Counted from the stretch's first letter, positions 1-64,000 are shown. The stretch: 64,000 nucleotides of DNA from Leisingera sp. NJS204 (GCF_004123675.1 NZ_CP035417.1:196501-260500), one strand, 5' to 3'. Notes: generated by a model from the sequence alone, not told the origin. Translations and numbers: made by a program.

Positions 1-187
1 CACGCTCCTTGGCGGCGGCCTGCTGTGTGTGTGCCAGCAATGATGCATGGGACAGCCTGTTGGCTTCTGCCACCACGGCGTTGGTCTGGTACAGAGCGAT
101 CAGGCCCAGCGGCAACAGCGCAAATGTCATCAGCGCGGCCAGGCGTACCAGCAGGCTGCCGGCCTGCAGCCGCGGGACTTTGATCAT
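1..187 (-). CDS. Sensor histidine kinase of the general stress response, N-terminal part
   Basis: The reading frame starts at an ATG at 187 and runs off the left edge, so only the first 62 residues are visible. They show a basic start (MIKVPRLQ), one hydrophobic membrane segment at about residues 12-34, and a periplasmic-looking continuation (YQTNAVVAEANRLSHASLL). This fits the N-terminus of a membrane histidine kinase, but the kinase domain itself is outside the window. The start codon overlaps the ecfG stop as ATGA, so it is translationally coupled to the sigma factor. Alphaproteobacterial stress loci usually carry a HWE/HisKA_2 kinase that phosphorylates PhyR at this place; that role is inferred from context. 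Confidence 0.6.
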   Translation of the reverse strand, partial: MIKVPRLQAGSLLVRLAALMTFALLPLGLIALYQTNAVVAEANRLSHASLLAHTQQAAAKER

Positions 188-741
188 GCGGCGCTTTGCT
201 GGGCGACGATCCCAGCCGTGACCGTATCAGTCAGTTCCATTTTGCTTTCTTCATCCAATTCCATCAGCTCTGCCAGGCGGGCACGGGCACGGTTTACACG
301 GCTTTTGACAGTTCCGGTCTTCACGCCGCACATTTCTGCTGCTTCGTCATAGGAAAATCCGCCTGCGCCAACCAGCACCAAAGCTTCGCGCTGCTCGTCG
401 TTCAATTGCGCAAAGGCGGCGTTGAAATCGCGCATGTGAAGCCGCCCGTCGTGATCGGGCTTTTGCGCCAGGGCGCCGGACAACGCGCCATCTGTATCCT
501 CCACCTCGCGCTTGCGCTTGCGGCGCAGCGAATAATAGGTGTTGCGCAGAATGGTGAACAACCAGGCCCGCATGTTGGTACCGGTTTTGAACTTGTCGAT
601 ATTGGTCCAGGCTTTGACCAGCGTGTCCTGCACCAGATCATCGGCTGTGGCCCCATTGCGGGCAAGGCTAAGGGCAAAAGCGCGCAGGGCGCCCAGGTGG
701 TTGACCAGGTCCTCTCTCGGGTCATGCGCGGAGTCAGTCAT
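184..741 (-). CDS. ecfG: EcfG-type RNA polymerase sigma factor (general stress response)
   Basis: This 185-residue protein is a short ECF sigma factor. Region 2 is seen around residues 15-80 (LRAFALSLARN, DDLVQDTLVKAW, NMRAWLFTILRNTYY) and region 4 around 115-170 (QREALVLVGAGGFSYDEAAEMCGVKTGTVKSRVNRAR is visible across the helix-turn-helix). EcfG directs RNA polymerase to stress promoters and is held inactive by NepR until phosphorylated PhyR binds NepR. It lies immediately downstream of nepR, overlapping its end by a few bases, and upstream of the kinase gene. Length and context are typical of the EcfG family. The C-terminal tail (about 25 residues after region 4) is acidic and not informative. 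Confidence 0.93.
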   Translation of the reverse strand: MTDSAHDPREDLVNHLGALRAFALSLARNGATADDLVQDTLVKAWTNIDKFKTGTNMRAWLFTILRNTYYSLRRKRKREVEDTDGALSGALAQKPDHDGRLHMRDFNAAFAQLNDEQREALVLVGAGGFSYDEAAEMCGVKTGTVKSRVNRARARLAELMELDEESKMELTDTVTAGIVAQQSAA

Positions 742-934
742 CGGAGCGGTTCTCCTCCGGCTGGTCCGGGGCGCGGGGTGCGTGCGCTTCCTTTTCCTTC
801 AGCTGTTTCAGCAGATCGGTAAACCGGTCCGGCACCGGTTCACTCGCGATCTCATCGAAGGCCCGCTTGAGGTTTTCGTCTATTTCGCGGTCGGCCTGTT
901 CATTGCGCGGCCGGGCGCGTCGTGGCTGTGTCAT
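734..934 (-). CDS. nepR: Anti-sigma factor NepR
   Basis: This is a 66-residue protein (69 if the in-frame ATG at 943 is used). It has the NepR core: an amphipathic helix (IDENLKRAFDEIASEPVPDRF) followed by a second helix (TDLLKQLKEKEA), with disordered basic N-terminal and acidic C-terminal ends. NepR binds EcfG and blocks it; PhyR-P titrates NepR. The gene is the first of the minus-strand operon nepR-ecfG-kinase and its stop overlaps the ecfG start region. Neither candidate start has a strong Shine-Dalgarno, so the exact N-terminus is uncertain. A long open frame extends upstream across phyR but is an antisense shadow. Confidence 0.85.
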   Translation of the reverse strand: MTQPRRARPRNEQADREIDENLKRAFDEIASEPVPDRFTDLLKQLKEKEAHAPRAPDQPEENRSDD

Positions 935-963
935 GCAATCCATCGGTTTTTTGCGCAGTTTCT

Positions 964-995
964 GGAACCAAACGCGTTGAGGCGCGTATAGTTCC
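964..995. promoter_or_regulatory. Overlapping divergent sigma-EcfG promoters
   Basis: On the minus strand GGAAC (complement of 991-995) is followed after 16 bases by CGTT (complement of 971-974), a perfect match to the EcfG consensus, reading toward nepR-ecfG. On the plus strand GGAAC (964-968) is followed after 16 bases by CGTA (985-988), a one-base departure, reading toward phyR. The two motifs interlock in a single 32-bp segment between the divergent genes. Autoregulation of both arms by EcfG is known in this module; the assignment here is by motif and position only. Confidence 0.75.
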
Positions 996-1026
996 ATATG
1001 TATTGCAAAAAAAGGGACGACGCAAA

Positions 1027-1842
1027 ATGACTGCTCACTCGGGAGAATTGATCGCCAGCCAGATTGGCGCAAACCTGCCCTACCTGCGCCGCTATGCCCG
1101 GGCGCTGACCGGCAGCCAGAGCAGCGGCGACAAATATGCGCTGGCTTCGCTTGAAGCCATTCTGGCTGGCGAAAGTGATTACGACAGCGAACTTTCACCC
1201 AAAGTTGCGCTGTTCCGCGTCTTTCATGCGATCTGGTCCTCTTCCGGCTCGCCCGCCGGGGAAGAAGAAGTCGATACAAGCCTGGCGGCGAAGGCGCAGA
1301 GACACATGCGGCGGCTTACGCCGAACACCCGTGAAGCGCTGCTGCTGCACACGATCGAGGAGTTCAGTGCAGCCGATACCGGCATCGTCATGGGGGTGAG
1401 CGATGACGAAGCTTCAGAACTGATTGCGATCGCTTACGAAGAAATGTCGCGCGCCACTTCCGGCCGGATCATGATCATTGAGGACGAAGCGATCATCTCA
1501 ATGGACCTTGAGGCCATCGTGACCGGAATGGGCCACAGTGTGACAGGCATTGCCCGAACCGAAGCCCGTGCTTTGGATCTGGCGTCCGAGGCCCCGGCCG
1601 ATTTGATCCTGTCGGACATTCAGCTGGCGGATAATTCCAGCGGCATCGACGCGGTCAACGGCATTCTGGCCAAGCATGGCGACCGCCCGGTGATTTTCAT
1701 CACGGCCTACCCCGAACGCCTGCTGACCGGCGAAGGGCCGGAGCCGGCCTTCCTGATCTCAAAACCCTACACCGAGGATCAGGTGCGTTCGGCAGTGAGC
1801 CAGGCGATGTTTTTTTCCTCGACCGAAACGCTGAAAGCCTGA
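1027..1842 (+). CDS. phyR: PhyR, sigma-factor-mimic response regulator of the general stress response
   Basis: The protein has 271 residues when started at the ATG at 1027, which follows an AAAGGGACG ribosome binding site; an upstream extension of the frame overlaps the promoter and is unlikely. The N-terminal half (about 10-140) is sigma-like, with recognisable region-4-type text (RRLTPNTREALLLHTIEEF). The C-terminal half (about 147-265) is a receiver domain with the acidic pair at ED152-153, phospho-acceptor Asp197 (LILSDIQL), a Thr in FITAYPE and the conserved Lys in ISKPY. Phosphorylation exposes the sigma-like domain, which binds NepR and frees EcfG. It is divergent from nepR-ecfG and shares their promoter segment. 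Confidence 0.93.
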   Translation: MTAHSGELIASQIGANLPYLRRYARALTGSQSSGDKYALASLEAILAGESDYDSELSPKVALFRVFHAIWSSSGSPAGEEEVDTSLAAKAQRHMRRLTPNTREALLLHTIEEFSAADTGIVMGVSDDEASELIAIAYEEMSRATSGRIMIIEDEAIISMDLEAIVTGMGHSVTGIARTEARALDLASEAPADLILSDIQLADNSSGIDAVNGILAKHGDRPVIFITAYPERLLTGEGPEPAFLISKPYTEDQVRSAVSQAMFFSSTETLKA

Positions 1843-1869
1843 TCAGGTCCGGGGATGAAAAGCGCATGG

Positions 1870-1892
1870 CCCGGTCCGGATTGCGGACCGGG
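1870..1892 (+). terminator. Hairpin downstream of phyR
   Basis: A perfect 9-bp stem (CCCGGTCCG / CGGACCGGG) with a 5-base loop starts 27 bases after the phyR stop. There is no T-run after it, so it may be a weak or bidirectional terminator between phyR and the oppositely oriented dsbA-like gene. Confidence 0.55.
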
Positions 1893-2007
1893 TAAGATGC
1901 GGGGCCAGCCGCTTTTACGAGCGCACCTCAATTGCAGGCACAACCAACCTCGTTGCCAGTGAATGGCCCTGCGTCTTAGCCTATGCCAAGATGCCGGGGG
2001 GCACTGC

Positions 2008-2682
2008 TCACCGCAGATTTTTGCCGGCTGGGGCTTGAGCCGCCACATCGGTCACAGCCAAAGCCAGCTCTGCGCGCATCTGGGCGAGCGAGCCATGGCG
2101 CAGCTGCCATTTGCCGCCGGAAACCGCCAGAGTCGGCACCGCACTGATCCGCCAGGAGGCGGCCAGCTGCCGGTCCTGGGAAACCAATTGCGTAACTTCA
2201 GCACTGTGCATGTCCTTGCGCAGCCGTCCGGCATCCAGCCCGCAGGAACGGGCCGCATCCAGCAGCACGCCTTCGTCCGCTATATTGCGGTTCTCCGTCA
2301 GATGCGCGGCCTGCACCGCATCGAAATAGTCCCAGTGCCCGGCGTCCCCTGTCTGCAGTTCAGCGGCCTTGCAGGCTTTGGCGCTCAGCAGGCCGGTGGG
2401 ATAGGGGAAGCGCTGGCGGCGCATCCCCTCCACGTTGATGCGGCTGCCTTTGTCATGTTCGGCGCATCGCTCCCAATGGCCCAGAATGGCGGATTTGGCT
2501 CTCTCCGCAGAGCCAAAGGCCGCTGCCAGTTTGGCGGGCGAGTCCTGCAGGACAAAGGTGCGATGACGCACCCGGATTGGAAATTCGGCGGCCAGTTTGC
2601 GCAGCTTAGGGGACATCACAAAGCACCAGCCGCAAACGGTGTCGTGGAAGAAGTCGATGGTCAGAACGGGGGATTTCATCAT
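2008..2682 (-). CDS. DsbA family oxidoreductase (FrnE-like)
   Basis: This 224-residue protein begins MMKSPVLTIDFFHDTVCGWC, giving the redox-active CxxC (CGWC) at residues 17-20 at the end of the first thioredoxin strand. The middle is helical (AFGSAERAKSAILGHWERC) and the C-terminal thioredoxin part carries the cis-proline strand (WRISAVPTLAVSGGKWQL). FrnE-like members are cytoplasmic thiol oxidoreductases/isomerases of the DsbA superfamily; there is no signal peptide here. A GAGGTG Shine-Dalgarno precedes two adjacent ATG codons at 2682 and 2679. The substrate is unknown. Confidence 0.8.
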   Translation of the reverse strand: MMKSPVLTIDFFHDTVCGWCFVMSPKLRKLAAEFPIRVRHRTFVLQDSPAKLAAAFGSAERAKSAILGHWERCAEHDKGSRINVEGMRRQRFPYPTGLLSAKACKAAELQTGDAGHWDYFDAVQAAHLTENRNIADEGVLLDAARSCGLDAGRLRKDMHSAEVTQLVSQDRQLAASWRISAVPTLAVSGGKWQLRHGSLAQMRAELALAVTDVAAQAPAGKNLR

Positions 2683-2743
2683 TTCACCTCGATGAGAAGG
2701 AAAAGGGCTGCCGGCAGGTCAGGCGCCGGCAGCCGCAGATGCG

Positions 2744-3556
2744 TCAGTTGCCGCTCAGCGGGGTATCCAGAAGCACCGGCTTGTCCCCGGAGAAGTCGAT
2801 CCAGGCATTGGTGCCGTTCAGGCGGGAACCGGCCGCATTGTCCGCATCAAAATGGATCTCGAACTGCTCGGGCCCGTGCGCATAAGCGACAACCAGACCA
2901 TACTCGGGGTTCAGGAAACCGCCGTGCGGGCGGATGCCGGGGTAGCTGATGCGCCAGGCTTCGCCTTCCGGGCCGACATGACCAAGCGTAAGCTTGCCGA
3001 TGACATCGCCGGGCAGCTCAAAGAACCAGACCCAGGGGCCGCCGGAGACAATTGTCATAACCTCATCAATGCCAGTGCCGTCCTCGGCGTGGTTGATGTG
3101 CAGCGGGCCGAATTTCTTGTGGACCCAGACCCGGGTGTCCGCATCCATCTTGTTCATGTCATAGACCTTGGGGTAGGGCGCAACACCCGGTTCCGAAGTG
3201 GTGAGGGAGCCGCCCTTTTCGACCGTTGGCTGCCGTCCCGCAGCTGCGATTTCCGCCAGCAGATCTTCGCGGCTGAGTGCAAAGGCAGAGATCAGCTGCG
3301 CCTCCTCCTCGGCGGTGATGGCGCGGCTGCGGGAGGCCTCAAGGACCGGCAGCGCCTGGTCCGGGATCGCAACTGTGCTGACGCGGACCTCGACGCTGTG
3401 CAGCACCGTGTTCACATCTTCCACGCCGATCGAGGCGGGACGGCCGTCGGTGTATTCCAGTTTCAGGAGGCCAGCGGTGTCCTCGGCGCCGGCAAGACCC
3501 TGGGCGGGCAGCCACAGCACGGCTGCGGCTGCGGCAAGTTTCGAAAGCAGTTTCAT
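2744..3556 (-). CDS. Secreted or periplasmic protein of unknown function
   Basis: The 270-residue protein starts at the ATG at 3556, which sits 8 bases after a GGAGAG ribosome binding site; an upstream in-frame ATG at 3571 lacks one. It has a classical signal peptide (MKLLSKLAAAAAVLWLPAQGLAGA) with a likely cleavage after AGA. The mature part is predicted mainly beta/alpha with sequences such as GVAPYPKVYDMNKMDADTRVWVH and a C-terminal segment rich in Gly/Asp. No recognised catalytic motif is seen. It lies 62 bases upstream of the GST start-to-stop direction and on the same strand, so it may be co-transcribed with the GST gene. Confidence 0.6.
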   Translation of the reverse strand: MKLLSKLAAAAAVLWLPAQGLAGAEDTAGLLKLEYTDGRPASIGVEDVNTVLHSVEVRVSTVAIPDQALPVLEASRSRAITAEEEAQLISAFALSREDLLAEIAAAGRQPTVEKGGSLTTSEPGVAPYPKVYDMNKMDADTRVWVHKKFGPLHINHAEDGTGIDEVMTIVSGGPWVWFFELPGDVIGKLTLGHVGPEGEAWRISYPGIRPHGGFLNPEYGLVVAYAHGPEQFEIHFDADNAAGSRLNGTNAWIDFSGDKPVLLDTPLSGN

Positions 3557-3618
3557 GGTGGAACTCTCCATTTCTGTTTCCGGGGAAGCGGCCCCGGTCC
3601 GGTTGCGGGGTGAGAGGT

Positions 3619-4584
3619 TCAGGCGCGAAGGGCTGTCCTGTCCCGCCCGTGAGGCTGGCTCAGATCCTGGTCCGGACCGACAGAGATGATCCCATGCGGG
3701 TTGATGTGCCGGTGGCTCAGGAAATAGTGCTGGCGGATGGCCTCCATATCGATCGTGGCGGCCACGCCTGGGACCTGGAAGAGGTCGCGCAGATAGGGGC
3801 CGAGGTTGCGGTAGTCGGCGATCCGCTTGCGGTCGGTCTTGAAATGCGTCGCATAGACCGGATCGAACCGGACAAGGGTGGTGAACAGGCGCCAGTCGGC
3901 TTCGGTGAGCCGCTCCCCGGTCAGGTAGCGACGGGTGCCGAGCAGGGCGTCCAGCTCATTCAGCTTGCCGAACAGGGCGGTGATCGCCTCGTCATAAGCC
4001 GCCTGGGTGGTGGCAAAGCCTGCGCGGTAGACGCCATTGTTGACCGGGGCATAGATTTCGGCGCTGATCCGGTCGATCTCCTGCTGCAAGTCCGGCGGAT
4101 AGAAATCCGGGGCGGTGCCCGTCAGCCCGGCAAAGGCTGAATTCAGCATCCGCATGATCTCGCCGGAATCGTTGCTGACAATGCGGCCGGTGCTCTTGTC
4201 AAACAGAACCGGCACCGTGACCGGGCCGGTGTGGCCGGGATCCGCCCGCTGATAGACCTGATAGAGGTGCTTATCTCTTGGCACCCCGGCGGCAGGGTCA
4301 TGCCCCGCGGTGTCGATCTGCCAGCCGTCAGGGCCTGCCAGCGGCACCATCTGGGTGACGGTGATGATCTCCTCCAGCCCCTTCAGCGCGCGCAGGATCG
4401 TGGTGCGGTGGCTCCAGGGGCAGGCCATGGAGACATAAAGGTGGTAGCGGCCCGCTTCGGCCGGGAAGTCCGCATCCACCCGCGGCTCGACCCATCCACG
4501 GAAGCCGCTGCTCATGCGGCGGAACACACCGTCTCCCGGTTTCGGCTTTTCGGTGAGCACACCGTCGATCAGCATCTTTGCCAT
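3619..4584 (-). CDS. Glutathione S-transferase, omega/xi class (glutathionyl-hydroquinone reductase-like)
   Basis: The 321-residue protein starts at the ATG at 4584 after a strong AAGGAGA site; the longer open frame upstream overlaps the divergent LysR gene. The N-terminal thioredoxin fold carries the catalytic cysteine in SMACPWSHRT, typical of the ECM4/YqjG xi class, followed by the TVPVLFDKSTGRIVSNDSG glutathione site and an all-helical C-terminal domain ending in the conserved FKTDRKRIADYRNLGPYLRDL segment. Such enzymes reductively deglutathionylate hydroquinones. The divergent LysR gene 115 bases away is probably its regulator. Confidence 0.85.
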   Translation of the reverse strand: MAKMLIDGVLTEKPKPGDGVFRRMSSGFRGWVEPRVDADFPAEAGRYHLYVSMACPWSHRTTILRALKGLEEIITVTQMVPLAGPDGWQIDTAGHDPAAGVPRDKHLYQVYQRADPGHTGPVTVPVLFDKSTGRIVSNDSGEIMRMLNSAFAGLTGTAPDFYPPDLQQEIDRISAEIYAPVNNGVYRAGFATTQAAYDEAITALFGKLNELDALLGTRRYLTGERLTEADWRLFTTLVRFDPVYATHFKTDRKRIADYRNLGPYLRDLFQVPGVAATIDMEAIRQHYFLSHRHINPHGIISVGPDQDLSQPHGRDRTALRA

Positions 4585-4699
4585 GGCTCGTCTCCTTGAT
4601 GACCCGGCAAAGGTATTCGGTTTCCAGCCACGCGATAATCCGGATAGAATGAAACCTGATGTTGAGAAAAACTCACCCTTCTCGGAGTAAGAGAGAGAA

Positions 4700-5617
4700 A
4701 TGGAAGGAATGGGAGATATCCCGGTGATTGTGGCGGTTGCCGAGACACAGGGGTTTGCCGCAGCGGCGCGGCGGCTGGGGGTGAGCAAATCCGCGGTCAG
4801 CAAACGGATCACGCTCATCGAAAAGAGGTTGGGCGCGCAACTGTTTCACCGCTCCACCCGTAATGTCAGCCTGACCGAAGCGGGCGAGCATTTCTATGCC
4901 CATGCGGTCCGGGCGCAGGAGGCGGCACAGGAGGCCGAGGACAGCGTGCTGGCTCTGCAGGAGGCCCCCAAGGGGCGGCTGAAGGTGAATGTTCCGATGG
5001 CATTCGGGCGACTGCATGTGGCGCCGCTGGTGTCCGAGTTTCTGGCGCGTTACCCCGGCGTGTCGGTGGATATGGTGATGGATGACCGGGTGGCGGATCT
5101 GTTTGCGGAAGGGTTCGACCTGGCGCTGCGCGGCGGAACCCTGGCGGTTTCCGCGCTGGTCGCCCGCAAGATCGCGCCCTTGCACAACGTCCTGGCTGCT
5201 GCCCCGGCATACCTTGATCGCTATGGCACACCGGAAACGGTCAGCGGTCTGAGCCGCCACAACTGCCTGCAGTATTCCTACAGCCGGGATTTTCAGGAGT
5301 GGGTTTTCGATTGCGATGGTGAGGTGCAAACCTTCCGGCCCGGCGGGAGTTTCAGCGTCAACAACGGCGAGGCGCTGCGGGAAGCGATCCTGGGCGGGAC
5401 GGGGATCGGCCGGCTGCCGACCTTCACTGCCGGCCCGGACCTGGCGGCGGGGCGGCTGGTGCGGGTGCTGCCGCACTGCCTGCTGCCGTCGCAGACCCTT
5501 TATGCCATCTACCCGGAGCGCCGCTATCTGCCTGCCAAGGTGCGGGTTTTCATTGATTTCATCCTGGAACACCTTGGCGGTGAGGTGCCGCCCTGGGACC
5601 GGGACGCACGTGTGTGA
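4700..5617 (+). CDS. LysR family transcriptional regulator
   Basis: This 305-residue protein has the N-terminal winged helix-turn-helix (residues about 6-65, QGFAAAARRLGVSKSAVSKR then IEKRLGAQLFHRSTRNV) and a LysR substrate-binding domain from about 90 (GRLKVNVPMAFGRLHVAPLV). The subtype resembles the CrgA/AaeR-like group often linked to quinone or aromatic stress. It is divergently transcribed from the GST gene, the usual arrangement for LysR control of a neighbour. The ligand is unknown. Confidence 0.88.
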   Translation: MEGMGDIPVIVAVAETQGFAAAARRLGVSKSAVSKRITLIEKRLGAQLFHRSTRNVSLTEAGEHFYAHAVRAQEAAQEAEDSVLALQEAPKGRLKVNVPMAFGRLHVAPLVSEFLARYPGVSVDMVMDDRVADLFAEGFDLALRGGTLAVSALVARKIAPLHNVLAAAPAYLDRYGTPETVSGLSRHNCLQYSYSRDFQEWVFDCDGEVQTFRPGGSFSVNNGEALREAILGGTGIGRLPTFTAGPDLAAGRLVRVLPHCLLPSQTLYAIYPERRYLPAKVRVFIDFILEHLGGEVPPWDRDARV

Positions 5618-5831
5618 AAGCCGCGAAAGTGCTGCCCGCCGGTCTCCTTTTACTAGCGGCATAGGCATCAATGAGGCCAATTCGCTTGTTCATTCAATGC
5701 TGTGAACTCTGGCAGCGGAAACCATAGGGCTACGACGCCTGTGCTTTTGCCCAGTAGGGCAAGCAGCGCGCGCCCTTACACGGCGCTTTCAGTTTTGGTC
5801 CGGCGGCAGCCGGATGAACGGCCAAGCCTGC

Positions 5832-6866
5832 TTAGAGGCCGCCCGGTGGCGCTGTTTGAACTTGGCGGCGGCCGGGCGGCTGCAAAGCGTGTTTGCGGTC
5901 TTGAACCGGTGTGACTCCATAGAACTTCCGGTAATGCAGTGTCAGGGTCGAGGAGCTGGCATAGCCAACAGCATGGGCTATGCGGGACACGGTATCCCAT
6001 GAATGAAGCACCATCTGCCGGGCGGCCTTCAGGCGCTGGCGGCGGTAGTATTCGCCGGGGCTGAGGCCGGTGGCGGCGCGAAAACTGCGCTCCAGCTGGC
6101 GCGGCGAGATGCCGGCCATGCGGGCCACGTCGCGGATGCACACCGGTGTTTCGTAATTCTCCGAGAAGATCGCCATAGCCTCTTTTACTGCGGGTGGCAT
6201 CTGGTCGACGGTGCGGTCGCTTTGCAGCACCGGGACCTTCTGACGGGCGCTGCCGTTGCGGATGACGGGATGCTGGAACAGGCAGGCGATTTCATTTTTG
6301 GCGTCTGCACCGAGAACAGTGCCGATCAGCTCCAGTGACAGGTCGAACATGGCGGTCGCACCAGAGATCGTATGAATATTGCCGTCCCGCACAATCAGCC
6401 GGTCAACAGCCGGGCAATCGGGAAAGGCGGCCTCAAAGGCGCTGCGGTAACACCAGTGAACAGCGCAGCGCCGTCCGGACAAAACCCCGCTGCGCGCCAG
6501 CGGGAAAACACCACCGGACACTGCGCCCAAGGTCACACCATGCCGCGATAAGTAGCGCAGCCGCCCATGCCCTGAGACAGGATCTTCGAATTCACCTTCC
6601 GGGCCGGACAGCAGGAACAGGCAGTCCAGCCCTTTGATCCCGGCAAGGCTGGCATCTGCTGGAAAAAGGACCCCGGCTGAAGCCGCTGCGTCCGCGCCGG
6701 TTTCCGTCACCAAGGACCAGGAAAACACCTGGTGCCCGGCGATTTCATTGGCGGAGCGCAGCGGCTCCATTGCCGAGGTCAGGCAGGCCATGGGAAAGCC
6801 TGGAAACAGCAGAAAGCCTATGCGGGTGGATGGGGCGGGGCCAAAGTCGTTGGAATGGATAGTCAT
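5832..6866 (-). CDS. GlxA family transcriptional regulator (DJ-1/PfpI plus AraC domains)
   Basis: The 344-residue protein starts at the ATG at 6866, preceded by TGGAGTGACATC; the stop of the permease gene lies 4 bases upstream, so it is the last gene of the transporter operon. Residues about 13-190 form a DJ-1/PfpI-type class I amidotransferase-like domain (IGFLLFPGFPMACLTSAMEPL ... SGVFPLARSGVL), and about 225-330 an AraC double helix-turn-helix (RDVARMAGISPRQLERSFRA, SRIAHAVGYASSSTLTLHY). Family members such as GbdR and CdhR sense glycine betaine-type compounds and activate quaternary amine catabolism. Its linkage to a betaine transporter suggests the same role here, as inference. Confidence 0.88.
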   Translation of the reverse strand: MTIHSNDFGPAPSTRIGFLLFPGFPMACLTSAMEPLRSANEIAGHQVFSWSLVTETGADAAASAGVLFPADASLAGIKGLDCLFLLSGPEGEFEDPVSGHGRLRYLSRHGVTLGAVSGGVFPLARSGVLSGRRCAVHWCYRSAFEAAFPDCPAVDRLIVRDGNIHTISGATAMFDLSLELIGTVLGADAKNEIACLFQHPVIRNGSARQKVPVLQSDRTVDQMPPAVKEAMAIFSENYETPVCIRDVARMAGISPRQLERSFRAATGLSPGEYYRRQRLKAARQMVLHSWDTVSRIAHAVGYASSSTLTLHYRKFYGVTPVQDRKHALQPPGRRQVQTAPPGGL

Positions 6867-6870
6867 GATG

Positions 6871-8835
6871 TCACTCCAGCCCCAGCGCATCTTTCTTGGT
6901 CTTCGCCCAGGTGGTGACCAGGTGGTCGACCATCAGCCCCATGAAAGCGACGGCAAGACCAAGCACCAGCCCTTTGCCCACATCGGTGGAAGACAGCGCA
7001 CGCTGCATCTCCTGGCCCAGATCCTGGGTACCGATGAAGGCGGCGATGATCACCATGAACAGCGAGAACATCACCGACTGGTTCACCCCGACCATGATGG
7101 TAGGCAGCGCCATCGGCAGGCGGACTTTCCACAGGGTTTGCATCCGGGTGGCACCGGCCATATCAGCGGCTTCGATCAGGGTTTCGGGCACCTGGCGCAA
7201 CCCTTCAATGGTGTAGCGCACCAGCGGCACGGCTGCGAACAGGACCACGGCGCCGATCACCGCCACATCGTTCACCCCGAACAGCATGACCACCGGGATC
7301 AGGTAGATGAAGCTGGGGAAGGTTTGCAATGTGTCGCAGATGAGCAGGGCAAGGGCGGCACGTTTCTCGTGAAACGATCCCCAGATGCCCAGCGGAAAAC
7401 CCAGCACAGTCGCAATCGAGACCGCGACGACGACAGTATAAACAGTGATCATCGCACGATCCCACCAGCCGGACATGGCGATGAGGCCGAAGAAAGCAAC
7501 GCATACCAAAGCTGACCGCAGCCCGCCGATGGCCCAGCCTGCGGCGGCCAGCAGCGCCAGCACTGCGGCATAGGGCATCCATAGGAAGGCATCGCGGATC
7601 GGGATCAGCACCCAGGTGATCAGGAACCAGCGCAGCCATTGGGTGACCGGATCTATCAGCACGATGAACCAGTCCGCGACGGCATCAATCGGCTTGGAGA
7701 TGGTGAAGGCGTCGCGGCGGCCGATCTGGTCCATTACTGGAATGAACTGTGCCAGCAGGATGCAGGCCAGCGACAGGCCCGCAGCGATCAGCAGGAACTT
7801 GTTGCGGACCGCAAAGGAGATGCCTTTTTCAAAATGCTCAGGCTGCTTGGTCGCCCAGGCCTTGGTGCAACGGTCCAGCATGACGGCCAGCAGCACGATG
7901 GTGATGCCGATCTCGACCGAGCGGCCGATCTTCAACGCCTGCAGCAGTTGCAGCAGCTTCTGGCCCAGCCCCGGCATGCCGATGAAGCTGGCCAGAACCA
8001 CCATCGCAAGACACTGCATGATGACCTGGTTCACACCGACCAGGATCTCGGTCCGGGCGGTGGGGATGCGGACGTGGCGCAGCAGCTGCCAGCGGGTTGA
8101 GCCGCACATGTGTCCGCTTTCAATCACCTCATGCGGGACCTTGCGCAAACCCAGCAAGGACATGCGGATCATCGGCGGCACCGAAAAGATGATGGTGACA
8201 ATGGCACCCGCCTTGGGGCCGACGCCGATAAAGACAACCACCGGGATCATATAGGCGAAATGCGGCAGGCTTTGCGCGATGTTGAGGATTGGATTCAGGA
8301 TCCGTTCAAAGCTCTTCGAGCGCCAGGCGAGGACGCCCATGACCAGCCCGAACAGGATCGAGAACGGGGCCGCGACAACGATAACCGAAAGGGTTTCCAT
8401 CGCCCATTTCCACTGTCCCATGACGGCGATCCAGACAAAAGTGCCGCCGGTCAGCAGCGACAGCCGCCAGCCTTGTAACGCATAGCCGATAACAAAGCCG
8501 ATGCTGGCAATCACGGTCCACGGAATGGGGCCGACGCGGGGCCAGCGGTTCTTGCCGTAAAGCAAGTTGGCGGTCACATCGAGCAGCCATTCAACCCCAT
8601 CAGCAAAGGCGCGGGTCAGGTAGATAAGTCCAAGATCATCGCGCAGGAAGTTAAAGATCGCGTTGATCCAGTCGGCAAAAGGCAGCACCAGCCATTCAGG
8701 CGGCCTTACCAGCCCTGCCGGCAGCACGGCATTGCCCGCCGCCAGAACGCAGGCCAGCGCAAACAGCGCCCAGCCGGTTCTGGCGCGTGTCCATGTCTGA
8801 GGTTTTCCAGAAAGGACCATCGTCTGATCTGTCAT
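6871..8835 (-). CDS. Glycine betaine/proline ABC transporter, double permease
   Basis: The 654-residue membrane protein holds two ProW-type permease units in tandem. Each unit has a binding-protein-dependent transport EAA loop: MCGSTRWQLLRHVRIPTAR near residue 245 and MAGATRMQTLWKVRLPMAL near 560. The two halves are clearly duplicated, for example GVNQVIMQCLAMVVLASFIG versus GVNQSVMFSLFMVIIAAFIG. A fused pair forms the complete transmembrane channel in one chain. Its ATG overlaps the ATPase stop (ATGA), indicating coupled translation. Confidence 0.9.
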   Translation of the reverse strand: MTDQTMVLSGKPQTWTRARTGWALFALACVLAAGNAVLPAGLVRPPEWLVLPFADWINAIFNFLRDDLGLIYLTRAFADGVEWLLDVTANLLYGKNRWPRVGPIPWTVIASIGFVIGYALQGWRLSLLTGGTFVWIAVMGQWKWAMETLSVIVVAAPFSILFGLVMGVLAWRSKSFERILNPILNIAQSLPHFAYMIPVVVFIGVGPKAGAIVTIIFSVPPMIRMSLLGLRKVPHEVIESGHMCGSTRWQLLRHVRIPTARTEILVGVNQVIMQCLAMVVLASFIGMPGLGQKLLQLLQALKIGRSVEIGITIVLLAVMLDRCTKAWATKQPEHFEKGISFAVRNKFLLIAAGLSLACILLAQFIPVMDQIGRRDAFTISKPIDAVADWFIVLIDPVTQWLRWFLITWVLIPIRDAFLWMPYAAVLALLAAAGWAIGGLRSALVCVAFFGLIAMSGWWDRAMITVYTVVVAVSIATVLGFPLGIWGSFHEKRAALALLICDTLQTFPSFIYLIPVVMLFGVNDVAVIGAVVLFAAVPLVRYTIEGLRQVPETLIEAADMAGATRMQTLWKVRLPMALPTIMVGVNQSVMFSLFMVIIAAFIGTQDLGQEMQRALSSTDVGKGLVLGLAVAFMGLMVDHLVTTWAKTKKDALGLE

Positions 8836-9863
8836 GACGGCTCTCCCAGAAGCACGTCCAGCGCTTCTTGGCGGTTCATCGCACCGATCAGGCTGCCTGC
8901 GGTGTTGGCAACCGGCAGAAAGTCGCGGTTGTCATTGACCAGCAGGCGCGCCAGTTCGGCGATGGTCTGTTTTTCTCCGATCGGCGTGCCGGTCAGGCTG
9001 TGTCCATTCACCTCGCGTGCCAAAACACCGGCATGCACCACGCGGGATTTCTCAATTTCTTCGGTGAATTTCGCAACATACTGGGTAGCCGGGTTCAGCA
9101 CGATCTGATCGGGGGTGTCGCACTGTTCAACCACGCCGTCCTTCATGATGGCAATCCGGTCGGCAAGGCGCAGGGCCTCGTCAAAGTCGTGCGTGATAAA
9201 GACGATGGTCTTGCCCAGCATTTCCTGCAGCCGCAGGAATTCGTCCTGCATCTCGCGGCGGATCAGCGGGTCGAGGGCTGAAAACGGCTCGTCCAGGAAC
9301 CAGATATCAGGTTCAATTGCCAGGCTTCGGGCGATGCCGACACGTTGCTGCTGGCCGCCGGATAGTTCGCGCGGGAAGTAATCCTCGCGCCCTGACAGGC
9401 CTACCAGTTCGATCACCTCCAGCGCACGGGCGCGGCGTGCGTGGCGGTCCTGGCCGCGCATTTCCAGCGGGAATGCCACGTTGTCCAGCACGGTACGGTG
9501 CGGCAAAAGACCGAAGCTTTGGAACACCATGCCCATCTTGTTGCGACGCAGGCCGATCAGCTCTTTCTCGGACATCTCGCCGATGTTCTGACCGTCAACC
9601 TGAACCTCGCCGCCGGTGATATCAATCAGACGGGACAGGCAGCGTACAAAGGTGGACTTGCCGGAGCCTGACAGCCCCATGATCACCAGCATTTCCCCCT
9701 TGGCAATATCCAGAGAGACGTCGCGCACAGCTGCGATGTAGCCAGCCTGGCGGATCTCATCAAAGCCGGGGTTGCCGGTCAGTGACTTCAGATACTGTTC
9801 TGGTTGGGCGCCAAACAGCTTCCAGACGTTTTTGCAGGAAATGACGGGGGTGGCGGCGGTCAT
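8832..9863 (-). CDS. proV: Glycine betaine/proline ABC transporter, ATP-binding subunit
   Basis: The 343-residue ATPase has Walker A (GLSGSGKST, about 63-71), signature LSGGQQQR and Walker B (DIWFLDEPFSALDP), plus the ProV-type N-terminal extension (VWKLFGAQPEQYLK) that distinguishes the osmoprotectant family. The last ~80 residues look like a CBS-type region (IAELARLLVNDNRDFLPVAN, IGAMNRQEALDVLL), the part that in OpuA-type systems responds to ionic strength. It lies between the binding protein and the double permease in one operon. Confidence 0.92.
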   Translation of the reverse strand: MTAATPVISCKNVWKLFGAQPEQYLKSLTGNPGFDEIRQAGYIAAVRDVSLDIAKGEMLVIMGLSGSGKSTFVRCLSRLIDITGGEVQVDGQNIGEMSEKELIGLRRNKMGMVFQSFGLLPHRTVLDNVAFPLEMRGQDRHARRARALEVIELVGLSGREDYFPRELSGGQQQRVGIARSLAIEPDIWFLDEPFSALDPLIRREMQDEFLRLQEMLGKTIVFITHDFDEALRLADRIAIMKDGVVEQCDTPDQIVLNPATQYVAKFTEEIEKSRVVHAGVLAREVNGHSLTGTPIGEKQTIAELARLLVNDNRDFLPVANTAGSLIGAMNRQEALDVLLGEPS

Positions 9864-9888
9864 GGCTTTTCTTTCATTGGCAGAGAAA

Positions 9889-9910
9889 CCGGGGCAGCGC
9901 GCTGCCCCGG
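9889..9910 (-). terminator. Intercistronic hairpin between betaine binding protein and ATPase genes
   Basis: A 22-base perfect palindrome (CCGGGGCAGCG / CGCTGCCCCGG) sits 21 bases after the binding-protein stop and 26 bases before the ATPase start. With no T-run it probably stabilises the upstream transcript or partly attenuates, allowing more binding protein than transporter. Confidence 0.6.
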
Positions 9911-9931
9911 AATAAGGGTCTGAAGGGGGAA

Positions 9932-10984
<1,053 letters not shown>

Positions 10985-11018
10985 TCAGCCCGGCGGGATG
11001 AACAGGCTGGTCAGGTAT

Positions 11019-11034
11019 GTTAAAATTTGTTAAC
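11019..11034. promoter_or_regulatory. Inverted repeat upstream of torR-like gene
   Basis: GTTAA and TTAAC are separated by 6 AT-rich bases in the divergent region between the betaine operon and the response regulator gene, about 30 bases before the regulator start. It could be an operator or part of a promoter; there is no direct proof. Confidence 0.3.
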
Positions 11035-11065
11035 CGGTAGGAATATTTTCGGGGGTTTCAAAATC

Positions 11066-11758
11066 ATGGCGCATATTTTGATCATTGAGGACGAGCCCGT
11101 CACCCGGGCCACTCTTGCCAGTTACCTGGATGCCCAAGGGTACAGTGTTTCGCAGGCTGAAACTGCCGAAGACGCGGAAAGTATACTGGAAGAACAGGAC
11201 GTTGATCTTTTGTTGGTCGACATCAACCTGCCCGGAAAAGACGGGCTGCAAATTACCCGGGAACAGCGTGCCAAGTCTGAGTTGGGGATTATCCTGGTGA
11301 CCGGCCGGGATGATGAGATTGACCGGATTGTCGGATTGGAGCTTGGCGCGGATGATTATGTCTGCAAGCCCTTCAACCGGCGTGAATTGCTGGCTAGGCT
11401 GAAAAACCTGCTGCGGCGGACGCAGGATGTACGGCGACTGTCGCGCCGGATCTACAAATTCGGGCGGTTCCAGTTCGACGTCGCGGCGCGGCATCTGCAA
11501 ACGGTCGAGGGTGACAGCATTTCCCTGACCCGGGCTGAATTCGAAGTGCTGGAGATGCTGATCAGCCGGGCAGGCGAGGTGGCCTCGCGCGATGCGCTGA
11601 TGAGCCGGGTCACCCACCGGCAATACGGTGCAAACCCCCGCACCGTGGATGTGCTGATCCGGCGTTTGCGCGGCAAGCTGGAGGAGGACCCCGCCAATCC
11701 GCGGGTGATCACAACCGTGCATGGCGAGGGCTATGTGTTCACGGCGCCTTTGAACTGA
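11066..11758 (+). CDS. OmpR-type response regulator, TorR-like
   Basis: The 230-residue protein starts at the ATG at 11066 (CGGGGG upstream); a TTG 39 bases earlier is an alternative. The receiver (residues 3-115) shows acidic residues in IIEDEP, phospho-acceptor Asp in LLVDINLPG, Thr in LVTGRD and Lys in YVCKPF. The C-terminal OmpR/PhoB winged helix (about 135-228) has [19 protein letters not shown] and [11 protein letters not shown]. TorR in Escherichia coli responds to trimethylamine N-oxide through TorS. The gene converges with the torS-like gene and overlaps its end by 20 bases. Confidence 0.85.
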
Positions 11759-14666
11759 CAGTTTCGCACTCGCGCAGCACTGCGGCCAGCGCGTCCAGAA
11801 TGTGCGGGACCAGACCGGTCAGCTTTTCCAGCTGGTCTTGGGCTGCGTTCAGTTCCCCATTTTCCGAGTGTGCTTCCAACGCTGCCAGCAGCGCCGCGAG
11901 ATCCTGCTGGCCAAAGGTGCTGGCAGCCCCTTTGGCACGGTGCGCTTGTTTTGCCAGTGATCCCCAATCTTGCATTTCCAAAGCCGCAGTCATCTGTGCA
12001 AGGCTTCGCGGAAGCTCCTGTTTGAATATTCTTGCGATGTCCAGAGCTTGCAATTTGCCAAGGTCCCGTATGTTTTCCTGCATCTGTTTCTGAAGGCCGG
12101 CGCGGCGGTCCGGCTGTTCCAGAACTGCCTGGCGGGCCGATAAATAGATCGCGCCCTCGCGCCCTTGCATGACGCTGTCCAATGCCTTGGCCAGCCGTTC
12201 TGGGGAGACAGGTTTGGCGACAAAACCGTTCATGCCGGCCTGCAGGTGAGTCTCGATCTGGTCCTTTTGCACATGCGCCGAAATGCCGATGACCGGCAGT
12301 TCGGCAATCCGCCGGTCGGGCAGGGCGCGCAGGCGGCGGGTGGCCTCGGTGCCGCTGATGCCCGGCAGGTTCACATCCATCAGCACCAGATCAAAACCGG
12401 AGCCGGGCAGCAGTTCCAGCGCGCTTTCGGCGCTGCCGGTGCATTGGCAATTGTGCCCCATACGCTCCAAGTACCCGCGAGCGACCATCTGATTGATTTC
12501 GTTGTCCTCGACCACCAGCACTGACAGGGGGTGTTCGGCTTTTGTTGCCGGCGCGGGCGGGTCTTCAAGCACAAGATCAGCGGGTTTGCCCGGTTCCAAT
12601 TCCAGGGACAGTGTAAAAACGGATCCCACGCCGGAGGTGCTTTCCAGCGACAACCTGGCACCGATGGTTTCGGCGAAATGCCTGCTGATTGCCAGCCCCA
12701 GCCCGGTGCCGCCGAATTTGCGGGCGGTATCTGTGTCCTCTTGCTCGAAGGCCTCAAAGATTCTGGTCTTTGCTTCCGCCGATATGCCCTTGCCGGTGTC
12801 ACTGACTTCAAAGGTCACCCGGTGGCGTCCGCTGGCAGTATCGTTGATCCGGATCCGCAGAATGACCTCGCCGTCGTCAGTAAATTTCAGGGCGTTGGAA
12901 AGCAGGTTGAACAGAATTTGACGGAGCTTGGCGGCATCGCCCTGCACGGCCTCTGGCAGGTTTCCGGGGGCATCAAGCCACAGGTGGACGCCCTTGCTGT
13001 CAGCGCCGGGCCGCAGCAGCACGACGATGTCGGTTACCAGTTCCCGCAGGGAAAATGTGCTTATCTCCGGCTTTAGGGCGCCGCTTTCGATTTTCGAGTA
13101 GTCCAGGATGTCATTCAAAATCTTCAGCAGATTTTGGCCGGAGACCAGCGCTGCCCGCAGCCGCTCCATCTGCGTAGGCGGCAGGCCATCGTCCGAAAGG
13201 CTGCGCAGCATGCCAAGCACGCCATTCATTGGCGTGCGGATTTCATGGCTCATCATGGCGAGGAACTCGGATTTGGCTTGGTCAGCGGTTTCCGCTTTCC
13301 GGCGGGCCTCGTCATGGGCTTCGACTTCTTCCTGCAGGCGCTCGGTCTGTTCATTGACCAGGACCTGCAGATTGTTGCGGTGTTCGCGAAGTTCCTGTTC
13401 ATTGCGGTCCCGGACACTTTCCAGTTCCAATTTGTCGATGGCTTGCTGGCGGAAAACTTCCACCGCGGCCTCCATCCGGGCGATTTCGTCATGCCCTCGC
13501 GGTCTTACCCGGTGGTCCAGCTGGCCGCGCATCAGGGCCGCCATTGTGCCCGACAGCTGATTAAGGCGCCGGGTGATGCTGCCGCGCACATAAAACCACA
13601 GGACTGCAAGCGACAGCACAAACCCTGCAATCGCAGCAAAGCCGTTGCGCAATTGGGCCCGTTGGACGTCGAGAGCGGCAGCATTGCCGGACCGGATCAC
13701 CCGTGCCTGGGCCTGGTCCGCAACGGCTGCGGCCTCGTCGCCAAGCCGCAATGCGGTAGCTTGCAGGCCCTGCTGGAGCGCGGTTATGCGGGTTTCGGTG
13801 GCCAGAATCCTGTCGCGCAGCACAAACAGCCCGATGTCCTGCTCTGAGACGGTACGCAATTGCGCGGCATAGCCTTCGGCCTGCTGGCGCCGCCCTGGGT
13901 CGCGGATCGCCTTGATACGGCGGGACACGACGAGCAGCCGGCTGGTCAGCGTTGCCTCGATCTCACCCAGTTCAGTTTCATCGCCGGCGTCTTCGATCCG
14001 GTTGATCAGCAGCCCGATTTCAGCGGTTTGCGAGCGCAGCTCGAACATCAGGCCCAGTTGGAACAGGTCAACCTCGATCAGCTTGTCCAGCGTATCGGTA
14101 CGGGCCTGCTCCTCAATCGGGGAGGAGCCGGGACCGTAAAGGCTTGAGATAACTGCAGTAGTGCCCATCTCGGCGTTTGCCACCAAAGTGTCGGCCATGC
14201 TGAGCAAGTTGTTCGCAGCGGATAGGTTTTGCCCGGCCAACTGGTTGAATTCGCTGTGCAGAGCGATGCGGGTTTCGACCAGGGCGTTCAGCAGCGGCAG
14301 CACGCGGGACGCTTCCGTCACCGTGTCACGCAGCCGGGCGGATCCTGTGCCGCCGGCTGTCTCCAGCGCTTCAAGCCGCCGGGTCAGTGCTTGGACTTGG
14401 GCGGACAGGAATTTTGCCCGGTTTTCCCGCTCGGACTGGGTGTCAACTGCGGCCAGCTCAGGGGCGATGGCAATGATGCGGGTGCTTTCTTCGGCCATGC
14501 CGCGGACTTCGGCAATGGCAGGTATGGTCTGGCTGATCACCTCTGCCTGGCGGCGTGCAAGCACCCGCAGTTCAACCAGGCCAAGGATGCCCGCAAGGGT
14601 GGGCAGTCCTGCAATGACGACGAATGCGAGGCTTAATTTTCCGCCAAGACCAAGCTTTTTCAACAT
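11739..14666 (-). CDS. torS: TorS-like hybrid sensor histidine kinase
   Basis: This 975-residue protein has two membrane segments (about 13-35 and 330-352) flanking a helical periplasmic sensor of ~295 residues, a HAMP region ([19 protein letters not shown]), a coiled coil, HisKA with the phospho-acceptor His in [17 protein letters not shown], an HATPase domain ([26 protein letters not shown]), a receiver ([21 protein letters not shown]) and a C-terminal Hpt domain ([12 protein letters not shown]). That order is the TorS layout. It is divergent from the torT-like gene, 92 bases apart, and convergent with the torR-like gene. Confidence 0.88.
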
Positions 14667-14758
14667 CCCTGGACTGTCGCGCGCATTTGCCTGTAGTGCA
14701 AATTTGAATTTCCCTTTTGCGTTCTGCTGCCTATCCTCAGTGTCTGGAAGGGATTTTC

Positions 14759-15811
14759 ATGCGCGCATTCTGGTTTTTGTTCTTCTCTGGGCTTTGCACT
14801 GCAGCCGCCGCGGACAGCTGGCGCCTGCAGGTTCCGCGAACCCCGTTCGATTACGAAAGCGGATACGAGGCCGCAGATTATCAGCCGTTGGAGCGGGCGG
14901 CGCAGATGTGGCGGCTGTGCATCGCGTATCCGCATTTGAAGGACGCCTATTGGCTGAGCGTCAACTACGGAATGGTGGCTGAGGCTGAACGGCTGGGGGT
15001 GTCCTTTAAACTGGTTGAGGCCGGCGGGTATCCGAATTTGCAGCGGCAGATCCACCAAGCCGAAGACTGTGTGGAGGCGGGGGCAGATGCGCTGATCCTG
15101 GGGACGGTCTCTTTTGCGGGTCTGACCGGAACGGTGGAGCGGATTTCGGCAAAGGTTCCGGTAATTGCAGCGGTGAATGACATCGCCGATGCGGGGATCA
15201 CTGCCAAGGTCGGTGTGTCCTGGACGGAAATGGGCGCTGTGGCCGGGCGTATCATCGCGGCGCGGCACCCCAAAGGCGCACCGCCAGTGAAAGTGGCCTG
15301 GTTTCCCGGTCCGGAGAATGCGGGCTGGGTGAAATTTGTTGAGCAAGGGTTCCGCGCGGCACTGGCGGAAAGCTCGGCGGTGGTCGCGGTGACGAAATAC
15401 GGAGACACCGGTCGGGAGATTCAGGTCCGCCTTGTCGAAGAGGCGCTGGATGAGGCGCAGGACTTGGACTACATCGCCGGGTCTGCGCCTGCTGCCGAGG
15501 CCGCGGTGTCGGTCCTGCGTGCCCGTGGTTTGCAGGGGAAGGTTCTGGTTGTGTCTGACTACATGACCCACGCCGTCTACCGGGGTGTTCTGCGTGACCG
15601 GATCATTGCAGCACCCACGGACTTCCCTGTTCTGCAAGGGCGGCTGGCGGTGGAAATGGCGGTGCGGGCTATAGAGGGAAAGCTGAGCGTCAAACATACC
15701 GGGCCGGAAATCCAGGTCTTTGATCAGAACTCGCAGCGCGGGGACATGCTGGAGCAATCCCTGGCGCCGGCAAGTTTTGTCCCGGTGTTTGATTTTCATC
15801 CGCAGCGGTGA
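14759..15811 (+). CDS. torT: TorT-like periplasmic binding protein
   Basis: The 350-residue protein starts at the ATG at 14759 after GGAAGGGA. It has a short signal peptide (MRAFWFLFFSGLCTAAA) and a type I periplasmic binding fold (WRLCIAYPHLKDAYWLSVNYG, GADALILGTVSFAG, VKVAWFPGPENAGW, QDLDYIAGSAPAAEAAVS). TorT binds trimethylamine N-oxide and presents it to the TorS sensor domain. The close linkage of torT, torS and torR homologues supports the identification, although no TMAO reductase gene is in the window, so the actual ligand may differ. Confidence 0.85.
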   Translation: MRAFWFLFFSGLCTAAAADSWRLQVPRTPFDYESGYEAADYQPLERAAQMWRLCIAYPHLKDAYWLSVNYGMVAEAERLGVSFKLVEAGGYPNLQRQIHQAEDCVEAGADALILGTVSFAGLTGTVERISAKVPVIAAVNDIADAGITAKVGVSWTEMGAVAGRIIAARHPKGAPPVKVAWFPGPENAGWVKFVEQGFRAALAESSAVVAVTKYGDTGREIQVRLVEEALDEAQDLDYIAGSAPAAEAAVSVLRARGLQGKVLVVSDYMTHAVYRGVLRDRIIAAPTDFPVLQGRLAVEMAVRAIEGKLSVKHTGPEIQVFDQNSQRGDMLEQSLAPASFVPVFDFHPQR

Positions 15812-15953
15812 CGGTGTTGCAGCAGGCTAGTCCGGCAGGCGGCAGTTTTGTTGACCGGCGGCGTGTGATCCAGCATCCTTATCTGAATATTGCGGGATAC
15901 CAATAGGCGGCCAGCAGATGTTCTGTGGCAGTCATGACAGTGAGGCCTGCCCC

Positions 15954-17159
15954 ATGCCAAAGGCGCAGCAGAAGGGATATGTTCTGGACACCCACCGGTT
16001 GTGCGATCCGGCGCAGACGCTGGCTGCAGTCCGGCCGCATCTTGCCGGTATGGGCATCACCCGCATTGCCAATCTGACCGGGCTGGACCGGATCGGCCTG
16101 CCAACCGTTATGGTGACGCGGCCTAATTCCCGTTCAGTCGCGGTGGCGCTGGGCAAGGGGCTGACGCTGGAAGCGGCACAGGCCTCGGGCGTGATGGAAG
16201 CGATTGAGACCTGGCACGCGGAACGGATCGCGCTGCCTCTGCGGGCGGCCAGCTATCACGACTTGCGGCAAGGCACATTGGTGGCGGATGTTGATCGTCT
16301 GCCCCGCGTGACCGGAGGCCGCTTTGATCCGCACCAGCCGATGTTGTGGATTGAAGGAACGGACCTGATAACTGAAAAGGCGCATTGGCTGCCCTATGAA
16401 ATGGTGGATACCGATTACACCGCGCGGCCCTGCGGCGGGCAGGGAGCGTTTCCGCGCACTACCAACGGTCTTGCGTCCGGCAACAGTCTCGCAGAAGCCA
16501 CCTGCCACGCGATTTGCGAATTGATTGAAAGGGATGCGATCACCCTGTGGCATCATGCACCGCCGGGCCCGCGTATCAATCCCGAAACTATAGACGACCC
16601 GCGCTGCCGTGCGGCGCTGGAACGGTTTGCTGCAGCAGGAGTGGACGCCGGCATCTGGAGTATCGCGACAGACACCGGGGTGGCGGCGTTTCATTGCATG
16701 ATTTGCGAAGCCGGCAGCCGGCCCGGCCATATCGGCATTGGCAGCGGCTGCCACCCGGACCGTGCCATTGCCCTGCTAAGGGCGCTGACCGAGGCGGCCC
16801 AGACACGGCTGACCTATATCTCCGGTGCGCGCGACGATCTGGATCCGGATGAGTTTACCCCCAAGGCGTCGGCAGAACGCGCGCAGTATGTCCGGGCGTT
16901 GTTGGCTCGAACCGAGCCGGTGGACCGGCTGCAAGATTGCCCGTCCTACTCAGCGCCGTCCTTTGAAAGTGACCTGGCCTGGCTCCTGAACCGGCTGGGG
17001 GATGCAGGGATAGAGCAAGTTCTGACGGTCGACTTGTCGCGTCCGGGTCTGGGAATTTCTGTGGTGCGTGCGGTGATCCCGGGCTTGGAGGCGCCGCATG
17101 ACGATCCGGATTTCATAGCAGGCCCGAGGGCCCTGAGAACAGCGGAGGCGCAGGTTTGA
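15954..17159 (+). CDS. YcaO-domain ATP-dependent cyclodehydratase/thioamidation enzyme
   Basis: The protein has 401 residues from the ATG at 15954, with GAGG about 10 bases upstream; an in-frame ATG at 15918 would add 12. YcaO hallmarks are visible: SGVMEAIETWHAE at 78-90, and TNGLASGNSLAEATCHAICE then LIERDA at about 170-195, which carry the Glu residues that bind ATP-magnesium. YcaO enzymes activate backbone amides with ATP; with a TfuA partner they install thioamides, while other YcaOs form azolines. The Pro-rich C-terminus of azoline-forming YcaOs is not seen, as is usual for TfuA-linked ones. The next gene encodes TfuA, and the start and stop overlap. Confidence 0.88.
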   Translation: MPKAQQKGYVLDTHRLCDPAQTLAAVRPHLAGMGITRIANLTGLDRIGLPTVMVTRPNSRSVAVALGKGLTLEAAQASGVMEAIETWHAERIALPLRAASYHDLRQGTLVADVDRLPRVTGGRFDPHQPMLWIEGTDLITEKAHWLPYEMVDTDYTARPCGGQGAFPRTTNGLASGNSLAEATCHAICELIERDAITLWHHAPPGPRINPETIDDPRCRAALERFAAAGVDAGIWSIATDTGVAAFHCMICEAGSRPGHIGIGSGCHPDRAIALLRALTEAAQTRLTYISGARDDLDPDEFTPKASAERAQYVRALLARTEPVDRLQDCPSYSAPSFESDLAWLLNRLGDAGIEQVLTVDLSRPGLGISVVRAVIPGLEAPHDDPDFIAGPRALRTAEAQV

Positions 17160-18520
17160 CGGCGGTTGTTTTTGCAGGCCCGACAATCAGCGCTGAGGAG
17201 GTCTTGAACCTGCTGAATGCCACTGTTCTGCCGCCGGCTGGTCAAGGCGACATTTACCGGGCCGCCCGTCAAGGTGCATCTGTCATCGGATTGATCGACG
17301 GGTACTTTGAAGGTGTGCCCTCGGTCTGGCACAAGGAAATCCTGTGGGCGCTGGAGCAGGGGATCGCGGTGTTCGGCAGCGCCAGCATGGGCGCGCTGCG
17401 GGCGGCTGAGCTGTCTGCGTTCGGGATGGTGGGCATCGGAGACATCTATGAAGCCTATGCTGCGGGTGAGATTTGCGACGATGACGAAGTCGCGGTCCTG
17501 CACAGCCCGGCAGAATTGGGCTTTGCACCGCTAAGCGAACCGATGGTCTCAATCCGGGTAACCGTGGCGCGCGCGGTCGCTGACGCGGCGCTGGAAGCGG
17601 ATCAGGCTGCGGAGCTGCTCAGAACGGCCAAGCAACTGTTTTACCACGACAGGACCTGGGAACAGATCCTTGCGGGACTTGCGGATGCATCCTGGCTTGG
17701 CAAATTTTCGGCCTGGCTTGAAACCGGGCGGGTGGACGCCAAGCGCGAGGACGCGCAGATGATGCTGATCCGTATGGCGGCCTTTCAGGAGACGGAGGGC
17801 AAGGCCGTTTCCATTCCGCCTGAAAAGGTTGAACGCTCGCTTGCCTGGCAGGGTTTGGTGCAGCGGATCGAAGCGGAGGCGTACAGCCTGCCGGACGCGG
17901 ACTTGCAGGTGCTGGATGAGTTGCGCCTGGAGCCTGGGCGCTTTGGTGAATTCCGGATCCGCGCTGCAGCGCGCTGTTTGGCGCTGGAGAATGCAAGGCG
18001 AAAGGGGCTGCGCCCGGACCGGCAAGAGATATTAGAGCAATTGAGCAGACACCGGGAAACGCTCCAGCTTTTCCGCAGTCGCGACCTGCAACAGTGGCTG
18101 GCAGAAAACGGGCTGACTGCTGACGGGTATGAAGCGCTGCTTGGGGAAACAGCGCTGGCTGGCACTGCTGTGAACACCTTGGGCAAGCAGTTGGAACTGC
18201 ACCTGCTGGCAGAGCTCCGGCAGGCAGGCGCCTATGCGCAATTGAAATCCCGGGCGATTTCCAAGTCGCAGCGGCTGGCTGAGCAGGACCAGCGGGGCAG
18301 CGATCAGCCTGAACAGGACCGGTTGCGCTGGGCCCTCTGGTATTTCGAAACACGCCTGCAGCGGGAAATCCCTGAAGATCTGGGTGAATATGCTGCGGGT
18401 ATCGGCCTGAGAGACCTGGATGAATTCTATGCGCTGATCCGGCGTGAATTCATGTATCATCAAAAGGGCAAAACACAGTCTGCACCGCAAAGCAGAGACC
18501 AGGCAGGGCATATACGGTGA
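17156..18520 (+). CDS. TfuA-like protein with long C-terminal extension
   Basis: The 454-residue protein begins at a TTG that overlaps the ycaO stop. The TfuA core occupies roughly residues 1-200 (VVFAGPTISAEEV, GLIDGYFEGVPSVWHKEILW, GIAVFGSASMGALRAAEL, IGDIYEAYAAGEICDDDEVA). TfuA delivers or releases sulfide for YcaO-dependent thioamidation in the McrA and thiovarsolin systems. The following ~250 residues are helical and unfamiliar, rich in Leu/Glu/Arg (LQLFRSRDLQQWLAENGLTA), longer than a minimal TfuA. The extension may hold substrate or partner contacts. Tight linkage to ycaO and the downstream zincin gene suggests one operon. Confidence 0.85.
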   Translation: MTAVVFAGPTISAEEVLNLLNATVLPPAGQGDIYRAARQGASVIGLIDGYFEGVPSVWHKEILWALEQGIAVFGSASMGALRAAELSAFGMVGIGDIYEAYAAGEICDDDEVAVLHSPAELGFAPLSEPMVSIRVTVARAVADAALEADQAAELLRTAKQLFYHDRTWEQILAGLADASWLGKFSAWLETGRVDAKREDAQMMLIRMAAFQETEGKAVSIPPEKVERSLAWQGLVQRIEAEAYSLPDADLQVLDELRLEPGRFGEFRIRAAARCLALENARRKGLRPDRQEILEQLSRHRETLQLFRSRDLQQWLAENGLTADGYEALLGETALAGTAVNTLGKQLELHLLAELRQAGAYAQLKSRAISKSQRLAEQDQRGSDQPEQDRLRWALWYFETRLQREIPEDLGEYAAGIGLRDLDEFYALIRREFMYHQKGKTQSAPQSRDQAGHIR

Positions 18521-18544
18521 AACCTCCGCAAATTTGGAGGGCTC

Positions 18545-19843
18545 ATGGACGACATGTTTGAGATGGCTGAAGAAGCGCCGGGAACCCGGTTTCTCCTGTT
18601 TCCGCAATCTCCGTTCCGGACTGCGGATCCGGAACCGGAACTGGTCGAGATTTCCGCGCCGCCCGGTTCTATCGGGCCGGGGCCGTCGGGACCGCGGATG
18701 TATACAGTCAACCCTTTGGGCAAAACCATTCCGTTTGGGGCCATAGTCCCTGGCCCGTCGGGGCCTGGCATGTATCTGCCGCCTTGGCATGGAGAGGTAC
18801 AGGAACCGCCGGCGCCGGATGAAGATGGCCACTTTACGCATGTCCTGCCTTCGGACCCCGGTTTTGAGGCGGTGCATTTGTTTGCGGCCGCCCATTTCAC
18901 GCTGGATGTGTGGGAGGCGTATTTCGGGCACCCGATCCCCTGGCATTTTGCGCGGGATTATGACCGGCTGGAGCTGTCGCTGCTGCCAAGCCTGGACAAC
19001 GCGCATATCGGCTGGGGATTTCTGGAAACCGGCGGCACCTGGGAGCATGGCGGCGAATACCGCGCCTACAGCCTGAATTTTGATGTGGTCGCCCACGAAA
19101 TCGGCCATGCCATCATCTACAGTGTTGCGGGCATGCCGGTCTCGGATGATGTGCCGGGCGAGTATTTTGGATTTCACGAATCTGCAGCTGATATGGTGGC
19201 GCTGATAGCCTCGCTTCACTTCGGGTCGGTTGTCGAGGAGCTGTTGGAGAACACCAAGGGCAATCTTTACACGTTCAATCAGTTGAACCGCTTCGCCGAG
19301 CTTGCCGGGAATGCGCAAATCCGGATGGCGGCAAACACCCGGTCGCTGCAGGAGTTTGTTTCCGGCTGGAGCAGTGAACACGCGCTGTCCGAACCGTTGA
19401 CGGGGGCGATGTTCGATATCCTCGTCGATATCTTTCACGAGCGGCTGCTGGTGCATGGTCTGATCACACCTGAAATGGAGGATCTGTCTGATCAGTTGGA
19501 GGAAACCCCCTATTACAGCGATGTCATGCAGGCGCTGTTTGATGCGCGCTATGCTCTTGATCCCGAAGGGTTCCGGGTATCGCTATTGGAAGCCCGTGAC
19601 TTTCTGGGCGCCTATCTGGCGGCGGCGTGGAGCATGCTGGATGCCGAAAACCTCACCTATGCGGCAGTGGAGAAGGCGTTGCTGATTGTTGACCAGGAAA
19701 CAACCGGAGGCGCCTTCCACTCGATCATAGAAGGCAACTTCCGCATGCGGGGAATTGGCTTTGCCCAGGCTGGACCGCGACTGGCCGAAGCGGATGAGGA
19801 CAGCCATGCCAATTCCGTGCGGACACGGGTGCCCGGCGGCTGA
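18545..19843 (+). CDS. Putative zinc metallopeptidase (gluzincin type) of the ycaO-tfuA cluster
   Basis: The 432-residue protein has HEIGH at 184-188 and a downstream Glu in FHESAAD (Glu212), the zinc-ligand spacing of thermolysin-like gluzincins. The usual secretion signal is absent, so it is probably cytosolic. The N-terminal ~95 residues are Pro/Gly-rich and contain two near-copies of a motif, SIGPGPSGPRMY (42-53) and AIVPGPSGPGMY (66-77). The C-terminal half is helical without a known domain. It starts 24 bases after tfuA with GGAGGG upstream. A peptidase in a YcaO cluster could trim a modified substrate; this is inference. It is not a member of a RiPP protease family that I recognise. 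Confidence 0.7.
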   Translation: MDDMFEMAEEAPGTRFLLFPQSPFRTADPEPELVEISAPPGSIGPGPSGPRMYTVNPLGKTIPFGAIVPGPSGPGMYLPPWHGEVQEPPAPDEDGHFTHVLPSDPGFEAVHLFAAAHFTLDVWEAYFGHPIPWHFARDYDRLELSLLPSLDNAHIGWGFLETGGTWEHGGEYRAYSLNFDVVAHEIGHAIIYSVAGMPVSDDVPGEYFGFHESAADMVALIASLHFGSVVEELLENTKGNLYTFNQLNRFAELAGNAQIRMAANTRSLQEFVSGWSSEHALSEPLTGAMFDILVDIFHERLLVHGLITPEMEDLSDQLEETPYYSDVMQALFDARYALDPEGFRVSLLEARDFLGAYLAAAWSMLDAENLTYAAVEKALLIVDQETTGGAFHSIIEGNFRMRGIGFAQAGPRLAEADEDSHANSVRTRVPGG

Positions 19844-19991
19844 CAGGCTGATTGTCTACAAATTCTATTCTTTTTGTGCTATTTTACCTCTCAGGGGGAC
19901 ATTCAAGGCATCAGAACCTGCAGAAATTCCAGACCTGTCCTTTTTTGAATTGTCATCCTGAGTTGTTTCCATAGCCACAGGAGTGTGTACA

Positions 19992-20837
19992 GTGGCCGAG
20001 TCTTTGCTGAGTTTTTCTGAAGTGTTGTTATTTGGCCGTTTGATCGACGACATGAAAATTGTCCCCAAAATTGCGGGGGCTGTTGTTGGTACAGTTGGTA
20101 ATTTGCAGAAATTGGAAGGTACCAAAGTAAACGGCGAAACTGTTGCGGCTGGTGACAAAGTCCTGGTTATGGGCCAAAACAACAAGGGGGAGAATGGTCT
20201 CTATGAGGTTGGGTCGGGAAGCGAAAATCCTTGGATTCACCAGCGCCAGTTTCCTAAAGGAACCCTACTAGAGATTGCTCACGGTCCCCGCCAAGGTTTA
20301 TGGCGTCAGGTCGGCGACTATGGCGCTGGGCAGCAGGACTATGAAAAGGCAGGAAAGCGGCGGCAGAAAGGCCAGGGCAGAAACAACCTGCTTGGCGATC
20401 AGCTGAGCGATGATGCGAATCTCGCCCGTATCTACGGGTTTTCCTATGAGGGCACCTATTTTGAACTGCCGGAACCGGTGATATTCCTTGTGCATGGTGA
20501 CGGCGAAAGTGCGACGGGTCAACAATCGCCCGCCGGCCAGGTTCAAGTTTCCCGGGCACCTTTGGACCCTTCGGTGACCGGGGTTGCCTCGGCCGAGTAC
20601 CAGATCGCAAATGACATCCGGGTTTGGGATTATGACAAGGCCGATTACACGATCCGGATGGACGTGATGACCGGCATGCTGGAACAAGTTCTTTTGGATG
20701 TCTTTTTCGGCGACGGCGGACCTTCAGTCAGCGGTGCCAAGGTGAGCGGCGCGAAAGTTAGCGGCGCGAAGGTCAGTGGAGCCAAAGTCAGCGGTGCCAA
20801 GGTCAGCGGCGCAAAAGCACGCGGGTCCGGCGACTGA
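19992..20837 (+). CDS. Unknown protein with tail-fibre-like domain and C-terminal VSGAK repeats
   Basis: The 281-residue frame starts at the GTG at 19992, about 10 bases after AGGAG; a GTG at 19983 is too close to that site. An N-terminal segment MAESLLSFSEVLLFGRLIDD is amphipathic. Residues about 35-110 resemble the small domain found in phage tail fibres and adhesins (KVNGETVAAGDKVLVMGQ, NGLYEVGSG). The last ~40 residues are six perfect VSGAK units followed by ARGSGD. The repeats could be a pentapeptide-type solenoid or a repeated core for modification by the YcaO/TfuA pair. No Cys is present. It lies 148 bases after the zincin gene on the same strand. Confidence 0.6.
   Translation: MAESLLSFSEVLLFGRLIDDMKIVPKIAGAVVGTVGNLQKLEGTKVNGETVAAGDKVLVMGQNNKGENGLYEVGSGSENPWIHQRQFPKGTLLEIAHGPRQGLWRQVGDYGAGQQDYEKAGKRRQKGQGRNNLLGDQLSDDANLARIYGFSYEGTYFELPEPVIFLVHGDGESATGQQSPAGQVQVSRAPLDPSVTGVASAEYQIANDIRVWDYDKADYTIRMDVMTGMLEQVLLDVFFGDGGPSVSGAKVSGAKVSGAKVSGAKVSGAKVSGAKARGSGD
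20727..20816 (+). repeat. Six tandem 15-bp units encoding VSGAK
   Basis: Six in-frame 15-base units each encode Val-Ser-Gly-Ala-Lys. Synonymous positions vary between units (AGC/AGT, GGT/GGC/GGA, GCC/GCG/GCA, AAG/AAA, GTC/GTG/GTT) while the peptide does not, which suggests selection on the protein sequence rather than recent DNA slippage. Confidence 0.9.
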
Positions 20838-20911
20838 GATTGAGTATCTGGCAGAGGTTTGCTGTGACTTGATAAGAAAGGGTTGGCGTTCCTATCCTGG
20901 GCGCCGGCCTT

Positions 20912-22684
20912 TTAGAAACCTGCTTTCTTCAGGCCTTCAACAAAGTGCTGGGTGTCTTCTTCCAGCCGGTCAGGCTGCACCTTGGTCCAGCGTTCCAGTG
21001 AAAAATTCGGATGTGCTTCGCGGTGCCGGGCGGCCATATCCCGGGCCAGTTCCATCTTGCCCATCTGCGCATAGCTGGCGGCCAGCATCCGCTGTCCCTC
21101 GGTCGGGTTATTCATTTTGGTGAGCGTTTCAATAACCGCCTCATAGTGTTTGAGGTTATAGTAGGCGCCACCCAGGTGCCAGAGGTATTGATCGGGGAAA
21201 TAGGGGTTCAGCCGCATCGCCTGTTGCAGGTTTTCGATGGCTGTTTCATTGTCACCGGAATGGGCCAGCGCATCGGCGTAGTCCGACAGAAGGTCGGCAT
21301 CATTCGGGTTAAGCGCAAGGGCGCGCCGGTAAGCGCCGATCGCTGCGTCATGCTCTTTCCGGTAAAGATGTACAAATCCCAACTCACCGAAACCGCGGGC
21401 ATCGGTCGGGTCCAGCTCAACTGCTTTCTGGGCGTAAGACAGGGCTGTGTCCAATGCGTGTTCGGCGTCTTTGGCCCAGGAATAGCGCCAATCAATGTTC
21501 AGGGTGCGTGATAGTGCGGCCGAGGCCCGGGCATAATCCTGATCCCGCGCAAGGGCGCGTTCGTACAGGGTCTGGGCTTCGCGGTTATCCTGCCTGGTGT
21601 AGCGGAAGATAAATTGCTGCCCGCGCAGAACAAAGCCATAGGCTGCAAGATCTGCCGGTGCTGCCTGCGCCATCCGTTTGCGCTCCTGGGCTTCGATCAG
21701 AACGGCCGTTGCTGCAACGATTGCATCGGTTACCTCGTCCTGGATGGCAAAAATATCGTCAATGTTCCGGTCATAGCGCTCGCCCCAGATCGTCCGCCCC
21801 GAATCCGCGTCAATCAGTTCAATGGCGATCCGTACCCTTGCTCCGGCCCGGCGGACGCTGCCGCGTGCGACGTAGCGTACCCCTAACTCACGTGCGGCTT
21901 CCTGTGGGGGCATCGAACGGGTCTTGAAGAAAAAGGCAGAATTGCGCGCTATGACAAAGAGATTTTTGAATTTGGACAGGTTCAGGATGATGTCTTCTGT
22001 CAGCCCGTCCGCAAACCAGTTGTCGGATTGGTCGCCGCTCAAGCTGGCAAATGGCAGCACGGCGACGGATGGTATGCCAGGGGGCGGGCGGCCTGCGGGC
22101 TGAGCCTCCGGAGGGCGCCGGGTGGCAGCCATGGCCGCTCCGGCGACCTCGCTGCGGACACAATAGGAGGGCACCGGGTCCGCAATATTCTTAAGGCGCT
22201 GCGGGCCAAGAAATTCAAAACCGAAGCGCAAGCGGTTGCGGATCTGTTCATAAACCGACCCGCTGACAAAAACCCGGCCCGGTTCGGCAATTTCCTGCAG
22301 CCGGGCGGCAATGTTGACATTGTCGCCGTGAATGCCGCGGTCATCGACCAGGATTTCGCCCATATGCACACCGGCCCGAAACCGAAGCTGCTGGTCTTCT
22401 GGCCGTGCACTGTTGTTCTGCTCTGCAATGCGGTGCAGTTCGACACCGAATTTCACCGCGTTGGTCGCTGTTTCAAACAACGCTAGAACCCCGTCGCCGC
22501 GAACTGCAACCACTTGACCGTCATGCGCATTGCATGCTGTTTCCAGTTCTTCCAGCAGGGATTTCAGTGCGCTGTATGTGTCGATTTCGTCATTGCCCAT
22601 AAGCCGGGCATAGCCGACAACATCGGCAAACAGCACTGCTCCAAGCTGGCGCCGGACCGTTGTTTTTTTACTATGGCCGCTCAC
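20912..22684 (-). CDS. Class III adenylate/guanylate cyclase with TolB-like and TPR regions
   Basis: The 590-residue protein starts at the GTG at 22684, after AGGAGGAGGACAGCTT; a longer ATG start is less likely. The catalytic domain (about 10-180) has the metal Asp in AVLFADVVGYARLMG and the second metal Asp region (VAVRGDGVLALFE), then VHMGEILVDD and NVNIAARLQEIAEPG. A TolB-like N-domain segment follows (SVAVLPFASLSGD, GLTEDIILNLSKFKNLFVIAR), then TPR units (YAQKAVELDPTDARGFGELG, YRRALALNPNDADLLSDYAD). It makes a cyclic nucleotide, probably cAMP. The gene converges with the repeat-protein gene. Confidence 0.9.
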   Translation of the reverse strand: MSGHSKKTTVRRQLGAVLFADVVGYARLMGNDEIDTYSALKSLLEELETACNAHDGQVVAVRGDGVLALFETATNAVKFGVELHRIAEQNNSARPEDQQLRFRAGVHMGEILVDDRGIHGDNVNIAARLQEIAEPGRVFVSGSVYEQIRNRLRFGFEFLGPQRLKNIADPVPSYCVRSEVAGAAMAATRRPPEAQPAGRPPPGIPSVAVLPFASLSGDQSDNWFADGLTEDIILNLSKFKNLFVIARNSAFFFKTRSMPPQEAARELGVRYVARGSVRRAGARVRIAIELIDADSGRTIWGERYDRNIDDIFAIQDEVTDAIVAATAVLIEAQERKRMAQAAPADLAAYGFVLRGQQFIFRYTRQDNREAQTLYERALARDQDYARASAALSRTLNIDWRYSWAKDAEHALDTALSYAQKAVELDPTDARGFGELGFVHLYRKEHDAAIGAYRRALALNPNDADLLSDYADALAHSGDNETAIENLQQAMRLNPYFPDQYLWHLGGAYYNLKHYEAVIETLTKMNNPTEGQRMLAASYAQMGKMELARDMAARHREAHPNFSLERWTKVQPDRLEEDTQHFVEGLKKAGF

Positions 22685-22755
22685 AAGCTGTCCTCCTCCT
22701 GTGAGTGTCGGCAAGAACTGCCGGAGAAGCCGGTTCTGCCCTTTTGGTCTGCCGG

Positions 22756-23406
22756 TCAGCCTGCTGGCGGATCTGCCGGGCCCGGCGGCCAGGCCCAGCC
22801 TGTAATCTCCGCGCCGTGGAAGCCTGCCTTCACACTGGCGTCAAGTTCCTGCGCGAGAACCCTGCGGCTGGCCTCCCATTCCTCCCTGAGGAGGCCTACT
22901 GTGATCATGTCGAAGTACCGGCCTTCTGCATACCAGGCTGCTCGCATCCTGCCTTCGGTTGCGAAGCCTGCGCGCGTGGTGAGTTCCTCGCTGCGGGTAT
23001 TGTCGGCACGGTAATATGATGTAATGCGATTTAGCCCGATCTGACGGAATGCAAAGTCGAGAAGCAGCGCAAGCGACCGGATCCCGATGCCCTGCCGGCG
23101 CTTGGACTGCTCAATGAAAAGCGCAATAATGGCGTCCCGGTTGACCATGGAGATGCTTTCCAGCCCGGCAATGCCGCACAGTGCATTGGTATTTGTAACA
23201 ATTGCAAACCAGCACTTGCTGGTATCCGGCGCAGTACCGGCAGGGGGGATCCAGGCCTGTGCAATGGCAGGCAGGCTGAGGGGGGACCGGGCAGCGCGGT
23301 CAAAGCAGGCCAGGTCGGTCACATTCTGAAACCAGCCGGCCATAGTGGCGAGGTCTTCCGCTTCCAGCGGCCTGAGCTGTAACTCTGCGGACTGCCGGTC
23401 CGGCAT
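22756..23406 (-). CDS. GNAT family N-acetyltransferase (RimJ/RimL type)
   Basis: The 216-residue protein starts at the ATG at 23406, 8 bases after AAGGGGAC; an upstream in-frame ATG at 23493 has no such site. It shows the GNAT core: LQLRPLEAEDLATMAGWFQN at the start, CGIAGLESISMVNRDAIIAL, the acetyl-CoA loop QSKRRQGIGIRSLALLLDFA and the RimL-like C-terminal strand (NTRSEELTTRAGFATEGRMR). Substrate may be an amino terminus or small amine. It lies upstream of the cyclase gene on the same strand, 72 bases away. Confidence 0.82.
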   Translation of the reverse strand: MPDRQSAELQLRPLEAEDLATMAGWFQNVTDLACFDRAARSPLSLPAIAQAWIPPAGTAPDTSKCWFAIVTNTNALCGIAGLESISMVNRDAIIALFIEQSKRRQGIGIRSLALLLDFAFRQIGLNRITSYYRADNTRSEELTTRAGFATEGRMRAAWYAEGRYFDMITVGLLREEWEASRRVLAQELDASVKAGFHGAEITGWAWPPGPADPPAG

Positions 23407-23688
23407 TTTCTGTCCCCTTATTCCGTTTCTAAGTGTTGCCTCCCCTAGCTCAGGGGCGGTGGCGAGATCGTCAGCTTTGGCCTTATACCACATTTAGCCG
23501 GGCTGTGGTTGCAGAAGCTGGCAGTGCTCAACCGGCCTGTGCACTTTGGCGGGAAAGGCAGGCAAGGTTAGCGTCCGAGTCCGTGGTGTAATTTCCGCGC
23601 CTTCAACGGTGTGATCCTGGGTTGCCATCGAGGTGTATGGTCGAGGTGGAGTTTCGACGCTTCAGCCACGATCCGCACGGAGACCCCG

Positions 23689-24302
23689 ATGACCAAGACC
23701 AACATGGACCTTTCCGAGCTTCTCGCAAAGCAAAATGGCGGCGGCTTTCTGCGTGCCGTCGCGGAGGCAGTTTTACAGCTGATCATGGAGGCCGACGTGG
23801 AAGGCCTGATCGGTGCCGGCAAGCATGAGCGGGCCGATCATCGCACGACCTGGCGAAATAGCCGTCGCCGCAAACACCGATGGACGTCGCGAACTCATTG
23901 GTCCGGGGCTTGGTCCGTCAGAAGCCGGGACTTTCTGGACGGGCTTCTTGCGCGGCTTGAAAGCCCGGGGGCTGGAACGGCACCAAGCTGGTGTTCAGCG
24001 ACGCGCACAGCGGCCTCAGGGCGGCCATCGTGCTGGCCAACATGGCGTTCCCGCGCCAGCACAGAACGAAGTTGCACAGTACCAATCCGATCGAGCGCTT
24101 GAACAAGGAGGTGAAGCGCCGGGCCGATGCCGCCGGTATCTTCCCGAATGAGGCCTCCATCACCTGCCTGATCGGCGCCGTGCTGTTCGAACAGAACGGC
24201 GAATGGCAGACCGCCAGCCGCTACATGATGGTTGAGGCCTTCGCCGAAACCGGCGCAGAGGAGACAGACCCCATTCTCAGCCTTTCAACACAAGCCGCCT
24301 GA
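23689..24302 (+). pseudogene. IS256 family transposase relic
   Basis: The start (MTKTNMDLSELLAKQNGGGF, then AVAEAVLQLIMEADVEGLIG) and the end (NPIERLNKEVKRRADAAGIF, ITCLIGAVLFEQNGEWQTAS) match IS256-type transposases. The middle is mostly deleted and the frame shifts at about 23850 and again near 23990, so about half of the usual ~400 residues remain. It is inactive and lies just outside the tRNA-Arg gene. Confidence 0.85.
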
Positions 24303-24426
24303 TCATGACCTCAGGCCATCCGGGAAATCACACCAGCTTGACGGACGTGAACCAGGCAAGAAATACGTGCATTGATCTCTTTAGGGGTTGCGACTCTCCA
24401 GCGCTATGATTACACCCCGCGGCAGT

Positions 24427-24503
24427 GGACCGATAGCTCAGCTGGATAGAGTACTTGACTACGAATCAAGGGGTCGGGGGTTCGAATCCTCCTCGGTCCG
24501 CCA
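24427..24503 (+). tRNA. tRNA-Arg (anticodon ACG)
   Basis: The 77-base gene folds as a cloverleaf: acceptor GGACCGA/TCGGTCC, D arm GCTCAGCTGGATAGAGT, anticodon stem CTTGA/TCAAG around CTACGAA (anticodon ACG), T arm GGGGG-TTCGAAT-CCTCC, and an encoded CCA end. It stands at the left border of an accessory region and may have served as an integration site. Confidence 0.95.
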
Positions 24504-25018
24504 TTATACCCTTTGTCAGGCGACACATAGTTCTGCCTTTTGCGACAGAACATTGCCTTTGCGCCGCGTAGTGTTGCCTTCGGCCCTGTGATGACGCTGA
24601 TCATATTTCCCTCTTTCAAAACTGGTTTTGAGCGAAGCCCTTCAGGGCGCTCGTCTCTAAAACCTGCTCCCGGCGAGGGTTCGGGATAGCAAATGCAATA
24701 CAATTCGATGGTGTTGGTGCGGCCCGCAAGCGTCGGCCGAGGACACGGCCATGTCTAATTGTATTGTAGGCGCGTGGGGATGATGTCCCCTAGCTCTTCT
24801 ATTGGGTAGTTCGGGCGGAAAGCGGTCTTTCTCTGCGCATGCAATCTGCTGAGTCATCAAGTTAAGTAGGAGACGTTCAGCATTGAGCCGGGCTTAACCT
24901 TGCTGAGTGAAGGTTGCGGGATTGTCTCGGTGGTGGTGGCAGCACCTTCACGCCGCAAATGCGCCGCGTGTTGGGGGCACGGTAGGCAGGCTGGGGATCG
25001 TCGCGGAGAAGATGTTGC
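24504..25018. other. Non-coding stretch with degraded mobile-element DNA
   Basis: No gene is supported here. The first 90 bases after the tRNA contain repeated TTGCCTT-like words and a GTTCTG/CAGAAC inverted repeat, possibly terminal sequence of a lost insertion element. From about 24960 the sequence begins to resemble the 5' part of an IS66 tnpA gene, with a frame change before 25019. Confidence 0.4.
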
Positions 25019-25360
25019 GTGGGCCGCAGAGCTTGGATGCAGGCTCGGGTGGCCGGCGTTTCGGTAGCACAGGTTGCGCGGCCATACGCGATGAATGCCA
25101 ACCTGATCCACAATTGGCTACTCAATCCGCGCTTTGCGTCCGAAGAGACTGGCGACGAGATCGAGGGGACGACTTTCCTCCCGGTGGAAGTTGAAGGGGC
25201 GTTATCCACGCCAAGCCAGCCGCCTTTAGCACCCGCGCCCGACGCTCTGCTGTCTGTGCAACGTGTGGACATTACACTCTCAGATGGCCGCCGCATTCTG
25301 GTTAAAGGCACCACGGCTTTGTCAGCAGTGTCCGCGCTAGTCGAAGGGGTGATGCGTTGA
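25019..25360 (+). pseudogene. IS66 family accessory protein TnpA, degraded
   Basis: The 113-residue frame resembles IS66 TnpA (also called OrfA): VAGVSVAQVARPYAMNANLI then HNWLL, followed by FLPVEVEGAL and the conserved C-terminal ITLSDGRRILVKGTTALSA. The N-terminal part is in another frame upstream, so it is broken. The next bases (about 25360-25378) read like the start of TnpB (IPVNTR) and then decay; TnpB and the transposase TnpC are missing. Confidence 0.7.
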
Positions 25361-25490
25361 TTCCTGTAAACACCCGACATATACAGCAAGATCCAGACAA
25401 CGAAGTGTCGGGAAGAGGTGCCGCAACGTATACGACCACATGCTTTACAGCTAGAATCGCAAACGTATGGGGCAGTAAAGAGATAAGAAG

Positions 25491-26867
25491 ATGAAAAATC
25501 AGAAAGTTACGGCATCCAAATACACGACTGGCGAACTTTTCTGTGGTGCAGGCGGGTTGTCTCGTGGCTTCAAAGCCCTGGGCTGTACTCCAAGTTTTGC
25601 CAACGATATCTGGCCCGTGGCCCTTCATACTTTCATGATGAACTTCGATCCTCTTTACGCTGAGACGAATGGGGACAGAAGCAGGATACTAGCCCTACCT
25701 CAGTCAGTCGAAGACATATCGATCGACGAAATACTGGAGAATGCGCGGAGCAACTCAGATGCTCCTCTCACGCCAGGTGCATTGGACATTCTACTTGGAG
25801 GGCCTCCTTGCCAAGGCTACTCACTGAACTCTCACATTCGTTCAGCTGAGGATCCGAGGAACTTTCTTTTCCGGCATTATGTGAGACTTCTACGCGGACT
25901 TTCGCCAAAGGTTTTCGTCCTTGAGAATGTCCCTGGGATGTTCTCACTCGAGGGCGGACGTTTCTTTGACGAACTCATCGCCAAAATATCGAAGCCGACC
26001 GCTGCGTGCGTCGGGTATGACATCGACTTTAAAATACTCAACGCCGCGCACTACGGTGTTCCACAGGACCGTTTTCGTGTTGTGGTGATAGGCACGAGAC
26101 GAGATGTTTCAGCCCAAGTAGGGAAAGCAACGGTTCCCACGCCTCGCCACTATTCATTAGCGCAAGCTCATTTTAAGGGTGGCCGTGACCACACCTTCCA
26201 CTACGCGATTGGCTACCGGAAGCGCCTTGAAAGATGTGACTTCGATCAAACTGACCCAGCACTTCTTCCACCCATTTCGGTCCGAGAAGCAATTGGAGAC
26301 TTGCCACCCTTGACCAATGGTGGAGGGCAAGATCGAACAGTCTACTCAGCAGCGCAATCCCCCGCGTCTCATTTTCAGAAGAAGATGCGCCTTAAAGCCG
26401 ACGTTCTTACCAATCACTGGTGCAGAGCATTGGCACACCCAAACACAGAACGTATCAAACACATTCCGGCAGGGGGCGATTGGCGATCGATCCCAAAAGA
26501 ACTGTTGCCCCCAGGGATGCGAAGAGCGAAGCGAAAAGACCATACTAAGCGGTACGGTCGACTATTACCGGATGAAATCTCCGGCACACTACTAACCAAA
26601 CCGGACCCGCATTGGGGAACGTTCATTCACTATGATGAAAACCAGCAGAGGTTGATCTCTGTTCGGGAGGCTGCGCGTATCCAATCGTTCCCAGATTGCC
26701 ATGTTTTCTTTGGAGGGCAAGTCGATCAGTATAAACTTTGCGGGAACGCGGTGCCTCCAATGATGGCTCAAGCTATTGCCGAAAAGGTTTCACAAGTACT
26801 TGATCTCTATTATTCAACCACAGAAACATTCAACTCAAATTCAACACTGGAATTAGACAGGGCTTAA
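25491..26867 (+). CDS. DNA (cytosine-5) methyltransferase
   Basis: The 458-residue enzyme has all major 5-methylcytosine methyltransferase motifs: I (TGELFCGAGGLSRGFKALGC), IV with catalytic Cys107 (GGPPCQGYS), VI (VFVLENVPGM), VIII (QDRFRVVVIGTR), and X (GNAVPPMMAQAIAEKVSQVL). It transfers a methyl group from S-adenosylmethionine to C5 of cytosine at an unknown target. The base composition is more AT-rich than the flanking chromosome, a sign of transfer. It heads a tight three-gene run: the next gene starts 1 base after its stop. No restriction endonuclease family is seen next to it. Confidence 0.93.
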   Translation: MKNQKVTASKYTTGELFCGAGGLSRGFKALGCTPSFANDIWPVALHTFMMNFDPLYAETNGDRSRILALPQSVEDISIDEILENARSNSDAPLTPGALDILLGGPPCQGYSLNSHIRSAEDPRNFLFRHYVRLLRGLSPKVFVLENVPGMFSLEGGRFFDELIAKISKPTAACVGYDIDFKILNAAHYGVPQDRFRVVVIGTRRDVSAQVGKATVPTPRHYSLAQAHFKGGRDHTFHYAIGYRKRLERCDFDQTDPALLPPISVREAIGDLPPLTNGGGQDRTVYSAAQSPASHFQKKMRLKADVLTNHWCRALAHPNTERIKHIPAGGDWRSIPKELLPPGMRRAKRKDHTKRYGRLLPDEISGTLLTKPDPHWGTFIHYDENQQRLISVREAARIQSFPDCHVFFGGQVDQYKLCGNAVPPMMAQAIAEKVSQVLDLYYSTTETFNSNSTLELDRA

Positions 26868-26868
26868 T

Positions 26869-28479
26869 ATGGCGAAGGATTCTGCTCTTCAACAGCGCTT
26901 GGTGGATATTTCAAAAAATTCCAGCAAAATAACAATTGAACGACTAACTACTTCTGAAGTGAATGAAAGGACTGGCTTATCACTGGGGCGTAGCCCTAAC
27001 CCCATTTATAAGTTCAGCTTTGAAGAAGATGGCGTGCAAATTGAGGCTATTGCGTTCACTCTGATTCTCAACGGCGCTGGCCGCCCAGCAACACGAGCTG
27101 AGGCATTAGGGCAAGCTATCGCTTCAAATGGTGAAAATCTATTCCAGTTCAATCCATTTCTTTTAGTATTCGACTACTCAGCAAGTCGTTTTCTTTCGGT
27201 CTCCGCGGCAAAACTATTTGGCGCGTTCTCGAGAGAGTCGTCGGACAGGGAAATACCTTTTTCCGACAGCGCATCGTTTTCTTTAACACCCAGTTTTGAA
27301 CATCAGACAATCAATATGTACACGACTGTCAGCAGCGATGACCTCTGGTCGTGCAACAATCTGGAAGACCTAAGCTCAGAAGAAATCCAACACAACATTC
27401 TGAGGTTCCAAGGGGAAGCGCAGACAGAAAATCTTTCCAACATTGTCGCGGCTGCTTCAGAAAGGTTGGATGCTAACGCCGCGAGGCTCAATACCGACGA
27501 AATCTTGAACCACTCCCAAGATCGCCTATCCTACACTGCTAGCCTTGTTACGCAGGGCAGGCACAGGTTCTACAGCTTGACGATCCCGTCCGAAACGCTT
27601 GCAGACTGTTCGTTTGTAGTAACCCGAAACGAGGATCGAGACCAAGGGTTTCAACGCTATCTGAGCAAGGATCGAGCAACTGAAATCGCAACATACTTAG
27701 ATTCTGGTCTAGGAACCATTCCAACTTCAATAATCGTGTCCGCACAGGAAGAGTGTGCGTTCAAGTACGACGGGAAGAAGAGAACTGTATCATTCGACAA
27801 GATAGACAAGGCATTCCTAATATTAGATGGTCAGCATAGAGTGTATGGTTTCAAGCTTGCAAAAAACACCATGCGCGTTCCCGTAGTTATTTACAATGGC
27901 CTCAGCAGAAGCGAAGAGGCTCAGCTATTTATTGATATCAATACCAAACAAAAACCTGTACCTTCCGAATTGCTTTTGGATATTAAAAAATTGTCTAAAA
28001 CGCAGGGGGATGATGAAAAAAGGATAAGTACAGTATTCGATCTTTTCGATAGCGAGCCTGGAAGCTCACTGCTTGGAAAATTATCCCCTCATGAAAAGAA
28101 GAATGGCCTCATCTCGAGAGTTACCTTCAACGCAGCACTCAAGCCACTCATTGATTTCTTCGGTGAGGCGAGCCCAGAGGTAATTTACGCGACCCTAAAT
28201 CCATATTATGATGGAGTTCAATCGGCATTTTCGGCGATATCTCGAGACATTGACTTTTTCTCGCCGATGACATTTCGCGGGATGACACTTGTTTTCCCAG
28301 AAATCCGAGAAAAGGTCATGTACAAAAGCGAAGGGGACCTTAACAAGCGCATCTACCACAATTTCCTAGTTGATGCACTTTCAGGGCAAAAACTGGCACC
28401 TCTGAAGGGTCGTCAAAGATCCTATACTGGCATTGTTACCCTAATAACAGAAGCATTGAAGCCAAAGAGATTGTTTTAA
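26869..28479 (+). CDS. DGQHR-domain protein
   Basis: The 536-residue protein has the signature DGQHR at 320-324 in KAFLILDGQHRVYGFKLA, followed by VPVVIYNGLSRSEEAQLFID and INTKQKPVPSELLLDI. DGQHR proteins include DndB, the regulator of DNA phosphorothioation, and relatives in defence loci; the family is thought to bind or act on DNA but its chemistry is unclear. The first ~250 residues and last ~100 have no recognised domain. It follows the methyltransferase by one base and precedes the next gene by 10 bases. Codon use is AT-leaning like its neighbours. Confidence 0.85.
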   Translation: MAKDSALQQRLVDISKNSSKITIERLTTSEVNERTGLSLGRSPNPIYKFSFEEDGVQIEAIAFTLILNGAGRPATRAEALGQAIASNGENLFQFNPFLLVFDYSASRFLSVSAAKLFGAFSRESSDREIPFSDSASFSLTPSFEHQTINMYTTVSSDDLWSCNNLEDLSSEEIQHNILRFQGEAQTENLSNIVAAASERLDANAARLNTDEILNHSQDRLSYTASLVTQGRHRFYSLTIPSETLADCSFVVTRNEDRDQGFQRYLSKDRATEIATYLDSGLGTIPTSIIVSAQEECAFKYDGKKRTVSFDKIDKAFLILDGQHRVYGFKLAKNTMRVPVVIYNGLSRSEEAQLFIDINTKQKPVPSELLLDIKKLSKTQGDDEKRISTVFDLFDSEPGSSLLGKLSPHEKKNGLISRVTFNAALKPLIDFFGEASPEVIYATLNPYYDGVQSAFSAISRDIDFFSPMTFRGMTLVFPEIREKVMYKSEGDLNKRIYHNFLVDALSGQKLAPLKGRQRSYTGIVTLITEALKPKRLF

Positions 28480-28489
28480 GCGACGCACA

Positions 28490-29413
28490 ATGGAAATCGA
28501 AAATTTTTGGTCGATCGCCCACTCTCCAAAACTGCTAAGAGTAAAAAAAGTATCGAAAAATGGAGTGCAGGAGTGGATTAAGAGTGCTAATTTCACTCCA
28601 AATGCAGACGCCAACCAAATAGACCTCGCCGCCTTTGATTTAGACGATCTTCTATGTTCTTGGGCAAGCGACACATCACGGCTGCTTGTTGCAGCACGTG
28701 ACACTTTATCTGCAATCGATGGAATTAGGGGGAAGCCCAAATCTACGGCTTGGATATTGATTAAGTCCTACTATGCCGCTTTCTACTATGCCCATGTGAT
28801 GTTGAGACTTACACGCTGCTCCCTTACATACACACCTACTTCACAGTTGATGAGAATTCGCGGACTGTTGGATGCCTATGGTATACCCGAGCCGTTCCCC
28901 CTTAAGACAAATCAATACATATTGAAGTACAATGAAATTCCGCCGAGACTTCAAGTCAAGCAAAAATCTGGCGGAGATGGAACGCACGAGAACACTTGGC
29001 GGCAATTCGAAGCGATGGTCTTCGAGTGTGAAGCAGCCCACGAGATCAAGTGCATAAACTCTGCAGAAAAGGGGGAGCTAAAATCCATTGCAGACAAATT
29101 GAGGAGATCTATTTATGCCGCGGAAAATTCCGGAAAGCTTCTTTCGTCTATTCGAAATGAAGTTCAATATACACAATTACATGGAGTATGGCCGCCCTAT
29201 GGAAGCACTCTTAAATCGGACTATTGCCTGAGGCGCCTTAGAGAAGTTCACTCAAAGACAACAAACATCGGAGACTTCGACTTGGATAGTGGAGATAAGG
29301 CGACCTGTTTTTTGAACTGTTGTCTACTAATTTGCTGGTCGGCAGAAAAATTCGTTATGTTTTCGACAAAAGACAAACCTAAAAGTTTTCTCAGGTCCAA
29401 AGCTCTGGCATAA
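28490..29413 (+). CDS. Unknown protein, HEPN-like, of the methyltransferase-DGQHR cassette
   Basis: The 307-residue protein has no certain family. Residues about 85-105 (AWILIKSYYAAFYYAHVMLR) resemble the YYAxFxxA helix of HEPN proteins, and a later SSIRNEVQYTQLHGVW segment resembles the RNxxxH/Y motif that in HEPN ribonucleases forms the active site. Both points are suggestive, not proof. It is the third gene of a compact operon, in the place where an effector would be expected. The sequence is AT-rich. No membrane segment or signal peptide is visible, so it is likely cytosolic. Confidence 0.6.
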   Translation: MEIENFWSIAHSPKLLRVKKVSKNGVQEWIKSANFTPNADANQIDLAAFDLDDLLCSWASDTSRLLVAARDTLSAIDGIRGKPKSTAWILIKSYYAAFYYAHVMLRLTRCSLTYTPTSQLMRIRGLLDAYGIPEPFPLKTNQYILKYNEIPPRLQVKQKSGGDGTHENTWRQFEAMVFECEAAHEIKCINSAEKGELKSIADKLRRSIYAAENSGKLLSSIRNEVQYTQLHGVWPPYGSTLKSDYCLRRLREVHSKTTNIGDFDLDSGDKATCFLNCCLLICWSAEKFVMFSTKDKPKSFLRSKALA

Positions 29414-29592
29414 TTTACCCAGCGCCTTCTCTCCATGAAGTAGCGCACTTCGGCAAGCACCGAGGCCACTTTTCTGCCGGCTTCCGCCATTACGGTTTGC
29501 CTTGGCGCCTAAAGGCCTCGATTGGTCTTGCGCGCGCAAGCACCCCGGCAGCCAGGTCAAAGACCTACTCCCCTAAACACCATTACATCAAG

Positions 29593-29612
29593 CTAATCTC
29601 ATGTGAGATTAG
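29593..29612. repeat. Perfect 9-bp inverted repeat between convergent genes
   Basis: CTAATCTCA and TGAGATTAG flank a 2-base centre, between the HEPN-like gene and the convergent DUF4236-like gene. It may be an operator or terminator. The rest of 29414-29676 shows no supported gene. Confidence 0.4.
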
Positions 29613-29676
29613 GGGAAAGCGGCATCATAGTCAAAATGAAGTTATCTTGTCGCAAGAATATCTTCTGATAATTGGG

Positions 29677-30993
29677 TCAATCCGGTGAAAATGGATCAAT
29701 AGCCTTAAATACTCCTGTCGCGGTCATTTTGCGGCGGTGCTCCAAAGCAGTAACTGCACTTACAGGATCAATCGAAGTCAGATCGTCAAAATTCAGTTGC
29801 TCTAACCTGCCACGGGTGAAGCGGGCAGAAAGCAGATATTCATCGTTCGTATGTCCCGTTGCTACGTCCATACGCTGTGAGTACCCGGAAACCACGACCT
29901 CATCCGCCCAAGGGAGCACGGCTGAGACGAAGCAGGCTAGTCGCAATGCGATGCCGTGAATATGGTTGGCATACTCCAATCGAAGCGCTTTCTGCGGTTT
30001 GTTCTTCACGTTCAGTTTCTTGCCTGAAACCGCGATGGTGGCAACACGCTGAGGAAGGTCCTCAATTTCGGGCAAATCGACATCGAGCCAAACCTGCTTT
30101 TTGTCCAAATTGAGGTCGAAGGAAGTGAGGGTTTCGCGTGGCCAATCCAAGGAATTCAGAACATCCTCTAACTCAGATGCCGCGTACTCCTGATCAGTCG
30201 ATAGTCGTATGCGATGCTCTTGTTCAGCCATGGCAGCGTTGCTGGCGTGAGCGGCTCTAGCCTCAACCCAACGTGAGTGCTCAGATTTCCAGTGTTCCAT
30301 GGAAGTTGCGAACTCATCATCGATCCGAGCAATTTTTTCTTTGTGCTGCTCACACGCCCGCGAATGCTCCTCAGTCAGTTGTTGAACGCGTTTTTCGAAC
30401 CGTTTCTTGCCCCCGAGAAAGCCCAACAACAATCCTGGCTCTCTAGGAAGTTCAAGACGTGGTTCGTTTGGGTAGCGCTTCCGGATTGGCTTTGAGGGCT
30501 CCCTCACTGAAAAAGGTTCGATGGCTAGAAGGTTTTCCGGAGATGGGTGAGGAGCGTCTTGGAATATGCCCTCAAGCAGATCAACGTCCCCATTTATCTT
30601 TTGCATTGCATCGCCCATGAGGGTTCGGATGGCTTCGCCATTCTGTTCCCAGGCCAGGCTCAATTCACGGCCTTTCAAGAGGTCACCGTTGGCATCAGTG
30701 CAGGACACGGTACCTTGATCATCAATGGACACACTGACCTTAGACAACGCCTCCGCACGGCGACGCTCACGCTCGGCCTTCTCCAGATGTCTCTGGTTTG
30801 CACGCGAAGAACTTCGTGACGAGCTTGTATAGCTCAAGCCGGTGCCTGGGATCGATAGTGATGTACGTGTCCCACGCTTGGAAATGTTGGTTGTTACTCC
30901 ACGCCCGCCAAGTGAAACAGATGTTCCTGATCCTGATACATTCAACCTAACGCCAGGAGCGACTTTAAAACTTTTGCGAAAGCGTAGTGCCAT
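29677..30993 (-). CDS. DUF4236-type N-terminus protein
   Basis: The 438-residue protein starts at the ATG at 30993. Its first ~55 residues match the DUF4236 pattern (MALRFRKSFKVAPGVRLNVS, SVSLGGRGVTTNIS, SLSIPGTGLSYT), a small beta-rich domain of unknown role. A charged helical stretch follows (RHLEKAERERRRAEALS; KRFEKRVQQLTEEHSRACEQ), probably coiled coil, and a C-terminal globular part (LDWPRETLTSFDLNLDKKQV, LRLEYANHIHGIALRLACFV). Function is unknown. It sits in the accessory region convergent to the methyltransferase cassette; whether it belongs to that system is unclear. Confidence 0.75.
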   Translation of the reverse strand: MALRFRKSFKVAPGVRLNVSGSGTSVSLGGRGVTTNISKRGTRTSLSIPGTGLSYTSSSRSSSRANQRHLEKAERERRRAEALSKVSVSIDDQGTVSCTDANGDLLKGRELSLAWEQNGEAIRTLMGDAMQKINGDVDLLEGIFQDAPHPSPENLLAIEPFSVREPSKPIRKRYPNEPRLELPREPGLLLGFLGGKKRFEKRVQQLTEEHSRACEQHKEKIARIDDEFATSMEHWKSEHSRWVEARAAHASNAAMAEQEHRIRLSTDQEYAASELEDVLNSLDWPRETLTSFDLNLDKKQVWLDVDLPEIEDLPQRVATIAVSGKKLNVKNKPQKALRLEYANHIHGIALRLACFVSAVLPWADEVVVSGYSQRMDVATGHTNDEYLLSARFTRGRLEQLNFDDLTSIDPVSAVTALEHRRKMTATGVFKAIDPFSPD

Positions 30994-31070
30994 GTCTGTC
31001 TCAAATCTATTAGTCAACGGCCACACGGTAACACCCTATAGGAGAGCCCTCAACAGAGCACACCGCATTT

Positions 31071-31150
31071 GGTTGCTTCCTGCTCAGCCCGCTCGTCAGC
31101 GCAATCCGCACCGCATCGGCCCGGAATTCTTCTGTCCGTTTCAGTCCCAT
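31071..31150 (-). pseudogene. IS3 family OrfA fragment
   Basis: After an AAAGGAG site, an ATG at 31150 opens MGLKRTEEFRADAVRIALTS and then GLSRKQ, the start of a typical IS3 OrfA, and then homology ends. Only about 26 residues remain. Its 5' flank joins directly to the truncated LysE gene, so the element probably caused that truncation. Confidence 0.7.
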
Positions 31151-31194
31151 AGTTCGTCTCCTTTGCTGCAATAAATGCTATCAAAGGAGCGGCA

Positions 31195-31491
31195 TCAAAC
31201 CGCGACACGTCCAGTCCGCAGTGAACTGACGCCAAGCCAGATCAGATAGCAAGCGCCAGCCAGCAGCAGCAAGGCGAAGGCCATATCAGACATAGTGGCC
31301 GCCAGCGCAAAGATAACGGTCGCATAAATAACATGGAGCAGCGCGCCTATGGATACGCCTGCTGCAGATACAATGCCCGCCGGCACGCCCTGACCCATCG
31401 CACGCCCAAGAATATAGGCCATATCTTGCCCTGGCGTGATGTTTAAGACCAGAACGACCAGTAAGAAGGCGCCCCAAAGTTCAATCGTCAT
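31195..31491 (-). pseudogene. LysE/RhtB family exporter, truncated
   Basis: The N-terminal 98 residues of a LysE-type translocator remain: ELWGAFLLVVLVLNITPGQD, MGQGVPAGIVSAAGVSIGAL and three membrane helices, with a stop at the IS3 junction. Family members have about 200 residues and six helices, so half is lost. Start and AAGGGGACC ribosome site are intact. Confidence 0.8.
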
Positions 31492-31499
31492 CTACAGGT

Positions 31500-31862
31500 C
31501 CCCTTGTGCTGGAGTCTGTAGAATGTCAAGCAAAGCTGACCTTCTTGTCAGATTTCTGACCCAAACCCAAAAAACAAACGTTCATGCGGTAGGCAGCGAA
31601 GGTGCCAAAAGAGCCCAATGCAACGGATGCTGCGCTAGACATAAACGGGCAAAAAACGCGCTAAGCCGCCGCTGGCCGAAGTAGTGTCGGCAATTATGCG
31701 GGCCTCGTCATGACCTGGCTGTTTCACGGCGCATCCCAGCTTTACGGTCTTTCGGACATCGTGCAGCCTATTGGGAGTGCTATTGGGGGAAAGCGACTCG
31801 AAGTAACCTTTCGGCCCTGCGACCGCTGTGTCTCCCGGCTTGGCGATTTTGGCACCAGCTAG
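31500..31862. other. Intergenic stretch without supported gene
   Basis: Contains the upstream region of the truncated lysE gene and mixed sequence leading into the IS3 OrfB relic. I see no intact gene, RNA or clear repeat. Confidence 0.4.
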
Positions 31863-32140
31863 GTCACGGCAGACAGCACAGCGTACGACAATGCCCTGGC
31901 CGAGACGATCAACGGCTTGTTCAAAGCCGAGGTCATTCACCGCCGCGGCCCTTGGCGCAACTTGGAGGCAGTGGAATACGCAACACTCGAATGGGTGGAC
32001 TGGTTCAATAACCGCCGTCTGCTTGAGCCAATCGGGAACATTCCGCCGGCAGAAGCAGAGGCCAATTTCTACGCCGCTCTGGAAACTGAGGACATTGCAG
32101 CATAACAAACTGAAATCAGCCTCCGGCAAACCCGGGGCGG
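31863..32140 (+). pseudogene. IS3 family OrfB C-terminal relic and right end
   Basis: From 31863 an in-frame stretch to the stop at 32105 reads AYDNALAETINGLFKAEVIH, then RRGPWRNLEAVEYATLEWVD, then NNRRLLEPIGNIPPAEAEAN, the DDE C-terminus of IS3 transposase. The sequence after the stop (TGAAATCAGCCTCCGGCAAA) looks like the element end and recurs near 39849. The upstream two thirds of orfB are gone. Confidence 0.8.
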
Positions 32141-32301
32141 TTCAACTCGCCGTGAAGCAGCTATCCAATTGCAGACGCTGACAGCGGCACAGAATAGGAG
32201 GACGTCTGGCGTGTTTCAAAATGCAGGTCAACATTTGCACGCCTCAAGGAGCTGGATGTTGAGGACGACTTCGGCTTACGTTGTCAAGTATTGAGGTGAA
32301 T

Positions 32302-33525
32302 TAGTCTCGATGTGATCTGACACCGCCCCCATTTTTTCAAATTGGATTGGGGGCGGTGGTTCCCTTGAAGGGAGATGGTTGTCCGTTTTGATGGTGGTGC
32401 CAACCAAACCATCGAAACGAGGAAACCACGATGTTGAATACTACCGACAAGATCATCAAACACAAAACCGGCCTGCTGAATCTGGCCGAGGAACTGGGGA
32501 ATGTCTCGAAAGCCTGTCAGGTGATGGGCTATAGCCGGGATACTTTCTATCGCTACAAGTCAGCCGTTGAAGAAGGCGGCGTGGAAGCGCTGTTTGAGCG
32601 CACCCGGCGCAAGCCCAATCTGGCAAACCGGGTGGACGACGCGACCGAGCAGGCCGTCATCAAATCCGCCACTGATTTCCCGGCCTACGGTCAGGCCCGC
32701 ACTTCGAACGAGTTGCGTAAGCTGGGTGTCTTCGTCTCACCCTCGGGTGTCCGGTCGATCTGGCTGCGGCACGATCTGGCGAACTTCAAGGCCCGGCTGA
32801 GGGCGTTGGAAGCCAAGGTGGCCGAGGACGGCATGATCCTGACCGAGGCCCAGGTGCAGGCGCTGGAGAAGAAGAAGCTCGACGATGAAGCCTGCGGCGA
32901 GGTGGAAACAGCCCATCCCGGCTATCTGGGATCACAGGACACGTTTTATGTCGGCACCCTCAAGGGCGTCGGGCGGGTCTATCAGCAGACTTACGTGGAC
33001 ACCTATTGCAAGGTGGCGCATGCCAAGCTCTACACCACCAAAACACCGATCACCGCAGCCGACCTGCTCAATGACCGAGTGCTGCCATTCCATGACGAGC
33101 ACGACCTGCCGGTGCTGCGGATCATGACAGTCGCGGGACGGAATACTGCGGGCGCGTCGACAAACACGATTTCCAGCTCTTCCTGGCGATCAACGATATC
33201 GACCACACCAAAACCAAGGTGAAATCACCGCAGACCAATGGCATCTGCGAACGGTTTCACAAGACGGTGTTGCAGGAGTTTTATCAGGTCGCGTTCCGCA
33301 AGAAGCTCTACGACAGCATCGAAGCCTTGCAGGCCGATCTGGACGAATGGCTGCACCACTACAACCACGAGCGCACTCATCAGGGCAAAATGTGTTGCGG
33401 CAGAACGCCGTTTCAGACCATGATCGAGGGCAAAGAAATCTGGAAGGAAAAGTTCCTGAACCAAACTTGACCTGACAGACGCCGCCGGAAAAACGGCCAA
33501 CTGTCAGATCACATCGGAACCACTA
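32302..33525 (+). mobile_element. IS481 family insertion sequence
   Basis: Inverted repeats ending in CGATGTGATCTGACA (left, 32308-32322) and its complement (right, 33502-33516) enclose one transposase gene. The element is about 1.2 kb. The 15 inner bases match perfectly and the outer ones partly. No clear target duplication was identified. Confidence 0.8.
32431..33470 (+). pseudogene. IS481 family transposase with a frameshift
   Basis: The first frame (32431-33222) gives a helix-turn-helix part (LAEELGNVSKACQVMGYSRD) and the first part of the DDE core (QDTFYVGTLKGVGRVYQQTY). The rest (to 33470) is in another frame: SPQTNGICERFHKTVLQEFY and WLHHYNHERTHQGKM. The frame is lost near 33130, where the usual LTDRGTEYCG motif is interrupted by a single-base change. 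Either the copy is dead or a ribosomal shift is used; no slippery run is obvious. Confidence 0.85.
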
Positions 33526-33575
33526 CACTTCAGGCGCTCAAAGAATATTCGGCAGCGCATACTGTCAATCCGCGC

Positions 33576-34499
33576 CTATCCAGTTTTGACTAGCTGCTTG
33601 ATCTCTCGAAGATAGTTGTCTCGCGTTGCAAATAGGCTCGCTTCGAAGGCCTCAACAAGTGCGCTCGCTGGTTGGAACTTTGACCGCAGCAAAGTGCTCT
33701 TGAAGGGCAAGGTCGTTGTGAACCTCCGGAAGACAACAGGCCTGTGTTTGAAACTGAGGGCCGAAAACGGGTTGATGATTGCAACACCAACCCCCTGCGC
33801 AACCGCTTCTGCGGCCATTATGGAGTTATGCACTTCAATCGTTGTCGCAGGGACAACTCCCAAAGCCTCAAGCACACCGTTTAAACGCTGTGTATAGGCA
33901 TCGTTCTGCCCTAATGCGACAAATCTCTGCTGGTCCAGATCCTGCGGGGAGATTTCCGCTTTTCTGCAAAGCGGGTGGTCTTCAGGCAGCATGCAGATTT
34001 CCGGAGCATCCGTGAACGGCTGATGCACCGTTCCCTCTGGTTCAATCGCATAGGCGGCAAGCCCGATGTCGCATTGCCGGGACGCCACCAGTTCCGAAAT
34101 TGTCGGGGTTTGCCGGGTCGTTACCACCGTTTGGACATCCGGTCTGCTGGAATTGAACGCCTTCACGGCTGATACCAGAAACCCCTGCGAGTAGGCCGGG
34201 GCACAAGCAATGTGGATTCTGCCTTGCTGTAGGTTGCGGATTTCCTCGGCAGCCCGGCTGATACGCCGAATGCTGCGAAAGGATGTGTCGACCTCCTCGT
34301 AAAGCAGAAGTGCTTCCTGCGTCGGCACAACGCGGTTCCCCGACCGATTGAAGAGCGTCATTTTCACGGCGTCTTCCAGCTGCCGGAGCGACCTGCTGAC
34401 GGCAGGCTGCGAGGTGTTCAGAATCTCGGCTGCGCCGGTCACGGTGCCCACTGACATCGTCGCGTGAAAGCACTCCAGAAGTCTTGAATTCAGCTGCAT
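33576..34499 (-). CDS. LysR family transcriptional regulator
   Basis: The 307-residue protein has the LysR helix-turn-helix (GTVTGAAEILNTSQPAVSRS, then LRQLEDAVKMTLFNRSGNR) and a periplasmic-binding-like effector domain (GRIHIACAPAYSQGFLVSAV, QCDIGLAAYAIEPEG). The layout resembles regulators of amino acid or opine catabolism such as NocR/OccR. It is divergent from the threonine-aldolase-like gene and probably controls that operon. Confidence 0.88.
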   Translation of the reverse strand: MQLNSRLLECFHATMSVGTVTGAAEILNTSQPAVSRSLRQLEDAVKMTLFNRSGNRVVPTQEALLLYEEVDTSFRSIRRISRAAEEIRNLQQGRIHIACAPAYSQGFLVSAVKAFNSSRPDVQTVVTTRQTPTISELVASRQCDIGLAAYAIEPEGTVHQPFTDAPEICMLPEDHPLCRKAEISPQDLDQQRFVALGQNDAYTQRLNGVLEALGVVPATTIEVHNSIMAAEAVAQGVGVAIINPFSALSFKHRPVVFRRFTTTLPFKSTLLRSKFQPASALVEAFEASLFATRDNYLREIKQLVKTG

Positions 34500-34696
34500 C
34501 TGCTTTTCCGCCTTTAGAACCGCGCTCCGGAACTATCCTTGTTAGCATATCAAAAGTGAATGCTGAAGTCGCAAACTTGCATTGTTCTTTAGGCTAAAGG
34601 CCGGGCCACACTGCTCTCGAACCAAAAAACGGGAAGAGATTCAGGGATGCGGAACGGCGGTGCTGGCTGCTCTCTATCCAAGTCAGGGAAGAGCAC

Positions 34697-35758
34697 ATGA
34701 CGATGTATGATTTCTACGCGGACACCAAGACCAAGCCGACGGCAGAGATGCGTAAGGCCGTGCTGGAGTGTGCTGTCGGCGACGAGCAGAAAGATGAGGA
34801 CCCGACCACTTCGGAACTGTGCGCCCGTGTCGCCAAGCTTCTGGGCAAGGAAGCGGCAGTTTTTCTGCCGTCTGGCACCATGTGCAACGAGATTGCCATC
34901 AAGGTGCATACGAACCCCGGCGACGAAGTGATCTGCGAGCAAAGCTGCCACATCATCAATTTCGAAACCGGAGGCCCTGCAGCCATCAGCGGAGTGATGA
35001 TACGGGCGATTGAAGGCAGCAACGGGATCTTCACCGCAGATCAGGTCCGCGCCTGCATCCGCCCCAATTCGCGCTACATGCCGGAAAGCACGCTGCTGTG
35101 CGTAGAGCAGACCGCCAATATGGGCGGTGGCGCCATCTGGCCGCTTGAACAGCTGGACAACGTGGCAAAGGCCGCGAAAGACGCAGGTCTTGCCACGCAC
35201 ATGGATGGTGCGCGTCTCATGAACGCGGTTGCCAAGACCGGTATCCCCGCCGCGCGCTATGCACAACACTACGACACGGTCTGGATTGACTTCACCAAAG
35301 GGCTCGGTGCGCCCGTGGGCGCTGTTCTGGCGGGCACGCAGGATTTTATCGTTCAGGCCTGGAGGTTGAAACAGCGGCTTGGCGGCGCGATGCGGCAGTC
35401 GGGCATCGTCGCCTCCATGTGCCTGTACGCCCTGGACCATCATGTGGACCGTCTTGCCGAGGATAATGACCTTGCGGCACACCTCGGGCAGGAAATCGCC
35501 AAGCTTCCGATGGTCAGCCAAGTGCTGCCGGTTGAAACAAACATCGTGATTTTCGACCTGACAAGCGACGCGCCAAATGCGGCCGAAGTGGTCGAACAGC
35601 TGAAAGCAGAAGGCATCCTGACGGGCGCGTTTGGCGAACGGCGCCTCCGAGTGGTCACCCACATCGATGTCAACCCGGCTGCGGGCGAGGTGCTGCTTCA
35701 AGGCCTCTCAAGACTGCTCGGAACCCCTAATAATGAGGAAGTGTTCAATGATGCATGA
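34697..35758 (+). CDS. Threonine aldolase-like PLP enzyme (beta-eliminating lyase family)
   Basis: The 353-residue enzyme has the fold-type I pattern of low-specificity threonine aldolases: [36 protein letters not shown], the cofactor Asp/Arg in [11 protein letters not shown] and the PLP lysine in [19 protein letters not shown]. It cleaves beta-hydroxy amino acids to glycine and an aldehyde; exact substrate and stereochemistry are unknown. It is followed by an overlapping ABC ATPase gene, so the imported amino acid may be its substrate. Confidence 0.87.
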
Positions 35759-36518
35759 TGCTTTGACACCTGCCGAGGCGCTGGTTCGCGTCGAAGAGCT
35801 TTCCAAGGTGTTTCACACGGCGGACGGCCGGACCATCAACGCGCTGAAGTCTGTATCAACCCACGTGAGCAGGGGGGAAGTGGTCGCCATCATCGGCCCC
35901 AGCGGATCCGGAAAAAGCACCTTCTTGCGGGCTTTGAACGGGCTGGACCCGTTGACGTCCGGCCATATCTACATCGATGGCGTCGATTTGGCCGACCGCT
36001 CCACGGACATGAATGCGCTGCGCGCGGACGTCGGCATGGTGTTTCAGCATTTCAACCTGTTCCAGCACAAGACATCGCTCGAAAACATTACTCTGCCTCA
36101 GACCCTGGTCCGCAAACGCTCCAAGAAAGAAGCCGAAGAGACTGCAATGGATCTTTTGCGCCAGCTTGGGCTGGATCATCTGGCCAACAATTACCCTTCA
36201 CAGCTTTCTGGCGGCCAGCAGCAGCGCATTGCAATTGCCCGCGCCTTAGCGATGCAACCGAAATTGATGCTGTTCGACGAGGCCACTTCGGCACTGGATC
36301 CCGAAATGGTGGGTGAAGTGCTTGACCTCATGAAAGGTCTGGCAGCTGACGGCATGACCATGTGCCTGGTGACCCATGAAATGAACTTTGCCCGCGAAGT
36401 CTGCGACCGGGTCCTGTTCATGGACGGCGGCGAATTGGTGGAGACCGGCAAACCTGCCGAATTCTTCGAAAATCCGGAAACCGACCGGGCAAGCCAGTTT
36501 CTCGACAAAGTTCTCTAA
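35748..36518 (+). CDS. Polar amino acid ABC transporter, ATP-binding subunit
   Basis: The 256-residue ATPase starts at one of two adjacent ATG codons (35748/35751) overlapping the aldolase stop. Walker A is [11 protein letters not shown], the signature is LSGGQQQR, and Walker B is [20 protein letters not shown], with the His switch in LVTHEM. This is the GlnQ/HisP class, paired with the binding protein and two permeases that follow. Confidence 0.92.
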
Positions 36519-36547
36519 CCATCACGCAATCTTAGGGAGGAAATGTG

Positions 36548-37348
36548 ATGAACTTCTTCAAAACCCTGCTTGCAGGGGCCGCTACTTTTGTGGCTGCTCA
36601 CACTGCATCGTTTTCAGAAGCCGAGGCGGATACAGTCTCCGACATTGTGAACCGCGGCGCGCTGAACATTGCTGTTCAGACACAGGGCCCGCCGTTCAGT
36701 TTTGTTGACAAGCATGGTGAACGCACCGGGTTCGCCGTCGAAGTGGTGAAGCTGATTGCCCAGGATATGGGTGTCGAAATCGAATTTCACGACTACGAAT
36801 GGAAAGGGCTGATCCCGTCGCTTCTGGCGAAAAAGGTCGACTTTATTGCCGCCGATATGACACCCACGCCGCAGCGGGCGCTGCAGCTCAACTTCACTGA
36901 ACCGTTCTACTACAGCGAAGTCGTGGCTTACACCAATGGCAACAGCACCGCTGCCACTTGGCAGGACTTGAACCAGGAAGGCGTCAAGATTGGCGTTCCG
37001 CAGGCCAGCTCACACGTCAAATTCGTGCGGGACAACCTGCCCAATGCAACAGTTGTTGAGCTTTCCGGCGGCAGCCCGGCCGTCGCCCAGGCACTCTCTG
37101 TCGGCCGTGTGGACGCGGGTGTAACGGCCCGTGAAATCGCGGTCCAGTTCACCCGCGAATTCGAAGGTGTGCGTGTCGTTGACGGGGTGATCGTGAAGTC
37201 GCCGCTGAGCTTCCCGGTTCGGCCTCAGGACACGCACCTGCAGTCCTGGCTGAACAACTGGTTCCGGATCAAACACGCCGACCGCACAATCGAACGGATG
37301 CTGGAATACTGGGTCCTGACCGACGCCTGGGAAGCCGATCACAAGTAA
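36548..37348 (+). CDS. Amino acid ABC transporter substrate-binding protein
   Basis: The 266-residue protein has a signal peptide (MNFFKTLLAGAATFVAAHTA, cleaved near EADT) and the SBP_bac_3 pattern: GALNIAVQTQGPPFSFVDKH, GFAVEVVKLIAQDMGVEIEF, KKVDFIAADMTPTPQRALQL, and the Arg/Asp-bearing FTEPFYYSEVV. It captures a polar amino acid or opine in the periplasm. A GGGAGGAAAT site precedes the start. Confidence 0.9.
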   Translation: MNFFKTLLAGAATFVAAHTASFSEAEADTVSDIVNRGALNIAVQTQGPPFSFVDKHGERTGFAVEVVKLIAQDMGVEIEFHDYEWKGLIPSLLAKKVDFIAADMTPTPQRALQLNFTEPFYYSEVVAYTNGNSTAATWQDLNQEGVKIGVPQASSHVKFVRDNLPNATVVELSGGSPAVAQALSVGRVDAGVTAREIAVQFTREFEGVRVVDGVIVKSPLSFPVRPQDTHLQSWLNNWFRIKHADRTIERMLEYWVLTDAWEADHK

Positions 37349-37364
37349 TCCTCTTCGACCTTCA

Positions 37365-37391
37365 TCGAGGGGGCAGAAGCGGCCCCCTCGA
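37365..37391 (+). terminator. Hairpin between binding-protein and permease genes
   Basis: A 10-bp stem (TCGAGGGGGC / GCCCCCTCGA, loop 7) sits 17 bases after the binding-protein stop and about 26 before the permease start. It is likely to stabilise or attenuate the transcript. Confidence 0.6.
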
Positions 37392-37417
37392 AACGGCATG
37401 ATCCAAGGGAGGCGATT

Positions 37418-38107
37418 ATGAGCCTTATCGAAATCTATAACTACCGGGTCGTGTCCAAATACCTTCCCGAGTTCGCTTGGGGTCTTTGGGCAACGCTTTG
37501 GATTTCCTGCCTGTGCCTAGTATTGGCCTTGGTTCTGGGAACCCTGATTACAGTTGCCCGGCGCTCCCGCAAGCGGTGGTTGTCAGCTCCGGTGGCAATC
37601 TACGTCGAAGCCATCCGCAGCACACCGCTGCTGGTTCAGCTCTACCTTGTCTATTACGGGCTGTCTCAAATTCCCGTGTTGAACATTCCTGTCCCCGCGC
37701 TAGCCTGCGGTATCTTCGCACTGACCGTACATACGGCAGCCTACATGAGCGAAATCATCCGCGGCGGCATTGAGTCCGTGGACCGGGGGCAATTTGAAGG
37801 CGCCAAAGCAGTCGGCATGACCGAGCGCCAGGCTATGCTGCACATCATCTACCCGCAGGCTTTTGCAAACATTGTGCCAGCGCTGCTGGGCCAGACGGCG
37901 GTCCTGATCAAGGACAGCTCCATCCTCAGCTTCATAGCTGTATTCGAACTGCTGGGCGCCGGGCTGATGGTTCTGTCCGACCGGGTGATGCCCGTCGAAG
38001 CCTTCCTGACCGCGGCCTTCGGATACCTGCTGATCTACATTCTCATGCTGCAGTTGTCATCCATCGCCAAGCGCAAGCTGGCAGGCAACACCTGGCGCCA
38101 ACGGTAA
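37418..38107 (+). CDS. Amino acid ABC transporter permease
   Basis: The 229-residue protein has HisM/GlnP-type features: several membrane helices (LWATLWISCLCLVLALVLGT), EAIRSTPLLVQLYLVYYGL, and the EAA loop GAKAVGMTERQAMLHIIYPQ that docks to the ATPase. An ATG at 37418 follows GGGAGGCG. It pairs with the next permease. Confidence 0.9.
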   Translation: MSLIEIYNYRVVSKYLPEFAWGLWATLWISCLCLVLALVLGTLITVARRSRKRWLSAPVAIYVEAIRSTPLLVQLYLVYYGLSQIPVLNIPVPALACGIFALTVHTAAYMSEIIRGGIESVDRGQFEGAKAVGMTERQAMLHIIYPQAFANIVPALLGQTAVLIKDSSILSFIAVFELLGAGLMVLSDRVMPVEAFLTAAFGYLLIYILMLQLSSIAKRKLAGNTWRQR

Positions 38108-38117
38108 GGAGGCCACC

Positions 38118-38807
38118 ATGTGGGAACTCACTCTGCAAACCATGCCATTCCTTCTGGAAGGCTTTCTGAACACGATCCTCATTTCACTGGCAGCAATCAC
38201 CTGCGGCAGCCTGGTGGGCCTGCTGCTGGGGCTGGCACGAACTGTTGGACCAGGATACCTGGGAAACTTGGTCGGGCTTTACGTGCATCTCGTGCGGGCG
38301 ACACCATTCCTGGTGCAGATCTACATCGTCTATTACGTGCTGCCGACGTCAGGCTGGGGCATCTTCGATTTTTCGAACTTCGTAGCCGCAGTGATCGCGC
38401 TCACGATCTACACCTCCTCGTACACGGCCGAAATTATACGCGGATCTCTCGAGGCCGTACCGAAAGGACAATGGGAAGGTGCCGCAGCAGTGGGCATGAC
38501 AATGTGGCAAAGGCTGCTGAACGTCATCCTGCCGCAGGCTTGGAAACTCACCCTGCCACCGCTTGCTGGGGTCTACGTCCTAGTTATCAAGGGCACTTCC
38601 ATCTTGTCGGTGATCGGCGTGGTCGAACTGATGCGGCAGGGTGAGGATGCGATCCACCGCCATCCGGCACATATCATGTGGATCCTGTTCCTCTGCGCCG
38701 CCCTTTACTTCCTCTACTGCTTCCCGATCCTTCGCGGCATCAAACATATGGAAGCCCGGATCGCCCTCCGCGGCCGCCGGAACCCGGCCAATGAGGAAGG
38801 CTGGTAA
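38118..38807 (+). CDS. Amino acid ABC transporter permease
   Basis: The 229-residue second permease has LVRATPFLVQIYIVYYVLPT and the EAA loop GAAAVGMTMWQRLLNVILPQ. It starts 10 bases after the first, with AAGGAGG, and completes a heterodimeric channel. Confidence 0.9.
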   Translation: MWELTLQTMPFLLEGFLNTILISLAAITCGSLVGLLLGLARTVGPGYLGNLVGLYVHLVRATPFLVQIYIVYYVLPTSGWGIFDFSNFVAAVIALTIYTSSYTAEIIRGSLEAVPKGQWEGAAAVGMTMWQRLLNVILPQAWKLTLPPLAGVYVLVIKGTSILSVIGVVELMRQGEDAIHRHPAHIMWILFLCAALYFLYCFPILRGIKHMEARIALRGRRNPANEEGW

Positions 38808-38913
38808 ATCCAAGTCGTCCTAGCTTTCCGGTACAAGGGCGGCCACCCGAGACTCCCCGTGAGACAGGCTGGCATTAACCCGTCGAGCAGTCCCAAATCA
38901 ACGAGGCAAAGCC

Positions 38914-39723
38914 ATGGTAAAACAATCAAAAACAACTCTTTTCATTGGGGCTGGGAACATGGCTCAGTCAATTCTGACTGGATATAAAGCCAGTGGCGGC
39001 GACATGGCCCAAGTCTCGGTTCTGGATCCATTTGCGGATGTGGAATTGGCAGTTGGCCTGAACCTGAAAGGCCTCTACCGGCGGACTGACGAAATTGAAC
39101 CGGACACGCTGTTTGATGTTGTCGTCCTGGCTGTCAAACCGCAGATTTTCGAGACCATCGGCACTGATTGGGCTTCTGTTTTGATCGACGGTGGGACAGT
39201 CATTTCGATTATGGCGGGTGTCAGCAGCACGCGTATAACCGCCTGCGCAGGGAAGCCTTGCTCTGTCGTTCGCTGCATGCCGAACATGGCCGCTGCCGTC
39301 GGTAGATCAGTCAACGTTGCTTACACCGCGGATAGCACTCGGAAAAAGACCTTTGAAACGCTCTTCTCAGGCTCTGGTGCCATTCGATGGCTCGCAAACG
39401 AGGACGACATGCACCTTACCACAGCCATCTCCGGCAGCGGCCCAGCTTACTTCTTTGCGTTCGTCGAAGCTCTTGCGCAAGCGGGAACAAAGGCCGGTTT
39501 GCCTGCGCAACTTTCTCTTGATCTGTCGATTGACACAATGATCGGAGCCGCCGACCTGCTGAAAACGAAAAGGGCCCCAGCGGACCTGCGTCAAAGCGTT
39601 ACGTCTAAAGGAGGGACTACTGCGGCTGCATTGGATGCCTTTGGACTGCACGACAATCTGAAGGCTGTTGTTGATGATGCCGTAGCAGCAGCCGTGGCCC
39701 GCTCCCGTGAACTCTCTCTTTGA
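38914..39723 (+). CDS. proC: Pyrroline-5-carboxylate reductase family protein
   Basis: The 269-residue protein has an N-terminal Rossmann fold (LFIGAGNMAQSILTGY), VVLAVKPQIFETI, RCMPNMAAAVG, and the ProC C-terminal helices with SGSGPAYFFAFVEALAQAG and VTSKGGTTAAALDAF. ProC reduces pyrroline-5-carboxylate to proline with NAD(P)H. In this catabolic setting it may instead act on a related cyclic imine released from the imported compound; that is inference. It follows the permease by 106 bases. Confidence 0.87.
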   Translation: MVKQSKTTLFIGAGNMAQSILTGYKASGGDMAQVSVLDPFADVELAVGLNLKGLYRRTDEIEPDTLFDVVVLAVKPQIFETIGTDWASVLIDGGTVISIMAGVSSTRITACAGKPCSVVRCMPNMAAAVGRSVNVAYTADSTRKKTFETLFSGSGAIRWLANEDDMHLTTAISGSGPAYFFAFVEALAQAGTKAGLPAQLSLDLSIDTMIGAADLLKTKRAPADLRQSVTSKGGTTAAALDAFGLHDNLKAVVDDAVAAAVARSRELSL

Positions 39724-39848
39724 GTAAGGCTCAGGCCCCATTGTTTTCAGCCGATAGCCATAGTTCATCATCGGAAAATCGAGCTGTTACATGTTTGATC
39801 GTTGCGAACTAGGCAACTCCGAAAACTGAGGAGAGAGCCGCTTAACCA

Positions 39849-39886
39849 ACTGAAATCTGCCTCCGGCAACCCCGGCGCGGTTCACA
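39849..39886 (+). mobile_element. IS3 terminal fragment
   Basis: ACTGAAATCTGCCTCCGGCA and the bases after it match the end of the IS3 relic at 32109-32140 with a few differences. No transposase remains here. The rest of the 39724-39924 gap holds nothing else recognisable. Confidence 0.55.
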
Positions 39887-39924
39887 ACAATCATCTATAG
39901 GCTATCAGTCCCGGCTTTATTAAT

Positions 39925-39959
39925 GGGCTGCGTGTCCTGCGATTTAGGACACGCAGCCC
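39925..39959. terminator. Strong bidirectional terminator between convergent genes
   Basis: A perfect 14-bp stem (GGGCTGCGTGTCCT / AGGACACGCAGCCC) with a 7-base loop lies between the ends of proC (plus) and the FAD enzyme gene (minus). The flanks are AT-rich on the minus-strand exit side. Confidence 0.8.
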
Positions 39960-39981
39960 GATAGGAGTTGCCATCCTACTC

Positions 39982-41409
39982 TTATTGACTATCCGCGCAG
40001 CGGTTAACCACTTTCCCTGGATTCATGACACCTAAGGGGTCAAAGGCATTCTTCAGTGCGTTCATGAAATGACGCTTGATCGGGTCTCCATAGTTTTGAT
40101 CAAGCGGCAGCTTGTCCTGCCCAAGACCATACTCAGCGCTGAACGAGCCGTCGAGTTTTGCGACGAGATCGTAAATACAGGGAGAAACCTTTGCGCTCAC
40201 TTCATCGAGGTAGGCTGGAGACTCGGCACCTTCCGGGGCAAGCACGTTGAAGTGTACATTGCCATCCCCAACATGGCCGTAAACAGAAAGACGGGCTCCT
40301 TGCCCGTACCGGTTGACGAGATCGGAGCCAAGTTCAATGAACCTGGCCATATCAGAGATACGAACAGAAACATCATGCTTCACTGAGCCGCCGTTGAGCA
40401 CTTCACCTTCGGGGATGTGTTCACGCAGGTTCCAAAAGTCCTGTCTTTGCTGTTCGCTTGTTGCAATGACACCGTCCACGATTATTTCGCCGGACATTCC
40501 ATCCTCAAAGAACGCTTCGATGGCCTGGTCGAGGCCCAGAACCGGGGAGGACGATGCGGCCTCGATCAGCACGAAATGTTCGGAAGGGGTTTGAATGGGG
40601 CGGCGCAATTCAGGCTTGCCGGCAAAGAGAAGGTCGAGAGATGCACCAGAGATGTATTCGAACGACGTGACCGCCTCACCTGTATACCGCTGAGCTTTTG
40701 CCAAGAGCGGCATCAAATCACTGATCTCATTGATCGCCAGAAAGGCAGTGACGCGGCTCGCTGCAGGCAAAAACAGACGCAAAGAGGCTCCGGTGACGAT
40801 ACCGAGCGAGCCTTCCGCGCCAATCAGAAGCTGGTGCAACGCATACCCTCGATTGTCCTTCCGCAGTGGTGACAAGTTGCTGAGCACTTGGCCATCCGGC
40901 AGCACGACCTCGAGGCCCAGAACCAGGTCCCGGGTAATCCCGTAGCGAACTGCCGAAACCCCTCCGGCATTTGTCGAAATGTTCCCGCCAATTTGGCACG
41001 ATTGCTGAGAACCAAGCGACAAGGGGAACATCAAGTTCTCCTGTTCCGCCGCTTCATGGATCTCGGAGAGAATGCATCCCGCGTCCACAGTGATCGAGAG
41101 GTTGTCGGCATCCACCTCCCGGATCTTGTTCATGCGCTGCAAGCTGATCAGCAGTTGCTGGCCGCTTTCGTCCGGGGTCGCGCCACCGCAATATCCTGTG
41201 TTGCCGCCGACCGGGACAAGGGCGACGTTGTGCAGATTGCAAAGTTTGACAATTGAGGCCACTTCCTCAGTCGAACGGGGGCGCAACAGTGCTGGGCTTT
41301 CACCGGTATACTTCTTCCGGAAGTCAGTTGTGTAGCCGTTGATTATGTCTTTGTCGTTCACCACGATCTCTGCCGGCAGCTCCGCCAGCACTTTTTCATA
41401 TGGAGTCAT
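39982..41409 (-). CDS. FAD-linked 2-hydroxyacid dehydrogenase (GlcD/D2HGDH family)
   Basis: The 475-residue enzyme starts at the ATG at 41409, 8 bases after AGAGGG (a GTG at 41412 is an alternative). The PCMH-type FAD domain shows LLRPRSTEEVASIVKLC, VPVGGNTGYCGGATPD and GGNISTNAGGVSAVRYGITR then DLVLGLEVVLPDG; the C-terminal half has the metal/substrate region VYGHVGDGNVHFNVL and EYGLGQDK. It oxidises D-2-hydroxy acids such as D-lactate, D-malate or D-2-hydroxyglutarate, passing electrons to a flavoprotein or quinone. Confidence 0.87.
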   Translation of the reverse strand: MTPYEKVLAELPAEIVVNDKDIINGYTTDFRKKYTGESPALLRPRSTEEVASIVKLCNLHNVALVPVGGNTGYCGGATPDESGQQLLISLQRMNKIREVDADNLSITVDAGCILSEIHEAAEQENLMFPLSLGSQQSCQIGGNISTNAGGVSAVRYGITRDLVLGLEVVLPDGQVLSNLSPLRKDNRGYALHQLLIGAEGSLGIVTGASLRLFLPAASRVTAFLAINEISDLMPLLAKAQRYTGEAVTSFEYISGASLDLLFAGKPELRRPIQTPSEHFVLIEAASSSPVLGLDQAIEAFFEDGMSGEIIVDGVIATSEQQRQDFWNLREHIPEGEVLNGGSVKHDVSVRISDMARFIELGSDLVNRYGQGARLSVYGHVGDGNVHFNVLAPEGAESPAYLDEVSAKVSPCIYDLVAKLDGSFSAEYGLGQDKLPLDQNYGDPIKRHFMNALKNAFDPLGVMNPGKVVNRCADSQ

Positions 41410-41412
41410 CAC

Positions 41413-41987
41413 GCACCCTCTTGTGTTTGACCGGCATGGTAATGGGCGCTCGTTTCATGAAATTCTGTTTTCTTGTCCGGAAAAGGCATTCTGTGCCGCC
41501 TTGGCAGAAGTTTGGGCCATCAAACTGTTTGCCGTCTCATAGATCGCTGAACGAACGCTCCGCCAAGATCACGAGATCCAGGCACCAAGCTGCAACTCGC
41601 CAAAGGCAGGCCGTCAGTAAAAAATAAGCGCTAGAATCGGCACCCTGACGGCAGTCGGCGCAAAACAAAAGATGGCACTGAAGGACTTGGTTAAGCCCAC
41701 AGATTCTGCCGTTTCACTGCAGCCTTCAGCATAATCAGGATTTTCCGTGCTCCTACTCTGTTTGGACCAAAGAGGAGGAGGGGAACCTTTGGCGATGCCG
41801 GAAGCACCACAGTTTTATGACCTTGCGAACACAGGCGCTTGGCTGGCGGTGGTCTCGGCAGGCTGGACCGCAAACCGCTGCTGACCTTGTTCGCTCTGCT
41901 GACGCTCTCACAGCCGAGCACGAGAAAGCCGCGTGCGGGAACACCCTCGACCACGACATCCTTCGGTTATGAGGAGAGATACTGAAG
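41413..41987. other. Long intergenic region without a supported gene
   Basis: This 575-base region separates the divergent FAD dehydrogenase gene and the TRAP operon. Open frames on both strands have no ribosome site or family resemblance. It should hold the promoters of both units, but I see no convincing hexamers. Confidence 0.5.
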
Positions 41988-42986
41988 ATGAAAACATTCC
42001 TGAAATATCTGGCAGCTGGATCTGTTGCATTGCAGCTTGCCGCGCCCGCATTTGCCGCCGATATGCGGCTGAAGTTCGCCGGGGTTTTCCCGGTAGATCA
42101 CCAGGGTTCCAAAATGATGGAACAGGTCAAAGCAGACATTGAGGCCGCAGATGTAGGCCTGAAGATTTCGGTGTTCCCAGCAAACCAGCTTGGGTCCGGC
42201 GAAGCACTGCTGGAAGACGTCGCGCGCGGGAACATCGATTTTGCCGCTGCATTTCTTTATGCAGACACCGATCCGCGACTTGAAATCCTGTCCATGCCGT
42301 TTCTTGTGAGCGATTGGGACGAGATGAACTCAGTCATGCGCGACCTGGATTCCGAGTTCAACACCATCATTCAGGAAACCCTTTCTGACCATGGTGTGCG
42401 CCTTCTGGGTCAAAACCCTGAAGGTTTTGTCGGCATCGTGGCCACTGAAGAGCCGGCAAACTGGAACAACTTCGACGCTAAGAACATGAACATTCGTGTC
42501 TGGTCCTCGAACGTTGTGAAGTCGATGGTTGAGACCCTCGGCTACCAGGCGACAACCATGTCGTGGGGCGACATCTTCCCTGCAATTCAGTCAGGCATTG
42601 TTGATGGCGCAATCTGCTGCACGAAGACTGCAACTTACTCAATCTTTGCAAAGAGCGACGTGGGTTCGCATTTCGTCCAGTACAATTCGATCCCCGAGAA
42701 CACGTCCTACTACGTTTCGGAAAAGACCTGGGAAGACCTGAACGAAGAGCAGCGTGAAGTCGTGCAAGCGGCCTTCACCAAGGCATCGGATGATTTCTTC
42801 GCCTACAACCGTGAAAACGATGCGGTCTTCGAGCAGAAGCTGGTCGAAAGCGGCTACACCATTCTGAAGTTGTCGCCGGAAGAGCAGCAGGCCATGGCCA
42901 GCAAGGTACGCAGCGAAATCTGGCCCATGCTTGAAGAAAGCGTCGGTAAGGATAACATCGATCGCCTTCTCTCCAGCCTGAAATAA
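41988..42986 (+). CDS. TRAP transporter substrate-binding protein, DctP family
   Basis: The 332-residue protein has a signal peptide (MKTFLKYLAAGSVALQLAAPAFA by segments) and the DctP fold: QLGSGEALLEDVARGNIDFA, LSMPFLVSDWDEMNSVM, the conserved Arg strand (AKNMNIRVWSSNVVKSM) that binds a ligand carboxylate, and the helix pattern at SWGDIFPAIQSGIVDGAICC. It delivers a carboxylate-bearing solute to the following DctQ/DctM pair. Confidence 0.92.
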   Translation: MKTFLKYLAAGSVALQLAAPAFAADMRLKFAGVFPVDHQGSKMMEQVKADIEAADVGLKISVFPANQLGSGEALLEDVARGNIDFAAAFLYADTDPRLEILSMPFLVSDWDEMNSVMRDLDSEFNTIIQETLSDHGVRLLGQNPEGFVGIVATEEPANWNNFDAKNMNIRVWSSNVVKSMVETLGYQATTMSWGDIFPAIQSGIVDGAICCTKTATYSIFAKSDVGSHFVQYNSIPENTSYYVSEKTWEDLNEEQREVVQAAFTKASDDFFAYNRENDAVFEQKLVESGYTILKLSPEEQQAMASKVRSEIWPMLEESVGKDNIDRLLSSLK

Positions 42987-43005
42987 ACTACTCAAAACAC
43001 AAGAA

Positions 43006-43029
43006 GGGCCGGCCGTCACAGGTCGGCCC
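43006..43029 (+). terminator. Hairpin between dctP and dctQ
   Basis: GGGCCGGCC / GGTCGGCCC form a 9-bp stem (one G-U pair) with a 6-base loop, 19 bases after the dctP stop. Likely transcript stabiliser or partial attenuator. Confidence 0.55.
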
Positions 43030-43055
43030 AAGTGTATGAATACAGGGGGAAATCT

Positions 43056-43634
43056 ATGGCGCATATAGCCGAGATATTACCAAAGGGTATCGCAACGCCT
43101 CTTCAGGGCTCCCTGAGGATGATGCGCTGGATCGTGATCCTCAGCGGATTTCTGATGTCAGTCACGTTCTTTCTGGTCGTGATCATCAGATATGGTTTCA
43201 ATGGTGATCTATTCGCCTATGAGGAATGGCTGCTGACAGCCTGTTTCTGGGGCTTCTTTGCTGGATCAGCTTTGGCCTCCGAACGCGGACACCACATTAA
43301 TGCAGACATCCTCGGGATTATTATCACAAACCCAAGACTGCGATGGTGGCGCCGATTGATCGTGCTGACCATTGAACTGGTGGTGACCGCAGCAATTCTC
43401 TACTGGGGGTATCTGATGCTGGCCGAGGAGCTGGCCAAATACCCGATCTGGAAAACCACCCCGGCCCTGAAGATCCCATATTTCGCTTGGCGGGTCTCAA
43501 TCTTCCTTGGCTTCTTCTTCATGACGATTTTTGCCGCGGCGTATCTTTACGCGCACATCAGAGGCATCGAAATTGACTATGGGGATGACACAGACGCCGA
43601 AGATATGAACAAGAAAAAGGAGGCGGGCCAGTGA
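43056..43634 (+). CDS. TRAP transporter small permease, DctQ family
   Basis: The 192-residue protein starts at the ATG at 43056 after CAGGGGGAAA. It has four membrane helices (WIVILSGFLMSVTFFLVVII; EEWLLTACFWGFFAGSALAS with the conserved acidic EEW; the third at about 110-130; the last near 150-175) and a charged cytoplasmic tail. It forms the small membrane subunit with DctM, whose GTG overlaps its stop. Confidence 0.88.
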   Translation: MAHIAEILPKGIATPLQGSLRMMRWIVILSGFLMSVTFFLVVIIRYGFNGDLFAYEEWLLTACFWGFFAGSALASERGHHINADILGIIITNPRLRWWRRLIVLTIELVVTAAILYWGYLMLAEELAKYPIWKTTPALKIPYFAWRVSIFLGFFFMTIFAAAYLYAHIRGIEIDYGDDTDAEDMNKKKEAGQ

Positions 43635-44920
43635 TTATTGCAGGCAGTCTGGTCATTATCTGCGGCATGCTGCTGCTGGGTGTCAGCGTCTATGTGGCAT
43701 TTGGTGCAGTTCTTCTTTTCCTTGCGGCCATGGGAGGGCACGAAGTTTCAGGCTACCTGCCGTCGGGCTCAACGAAACTGCGTTCCCTGGTTCTTCTGGC
43801 CATTCCTCTCTTCATGATTGCAGGGACAATAATGGAGCGTGGCAAAATCGCGGCTCCGCTTGTCAGCCTTGCCGAGCTGTTCATCGGCCACCTGAAAGGC
43901 GGGTTGAGCGCAGCAACCGTTCTGGCCTGCGGGATTTTCGGATCCATCTCCGGTGCCGCCAATGCGACGCTGACTTGTATCGGCAGTATCATGATGCCGC
44001 ATCTTCGTCGCGCGAATTACCCGGAAGGGCAATCTGCCGCGCTGATCGTATGCGCAAGCCCCTTGGGCCTTCTGATCCCGCCCAGTGGAAACCATATTCT
44101 CTATGGCTGGGTGGCGCAGCAGTCAGTTCTTAAGTGCTTTCTATCGACTGTCGTCCCTGCGCTCATTCTGATAACTCTGCTTATCGCTGTGAACCAGTTC
44201 ATGCTGCGTAAGTATGACGATATCGAACTGCTGGAGCGCCCGCAGGAATTTGGCATGGCATTCCGCCAAAAGGCCACTCTGGCCTTTCCGGCTTTGCTGA
44301 TGCCGCTCATCATTCTGGGGGGGATCTACGGCGGTATCATGACGCCGACAGAAGCCGCCGGCGTTGCGGTTGTCTACGCTATTCCTGTGGCAATCTATGT
44401 CTACCGCGGCCTGACTTGGCGGGCTCTGGTTGAAGCGCTGACGGATTCAGGCGTGATCATCGGCGTCGTCATGGTGATGATCTTCATGGTGCTTATCGTC
44501 AGCAAATTCCTGATCTTTGAGGATATCCCGAACATCGCAAAGGATCTGGTCTACTCTGTGTCAGACAACCCGATTGTGATCCTGCTGATGGTCAATCTGG
44601 TCATGATCCTGATCGGTATGCTGATGGACGACATCTCTGGCCTTCTGCTGTCGACACCGATTCTGCTGCCAATCGTGCAAGGCGTAGGAATGGACCCGAT
44701 CCATTTTGCCGCTGTGCTGGGGGTCAACCTTGGAATGGCAAACATTACGCCGCCGACGGCACCCTTGCTTTATCTCGGGGCGAAAATCACCAAGACGCCG
44801 GTATCCAGCATGTTGCTGCCGACGCTGATCTTTATCATCTTCGCGTGGCTTCCAACTCTGGCTCTGACGACATTCGTGCCGGAGATCGCTCTCTGGCTAC
44901 CTGAGCTGCTGCTGGGGTGA
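43631..44920 (+). CDS. TRAP transporter large permease, DctM family
   Basis: The 429-residue protein starts at a GTG overlapping the dctQ stop. Typical DctM motifs include AIPLFMIAGTIMERGKIAAP, ACGIFGSISGAANATLTCIG, IVCASPLGLLIPPSGNHILY and GVNLGMANITPPTAPLLYLG. It is the Na+-coupled transport channel. A strong terminator follows. Confidence 0.92.
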   Translation: MIIAGSLVIICGMLLLGVSVYVAFGAVLLFLAAMGGHEVSGYLPSGSTKLRSLVLLAIPLFMIAGTIMERGKIAAPLVSLAELFIGHLKGGLSAATVLACGIFGSISGAANATLTCIGSIMMPHLRRANYPEGQSAALIVCASPLGLLIPPSGNHILYGWVAQQSVLKCFLSTVVPALILITLLIAVNQFMLRKYDDIELLERPQEFGMAFRQKATLAFPALLMPLIILGGIYGGIMTPTEAAGVAVVYAIPVAIYVYRGLTWRALVEALTDSGVIIGVVMVMIFMVLIVSKFLIFEDIPNIAKDLVYSVSDNPIVILLMVNLVMILIGMLMDDISGLLLSTPILLPIVQGVGMDPIHFAAVLGVNLGMANITPPTAPLLYLGAKITKTPVSSMLLPTLIFIIFAWLPTLALTTFVPEIALWLPELLLG

Positions 44921-44967
44921 TCCCAAAATTCGGCTCCTCCGCAGTTGGAGCTAAGTTTTGAAAAAAG

Positions 44968-44999
44968 AACCGGCCGCACCTTCGCAGGTGCGGCCGGTT
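44968..44999 (+). terminator. Terminator of the first TRAP operon
   Basis: A perfect 14-bp stem (AACCGGCCGCACCT / AGGTGCGGCCGGTT) with a 4-base loop starts 47 bases after the dctM stop and is preceded by an A-run, so it could work in either direction. The rest of 44921-45297 shows nothing else. Confidence 0.8.
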
Positions 45000-45297
45000 G
45001 GCCTTCTCCGCCTTTGGCCTCTGCCATTGGCGGCAGTGATTCCCGGAAACGTCTTAGAGGTCAGGAGTGCTTCAAATCTCCCTTGGCGGAGAGCTCCAGC
45101 AGAAATTGCTTCGTGCTAACACGGCTGCAGCACAAAATTCCACCAAAGGAGAGTGGCGCGAAACTCACTCTCTCAAGGCATGCAAAGCTGGCATACCAGG
45201 GATGATGAGTTGGTAGTTTATTGAGTGAAAGCAGTGTCTTAAAAGTTCTCCCAAGCTCAACAACAGAGCTTGCCGATATCATTCACAGGAGACGAAA

Positions 45298-45393
45298 ATG
45301 ATCAAAGACCTCAGAAATACGGTGGAACTTTTCGGGTTTGTTGCAACTGGCCTCGCTGTCATTGGAGCAATGGTTGTCGCTTCGCTGACATGA
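45298..45393 (+). CDS. Small membrane protein, 31 residues
   Basis: An ATG with a strong CAGGAGACG site 5 bases upstream opens a 31-codon frame: MIKDLRNTVELFGFVATGLA followed by VIGAMVVASLT. A short charged N-terminus precedes one hydrophobic helix of about 20 residues. It is monocistronic, with a hairpin (45443-45466) 50 bases downstream. No family is recognised; it may be a regulator of a nearby transporter or a stress peptide. Confidence 0.6.
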   Translation: MIKDLRNTVELFGFVATGLAVIGAMVVASLT

Positions 45394-45442
45394 GTTCTTC
45401 AGCGGAGTGTACCAGCACTGAAATTCCAAAACATACCTTTTG

Positions 45443-45466
45443 AAAGCCGGCCTAACCGCCGGCTTT
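45443..45466 (+). terminator. Hairpin after the small membrane protein gene
   Basis: AAAGCCGGC / GCCGGCTTT make a 9-bp stem with a 6-base loop. The remaining bases to 45710 show no gene. Confidence 0.6.
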
Positions 45467-45710
45467 CATAGTCTTGGAGGAACAAGTTTAGGCACGAATG
45501 AGCTGAACTTCCACTTAAGCCTTAGACTAAGGCAGAGTTCGGTCACGAGCTGCCAATTTCCCCGCCCGCCGGGGTGAAAACAGATTGTGCTGACAGCAGC
45601 TGCCATCAAAGCATCCTATGCTGAATGCCGGCTGAGAACAGCATAAAGCACCGGGCAGAACAGTCCTCAATAAAGAAACAGTCAGTCCTGATTGTTAGTT
45701 GAGGAAGACC

Positions 45711-46832
45711 ATGCTCGAACACCAAAACCGCTTCTCCGCTCTCGAAGAGAAAATCAAGAAGGCAGGCCTGGACGCCTTTCTGATTTCGACGAAAGACAGC
45801 ATCTTTTACTTCACTGGTTTCCGCTACGAACCCTTTGAACGACCCTTCTTCATTGTCGTCCGTCCGGGTAACCAACCTGTCTTTCTGACACCCCGGATCG
45901 AAGCCGAAAACATGGCGACCATTGCTGTGCCGCACCAGATCGTCGAGTACATCGACTACCCCGCACCGGCCGGCGGCAGCTACATCGAAGCTCTGCAATC
46001 TGTGTTGCCTGCCGATGCAAACATCGGCGTCGAAATGTCGATCACCGGTGAATTGCTGGTGGCGTTGTCCAGCTGGTCGCCTCAGGTCCTGCCTTATGTC
46101 GAACAGCTCCGCATGGTCAAAAGCCCTCACGAGGTTGCTGCCATCCGTAAGGCGGCGAAGTATTCAGACCGTGGCCTGAAGCTAGCGATGGATTTGGCCC
46201 GCCACGGCGGCCGCATTGCGGACACCGACAAGGCGAACAGCCTGTTGCGAGAGGAAATCACGCAACAAGAAGGGTATCTTGACCCTTATATTTCAAACAT
46301 CTGGCAGGGTATTTGGTCCGCACCCTTCAGTGCCCAGCCACACCGCTTTCCAGAGCCCTCGGACACCCTGATAGAAGGGCCGAATGTCGGTCTCTCTTTC
46401 CTGCGTGTGAATGGGTATTCCGCGGAAACCGAACGCACCTTCTTTGTGACCTCTCCCAGCAAAGAAGATGCCGAGGTCTTCAACACCATGGTCGAAGCCG
46501 GAAAGATAGGGTTCGCAGCTCTGCGCCCAGGTGTCAGTTGCCACGATGTCGACCACAAGGTGATGGAGTTTCTTCGCGCCGAGGGCTTTGGAAACAATCT
46601 GCTGCACCGTACCGGACATGGGATCGGCATGGGAGGTCACGAAGGCCCCTGGGTTGCCGAAGGCAGTGACGACGTCCTGCAGGAGAACATGGTGATCAGC
46701 ATCGAGCCAGGCATCTACTGGCGCGGTCAGGGCGGGTTCCGCCACTCGGACACCGTTCTGATCACCAATGACGGATACGAGATGCTGACCGACATGCCCC
46801 ATGACATTGCGTCAATGACACTGGGCAGCTGA
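45711..46832 (+). CDS. M24 family creatinase-like hydrolase lacking most metal ligands
   Basis: The 373-residue protein starts at the ATG at 45711 after TTGAGGAAG. It has a creatinase N-terminal domain (DAFLISTKDSIFYFTGFRYE) and a pita-bread C-terminal domain with LLHRTGHGIGMGGHEGP (His303, His310) and VISIEPGIYW (Glu332). The two Asp ligands of M24 metallopeptidases are not seen: the usual DxG and SDxTRT positions read NVGLSFLRVNGYSAETERTF. The last Glu region reads FRHSDTVLIT. This resembles the metal-free creatinase and ectoine hydrolase branch acting on small C-N compounds rather than a peptidase. It lies before a TRAP binding protein gene. Confidence 0.8.
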   Translation: MLEHQNRFSALEEKIKKAGLDAFLISTKDSIFYFTGFRYEPFERPFFIVVRPGNQPVFLTPRIEAENMATIAVPHQIVEYIDYPAPAGGSYIEALQSVLPADANIGVEMSITGELLVALSSWSPQVLPYVEQLRMVKSPHEVAAIRKAAKYSDRGLKLAMDLARHGGRIADTDKANSLLREEITQQEGYLDPYISNIWQGIWSAPFSAQPHRFPEPSDTLIEGPNVGLSFLRVNGYSAETERTFFVTSPSKEDAEVFNTMVEAGKIGFAALRPGVSCHDVDHKVMEFLRAEGFGNNLLHRTGHGIGMGGHEGPWVAEGSDDVLQENMVISIEPGIYWRGQGGFRHSDTVLITNDGYEMLTDMPHDIASMTLGS

Positions 46833-46869
46833 CGTCCAAATCAAAACGAAACCAACAAGGAGAACCCAA

Positions 46870-47868
46870 ATGAAACACATGCTTCTCGCAAGCGTCGCGG
46901 CGCTGTCGTTTGCTGTCACCGGCACCACAGCAATCGCGGACAATGTCACGCTGAACCTTTCCAATGAGTATTCCGCCACGTCCATCCACGGGGTTGGCGA
47001 TGCGCGCTTTGCCTCATTGGTCGCCGAAAAGACCGGCGGGTCCGTCGAAATCGTGGTCCACTACGGTGGTGCCTTGGGCTACAAATCGGCTGATCACTTT
47101 GACGCCGTCGGCGAGGGAGCCCTGGAAATCGCCGACACCTACGGCGGCGCGCTTGGCGGCATTGATCCGCTTTTCCTGATCTCTTCGTTGCCTTTCTTCG
47201 TGACCACAGTGGAAGAGGCCGAGTTGCTCTACAAGGTGGCTGAACCCGAGTTCAAAAAGGTCTTTGAAGAAAACGACCAGATCCTGCTCTACGCCTCTCC
47301 CTGGCCGCCGTCAGGCATCTGGGCCACTGATGCGAAGAACTCGACCGATGCATTGGCGGGACTGAAAATCCGCACCTATGACAAAAACGGCACCACTGCT
47401 CTGAACGAACTGGGCGCAGCCGCGGTTCGCTTGTCCTGGGCCGACGTTGTTCCGTCTATCTCGACGGGAGCTATCGATGCGGTCCTGACCTCTGCTGAGG
47501 GCGGGGTCTCTGGCAGTTTCTGGGAACACTTCGACACGTTCACTGAAATCTACAACTACGCGATCCCGCTGAATTTCGTCCACATCTCGAAGGATACCTT
47601 CGACGGTCTTAGCGAAGAGCAGCAGGCTGCCGTCCTCGAAGCCGCCGCCGAAACCCGCGATCAGAACTGGGCTGCCATCCCGGACCGTCTTGCGGAAACT
47701 TACGGTCATCTTGCTGAAAACAAGGTGTCCGTGGTCACATCAGACGACGACACCTACCGGACCGCTCTTCAAACCGCCGGCGAAGCTGCTCTGAAGGACT
47801 GGCTGGAGACCACCGGCGACCGGGGGCAAGCCCTGATCGACGCCTTCAATGCAGCGAAAGCTCAATAA
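46870..47868 (+). CDS. TRAP transporter substrate-binding protein, DctP family (second system)
   Basis: The 332-residue protein has a signal peptide (MKHMLLASVAALSFAVTGTT to AIA) and the DctP pattern: YGGALGYKSADHFDAVGEGA, DPLFLISSLPFF, the Arg in AGLKIRTYDKNGTTALNELG and LSWADVVPSISTGAIDAVLT. It starts 37 bases after the M24 gene, after AAGGAGAA, so the hydrolase may act on what this protein imports. Confidence 0.9.
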   Translation: MKHMLLASVAALSFAVTGTTAIADNVTLNLSNEYSATSIHGVGDARFASLVAEKTGGSVEIVVHYGGALGYKSADHFDAVGEGALEIADTYGGALGGIDPLFLISSLPFFVTTVEEAELLYKVAEPEFKKVFEENDQILLYASPWPPSGIWATDAKNSTDALAGLKIRTYDKNGTTALNELGAAAVRLSWADVVPSISTGAIDAVLTSAEGGVSGSFWEHFDTFTEIYNYAIPLNFVHISKDTFDGLSEEQQAAVLEAAAETRDQNWAAIPDRLAETYGHLAENKVSVVTSDDDTYRTALQTAGEAALKDWLETTGDRGQALIDAFNAAKAQ

Positions 47869-47878
47869 TACCCCACAA

Positions 47879-47906
47879 GTCGGTGGCGTCCCCTGATGCC
47901 ACCGAC
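47879..47906 (+). terminator. Hairpin between dctP and dctQ of the second TRAP system
   Basis: GTCGGTGGC / GCCACCGAC form a 9-bp stem with a 10-base loop, 10 bases after the binding-protein stop. Confidence 0.55.
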
Positions 47907-47922
47907 GATCCTGGAGAATACC

Positions 47923-48417
47923 ATGCGACTTCTTCTGCGTGCGATTGATGCTGTGTCCTATTCCGCCCTGATTTGCGCGGCTGCCATTCTCATCTACGCC
48001 GTTTCACACATCCTTCTCGAAACCGTCATGAGGACTTTGTTCGATACCTCGACCCACGTTCTGGATGAGTTCATTGGCTTCGCGGTTCTGTCCATTACCT
48101 TCTTGTCGCTGTCCTGGACACTGCGGGACGGAGGCATGATCCAGGTGAACCTGCTGACACTCAGGCTCCCGCGCAGAATTAAGCAAGCGATCGAATTCAT
48201 CGTGGCCGCCTGTGCAACAGGTCTGGGTGCCTACTTCTGCACTTTCCTATGGCGCAACCTGATCAAGAACTGGAAGCGCGGCGCAGTCAGCGAAAGCGTG
48301 GCCGAAGTTCCATTGTGGATACCCGATGCCATCGTTTTTGCCGGGGCCTGCTTACTGGTGTTGCAGTTATCGGCCCTTGCCATCCGCCCATTCATTCCAA
48401 AGACACAGGAGGGCTAA
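47923..48417 (+). CDS. TRAP transporter small permease, DctQ family (second system)
   Basis: The 164-residue protein starts at the ATG at 47923 (TGGAG upstream). Four membrane helices are visible (SYSALICAAAILIYAVSHIL; LDEFIGFAVLSITFLSLSW; a third near 90-110; a fourth near 130-155), with the conserved LDEF acidic segment. DctM follows after 2 bases. Confidence 0.88.
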   Translation: MRLLLRAIDAVSYSALICAAAILIYAVSHILLETVMRTLFDTSTHVLDEFIGFAVLSITFLSLSWTLRDGGMIQVNLLTLRLPRRIKQAIEFIVAACATGLGAYFCTFLWRNLIKNWKRGAVSESVAEVPLWIPDAIVFAGACLLVLQLSALAIRPFIPKTQEG

Positions 48418-48419
48418 TC

Positions 48420-49730
48420 ATGGACCCCGTTACAACAGCACTCGCCGTTTTCATTCTGATGCTCGCTGTTTTGGCGACTGGTATGTGGGTATTTCTTGCT
48501 CTCGCCACCGCAGCGTCAGTTTCGCTGTTCGCCTTCATGGGTTTCCCGCCTGACAAAATCGGAGCGATTGCCAGCCGGATCATTGTGCGAAGCGCCTCCT
48601 CCTGGGAACTTGCTGCTGTTCCAATGTTCATCTGGATGGGAGAAATCATGTTCCGGACGGATATTTCCGAACGGCTCTACAAAGGTCTCTCTCCGCTCGT
48701 ATCAAAAATTCCTGGAGGGTTGCTGCATACCAATGTTTTGGGATCAGCTCTCTTTGCCGCCGTTTCCGGATCCAGCGCGGCGACAACTGCCACTGTGGGC
48801 CGGATCACCACAAGTGAGTTGAACCAGCGGGGATATTCCCAAAGCCTCGCGCTTGGTTCCCTTGCCGGTGCCGGCAGCCTTGGGCTTCTCATTCCGCCAT
48901 CCATTGTCCTGATCATCTACGGGGTTCTGGCCGAAGTTTCGATTGCAAAGCTGTTTATCGCTGGTGTGGTTCCTGGCCTCATGATCGCAGCATTTTATGC
49001 TGCCTATTTGGCCGCAAGATGCGCAATTACACCAGCACTTGCACCCAAGGACGCAATCAGCAAGGAAGACGCCCGGCCAAGTGCTATTCTAGGAAACCTT
49101 GCTCCGGTCTTTGGCCTTATCCTGGTCGTTCTGGGGTCGATTTATACCGGGTGGGCAACGCCCTCTGAAGCAGCAGCCATCGGTGTCTTTGCCGCACTCT
49201 GTTTCGCGGCAATCAGCAAGCAAATGTCACGCGCCATGCTGGCAGAGTCGCTGATCAATGCGCTCAAAACCTCATGCATGGTCTGTTCAATCCTGATGTG
49301 CGCAGCCTTTCTGTCGTCCGCTATCGGCTACATGCACATCCCGCGAAATATTGCAGTGGCGATCGATGCACTGAACCTGTCCCCCTATGTCCTGATCGCT
49401 TCACTGGCTCTATTCTACATTCTGCTCGGGTTCTTCCTGGATGGCATTTCGATCATCGTGATGAGCCTGCCGATCACTCTGCCTGTTGTCGTTGCCGCTG
49501 GCTTTGACCCGATCTGGTATGGCATTTTCCTGGTTATCATGATTGAGCTGGGCCAGATGACACCGCCTGTTGGCTTCAATCTGTTTGTCATTCAGGGTTT
49601 CTCCGGCGTGCCGATCCACAAGGTGGCGGTCTATGCCATACCTTTCTTCCTTTTGATGTGTTTCGCCGTACTGCTGATGGTCGTCTTTCCGCAAATTGCG
49701 CTTTGGCTTCCAGCCTATCTGGCAGGCTAA
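48420..49730 (+). CDS. TRAP transporter large permease, DctM family (second system)
   Basis: The 436-residue protein starts at the ATG at 48420 after GGAGGGC; the open frame extends further upstream inside dctQ. Signature stretches are ELAAVPMFIWMGEIMFRTDI, GSALFAAVSGSSAATTATVG, GAGSLGLLIPPSIVLIIYGV and IELGQMTPPVGFNLFVIQG. Confidence 0.92.
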   Translation: MDPVTTALAVFILMLAVLATGMWVFLALATAASVSLFAFMGFPPDKIGAIASRIIVRSASSWELAAVPMFIWMGEIMFRTDISERLYKGLSPLVSKIPGGLLHTNVLGSALFAAVSGSSAATTATVGRITTSELNQRGYSQSLALGSLAGAGSLGLLIPPSIVLIIYGVLAEVSIAKLFIAGVVPGLMIAAFYAAYLAARCAITPALAPKDAISKEDARPSAILGNLAPVFGLILVVLGSIYTGWATPSEAAAIGVFAALCFAAISKQMSRAMLAESLINALKTSCMVCSILMCAAFLSSAIGYMHIPRNIAVAIDALNLSPYVLIASLALFYILLGFFLDGISIIVMSLPITLPVVVAAGFDPIWYGIFLVIMIELGQMTPPVGFNLFVIQGFSGVPIHKVAVYAIPFFLLMCFAVLLMVVFPQIALWLPAYLAG

Positions 49731-49733
49731 GAC

Positions 49734-50360
49734 ATGACGGCATCCAGCAAACCACGGCGAACACAGGCCGAAAGGTCCGCGGCGACCCAGGCCCGGATTT
49801 TGGAAGCAGCACAGTTCCTGATCGTTGATCGGGGGCTGGCGCACACGTCAACACAAGACATCGCGCGCCAGGCCAACGTGTCGCGGGGTGCGATGCTGCA
49901 CCACTTCCCGTCACGCAAGGAACTCATTCAGGCGGCCTATGCTGGGATGCTTTGCCGCGAGGCGGATCTGCTGCGCAGTTTCACTCGGGCGCTGAAACCT
50001 GGTCAAAACCGACTGAAAGCCCTTACCGAGTACATCTGGGAAAGATACCAAAGCGGAATCTTTCAGGTGTCCATGGATTATCTGTCCGAGGCCCGCGTGA
50101 ATGAGACAGAACTGGCTTATGTCGCTGCAGAATCCCAAAAATTCAACGAGGCGCTCAATGACGTCTGGCACGTTGAACTCGCGGCGTTCGGCTGTAGCGC
50201 AGACATACGGCAAGCCATGATGAACGAATTCATGTGCCTCGTTCGCGGCATGGCATTCCAAAGCCAATGGCGCGATGATCCGGTGTACTTTCAGAATATG
50301 CTGCAAAACTGGCTTCTTAGAGCACGATCCACTTTAATTCCCGCAAAGTCAGCCGGGTAG
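49734..50360 (+). CDS. TetR family transcriptional regulator
   Basis: The 208-residue protein begins 3 bases after dctM. The helix-turn-helix (about 20-62) reads RILEAAQFLIVDRGLAHTST then QDIARQANVSRGAMLHHFPS, and the rest is the helical ligand domain. It may control the TRAP genes upstream or the aminotransferase operon downstream. Confidence 0.88.
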   Translation: MTASSKPRRTQAERSAATQARILEAAQFLIVDRGLAHTSTQDIARQANVSRGAMLHHFPSRKELIQAAYAGMLCREADLLRSFTRALKPGQNRLKALTEYIWERYQSGIFQVSMDYLSEARVNETELAYVAAESQKFNEALNDVWHVELAAFGCSADIRQAMMNEFMCLVRGMAFQSQWRDDPVYFQNMLQNWLLRARSTLIPAKSAG

Positions 50361-50485
50361 ATGCAGCACAAAATGCTGTCAAAGGAAAAACGACGGCTGA
50401 AAATGCCGTTCCCAGCTGCAAAACGCACTTTCCTTCCGGCAGTTTCCCTTACCCTCAATTGAAAGCTCATACGGGAAAGAAACCG

Positions 50486-51841
50486 ATGCGATCCAACTCT
50501 CTTATCGAAAAAGACCGGGCCCACTATTTCCACCCTGTGGTTCCAATCCGCGCTCACGAAAAGCGGGGCGTAACTGTCATGCAGTCGGGGAAGGGTGTGT
50601 TCCTGACTGACTCCGAAGGCAATGAACTGCTCGACGGCTTTGCCGGTCTGTGGTGCGTGAACGCAGGCTATGGCCACGAGAATGTTGTTGCCGCTGCCAC
50701 TGAGCAAATGCAGCGCTTGCCTTATGCAACCGGGTATTTCCACTTTGGCAGCGAGCCGGCAATTGAACTGGCAGCCAAGCTCGCCGAGTTGTCTCCTGGC
50801 GATCTGGACCACGTGTTCTTCACCCTGGGCGGTTCGGACGCGGTGGATACAGTGATCCGCATGGTGCGCTACTACTTCAACGCCCGCGGCGAAAGCGCCA
50901 AGAAGCACTTCATCGCGCTGGAAAAGGGCTACCACGGCTCCAGTTCGAACGGGGCCGGGCTGACAGCTCTGCCGGTCTTTCACGACAAGTTCGATCTGCC
51001 GATGCAATGGCAGCACCACATTGCATCGCCCTATCCGTATCGCAACGAAGCAATCTCAGATGAGGAAATCATCGCGCAGGGCGTCGCCAACCTGAAAGCC
51101 AAAGTGGCTGAGCTTGGTGCTGAAAACACTGCTGCGTTCATCATGGAACTGGTCCAAGGCTCAGGTGGTGTGATCGTACCGCCGGAAGGTTATGCCAAGG
51201 TTATGCAGGACACCTGCCGCGAGTTGGGTATCCTGTTCATCGTGGATGAGGTTATCACGGGCTTCGGGCGGACCGGACCTATGTTCGGCTGCGAGCATGA
51301 AGGGCTAACGCCGGACTTTCTGACCACGGCCAAAGGCCTGACCTCTGGCTACGCGCCGATGGGCGCGGTGTTCGTTTCGGATGCCATCTATCAGGCGATT
51401 GCAGATGCGGCGCCCGAGGGCGTGCCCTTCGGCCATGGCTTCACCTACTCAGGTCATCCGGTCAGCGCGGCTGTCGCGCTGGAGGTAATCAAGCTTTATG
51501 AAGGTGGTATGATCGAGAATTCGAAAAAGGTTGGTGCCTATTTCGAACAGCAGCTTAAAACCCTGCTGGATCATCCGGTTGTTGGCGACGTGCGCGCCAA
51601 GGGACTTCTGGCCGCCATTGAGATCGTCTCGAACAAGGAAACCAAGGCGAAACCCGCCAAGGACAAGAATGTTGCGGGTCGTCTTGCCGCAGCGGGCTAC
51701 GAAAATGGCGTAATTTTCCGGGCCTTTGCCGATGACGTCATCGGGCTCGCCCCGCCCATCTGTATCACCGAAGCTGAGGTGGATCTATTGATCACCCGAC
51801 TTCGTGCAACACTGGACACTATTCTGGACGTAGAAGGATAA
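50486..51841 (+). CDS. Class III (omega) aminotransferase
   Basis: The 451-residue PLP enzyme starts at the ATG at 50486 after GGGAAAG. It has GKGVFLTDSEGNELLDGFAG, FTLGGSDAVDTVIRMVRYYF, LEKGYHGSSSNGAGLTAL, the cofactor Asp in FIVDEVITGFGRTGPMFGCE and the PLP lysine in FLTTAKGLTSGYAPMGAVFV. The family transfers terminal amino groups (beta-alanine, taurine, GABA, putrescine) to pyruvate or 2-oxoglutarate. The semialdehyde dehydrogenase downstream would oxidise the product. Confidence 0.92.
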   Translation: MRSNSLIEKDRAHYFHPVVPIRAHEKRGVTVMQSGKGVFLTDSEGNELLDGFAGLWCVNAGYGHENVVAAATEQMQRLPYATGYFHFGSEPAIELAAKLAELSPGDLDHVFFTLGGSDAVDTVIRMVRYYFNARGESAKKHFIALEKGYHGSSSNGAGLTALPVFHDKFDLPMQWQHHIASPYPYRNEAISDEEIIAQGVANLKAKVAELGAENTAAFIMELVQGSGGVIVPPEGYAKVMQDTCRELGILFIVDEVITGFGRTGPMFGCEHEGLTPDFLTTAKGLTSGYAPMGAVFVSDAIYQAIADAAPEGVPFGHGFTYSGHPVSAAVALEVIKLYEGGMIENSKKVGAYFEQQLKTLLDHPVVGDVRAKGLLAAIEIVSNKETKAKPAKDKNVAGRLAAAGYENGVIFRAFADDVIGLAPPICITEAEVDLLITRLRATLDTILDVEG

Positions 51842-51846
51842 TCCTC

Positions 51847-52569
51847 ATGAAACTGTCTGACTTCAAAGCCCTCACATTCGATGTCTATGGCACCCTGCTC
51901 GACTGGGAAACCGGCATGGTCACCGGCCTGAAGCCGCTGACCGACCGTGTGAGCCGCAGCCTGACACGCGACGATATTCTCGAAGCGCATGCCTTTTACG
52001 AAAGCACGACTCAGCGCTATACGCCGTCGAAGAAATACTACGAGCTGCTGCCCGTGGTGTATCGCCGCCTGGCCGAAGAATGGAACGTCGAAGTGACCTG
52101 GGAAGAGTGCGAAGCCTATGGCCGTTCCGCACGTCACTGGCCCGCGTTTGACGACACAATCGAGGCGCTGACCTACCTGAAAAAACACTTCAAACTGGTG
52201 GTTCTGACCAACACTGACAACCTCACCTTCTCGGGCGCCAACACCCGCCTTGGTGTGCATTTCGACGGCGTCTACACCGCCGAGGACGTGGGCAGCTACA
52301 AGCCGTTTGATCGGAACTTCGACTACATGATCGAGATGCTGGCACGTCAGGGCATTCAGAAGCATGAAATTCTGCATACCGCAGAAAGCATGTTCCATGA
52401 CCACGCACCTGCCAACAAATATGGCCTGTCCAACTGCTGGATCTACCGCCGCCACGACCAAGAAGGTTTTGGCGCCACCATGAACCCCGGCGACATGCCG
52501 AAATATGGCTTCCAGTTCAATAGCATGATGGACATGGTCAAGGCACATCAGGCAGAGTTGGCTGGCTAA
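51847..52569 (+). CDS. HAD hydrolase, haloacid dehalogenase type II-like
   Basis: The 240-residue protein has HAD motif I with the nucleophile Asp in LTFDVYGTLLDWETGM, motif II VVLTNTDNLT, motif III Lys in DVGSYKPFDRNFDYMIEML and an acidic motif IV (AESMFHDHAPANKYGL). It resembles L-2-haloacid dehalogenases, but in the context of amine catabolism it may be a phosphatase or promiscuous hydrolase. It starts 5 bases after the aminotransferase. Confidence 0.87.
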   Translation: MKLSDFKALTFDVYGTLLDWETGMVTGLKPLTDRVSRSLTRDDILEAHAFYESTTQRYTPSKKYYELLPVVYRRLAEEWNVEVTWEECEAYGRSARHWPAFDDTIEALTYLKKHFKLVVLTNTDNLTFSGANTRLGVHFDGVYTAEDVGSYKPFDRNFDYMIEMLARQGIQKHEILHTAESMFHDHAPANKYGLSNCWIYRRHDQEGFGATMNPGDMPKYGFQFNSMMDMVKAHQAELAG

Positions 52570-52587
52570 ACTCCAGGAGGGAAGAAT

Positions 52588-53079
52588 ATGGTGGGGACGC
52601 CGAAACTCGACCGGATCGACATCAATATTCTTTCCACCCTGCAAGCGCAGGGCAATATCACCAATGTAAACTTGGCAGAGGCTGTGGGACTGTCTCCCAG
52701 CCCCTGCCTGCAAAGGGTAAAGCGGCTTGAGAAAGCGGGCTACATCCAGAACTACCGGGCCGTCATCAACCTCAAGAAACTGGCTGAGCACGTTACGGTT
52801 TTCACTGAAGTCACACTGGCCGACCACCGCCGCAAGGACTTCGTGAGGTTCGAGAACGAAATCCGCAAGCATGACAACGTAGTGGATTGCTACTTGCTGA
52901 GTGGCGGATATGACTACCTGTTGAAGTTTGTCGCGCGCGGTGTGTCCCAGTATCAGGAGATCATGGAGGATCTTCTGGAGCGGAACCTCGGCATCGATAA
53001 GTACTTCTCCTACATCGTTATTAAGCCGGTTGTCGAAAAGCATAGCGTGCCGATCCAGGACCTGGTCGACCGGGACTAA
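52588..53079 (+). CDS. Lrp/AsnC family transcriptional regulator
   Basis: The 163-residue protein has the AsnC helix-turn-helix (LDRIDINILSTLQAQGNITN; LAEAVGLSPSPCLQRVKRLE) and the RAM effector domain (VTVFTEVTLADHRRKDFVRF; DCYLLSGGYDYLLKFVARGV). Such regulators sense amino acids; here it lies within the aminotransferase operon after AGGAGGGAAG and likely controls it. Confidence 0.9.
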   Translation: MVGTPKLDRIDINILSTLQAQGNITNVNLAEAVGLSPSPCLQRVKRLEKAGYIQNYRAVINLKKLAEHVTVFTEVTLADHRRKDFVRFENEIRKHDNVVDCYLLSGGYDYLLKFVARGVSQYQEIMEDLLERNLGIDKYFSYIVIKPVVEKHSVPIQDLVDRD

Positions 53080-53201
53080 GGTGCCGCACAAAATGCTGAA
53101 GCCCGGCCAAATGCGGCGCAGGATGCTACCGGATTGGCAAATTCAAGACTTCCCCTCGCGCAAACCCGATAGGATTTTCCTAACTGCTGGAGTTGGAAAT
53201 T

Positions 53202-54656
53202 ATGAACCTTCAAGACATCTCTCTGTTTCGTCAGCAAAACCTGGTGGCGGGCGAATGGATCGACGCCGACAATGGCGCGACGATCGAAGTTGACAACCCT
53301 TCAACACTTTCTGTTGTCGGCACTGTGCCGAACTGCGGTTCCGACGAAACGCACCGCGCAATTGCAGCTGCCGAGGCTTGCTTTGCGACCTTCCGCAAAA
53401 CCACAGCAGCACATCGTGGCGCACTGCTGGAGAAGTGGTTCGACCTGATCATGGAAGCTCAGGATGACCTGGCCACGCTCATGACCCTGGAGCAGGGCAA
53501 ACCTTTCGCTGAAGCCAAAGGCGAAATCGCCTATGCTGCGTCGTTCGTGAAATGGTTCGCAGAAGAGGGGAAGCGCGTCTATGGCGAAACCATCCCCAGC
53601 CCGGTTCAGGACCGGCGTATCATCGTGCAGAAACAGCCTGTCGGCGTCTGCGCCATCATCACGCCCTGGAATTTCCCGGCGGCGATGATCACCCGGAAAA
53701 TCGCTCCGGCCCTGGCCGCAGGTTGCCCGGTCGTTATCAAGCCGTCGGAGTTCACGCCTTTCACGGCCCTTGCACTCGGTGTGCTGGCGGAACGCGCGGG
53801 TTTCCCGACCGGCGCTGTCAACATTGTCACCGGAGATCCTGCAGGCGTCGGCGGCGCGTTGACCGGCAGCTCCGTCGTGCGCAAGCTGTCCTTCACCGGC
53901 TCCACCCGCGTGGGCAAGCTGCTTATGGAGCAATGCGCAGGCACCATGAAGCGTCTCAGCCTAGAGCTGGGCGGCAACGCTCCCTTTATTATCTTTGACG
54001 ATGCCGATCTGGACCTGGCCGTCGAAGGTGTCATGGCCTCAAAGTTCCGCAATGCGGGGCAGACCTGTGTTTGTGCCAATCGGATCTTTGTCCAGGCCGG
54101 TGTCTACGATGCCTTCGCTGAAAAGCTGGCAGCTGTAGTTGGAAACATGAAGCTGGGTGACGGGTTTGAGGACGGCGTCGAAATTGGTCCGATGATCAAT
54201 GAGGCGGCCATCGCCAAGATCAAATCGCATCTGGACGATGCCACGGCCAAGGGCGGAACGGTCATCGTTGGCGGCACCCAGAACGACACCAGCACGCGCT
54301 TCATCAGCCCGGCGGTCGTCACAGGTGTGACCACCGATATGATCGTGGCGGACGAAGAGACCTTTGGCCCCGTCGCGCCGCTCTTCAAGTTCGACACCGA
54401 GGAAGAAGCGCTTGCAGCAGCCAACGCGACTCCTTACGGGCTGGCGGCCTATTTCTACACCAACGACCTGACCCGCACATTCCGTGTTAGCGAAGAGTTG
54501 GAAACCGGTATGATCGGCATCAATGTCGGCGGCTTTGCCACTGAGGTCGCGCCCTTCGGCGGCATCAAGGAAAGCGGCCTGGGCCGTGAGGGTGCGCATC
54601 AGGGTATCGATGAATACCTGGAAGTCAAAACCCTGCATATCGGCGGCATCGCGTAA
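53202..54656 (+). CDS. gabD: NAD(P)-dependent succinate-semialdehyde dehydrogenase-like enzyme
   Basis: The 484-residue aldehyde dehydrogenase starts at the ATG at 53202. It has VGVCAIITPWNFPAAMITRK, the catalytic Glu in LSLELGGNAPFIIFDDADL, the catalytic Cys in FRNAGQTCVCANRIFVQ and GLGREGAHQGIDEYLEVK at the end, all typical of GabD. It probably oxidises the semialdehyde made by the nearby aminotransferase. Substrate specificity cannot be read from sequence. Confidence 0.9.
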   Translation: MNLQDISLFRQQNLVAGEWIDADNGATIEVDNPSTLSVVGTVPNCGSDETHRAIAAAEACFATFRKTTAAHRGALLEKWFDLIMEAQDDLATLMTLEQGKPFAEAKGEIAYAASFVKWFAEEGKRVYGETIPSPVQDRRIIVQKQPVGVCAIITPWNFPAAMITRKIAPALAAGCPVVIKPSEFTPFTALALGVLAERAGFPTGAVNIVTGDPAGVGGALTGSSVVRKLSFTGSTRVGKLLMEQCAGTMKRLSLELGGNAPFIIFDDADLDLAVEGVMASKFRNAGQTCVCANRIFVQAGVYDAFAEKLAAVVGNMKLGDGFEDGVEIGPMINEAAIAKIKSHLDDATAKGGTVIVGGTQNDTSTRFISPAVVTGVTTDMIVADEETFGPVAPLFKFDTEEEALAAANATPYGLAAYFYTNDLTRTFRVSEELETGMIGINVGGFATEVAPFGGIKESGLGREGAHQGIDEYLEVKTLHIGGIA

Positions 54657-54668
54657 GGAAATCTGGCT

Positions 54669-55733
54669 ATGACAAAAACATATCGTATCGCTGCCATTCC
54701 GGGAGACGGGATCGGCAAAGAGGTTCTGCCAGTCGGCCAGCGCGTCATTGACCTTGTGGCGCAAAAGCACAACTTCACTGTGGACTGGACCGAATTCGAC
54801 TGGTCCTGCGAACGCTATCACGAAACGGGCCGGATGATGCCCGAAGATGGCATCGAGCAGATGAAGGCGTTTGACAGCATCTATCTGGGGGCCGTCGGCT
54901 TTCCCGGTGTTCCGGATCACGTGTCGCTTTGGGGTCTGTTGATCCCGCTGCGCCGCGAATTGGATCAATACGCCAATGTCCGGCCTGTGCGCCTGCTGAA
55001 GGGCATTACCTCGCCCCTGGCCGGGCGTGGTTCCGATGATATCGACATGATCATCGTGCGCGAAAACGTCGAGGGGGAATACTCCGAGATCGGCGGGCGC
55101 GTCTATCAAGGCACGGAAAACGAGGCCGCCATTCAGGAAAGCATCCTGACCCGCCGCGGCACGGACCGGATCATGGACTATGCGTTCAACGTAGCTAAAA
55201 CCCGTAAACGCAAACATGTGTCTTCGGCTACCAAGTCGAATGGAATCATTCACACCATGCCGTTCTGGGACGAACGTTTTGCTGCCGCAGCCGAGCGCCA
55301 TCCGGGCATTGATACGGCTCAGTTCCATATTGACATCATGACCGCGAACTTTGTCCTGCATCCGGATTGGTTCGACGTGGTTGTGGCCTCGAACCTCTTT
55401 GGCGACATCCTGTCCGACCTGGGTCCGGCTGTCGCTGGATCGATCGGTATCGCGCCCTCGGCCAACATCAACCCGGAGGGCAAATACCCTTCGATGTTTG
55501 AACCGGTCCATGGCTCGGCGCCTGACATCGCAGGCAAAGGCGTCGCCAATCCTGTTGCTGCTGTCTGGACGGCTGCGATGATGCTGGAGCATCTGGGCGA
55601 AGCAGACGCCGCGGCCGAGATTGAACAAGCCATTGAAACTTCTTTGGCAAGCCCTGATACAAAGACACGCGATCTGGGCGGCACCGCCGACACTGCAGGA
55701 TCGGAAGCCGCCATTCTGGCTGCACTGTCGTAA
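54669..55733 (+). CDS. Tartrate dehydrogenase / D-malate dehydrogenase (decarboxylating)
   Basis: The 354-residue protein belongs to the isopropylmalate/isocitrate dehydrogenase family: IAAIPGDGIGKEVLPVGQRV, the TtuC/DmlA-type loop GAVGFPGVPDHVSLWGLLIP, LRRELDQYANVRPVRLL and the metal region NLFGDILSDLGPAVAGSIGI. It oxidises D-malate, tartrate or a related beta-hydroxyacid with NAD+, releasing CO2. It follows gabD by 12 bases. Confidence 0.9.
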   Translation: MTKTYRIAAIPGDGIGKEVLPVGQRVIDLVAQKHNFTVDWTEFDWSCERYHETGRMMPEDGIEQMKAFDSIYLGAVGFPGVPDHVSLWGLLIPLRRELDQYANVRPVRLLKGITSPLAGRGSDDIDMIIVRENVEGEYSEIGGRVYQGTENEAAIQESILTRRGTDRIMDYAFNVAKTRKRKHVSSATKSNGIIHTMPFWDERFAAAAERHPGIDTAQFHIDIMTANFVLHPDWFDVVVASNLFGDILSDLGPAVAGSIGIAPSANINPEGKYPSMFEPVHGSAPDIAGKGVANPVAAVWTAAMMLEHLGEADAAAEIEQAIETSLASPDTKTRDLGGTADTAGSEAAILAALS

Positions 55734-55744
55734 GGAATAAAGAC

Positions 55745-56083
55745 ATGAAAAAAGCAGAGATCGTCTATGATGATTTTGCCAAGGTAGAGATGCGCCTGGG
55801 CAAGATCGTCGAGGTCAAGGATTTCACCCGCGCGCGCAATCCCTCCTACAAGGTTTGCGTAGATTTTGGTGAGCTGGGCCAACGCTGGTCCAGCGCTCAG
55901 ATCAAAAACTACTCCGAAGAAGAACTGCTTGGACGGCACGTTGTCTGCGTGGTGAATATGCCTCCACGCAACATTGCCGGTTTCAAATCTGAAGTCCTGG
56001 TTATGGGTGTCCCGAACGAAGCTGGTGAGACTATCCTGCTGCAGCCCTCTCAGGATGCGGTTCTGGGAAGCGAAGTCTTCTGA
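55745..56083 (+). CDS. csaA: CsaA-like tRNA-binding domain protein
   Basis: The 112-residue protein is a single EMAP/tRNA-binding OB fold: FAKVEMRLGKIVEVKDFTRA, NPSYKVCVDFGELGQRWSSA, LLGRHVVCVVNMPPRNIAGF and KSEVLVMGV. CsaA has been described as a chaperone linked to protein export. It follows the dehydrogenase by 11 bases and its stop shares a base with the next ATG. Confidence 0.9.
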   Translation: MKKAEIVYDDFAKVEMRLGKIVEVKDFTRARNPSYKVCVDFGELGQRWSSAQIKNYSEEELLGRHVVCVVNMPPRNIAGFKSEVLVMGVPNEAGETILLQPSQDAVLGSEVF

Positions 56084-56967
56084 TGTCGGCCCGGCACACA
56101 GGATTGGGGTCACTGGCGGTTCTCTCATGGGGCACATTGGGGGTTCTTGGCGCCTTTTCAGCCTCCCTGCCGCCCTATCTGGTCCTGACGTTCTGCTTTG
56201 CGATCGCGGCGGGCATGGGGCTTGCTATATGCGCCGCCACGGGCCGCAAGCCAGTGCGTCTGCTGGACCGCAGCACCCTCTTGTTTGCCGGGCTTTTGGC
56301 CGCCTACCATTTGGCCTATCTGGAAGCTTTCCATCACGCAGATCCCATCCCAGTGTCGCTGATCAATTACCTCTGGCCTGCTTGCCTGATCATCCTTGGC
56401 AACCTGTTCTTCCAACTGCGCAGCGGGTTCCCGGGTTACCTTGGAGCCGCGCTTGGTTTTGCCGGGGTGTTAATCCTGATCGGCAAAGATGGATTTGCAC
56501 TCCAGCTATCTGAGACACTCGGCTACGGCCTTGCCTTTGTTGGCGCCATTCTCTGGGCGTTGTTCTCAAACCTGCGCCGCCATGATCAGTCAGATGCTAT
56601 CTCTGCAATGACGACAATCTGCTTTGCCTCCTCATTGCTTTGCGGTCTCTGGTGGATTGCAAAAGGGGCGGACCTGCCTGCGCTGAGCGCCTCGGATGTT
56701 TGGGTCATTGCAGCGCTTGGTCTGGGGCCTGCCGGGGGAGCGTTTTTTCTCTGGGATCTGGGTATGCGTCAGGGTCATGCTGCTCTGCTTGGCGTCCTAG
56801 GGTACTCAGCTCCGGTATTCTCCACCATACTCATGCTCGCGCTCGGGTTGGGTCAGCCAGGCTGGGAAATCTTTGCTGCGATAGCCTTCATCACTGCAGG
56901 CGGGATCGTGGTTCACACCGGATCAAAAGGCTCGGCGAAGGGCGCTGTTGAAGCTGAAACCAGGTGA
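56083..56967 (+). CDS. EamA/DMT family transporter (YddG-like)
   Basis: The 294-residue protein has about ten hydrophobic segments in two EamA repeats (LAVLSWGTLGVLGAFSASLP ... SLINYLWPACLIILGNLFFQ; and AFVGAILWALFSNLRRHDQS ... VLGYSAPVFSTILMLALGLG). YddG-like members export aromatic amino acids; here it may remove a toxic or excess intermediate. Confidence 0.87.
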   Translation: MSARHTGLGSLAVLSWGTLGVLGAFSASLPPYLVLTFCFAIAAGMGLAICAATGRKPVRLLDRSTLLFAGLLAAYHLAYLEAFHHADPIPVSLINYLWPACLIILGNLFFQLRSGFPGYLGAALGFAGVLILIGKDGFALQLSETLGYGLAFVGAILWALFSNLRRHDQSDAISAMTTICFASSLLCGLWWIAKGADLPALSASDVWVIAALGLGPAGGAFFLWDLGMRQGHAALLGVLGYSAPVFSTILMLALGLGQPGWEIFAAIAFITAGGIVVHTGSKGSAKGAVEAETR

Positions 56968-56974
56968 AAGGGAA

Positions 56975-57100
56975 ATGGAACAACGTCCGCTCTTGCCTCA
57001 GAACAAGCAGATCGTCTCACGCAGATCAAAAATGCTGCTTTGCTGGGGCTTTTGTGTTTTCGTTCTGATCTCTGTGGGGGCCGCAATCCTGCTTGTCTGA
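56975..57100 (+). CDS. Small membrane protein, 41 residues
   Basis: An ATG with AGGTGAAAGGGAA upstream opens 41 codons: MEQRPLLPQNKQIVSRRSKM followed by the helix LLCWGFCVFVLISVGAAILL and a final V. The basic N-terminus suggests it faces the cytoplasm. It starts 7 bases after the exporter stop, so it is probably in the same transcript, perhaps as a small partner subunit. No family is recognised. Confidence 0.6.
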   Translation: MEQRPLLPQNKQIVSRRSKMLLCWGFCVFVLISVGAAILLV

Positions 57101-57325
57101 GTTTAGGTGCAGTTTCCTTTTCGTTTTCCTGCGGTTTGCTGAACGTTCACAATTTTGCAGTGTGGTGAGACGAAGCTGCCGATAATGCTCAAGGTAGCGA
57201 GCGCCCGCCTCCGGCTCTTACAGTGGGTTTTCACAGGCGATTTGCGTAGATCGACGCCAATGGAACAGCTGCAGTGCCTTTTACTTTGAGCTACTCCCCA
57301 ATGTTTGGACAGGTTTTGACGTAGG

Positions 57326-58127
57326 TTAAGCTACTCTCTGCTCCTGCTGATCGGTTTGGGTTTCTTCTTTTCTCAGCCAATAGACCACGGCTGGGGGTTT
57401 GCCGCCAAGGGCGGAGTGTGGGCGTTTTCGGTTGTAGAAATCGATCCATTTCCCAACGCCCGCCTTCGCCTCTGATCCGGTCTCCCAGGCGTGCAGGTAG
57501 ACGCATTCGTATTTCAACGACCGCCAGAGCCGCTCGACGAAGATGTTATCGAGGAAGCGCCCCTTGCCATCCATCCGCTGCCCGGCAGCGCATGTGTGCA
57601 TGCGCGAGAGGGGAGATCCGCACGCCGGATCGGCGCAATCTGCTCGTCCAGGCAAAAGATGTGAACTGGCTGCCCTGATCCGTATTCATGATTTCCGGTG
57701 GGCCAACCTTCATCTGGCTGCGCACAAGATCAATGCAAGCACGGCGGCGCGAGGGGCTCAGGGGCTCCGCCCGTTCAGGCCTGAATTGATCCACAGGATC
57801 AATTCCTAGACGGCCATCACTCCCTTTGCGGCTTCCGACAGGATCAATTTGTCCAATGTCAGATCCTAGACGGCCCGGCGAAGACGCTCGTTCTCTTTCT
57901 GGAGCCGCTTCAGTTCCTTGAGTTGTTCCGTGCCCATTCCGCCGTACCCTCAGCATCTCTCTCGAACCAATGGCGTTCGATGCTTCGATCTTCCAGCGGT
58001 AATAGGTTTGTTCAGTCACACCGATCTGTCTGATCGCGTCTATCCGAGGCATGCCTTGCCCTATCAGGACTTCAACTTGCCGTAACTTCACGACAATCTT
58101 TTCAGGCTTGGGCCTTTTGGTCGCCAT
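57326..58127 (-). pseudogene. IS3 family element relic
   Basis: On the minus strand an OrfA start (KRPKPEKIVVKLRQVEVLIG, then MPRIDAIRQIGVTEQTYYRW) passes into broken sequence, and an OrfB C-terminus (DNIFVERLWRSLKYECVYLH, IDFYNRKRPHSALGGKPPAV) appears in another frame after NTDQGSQFTS. The central part of OrfB is deleted and several frameshifts are present, so the element is dead. It ends just after the catabolic region. Confidence 0.85.
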
Positions 58128-58497
58128 CTATGGTCTTCCGTTTCCTAATCATAGGGACGGACCACTTCTTTGGGGGAGGCTCATGGATCGCAGGGAAGAT
58201 GCCGCCCCACGACATGGTTGTCGCCTGGTAGCTGAGGGTCACCGGAGCATGCTCCTATTTGTTGCCGATGTTGCGCAACAGATGGCGACGCCGGGTATTG
58301 AAATCTCTTGGAATTGGTTGGATATGTTGCGGGTAATTTGAGTAGGTTTTTCAGAAGGACTTCCGACGCCGCCGCTACATGCAGGGATTGACTGCATGCC
58401 GTTGCCAGACAGGCGGCTATGGGCAGAGACATTTTCTGATCCGCTGTCTTCATGCCTTTTCAGGGCAGCTATAATTTATTTTTTCCGGAGTTGTTCG
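58128..58497. other. Intergenic region with a promoter near its right end
   Basis: No gene is supported between the IS3 relic and the winged-helix regulator. The last part holds a perfect TATAAT and the ribosome site of the next gene. Confidence 0.5.
58447..58475 (+). promoter_or_regulatory. Probable sigma-70 promoter of the regulator gene
   Basis: A perfect TATAAT (58470-58475) lies 22 bases before the TTG start at 58498, with a weak -35 (TCTTCA, 17-base spacer). A CCGGAG ribosome site lies between. Confidence 0.5.
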
Positions 58498-59049
58498 TTG
58501 GATAACAAAGTCGACCGTTCCCCTTTATCTTGTTTGACTGCCGGCCTGGCCGCTGACACGGCTGTTGAGATGTCGCCGGATGGCGGGTTGCATATGCTGG
58601 AGATGGCGATTCAAAGGGCGGGAGAGGGTTTGACCCGATGGCAAGCGGGCAGTTTTGAGCTGCTCAGCACCGTGTCCTTGGCAAGTGCAGAGATTACTCT
58701 GCTGCAGTTGATCGGCAAGGGCGGCCAGTCCAAAACGATCAAGGAACTGGCCCGGGCCACCAACCGGACCGACATTCCCAACATCCAGTATTCCTTGCGC
58801 AAACTTGCCTCTGCCGGGCTGACCCGCAAACAAGGGGCGGGCCGCTCCGGAGTCACCTACAGCTTGACTGAGGAAGGCTGCCATGTGTCAGAGAGACTGC
58901 AGGATGTCCGTGAACGCCTGCTGCTGCAGGCATTGGCGGGGCACCCGGATCTAACCAGACGGTTGCACAGCGCTGCGGAAACCCTGGAAGAATTGACCGA
59001 ATTATTCGGCGTCGCTGTTCGTCAGGCCGAAGCGCGCAGCGGCTCTTGA
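58498..59049 (+). CDS. Winged-helix (MarR-like) transcriptional regulator
   Basis: The 183-residue protein starts at the TTG at 58498, 7 bases after CCGGAG; an ATG further upstream has no such site. The centre is a winged helix (AEITLLQLIGKGGQSKTIKE, then LARATNRTDIPNIQYSLRKL and SAGLTRKQGAGRSGVTYSLT). Similar proteins often sit next to formate dehydrogenase in roseobacters and may control it; that role is inferred. Confidence 0.8.
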   Translation: MDNKVDRSPLSCLTAGLAADTAVEMSPDGGLHMLEMAIQRAGEGLTRWQAGSFELLSTVSLASAEITLLQLIGKGGQSKTIKELARATNRTDIPNIQYSLRKLASAGLTRKQGAGRSGVTYSLTEEGCHVSERLQDVRERLLLQALAGHPDLTRRLHSAAETLEELTELFGVAVRQAEARSGS

Positions 59050-59102
59050 GGGCGCAGCAGATCCCATTGCGCGGTGCGGCAGCGGCAGCGTAAGGTTTGG
59101 TC

Positions 59103-60011
59103 ATGATCGAACTTAAAGACCTTCAGTTGCTGACGGCGCTGGCGCGGCATCAGCATTTCGCCAAGGCCGCTGCTGATTGCGGTATTTCGCAGCCCGCGTT
59201 TTCGATGCGGATCCGCAATCTGGAGGAACGGCTGGGTCTGTCCATCGTGCGCCGGGCCAACCGGTTTCAAGGGCTGACCGAGGAAGGCATGATGATTGTG
59301 CGCCGGGCGCGCTCGATCCTCGACGATGCCAAGGCGCTGGAGCAGGAGATTGCGGCATCCCGCGGCGAAGTGACTGGCACTCTGGTGCTGGGGGTGGTGC
59401 CGACCGCCACCGCTTGGGCCGCGCAGCTGGTGGATCAGGTGCATCTGGCCTATCCTCGGATCCTGGCCCGCGTCGAAGTCACCACATCGCTGGCTATTCA
59501 GCAGCGCCTTTATGATGGTACAATCGATGCCGGGATTACCTATTCCGACAGCATGGGCCGGGATCTGGTGACAGTTCAGCCGCTCTATGAGGAAAGCTAT
59601 GTTCTGCTGGCGCCGGAGCAGATGGTGGCGGACCGGGGCGATGCGATCAGCTGGGCTGATGCGGCAGAGCTGCCGCTCAGCTTGCTGGATCAGCAAATGC
59701 AGAACCGCCGCATTCTGGACCGGATCTTTGCCGATCTGGGTCTGAAGCCGGAGATTGTGTCCGAATCCAACGGTTTCATGGCGTCGATGGTGCTGGCACG
59801 TGAAGGTTCGGTGGCGACGATTCTGCCGCGTGCGTTGATGCAAGCCTTGGGAAACCTCGGCGGAACCCGGGTGCTGACGTTGAACAAGCCGGAACAAACC
59901 CGGCAGATTTGCATCGCTTCTCTGGACCGGACACCGGAACTCACAACTGTGCGCGCTTTAAAAGAGGTGGTTGCGACGTTTGTGGACGATGGGATGCCGC
60001 AAATGGCGTGA
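59103..60011 (+). CDS. LysR family regulator of formate dehydrogenase
   Basis: The 302-residue protein starts at the ATG at 59103. The LysR helix-turn-helix is at about 1-60 (LLTALARHQHFAKAAADCGI, SQPAFSMRIRNLEERLGLSI) and the effector domain from about 90 (GTLVLGVVPTATAWAAQLVD). It precedes the fds operon in the same direction by 95 bases, the usual position of FdsR. Confidence 0.87.
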   Translation: MIELKDLQLLTALARHQHFAKAAADCGISQPAFSMRIRNLEERLGLSIVRRANRFQGLTEEGMMIVRRARSILDDAKALEQEIAASRGEVTGTLVLGVVPTATAWAAQLVDQVHLAYPRILARVEVTTSLAIQQRLYDGTIDAGITYSDSMGRDLVTVQPLYEESYVLLAPEQMVADRGDAISWADAAELPLSLLDQQMQNRRILDRIFADLGLKPEIVSESNGFMASMVLAREGSVATILPRALMQALGNLGGTRVLTLNKPEQTRQICIASLDRTPELTTVRALKEVVATFVDDGMPQMA

Positions 60012-60106
60012 TAAGCACAGCTTATCGTGCAATCCAATTTCCAGATTTGACGATATTCATTCTTGATGGCATTTCGGGTTGAATTACGTGCTGACTGGAG
60101 GACCCC

Positions 60107-61795
60107 ATGGCACCATTGGATGATAGCAAGGGCGTATGGAAGTCCGGCAAAGGCAAAGGGCGCAAGACGCCCAAAGGCCGCCAGGTTGACGACATTGCGC
60201 TGAGCGAGGTTCAGGAGCTGCTGGGTGACCGCCCGCGCAACCGTGACCTCTTGATCGAGTTCCTGCACCTGATTCAGGACAAATACGGCTGCCTCAGCGC
60301 CGCGCATATCCGGGCGCTGGCGGAGGAGATGCGCACAGGCCAGGCGGAAATCTATGAGGTTGCAACCTTCTATGCCCATTTCGATGTGGTGAAGGAGGGC
60401 GAGACCCCGCCGCCCGCGCTGACCATCCGGGTTTGCGATTCGCTATCCTGCGAGCTGGCCGGCGCCGAACAGCTGCAGAAGGCGCTGGAAGACGGTTTGG
60501 ACGCCTCCCAGGTCCGCGTGCTGCGCGCACCCTGCATGGGCCGCTGCGATACTGCGCCGGTTCTGGAAATCGGCCACAACCACATCGACCACGCCACGGT
60601 TGAAAAGGTCGAAGCAGCGATTGCGGCAGATGACACCCACGCGCATATCCCCGAATACGAAACCTTCGCGGCCTACGAGGCCGAAGGCGGTTATGCCACG
60701 CTGAAAGATCTGCGTGCCAACGGCGACTGGGAAGCGGTTCAAGCGAAAGTCAAAGAAGCCGGCCTGCGCGGTCTTGGCGGTGCTGGCTTCCCGTCCGGAA
60801 CCAAATGGGGTTTTGTGCGTGCCAACGAAGGCCCGCGCTATCTCGCCGTGAACGGCGACGAGGGTGAGCCCGGCACATTCAAGGACCGCTACTATCTGGA
60901 ACGTACCCCGCATGTCTTCCTTGAAGGGATGCTGATGGCCGCCTGGGCGGTAGAGGCCGAGAAAGCCTTTATCTACATGCGTGACGAATATCCGGCGGTG
61001 CTGGCAATCCTCGCAACCGAGATCAAGGCGCTGGAAGACGCCGGCATCGTTGAGGCAGGTTATATCGATCTGCGCCGCGGGGCTGGTGCCTATATCTGCG
61101 GTGAAGAAAGCGCGATGATCGAGTCCATCGAAGGCAAGCGCGGCGAGCCGCGCCACCGTCCGCCGTTTGTAGCGCAGGTGGGTGTTTTCGGTCGTCCGAC
61201 CCTCGTGCATAACGTCGAAACCCTGTATTGGGTCTGCAAGATCAACCGCGAAGGTCCGGAATGCCTGAATTCGGTTGAAAAGAACGGCCGCAAGGGTCTG
61301 CGCAGCTATTCGGTCTCGGGCCGCGTGAAGAACCCGGGCGTGCATCTGCTGCCCGCCGGCTCCACCATCACCGATGTTATCGAGGCCTGCGGCGGAATGC
61401 TGGATGGCCACGCCTTCAAGGCATACCAGCCGGGCGGCCCGTCCTCCGGCCTGTTGCCTGCGTCGATGCACGACATCCCGCTCGACTTTGACACGTTGCA
61501 GCCGCATGGCACCTTTATTGGCTCCGCTGCCGTTGTGGTGCTGTCCGATCAGGACTCGGCCCGCGACGCCGCGCTGAACATGCTGCGCTTCTTCGAAGAT
61601 GAAAGCTGCGGCCAGTGCACCCCCTGCCGGGTGGGCTGCGAGAAGGCCGTCAAGCTGATGGGCGAAAAGAAGTGGGATCAGGGGCTGTTGGAAGAGCTGA
61701 GTGCCGCGATGGTTGATACGTCGATTTGCGGGCTGGGCCAGGCAGCGCCCAACCCGATCCGCCTGACCATCAAACACTTCCCCGAGGAGGTATAA
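60107..61795 (+). CDS. fdsB: NAD-dependent formate dehydrogenase, fused NuoE-NuoF-like subunit
   Basis: The 562-residue protein starts after GGAGGACCCC. Residues about 28-185 are NuoE/FdsG-like with four Cys for a [2Fe-2S] cluster (CDSLSCELAGAEQL; APCMGRCDTAP). The rest is NuoF-like: FMN site LRGLGGAGFPSGTKWGFVRA, NAD site GAGAYICGEESAMIESIEGK and the [4Fe-4S] motif ESCGQCTPCRVGCEKAVKLM. It passes electrons from formate to NAD+. In Rhodobacter and Cupriavidus, fdsG is a separate gene; no separate one is visible here. Confidence 0.92.
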   Translation: MAPLDDSKGVWKSGKGKGRKTPKGRQVDDIALSEVQELLGDRPRNRDLLIEFLHLIQDKYGCLSAAHIRALAEEMRTGQAEIYEVATFYAHFDVVKEGETPPPALTIRVCDSLSCELAGAEQLQKALEDGLDASQVRVLRAPCMGRCDTAPVLEIGHNHIDHATVEKVEAAIAADDTHAHIPEYETFAAYEAEGGYATLKDLRANGDWEAVQAKVKEAGLRGLGGAGFPSGTKWGFVRANEGPRYLAVNGDEGEPGTFKDRYYLERTPHVFLEGMLMAAWAVEAEKAFIYMRDEYPAVLAILATEIKALEDAGIVEAGYIDLRRGAGAYICGEESAMIESIEGKRGEPRHRPPFVAQVGVFGRPTLVHNVETLYWVCKINREGPECLNSVEKNGRKGLRSYSVSGRVKNPGVHLLPAGSTITDVIEACGGMLDGHAFKAYQPGGPSSGLLPASMHDIPLDFDTLQPHGTFIGSAAVVVLSDQDSARDAALNMLRFFEDESCGQCTPCRVGCEKAVKLMGEKKWDQGLLEELSAAMVDTSICGLGQAAPNPIRLTIKHFPEEV

Positions 61796-61798
61796 GCC

Positions 61799-64000
61799 AT
61801 GAGCGATAAAATCACTTTCACACTCGATGGCGAACAGGTCACGGCAGACGCAGGCCTGACCATCTGGGAAGTCGCCAACGGCCGCGGATTGAAGATCCCA
61901 CATCTGTGCCATAAGCCGCAGCCGGGCTACCGTCCGGACGGCAACTGCCGGGCTTGTATGGTCGAGATCGAAGGCGAGCGCACGCTGGCGGCCTCCTGTA
62001 TCCGCGAGCCTGCTGATGGCATGGTTGTCACCACCAATAACGCACGGGCTGAGAATGCCCGTAAGATGGTGATGGAACTTCTGGTGGCTGACCAGCCAAA
62101 GAAGGAAGAGGCGCACGACAAGTCCTCCCACATGTGGGACATGGCCGAGTTGAACGGCGTCACTGAAAGCCGTTTCCCCAAGCTGGAAGAAGGCCGCATC
62201 CCGCTGCTGGATGATAGCCATGTGGCGATGTCAGTGAACCTGGATGCCTGTATTTCCTGCGGTCTGTGCGTCCGCGCGTGCCGCGAAGTTCAAGTCAATG
62301 ACGTGATCGGCATGGCCGGACGCGGCCACGATGCTTATCCGACATTTGACATTGCCGACCCGATGGGCGCGTCCACCTGTGTGGCCTGTGGTGAATGTGT
62401 GCAGGCCTGCCCGACCGGCGCGCTGATGCCTTCTGCGGTACTGGACGATGCAGGTCAGGGCGACCTGAAAGACTATGACAGCGAGACCGAAAGCGTCTGC
62501 CCGTTCTGCGGCGTCGGCTGCAAGGTTTCGCTCAAGGTCAAGGATGGCAAGGTCAAGCATATTGAGGGCATCAACGGCCCGGCAAACGAAGGCCGTCTGT
62601 GCGTCAAGGGCCGCTTTGGCTTTGACTACATCCACCACCCGCACCGCCTGACCAAGCCGCTGATCCGCCGTGACGATGCGCCGGCCAAGGGCCTGAATGT
62701 CGACCCGGGCAATCTCTCCACCCACTTCCGCGAAGCGACTTGGGAAGAGGCGATGGATTTGGCTGGCAAAAGCCTGATGAAGCTGCGCGATGAGGATCCG
62801 AAATCGGTTGCTGGTTTCGGCTCGGCAAAATGCACCAACGAAGAGGCTTATCTCTTCCAGAAATTCATCCGCCAGGGCTTTAAACACAACAACGTTGATC
62901 ACTGCACCCGTCTTTGCCACGCATCTTCGGTTGCGGCGCTGATCGAAAACGTTGGCTCCGGTGCTGTGACCGCGACCTTCAACGAGATCGAAAACGCGGA
63001 TGTGGCGATCATCATCGGCTCCAACCCGATCGAAAACCACCCGGTGGCGGCGACCTACTTTAAGCAGTTCACCAAACGCGGCGGCAAGCTGATCGTGATG
63101 GATCCGCGCGGCGTGGGCATGCGTCGCTTTGCGACCGAGATGCTGCAGTTCCGCCCTGGCGCGGATGTGTCGATGCTCAACGCGATCATGCATGTGATCG
63201 TCGAGGAAGAACTGTATGACAGCCAGTACATCCACCGCTGGACCGAGAACTGGGAAGCTGAAAAAGAGCATCTGAAGCAGTTCACACCCGAGAAGATGTC
63301 GGAAATCTGCGGCATCGAACCGGACCAGCTGCGCCGTGTGGCGCGGATCTTTGCTGGTGCAAATGCAGGGTTGATCTTCTGGGGCATGGGCATCTCCCAG
63401 CATATTCACGGCACCGACAATTCGCGCTGCCTGATTTCGCTGGCCCTGATGACCGGCAATGTGGGCAAGCCGGGTGCGGGCCTGCACCCGCTGCGCGGTC
63501 AGAACAACGTGCAGGGCGCGTCCGACGCGGGCCTGATCCCGATGTTCCTGCCGGATTATCAGACCGTGACCTCGGATGATGTGCGCAAGAGCTTCACCGA
63601 TGTCTGGGGCGGCGGCGACTTCTCGAACGAGAAGGGCCTCACCGTGACCGAGATCGTTGACCAGGCCTATGCCGGCAATATCAAGGGCATGTACATTCAG
63701 GGTGAAAACCCGGCGATGTCCGACCCGGATGCCGACCACGCACGGGACGCCTTTGCCAAGCTGGAGCTGATGATCGTTCAGGATATCTTCCTGACCGAGA
63801 CGGCGAACTATGCCGACATCATCCTGCCGGCCTCGGCGCTCTATGAGAAGAACGGCACCGTGTCCAACACCAACCGCCAGGTGCAGCGTGTTCGTCCCGC
63901 CGTTGCGCCTCCGGGTGAGGCGCGTGAGGACTGGAAAGTCACCGTGGAACTGGCGCAGCGCATCGGTCTGCCTTGGGATTACAAGGACGTCAGCGAAGTC
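61799..64000 (+). CDS. fdsA: Formate dehydrogenase catalytic alpha subunit (partial)
   Basis: The gene starts at the ATG at 61799 after GAGGAGG and is cut by the window end after about 734 codons. The N-terminal ferredoxin-like domain has a [2Fe-2S] site (IPHLCHKPQPGYRPDGNCRA), two 4Fe-4S motifs follow (CISCGLCVRACREVQ; CVACGECVQACPTGAL), then the molybdopterin domain with its own cluster (CPFCGVGCKVSLKV) and the metal-binding Cys in HCTRLCHASSVAALIENV, where selenocysteine stands in some homologues. It oxidises formate to CO2 at a Mo(W)-bis-MGD centre. Confidence 0.95.
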   Translation, partial: MSDKITFTLDGEQVTADAGLTIWEVANGRGLKIPHLCHKPQPGYRPDGNCRACMVEIEGERTLAASCIREPADGMVVTTNNARAENARKMVMELLVADQPKKEEAHDKSSHMWDMAELNGVTESRFPKLEEGRIPLLDDSHVAMSVNLDACISCGLCVRACREVQVNDVIGMAGRGHDAYPTFDIADPMGASTCVACGECVQACPTGALMPSAVLDDAGQGDLKDYDSETESVCPFCGVGCKVSLKVKDGKVKHIEGINGPANEGRLCVKGRFGFDYIHHPHRLTKPLIRRDDAPAKGLNVDPGNLSTHFREATWEEAMDLAGKSLMKLRDEDPKSVAGFGSAKCTNEEAYLFQKFIRQGFKHNNVDHCTRLCHASSVAALIENVGSGAVTATFNEIENADVAIIIGSNPIENHPVAATYFKQFTKRGGKLIVMDPRGVGMRRFATEMLQFRPGADVSMLNAIMHVIVEEELYDSQYIHRWTENWEAEKEHLKQFTPEKMSEICGIEPDQLRRVARIFAGANAGLIFWGMGISQHIHGTDNSRCLISLALMTGNVGKPGAGLHPLRGQNNVQGASDAGLIPMFLPDYQTVTSDDVRKSFTDVWGGGDFSNEKGLTVTEIVDQAYAGNIKGMYIQGENPAMSDPDADHARDAFAKLELMIVQDIFLTETANYADIILPASALYEKNGTVSNTNRQVQRVRPAVAPPGEAREDWKVTVELAQRIGLPWDYKDVSEV

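Follow-up and report, generated by a model that had tools for sequence, protein, structure and literature searches.

A YcaO-TfuA gene set of Leisingera that probably makes small sulfur-modified peptides from a repeat-tailed protein, next to a nucleotide cyclase

YcaO-TfuA loci are widespread in Proteobacteria, and their substrates are mostly unknown. The chromosome of Leisingera sp. NJS204 carries such a pair, followed by the genes for a zincin peptidase and for a protein ending in perfect pentapeptide repeats, raising the question of what this pair modifies. The locus, located within a window of 64 kb (the whole stretch of DNA that was analysed), is genetically simple and supplies a concrete candidate for the substrate together with a protease of its own; the host genome has a single copy each of ycaO and tfuA. 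As judged from sequence comparison, the gene set probably makes small sulfur-modified peptides from the repeat-tailed protein, next to an enzyme that makes cyclic nucleotides. The four genes named in the original prediction were all recovered, with the Pfam domains of YcaO and TfuA, the gluzincin signature HEIGH...FHESAAD and six perfect VSGAK units; that inventory had overlooked two conserved genes, one for a nucleotide cyclase with a TPR region and the other for a GNAT acetyltransferase.

The first gene (15954..17159, plus strand) encodes a thioamide-type YcaO protein of 401 aa with intact ATP-site motifs (PF02624, E=1e-83), and the second (17156..18520, plus strand) encodes a TfuA protein of 454 aa (PF07812, E=2e-47) with a C-terminal extension, which is found in only part of the family, the TfuA orthologues being about 252-276 or 430-480 aa in length. 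YcaO aligned with PDB entry 6pe3 (MJ1094) at E=2e-39, including the stretches GKG...MEAIE and TNGLASGN...ELIERDA, and TfuA aligned with 6xp8 over residues 3-204 at E=1e-33. Adjacent ycaO and tfuA genes with intact domains, the mark of YcaO-TfuA backbone thioamidation systems, are present at this locus. The NCBIfam family nearest to YcaO was TIGR03266 (McrA-Gly thioamidation), with 235 bits against a cut-off of 365, while the score of TfuA against NF033432 (207 bits) was below the cut-off of 235; the score of YcaO against NF040716 (uL16-type YcaO) was only 24 bits, far below the cut-off of 700. With the scores against TIGR03266 and NF033432 below cut-off and with mcrA absent beside the genes, the locus lacks the defining features of McrA-glycine thioamidation. 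In agreement with what had been predicted, neither a transporter nor a dehydrogenase nor McrA is encoded adjacent to the genes.

The co-occurrence of the four genes, proposed originally as a check, was then examined in related genomes. Of 96 related loci from alphaproteobacteria, about 88 have them together in the order ycaO-tfuA-zincin-repeat protein, the exceptions being mostly contig ends or rearrangements. A scan of genome contigs yielded 80 loci, in Leisingera, Ruegeria, Roseovarius, Roseobacter, Roseibium, Hoeflea, Nitratireductor, Aurantimonas, Neomegalonema and others, and the gene set is spread over many marine and soil alphaproteobacteria, including several Hyphomicrobiales. Orthologues of the zincin, the repeat protein and the cyclase were each present in 20 of the 21 genomes of the genus, all three being absent from the same one genome; the joint presence and absence of zincin and repeat protein is more than chance. 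Four Leisingera loci have the repeat gene and the cyclase gene about 20 kb away on the opposite strand, apparently moved together by inversion. A strong zincin match was detected in 8 of 296 genomes of the host family; in all 8, TfuA adjoins the zincin and a homologue of the repeat-protein domain follows it. TfuA but no zincin is present in five other genomes of the family, where the gene surroundings differ. The torT-torS-torR genes, considered as a part of the system, were rejected because they lie next to ycaO only in Leisingera.

The third gene (18545..19843, plus strand) encodes a gluzincin with HEIGH at residues 184-188 and E212. No Pfam or NCBIfam family matched its sequence at cut-off, and a sequence search against PDB found nothing. 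The AlphaFold2 model (pLDDT 82.6) has the M36/thermolysin fold, superimposing on the Aspergillus M36 protease 4k90 with Z 25.4 (308 residues, 3.2 A) and on thermolysin with Z about 21. The HExGH and FHESA[AS]D motifs are present in 78 of 80 zincin orthologues, and N152-A153 and H279 stand at what we take to be the places of thermolysin N112-A113 and H231. The protein starts with MDDMFEMAEEAPGTRF, in which no hydrophobic leader, signal peptide or propeptide was detected, and the fold begins near residue 13. Since the fold and the active-site motifs are intact and there is neither signal peptide nor propeptide, the zincin is probably an active cytosolic peptidase, as far as its model indicates. 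It shares the fold and the HExxH...E active site with the M36 fungalysin and M4 thermolysin peptidases, and differs from both in being cytosolic and in lacking a signal peptide, a propeptide and a sequence family match. The original prediction had offered either the Pro/Gly-rich N-terminus of this zincin or the repeat protein as the substrate. The former is not supported, for in the model this segment is a confidently folded part of the M36/thermolysin-like domain, while the latter is supported by the evolution of the repeat units described below.

The fourth gene (19992..20837, plus strand) encodes the proposed precursor, a repeat protein of 281 aa. Its start is most likely GTG at 19992, with AGGAG located 8 nt upstream, and the orthologues begin with MAES or MSES. 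A conserved stretch (M-S/A-E-S-L-L-S-F-S-E-V-L-L-F-G-R) opens the protein; after it come a hypervariable insert and a conserved domain, and the repeat tail closes the sequence. The insert (20064..20366, borders approximate) varies from 0 to 110 residues and is absent or replaced in orthologues; it resembles a phage head-decoration or tail-fibre module (PHROG 2647, head decoration, E=2e-4 here and 3e-7 in locus L103). The copy studied here belongs to no Pfam family, and comparison with PDB folds gave no credible match, the model being weak (pLDDT 68). An HMM of the conserved domain alone, however, detected distant homologues well apart from shuffled controls. Some of them carry tails of other units, DLVGRS (L183), MNVG (L182) and VMASRA (L181, the weakest match), the last of which is without Gly. 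One clade (L049-L051, L180 and L192-L195) has no repeats and ends in a single conserved C-terminal stretch, e.g. PGKRSPTMYASRMMMGHRGGRL, and two loci (L141 and L179) have neither, indicating that the repeats are not essential.

The six VSGAK units of NJS204 (20727..20816, plus strand; 5 aa each), proposed as cores, are written in five DNA versions without a single amino-acid difference. Among 75 arrays, each of 5-10 units, we counted VSGAK 279 times, VSGAR 161 times, ISGAK 20 times and VSGSR 18 times, besides minor forms. The difference between units in the same array is 0.066 per residue; by codon position it is 0.049 at position 2 and 0.63 at position 3. Because the protein sequence is near-identical while synonymous sites are near saturation, this pattern indicates that the units are old copies held identical by long-maintained selection rather than fresh duplications. 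The choice between K and R is uniform within 70 of the 75 arrays, with about 10 switches on the zincin tree.

Is there a separate, conventional precursor? Beside ycaO-tfuA no further small ORF shows conservation, as had been anticipated; the ORF clusters that were found near ycaO were rejected, since they proved to read the cyclase or the starts of genes in antisense or out of frame. With this result and the recurrent gene order, neither of the two observations named at the outset as refuting the prediction was made. The locus thus has no short precursor peptide gene of the kind expected of a RiPP. The repeat protein itself has the conserved N-terminal part and the repeated C-terminal core of a multicore RiPP precursor, with an N-terminal part of protein size and with one single-tailed clade, and a peptidase-fold protein that might release the cores is encoded at the locus. 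The candidate precursors are 160-310 aa in length, of which the conserved domain part takes 150-280 aa, far above the usual leader size. The evolution of the repeat tail, as read from these sequences, follows the pattern expected of a multicore RiPP precursor in which the recognition part is unusually large. The absence of an adjacent exporter gene counts against the model proposed below, as do the size of the domain, the loci without repeats and the one distant unit without Gly.

The tail could also be a working part of the mature protein, either as a pentapeptide repeat or as a basic binding tail, with thioamidation altering its stability or binding and the zincin regulating the protein or maturing another part of it. 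The longer VSGAR arrays indeed pass the Pfam cut-off for pentapeptide repeats (PF00805, with E as low as 2e-7 and the register A-K/R-V-S-G), designed pentapeptide solenoids are retrieved by phmmer, and in most species the tail is uniformly basic. Units of 4 and 6 residues in the homologues, however, do not fit one pentapeptide helix, and near-perfect identity of units is unusual for such helices. The NJS204 tail is predicted to be disordered (pLDDT about 40 or less), although a model of such low confidence leaves room for a fold. The change in repeat period, together with the modelled disorder, disfavours a fixed pentapeptide helix, and we regard a tail functioning in the mature protein as possible but doubtful.

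Two further explanations place the substrate elsewhere. The zincin may itself be recognised by its structure and receive a thioamide that tunes its active site, with the repeat protein as its substrate or anchor. YcaO enzymes modifying folded proteins are on record, the precedents being thioglycine in McrA (PMC5589413) and a thioamide in ribosomal protein uL16 (PMC13063428). Within the genus, none of the other three proteins is as well conserved as the zincin (81-98% identity, against 55-89% for TfuA), whose invariant glycines are numerous. An active peptidase would, however, be expected to be highly conserved as well, the zincin has no feature that singles out a site, and both the selection on the repeat units and their turnover are left unexplained, making this reading unlikely. 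The substrate could, on the other hand, be an unlinked protein or peptide, the neighbours sharing only regulation, as E. coli YcaO modifies an unlinked ribosomal protein (PMC13063428). This we consider very unlikely, given that the four genes remain linked in many genera and disappear jointly, and that conserved small ORFs are absent.

Downstream of the repeat gene and convergent to it lies the gene for a class III nucleotide cyclase with C-terminal TPR (20912..22714, minus strand; PF00211 and TPR), adjoined by that for the GNAT acetyltransferase (22756..23493, minus strand; PF13302), a conserved neighbour across genera. The cyclase-TPR was found at 67 of the 80 loci, in several lineages also with AAA and SAM domains. 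Its gene is downstream and convergent in the Leisingera-Roseobacter-Rhizobiales clade and is the first gene of the block in other lineages. Since the host genome of 5.04 Mb has only ten such cyclase genes, chance alone would put one within 8 kb at about 3% of places. A CRP-type cNMP-binding regulator is encoded beside three of the locus cyclases. Cyclases are present also at other YcaO-TfuA loci of the family (L158 and L161), which have small conventional precursor-like genes, and adenylate cyclases near ATP-grasp/YcaO/TfuA loci were described in a study of graspetides (PMC8939145). Among the Ruegeria loci, K and R repeats are perfectly separated by two cyclase TPR residues, 527 (V vs A/S) and 543 (M/V/I vs L), while no column of YcaO, TfuA, the zincin, GNAT or the repeat-protein core domain separates them perfectly. 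Near 527 and 543 the synonymous sites are not elevated, and shuffling the labels 2000 times never produced a perfect column. A tree-based test of this covariation was not significant, the set holding 1-3 independent switches, and with so few switches the covariation is only a lead.

For the model that a YcaO-TfuA thioamide-forming system modifies the repeat protein, the tail being cut into short peptides and the cyclase-TPR being a dedicated partner, we consider the balance to be even. YcaO-TfuA would recognise the repeat protein by its conserved domain and exchange oxygen for sulfur in backbone amides of the C-terminal units, Gly of V-S-G-A-K being a plausible site. Thermolysin-type enzymes favour a hydrophobic residue at P1', and every unit type offers one. 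The zincin would then cleave the tail so modified, probably on the N-terminal side of the hydrophobic residue in each unit, to give thioamidated peptides of 4-6 residues, which GNAT may acetylate. The thioamide would protect these pieces, as suggested for thiovarsolin (PMC6511847). It is only a lead, and on its own rather unlikely, that the TPR of the cyclase, whose gene has the GNAT gene beside it, binds the peptide or the tail and converts it into a cyclic-nucleotide signal. What the sequences show is the conserved gene set, enzymes with intact folds and motifs, selection acting on the units and the recurrence of the cyclase; thioamidation, cleavage and sensing are inferences. More speculative, and rather unlikely in its full extent, is a signalling system of Gram-negative bacteria in which a repeat-tailed protein would be backbone-thioamidated by YcaO-TfuA and then diced by a cytosolic M36-like protease of its own into protease-resistant thiopeptides of 4-6 residues, recognised by the TPR of the cognate cyclase, with the K and R unit variants as specificity types. 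If both the peptides and the cyclase link hold true, a backbone-thioamide signal would feed into a second messenger; no such role for thioamides is put forward in the papers searched.

The enzymes are of known kinds. The literature search, which reached main texts and few subscription journals, gave no description of a protein-sized multicore precursor combined with a dedicated M36-like protease of the cytosol and a recurring nucleotide cyclase; nor did any of the papers join YcaO/TfuA with a zincin and a repeat protein, in agreement with the initial remark that the combination was not a recognised one. Genome mining has located TfuA-YcaO pairs in Proteobacteria including Ruegeria, as at this locus, and its main text deals with Nif11-like and other small precursors, with no mention of a zincin, a cyclase or a repeat protein (PMC8120280). 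Both YcaO and TfuA have their closest curated families in McrA-glycine thioamidation of methanogens, where the substrate is likewise a protein and not a small peptide (PMC5589413); the Leisingera locus differs in being bacterial, in lacking McrA and in including the zincin and the repeat protein. E. coli YcaO, responsible for uL16 thioamidation, also acts on a protein, but without a TfuA partner and on an unlinked substrate (PMC13063428). The thiovarsolin (var) RiPP cluster of Streptomyces varsoviensis resembles the locus in its YcaO-TfuA pair and its precursor with repeated cores, from which very short linear thioamidated peptides are made (PMC6511847). These products are N-acetylated (PMC6511847); the Leisingera locus, for its part, has a GNAT gene adjoining that of the cyclase. 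The var cluster has a small precursor, heme-oxygenase-like, ATP-grasp and amidinotransferase enzymes and an MFS transporter, and no protease (PMC6511847). Genes for heme-oxygenase-like, ATP-grasp and amidinotransferase proteins are absent from the gene content of the 64-kb window. In place of these extra enzymes of var, the Leisingera locus has a protein-sized precursor, a dedicated zincin and a cyclase.

Within the window, the putative precursor, the repeat protein, contains an insert at 20064-20366 that is swapped or absent between close species. This insert, a diversifying phage-like module inside the putative precursor, shows likeness to phage virion modules (PHROG 2647). Further along the window, region 23611-28479 is possibly an island at tRNA-Arg, carrying in order a transposase-like fragment, tRNA-Arg (24427) and a DNA cytosine methyltransferase-like gene with a gene for a DGQHR-motif protein, the DNA of these last two having a lower G+C content of about 46-48%.

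Among the related loci, a homologue of the repeat-protein domain at L141 (3970-7683) lacks the repeats, its tail being LQSHYSGKFTRAKKGGRHNNWSD, and is flanked by two cyclase genes. In L049 (3324-7091), L050 (11917-15809) and L051 (3602-7372), the first gene of the ycaO operon is a cyclase-AAA gene, and a CRP-type cNMP-binding regulator is oriented divergently from it.

TfuA was also found in other settings. At L157 (5992-10915), which is without the zincin, a methyltransferase gene comes after ycaO-tfuA, and a gene for a berberine-bridge-type FAD oxidase runs divergently from that methyltransferase gene. At L160 (9162-11765), a single 867-aa ORF, TfuA at its N-terminal and YcaO-like at its C-terminal part, is an apparent TfuA-YcaO fusion; the upstream gene looks like one for a radical-SAM/SPASM protein.

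In two other family genomes, ycaO-tfuA adjoins a small ORF, of 88 aa with the C-terminal end HEHGNEKGRIIALGL at L158 (8669-11337) and of 72 aa with the C-terminal end HDKNNHVVAMGL at L161 (7651-10300). A class III cyclase with AAA also stands beside ycaO-tfuA at both loci, at one of them with an additional SAM domain. These loci look like a conventional-precursor cousin of the window-type system, with a cyclase of the same kind.
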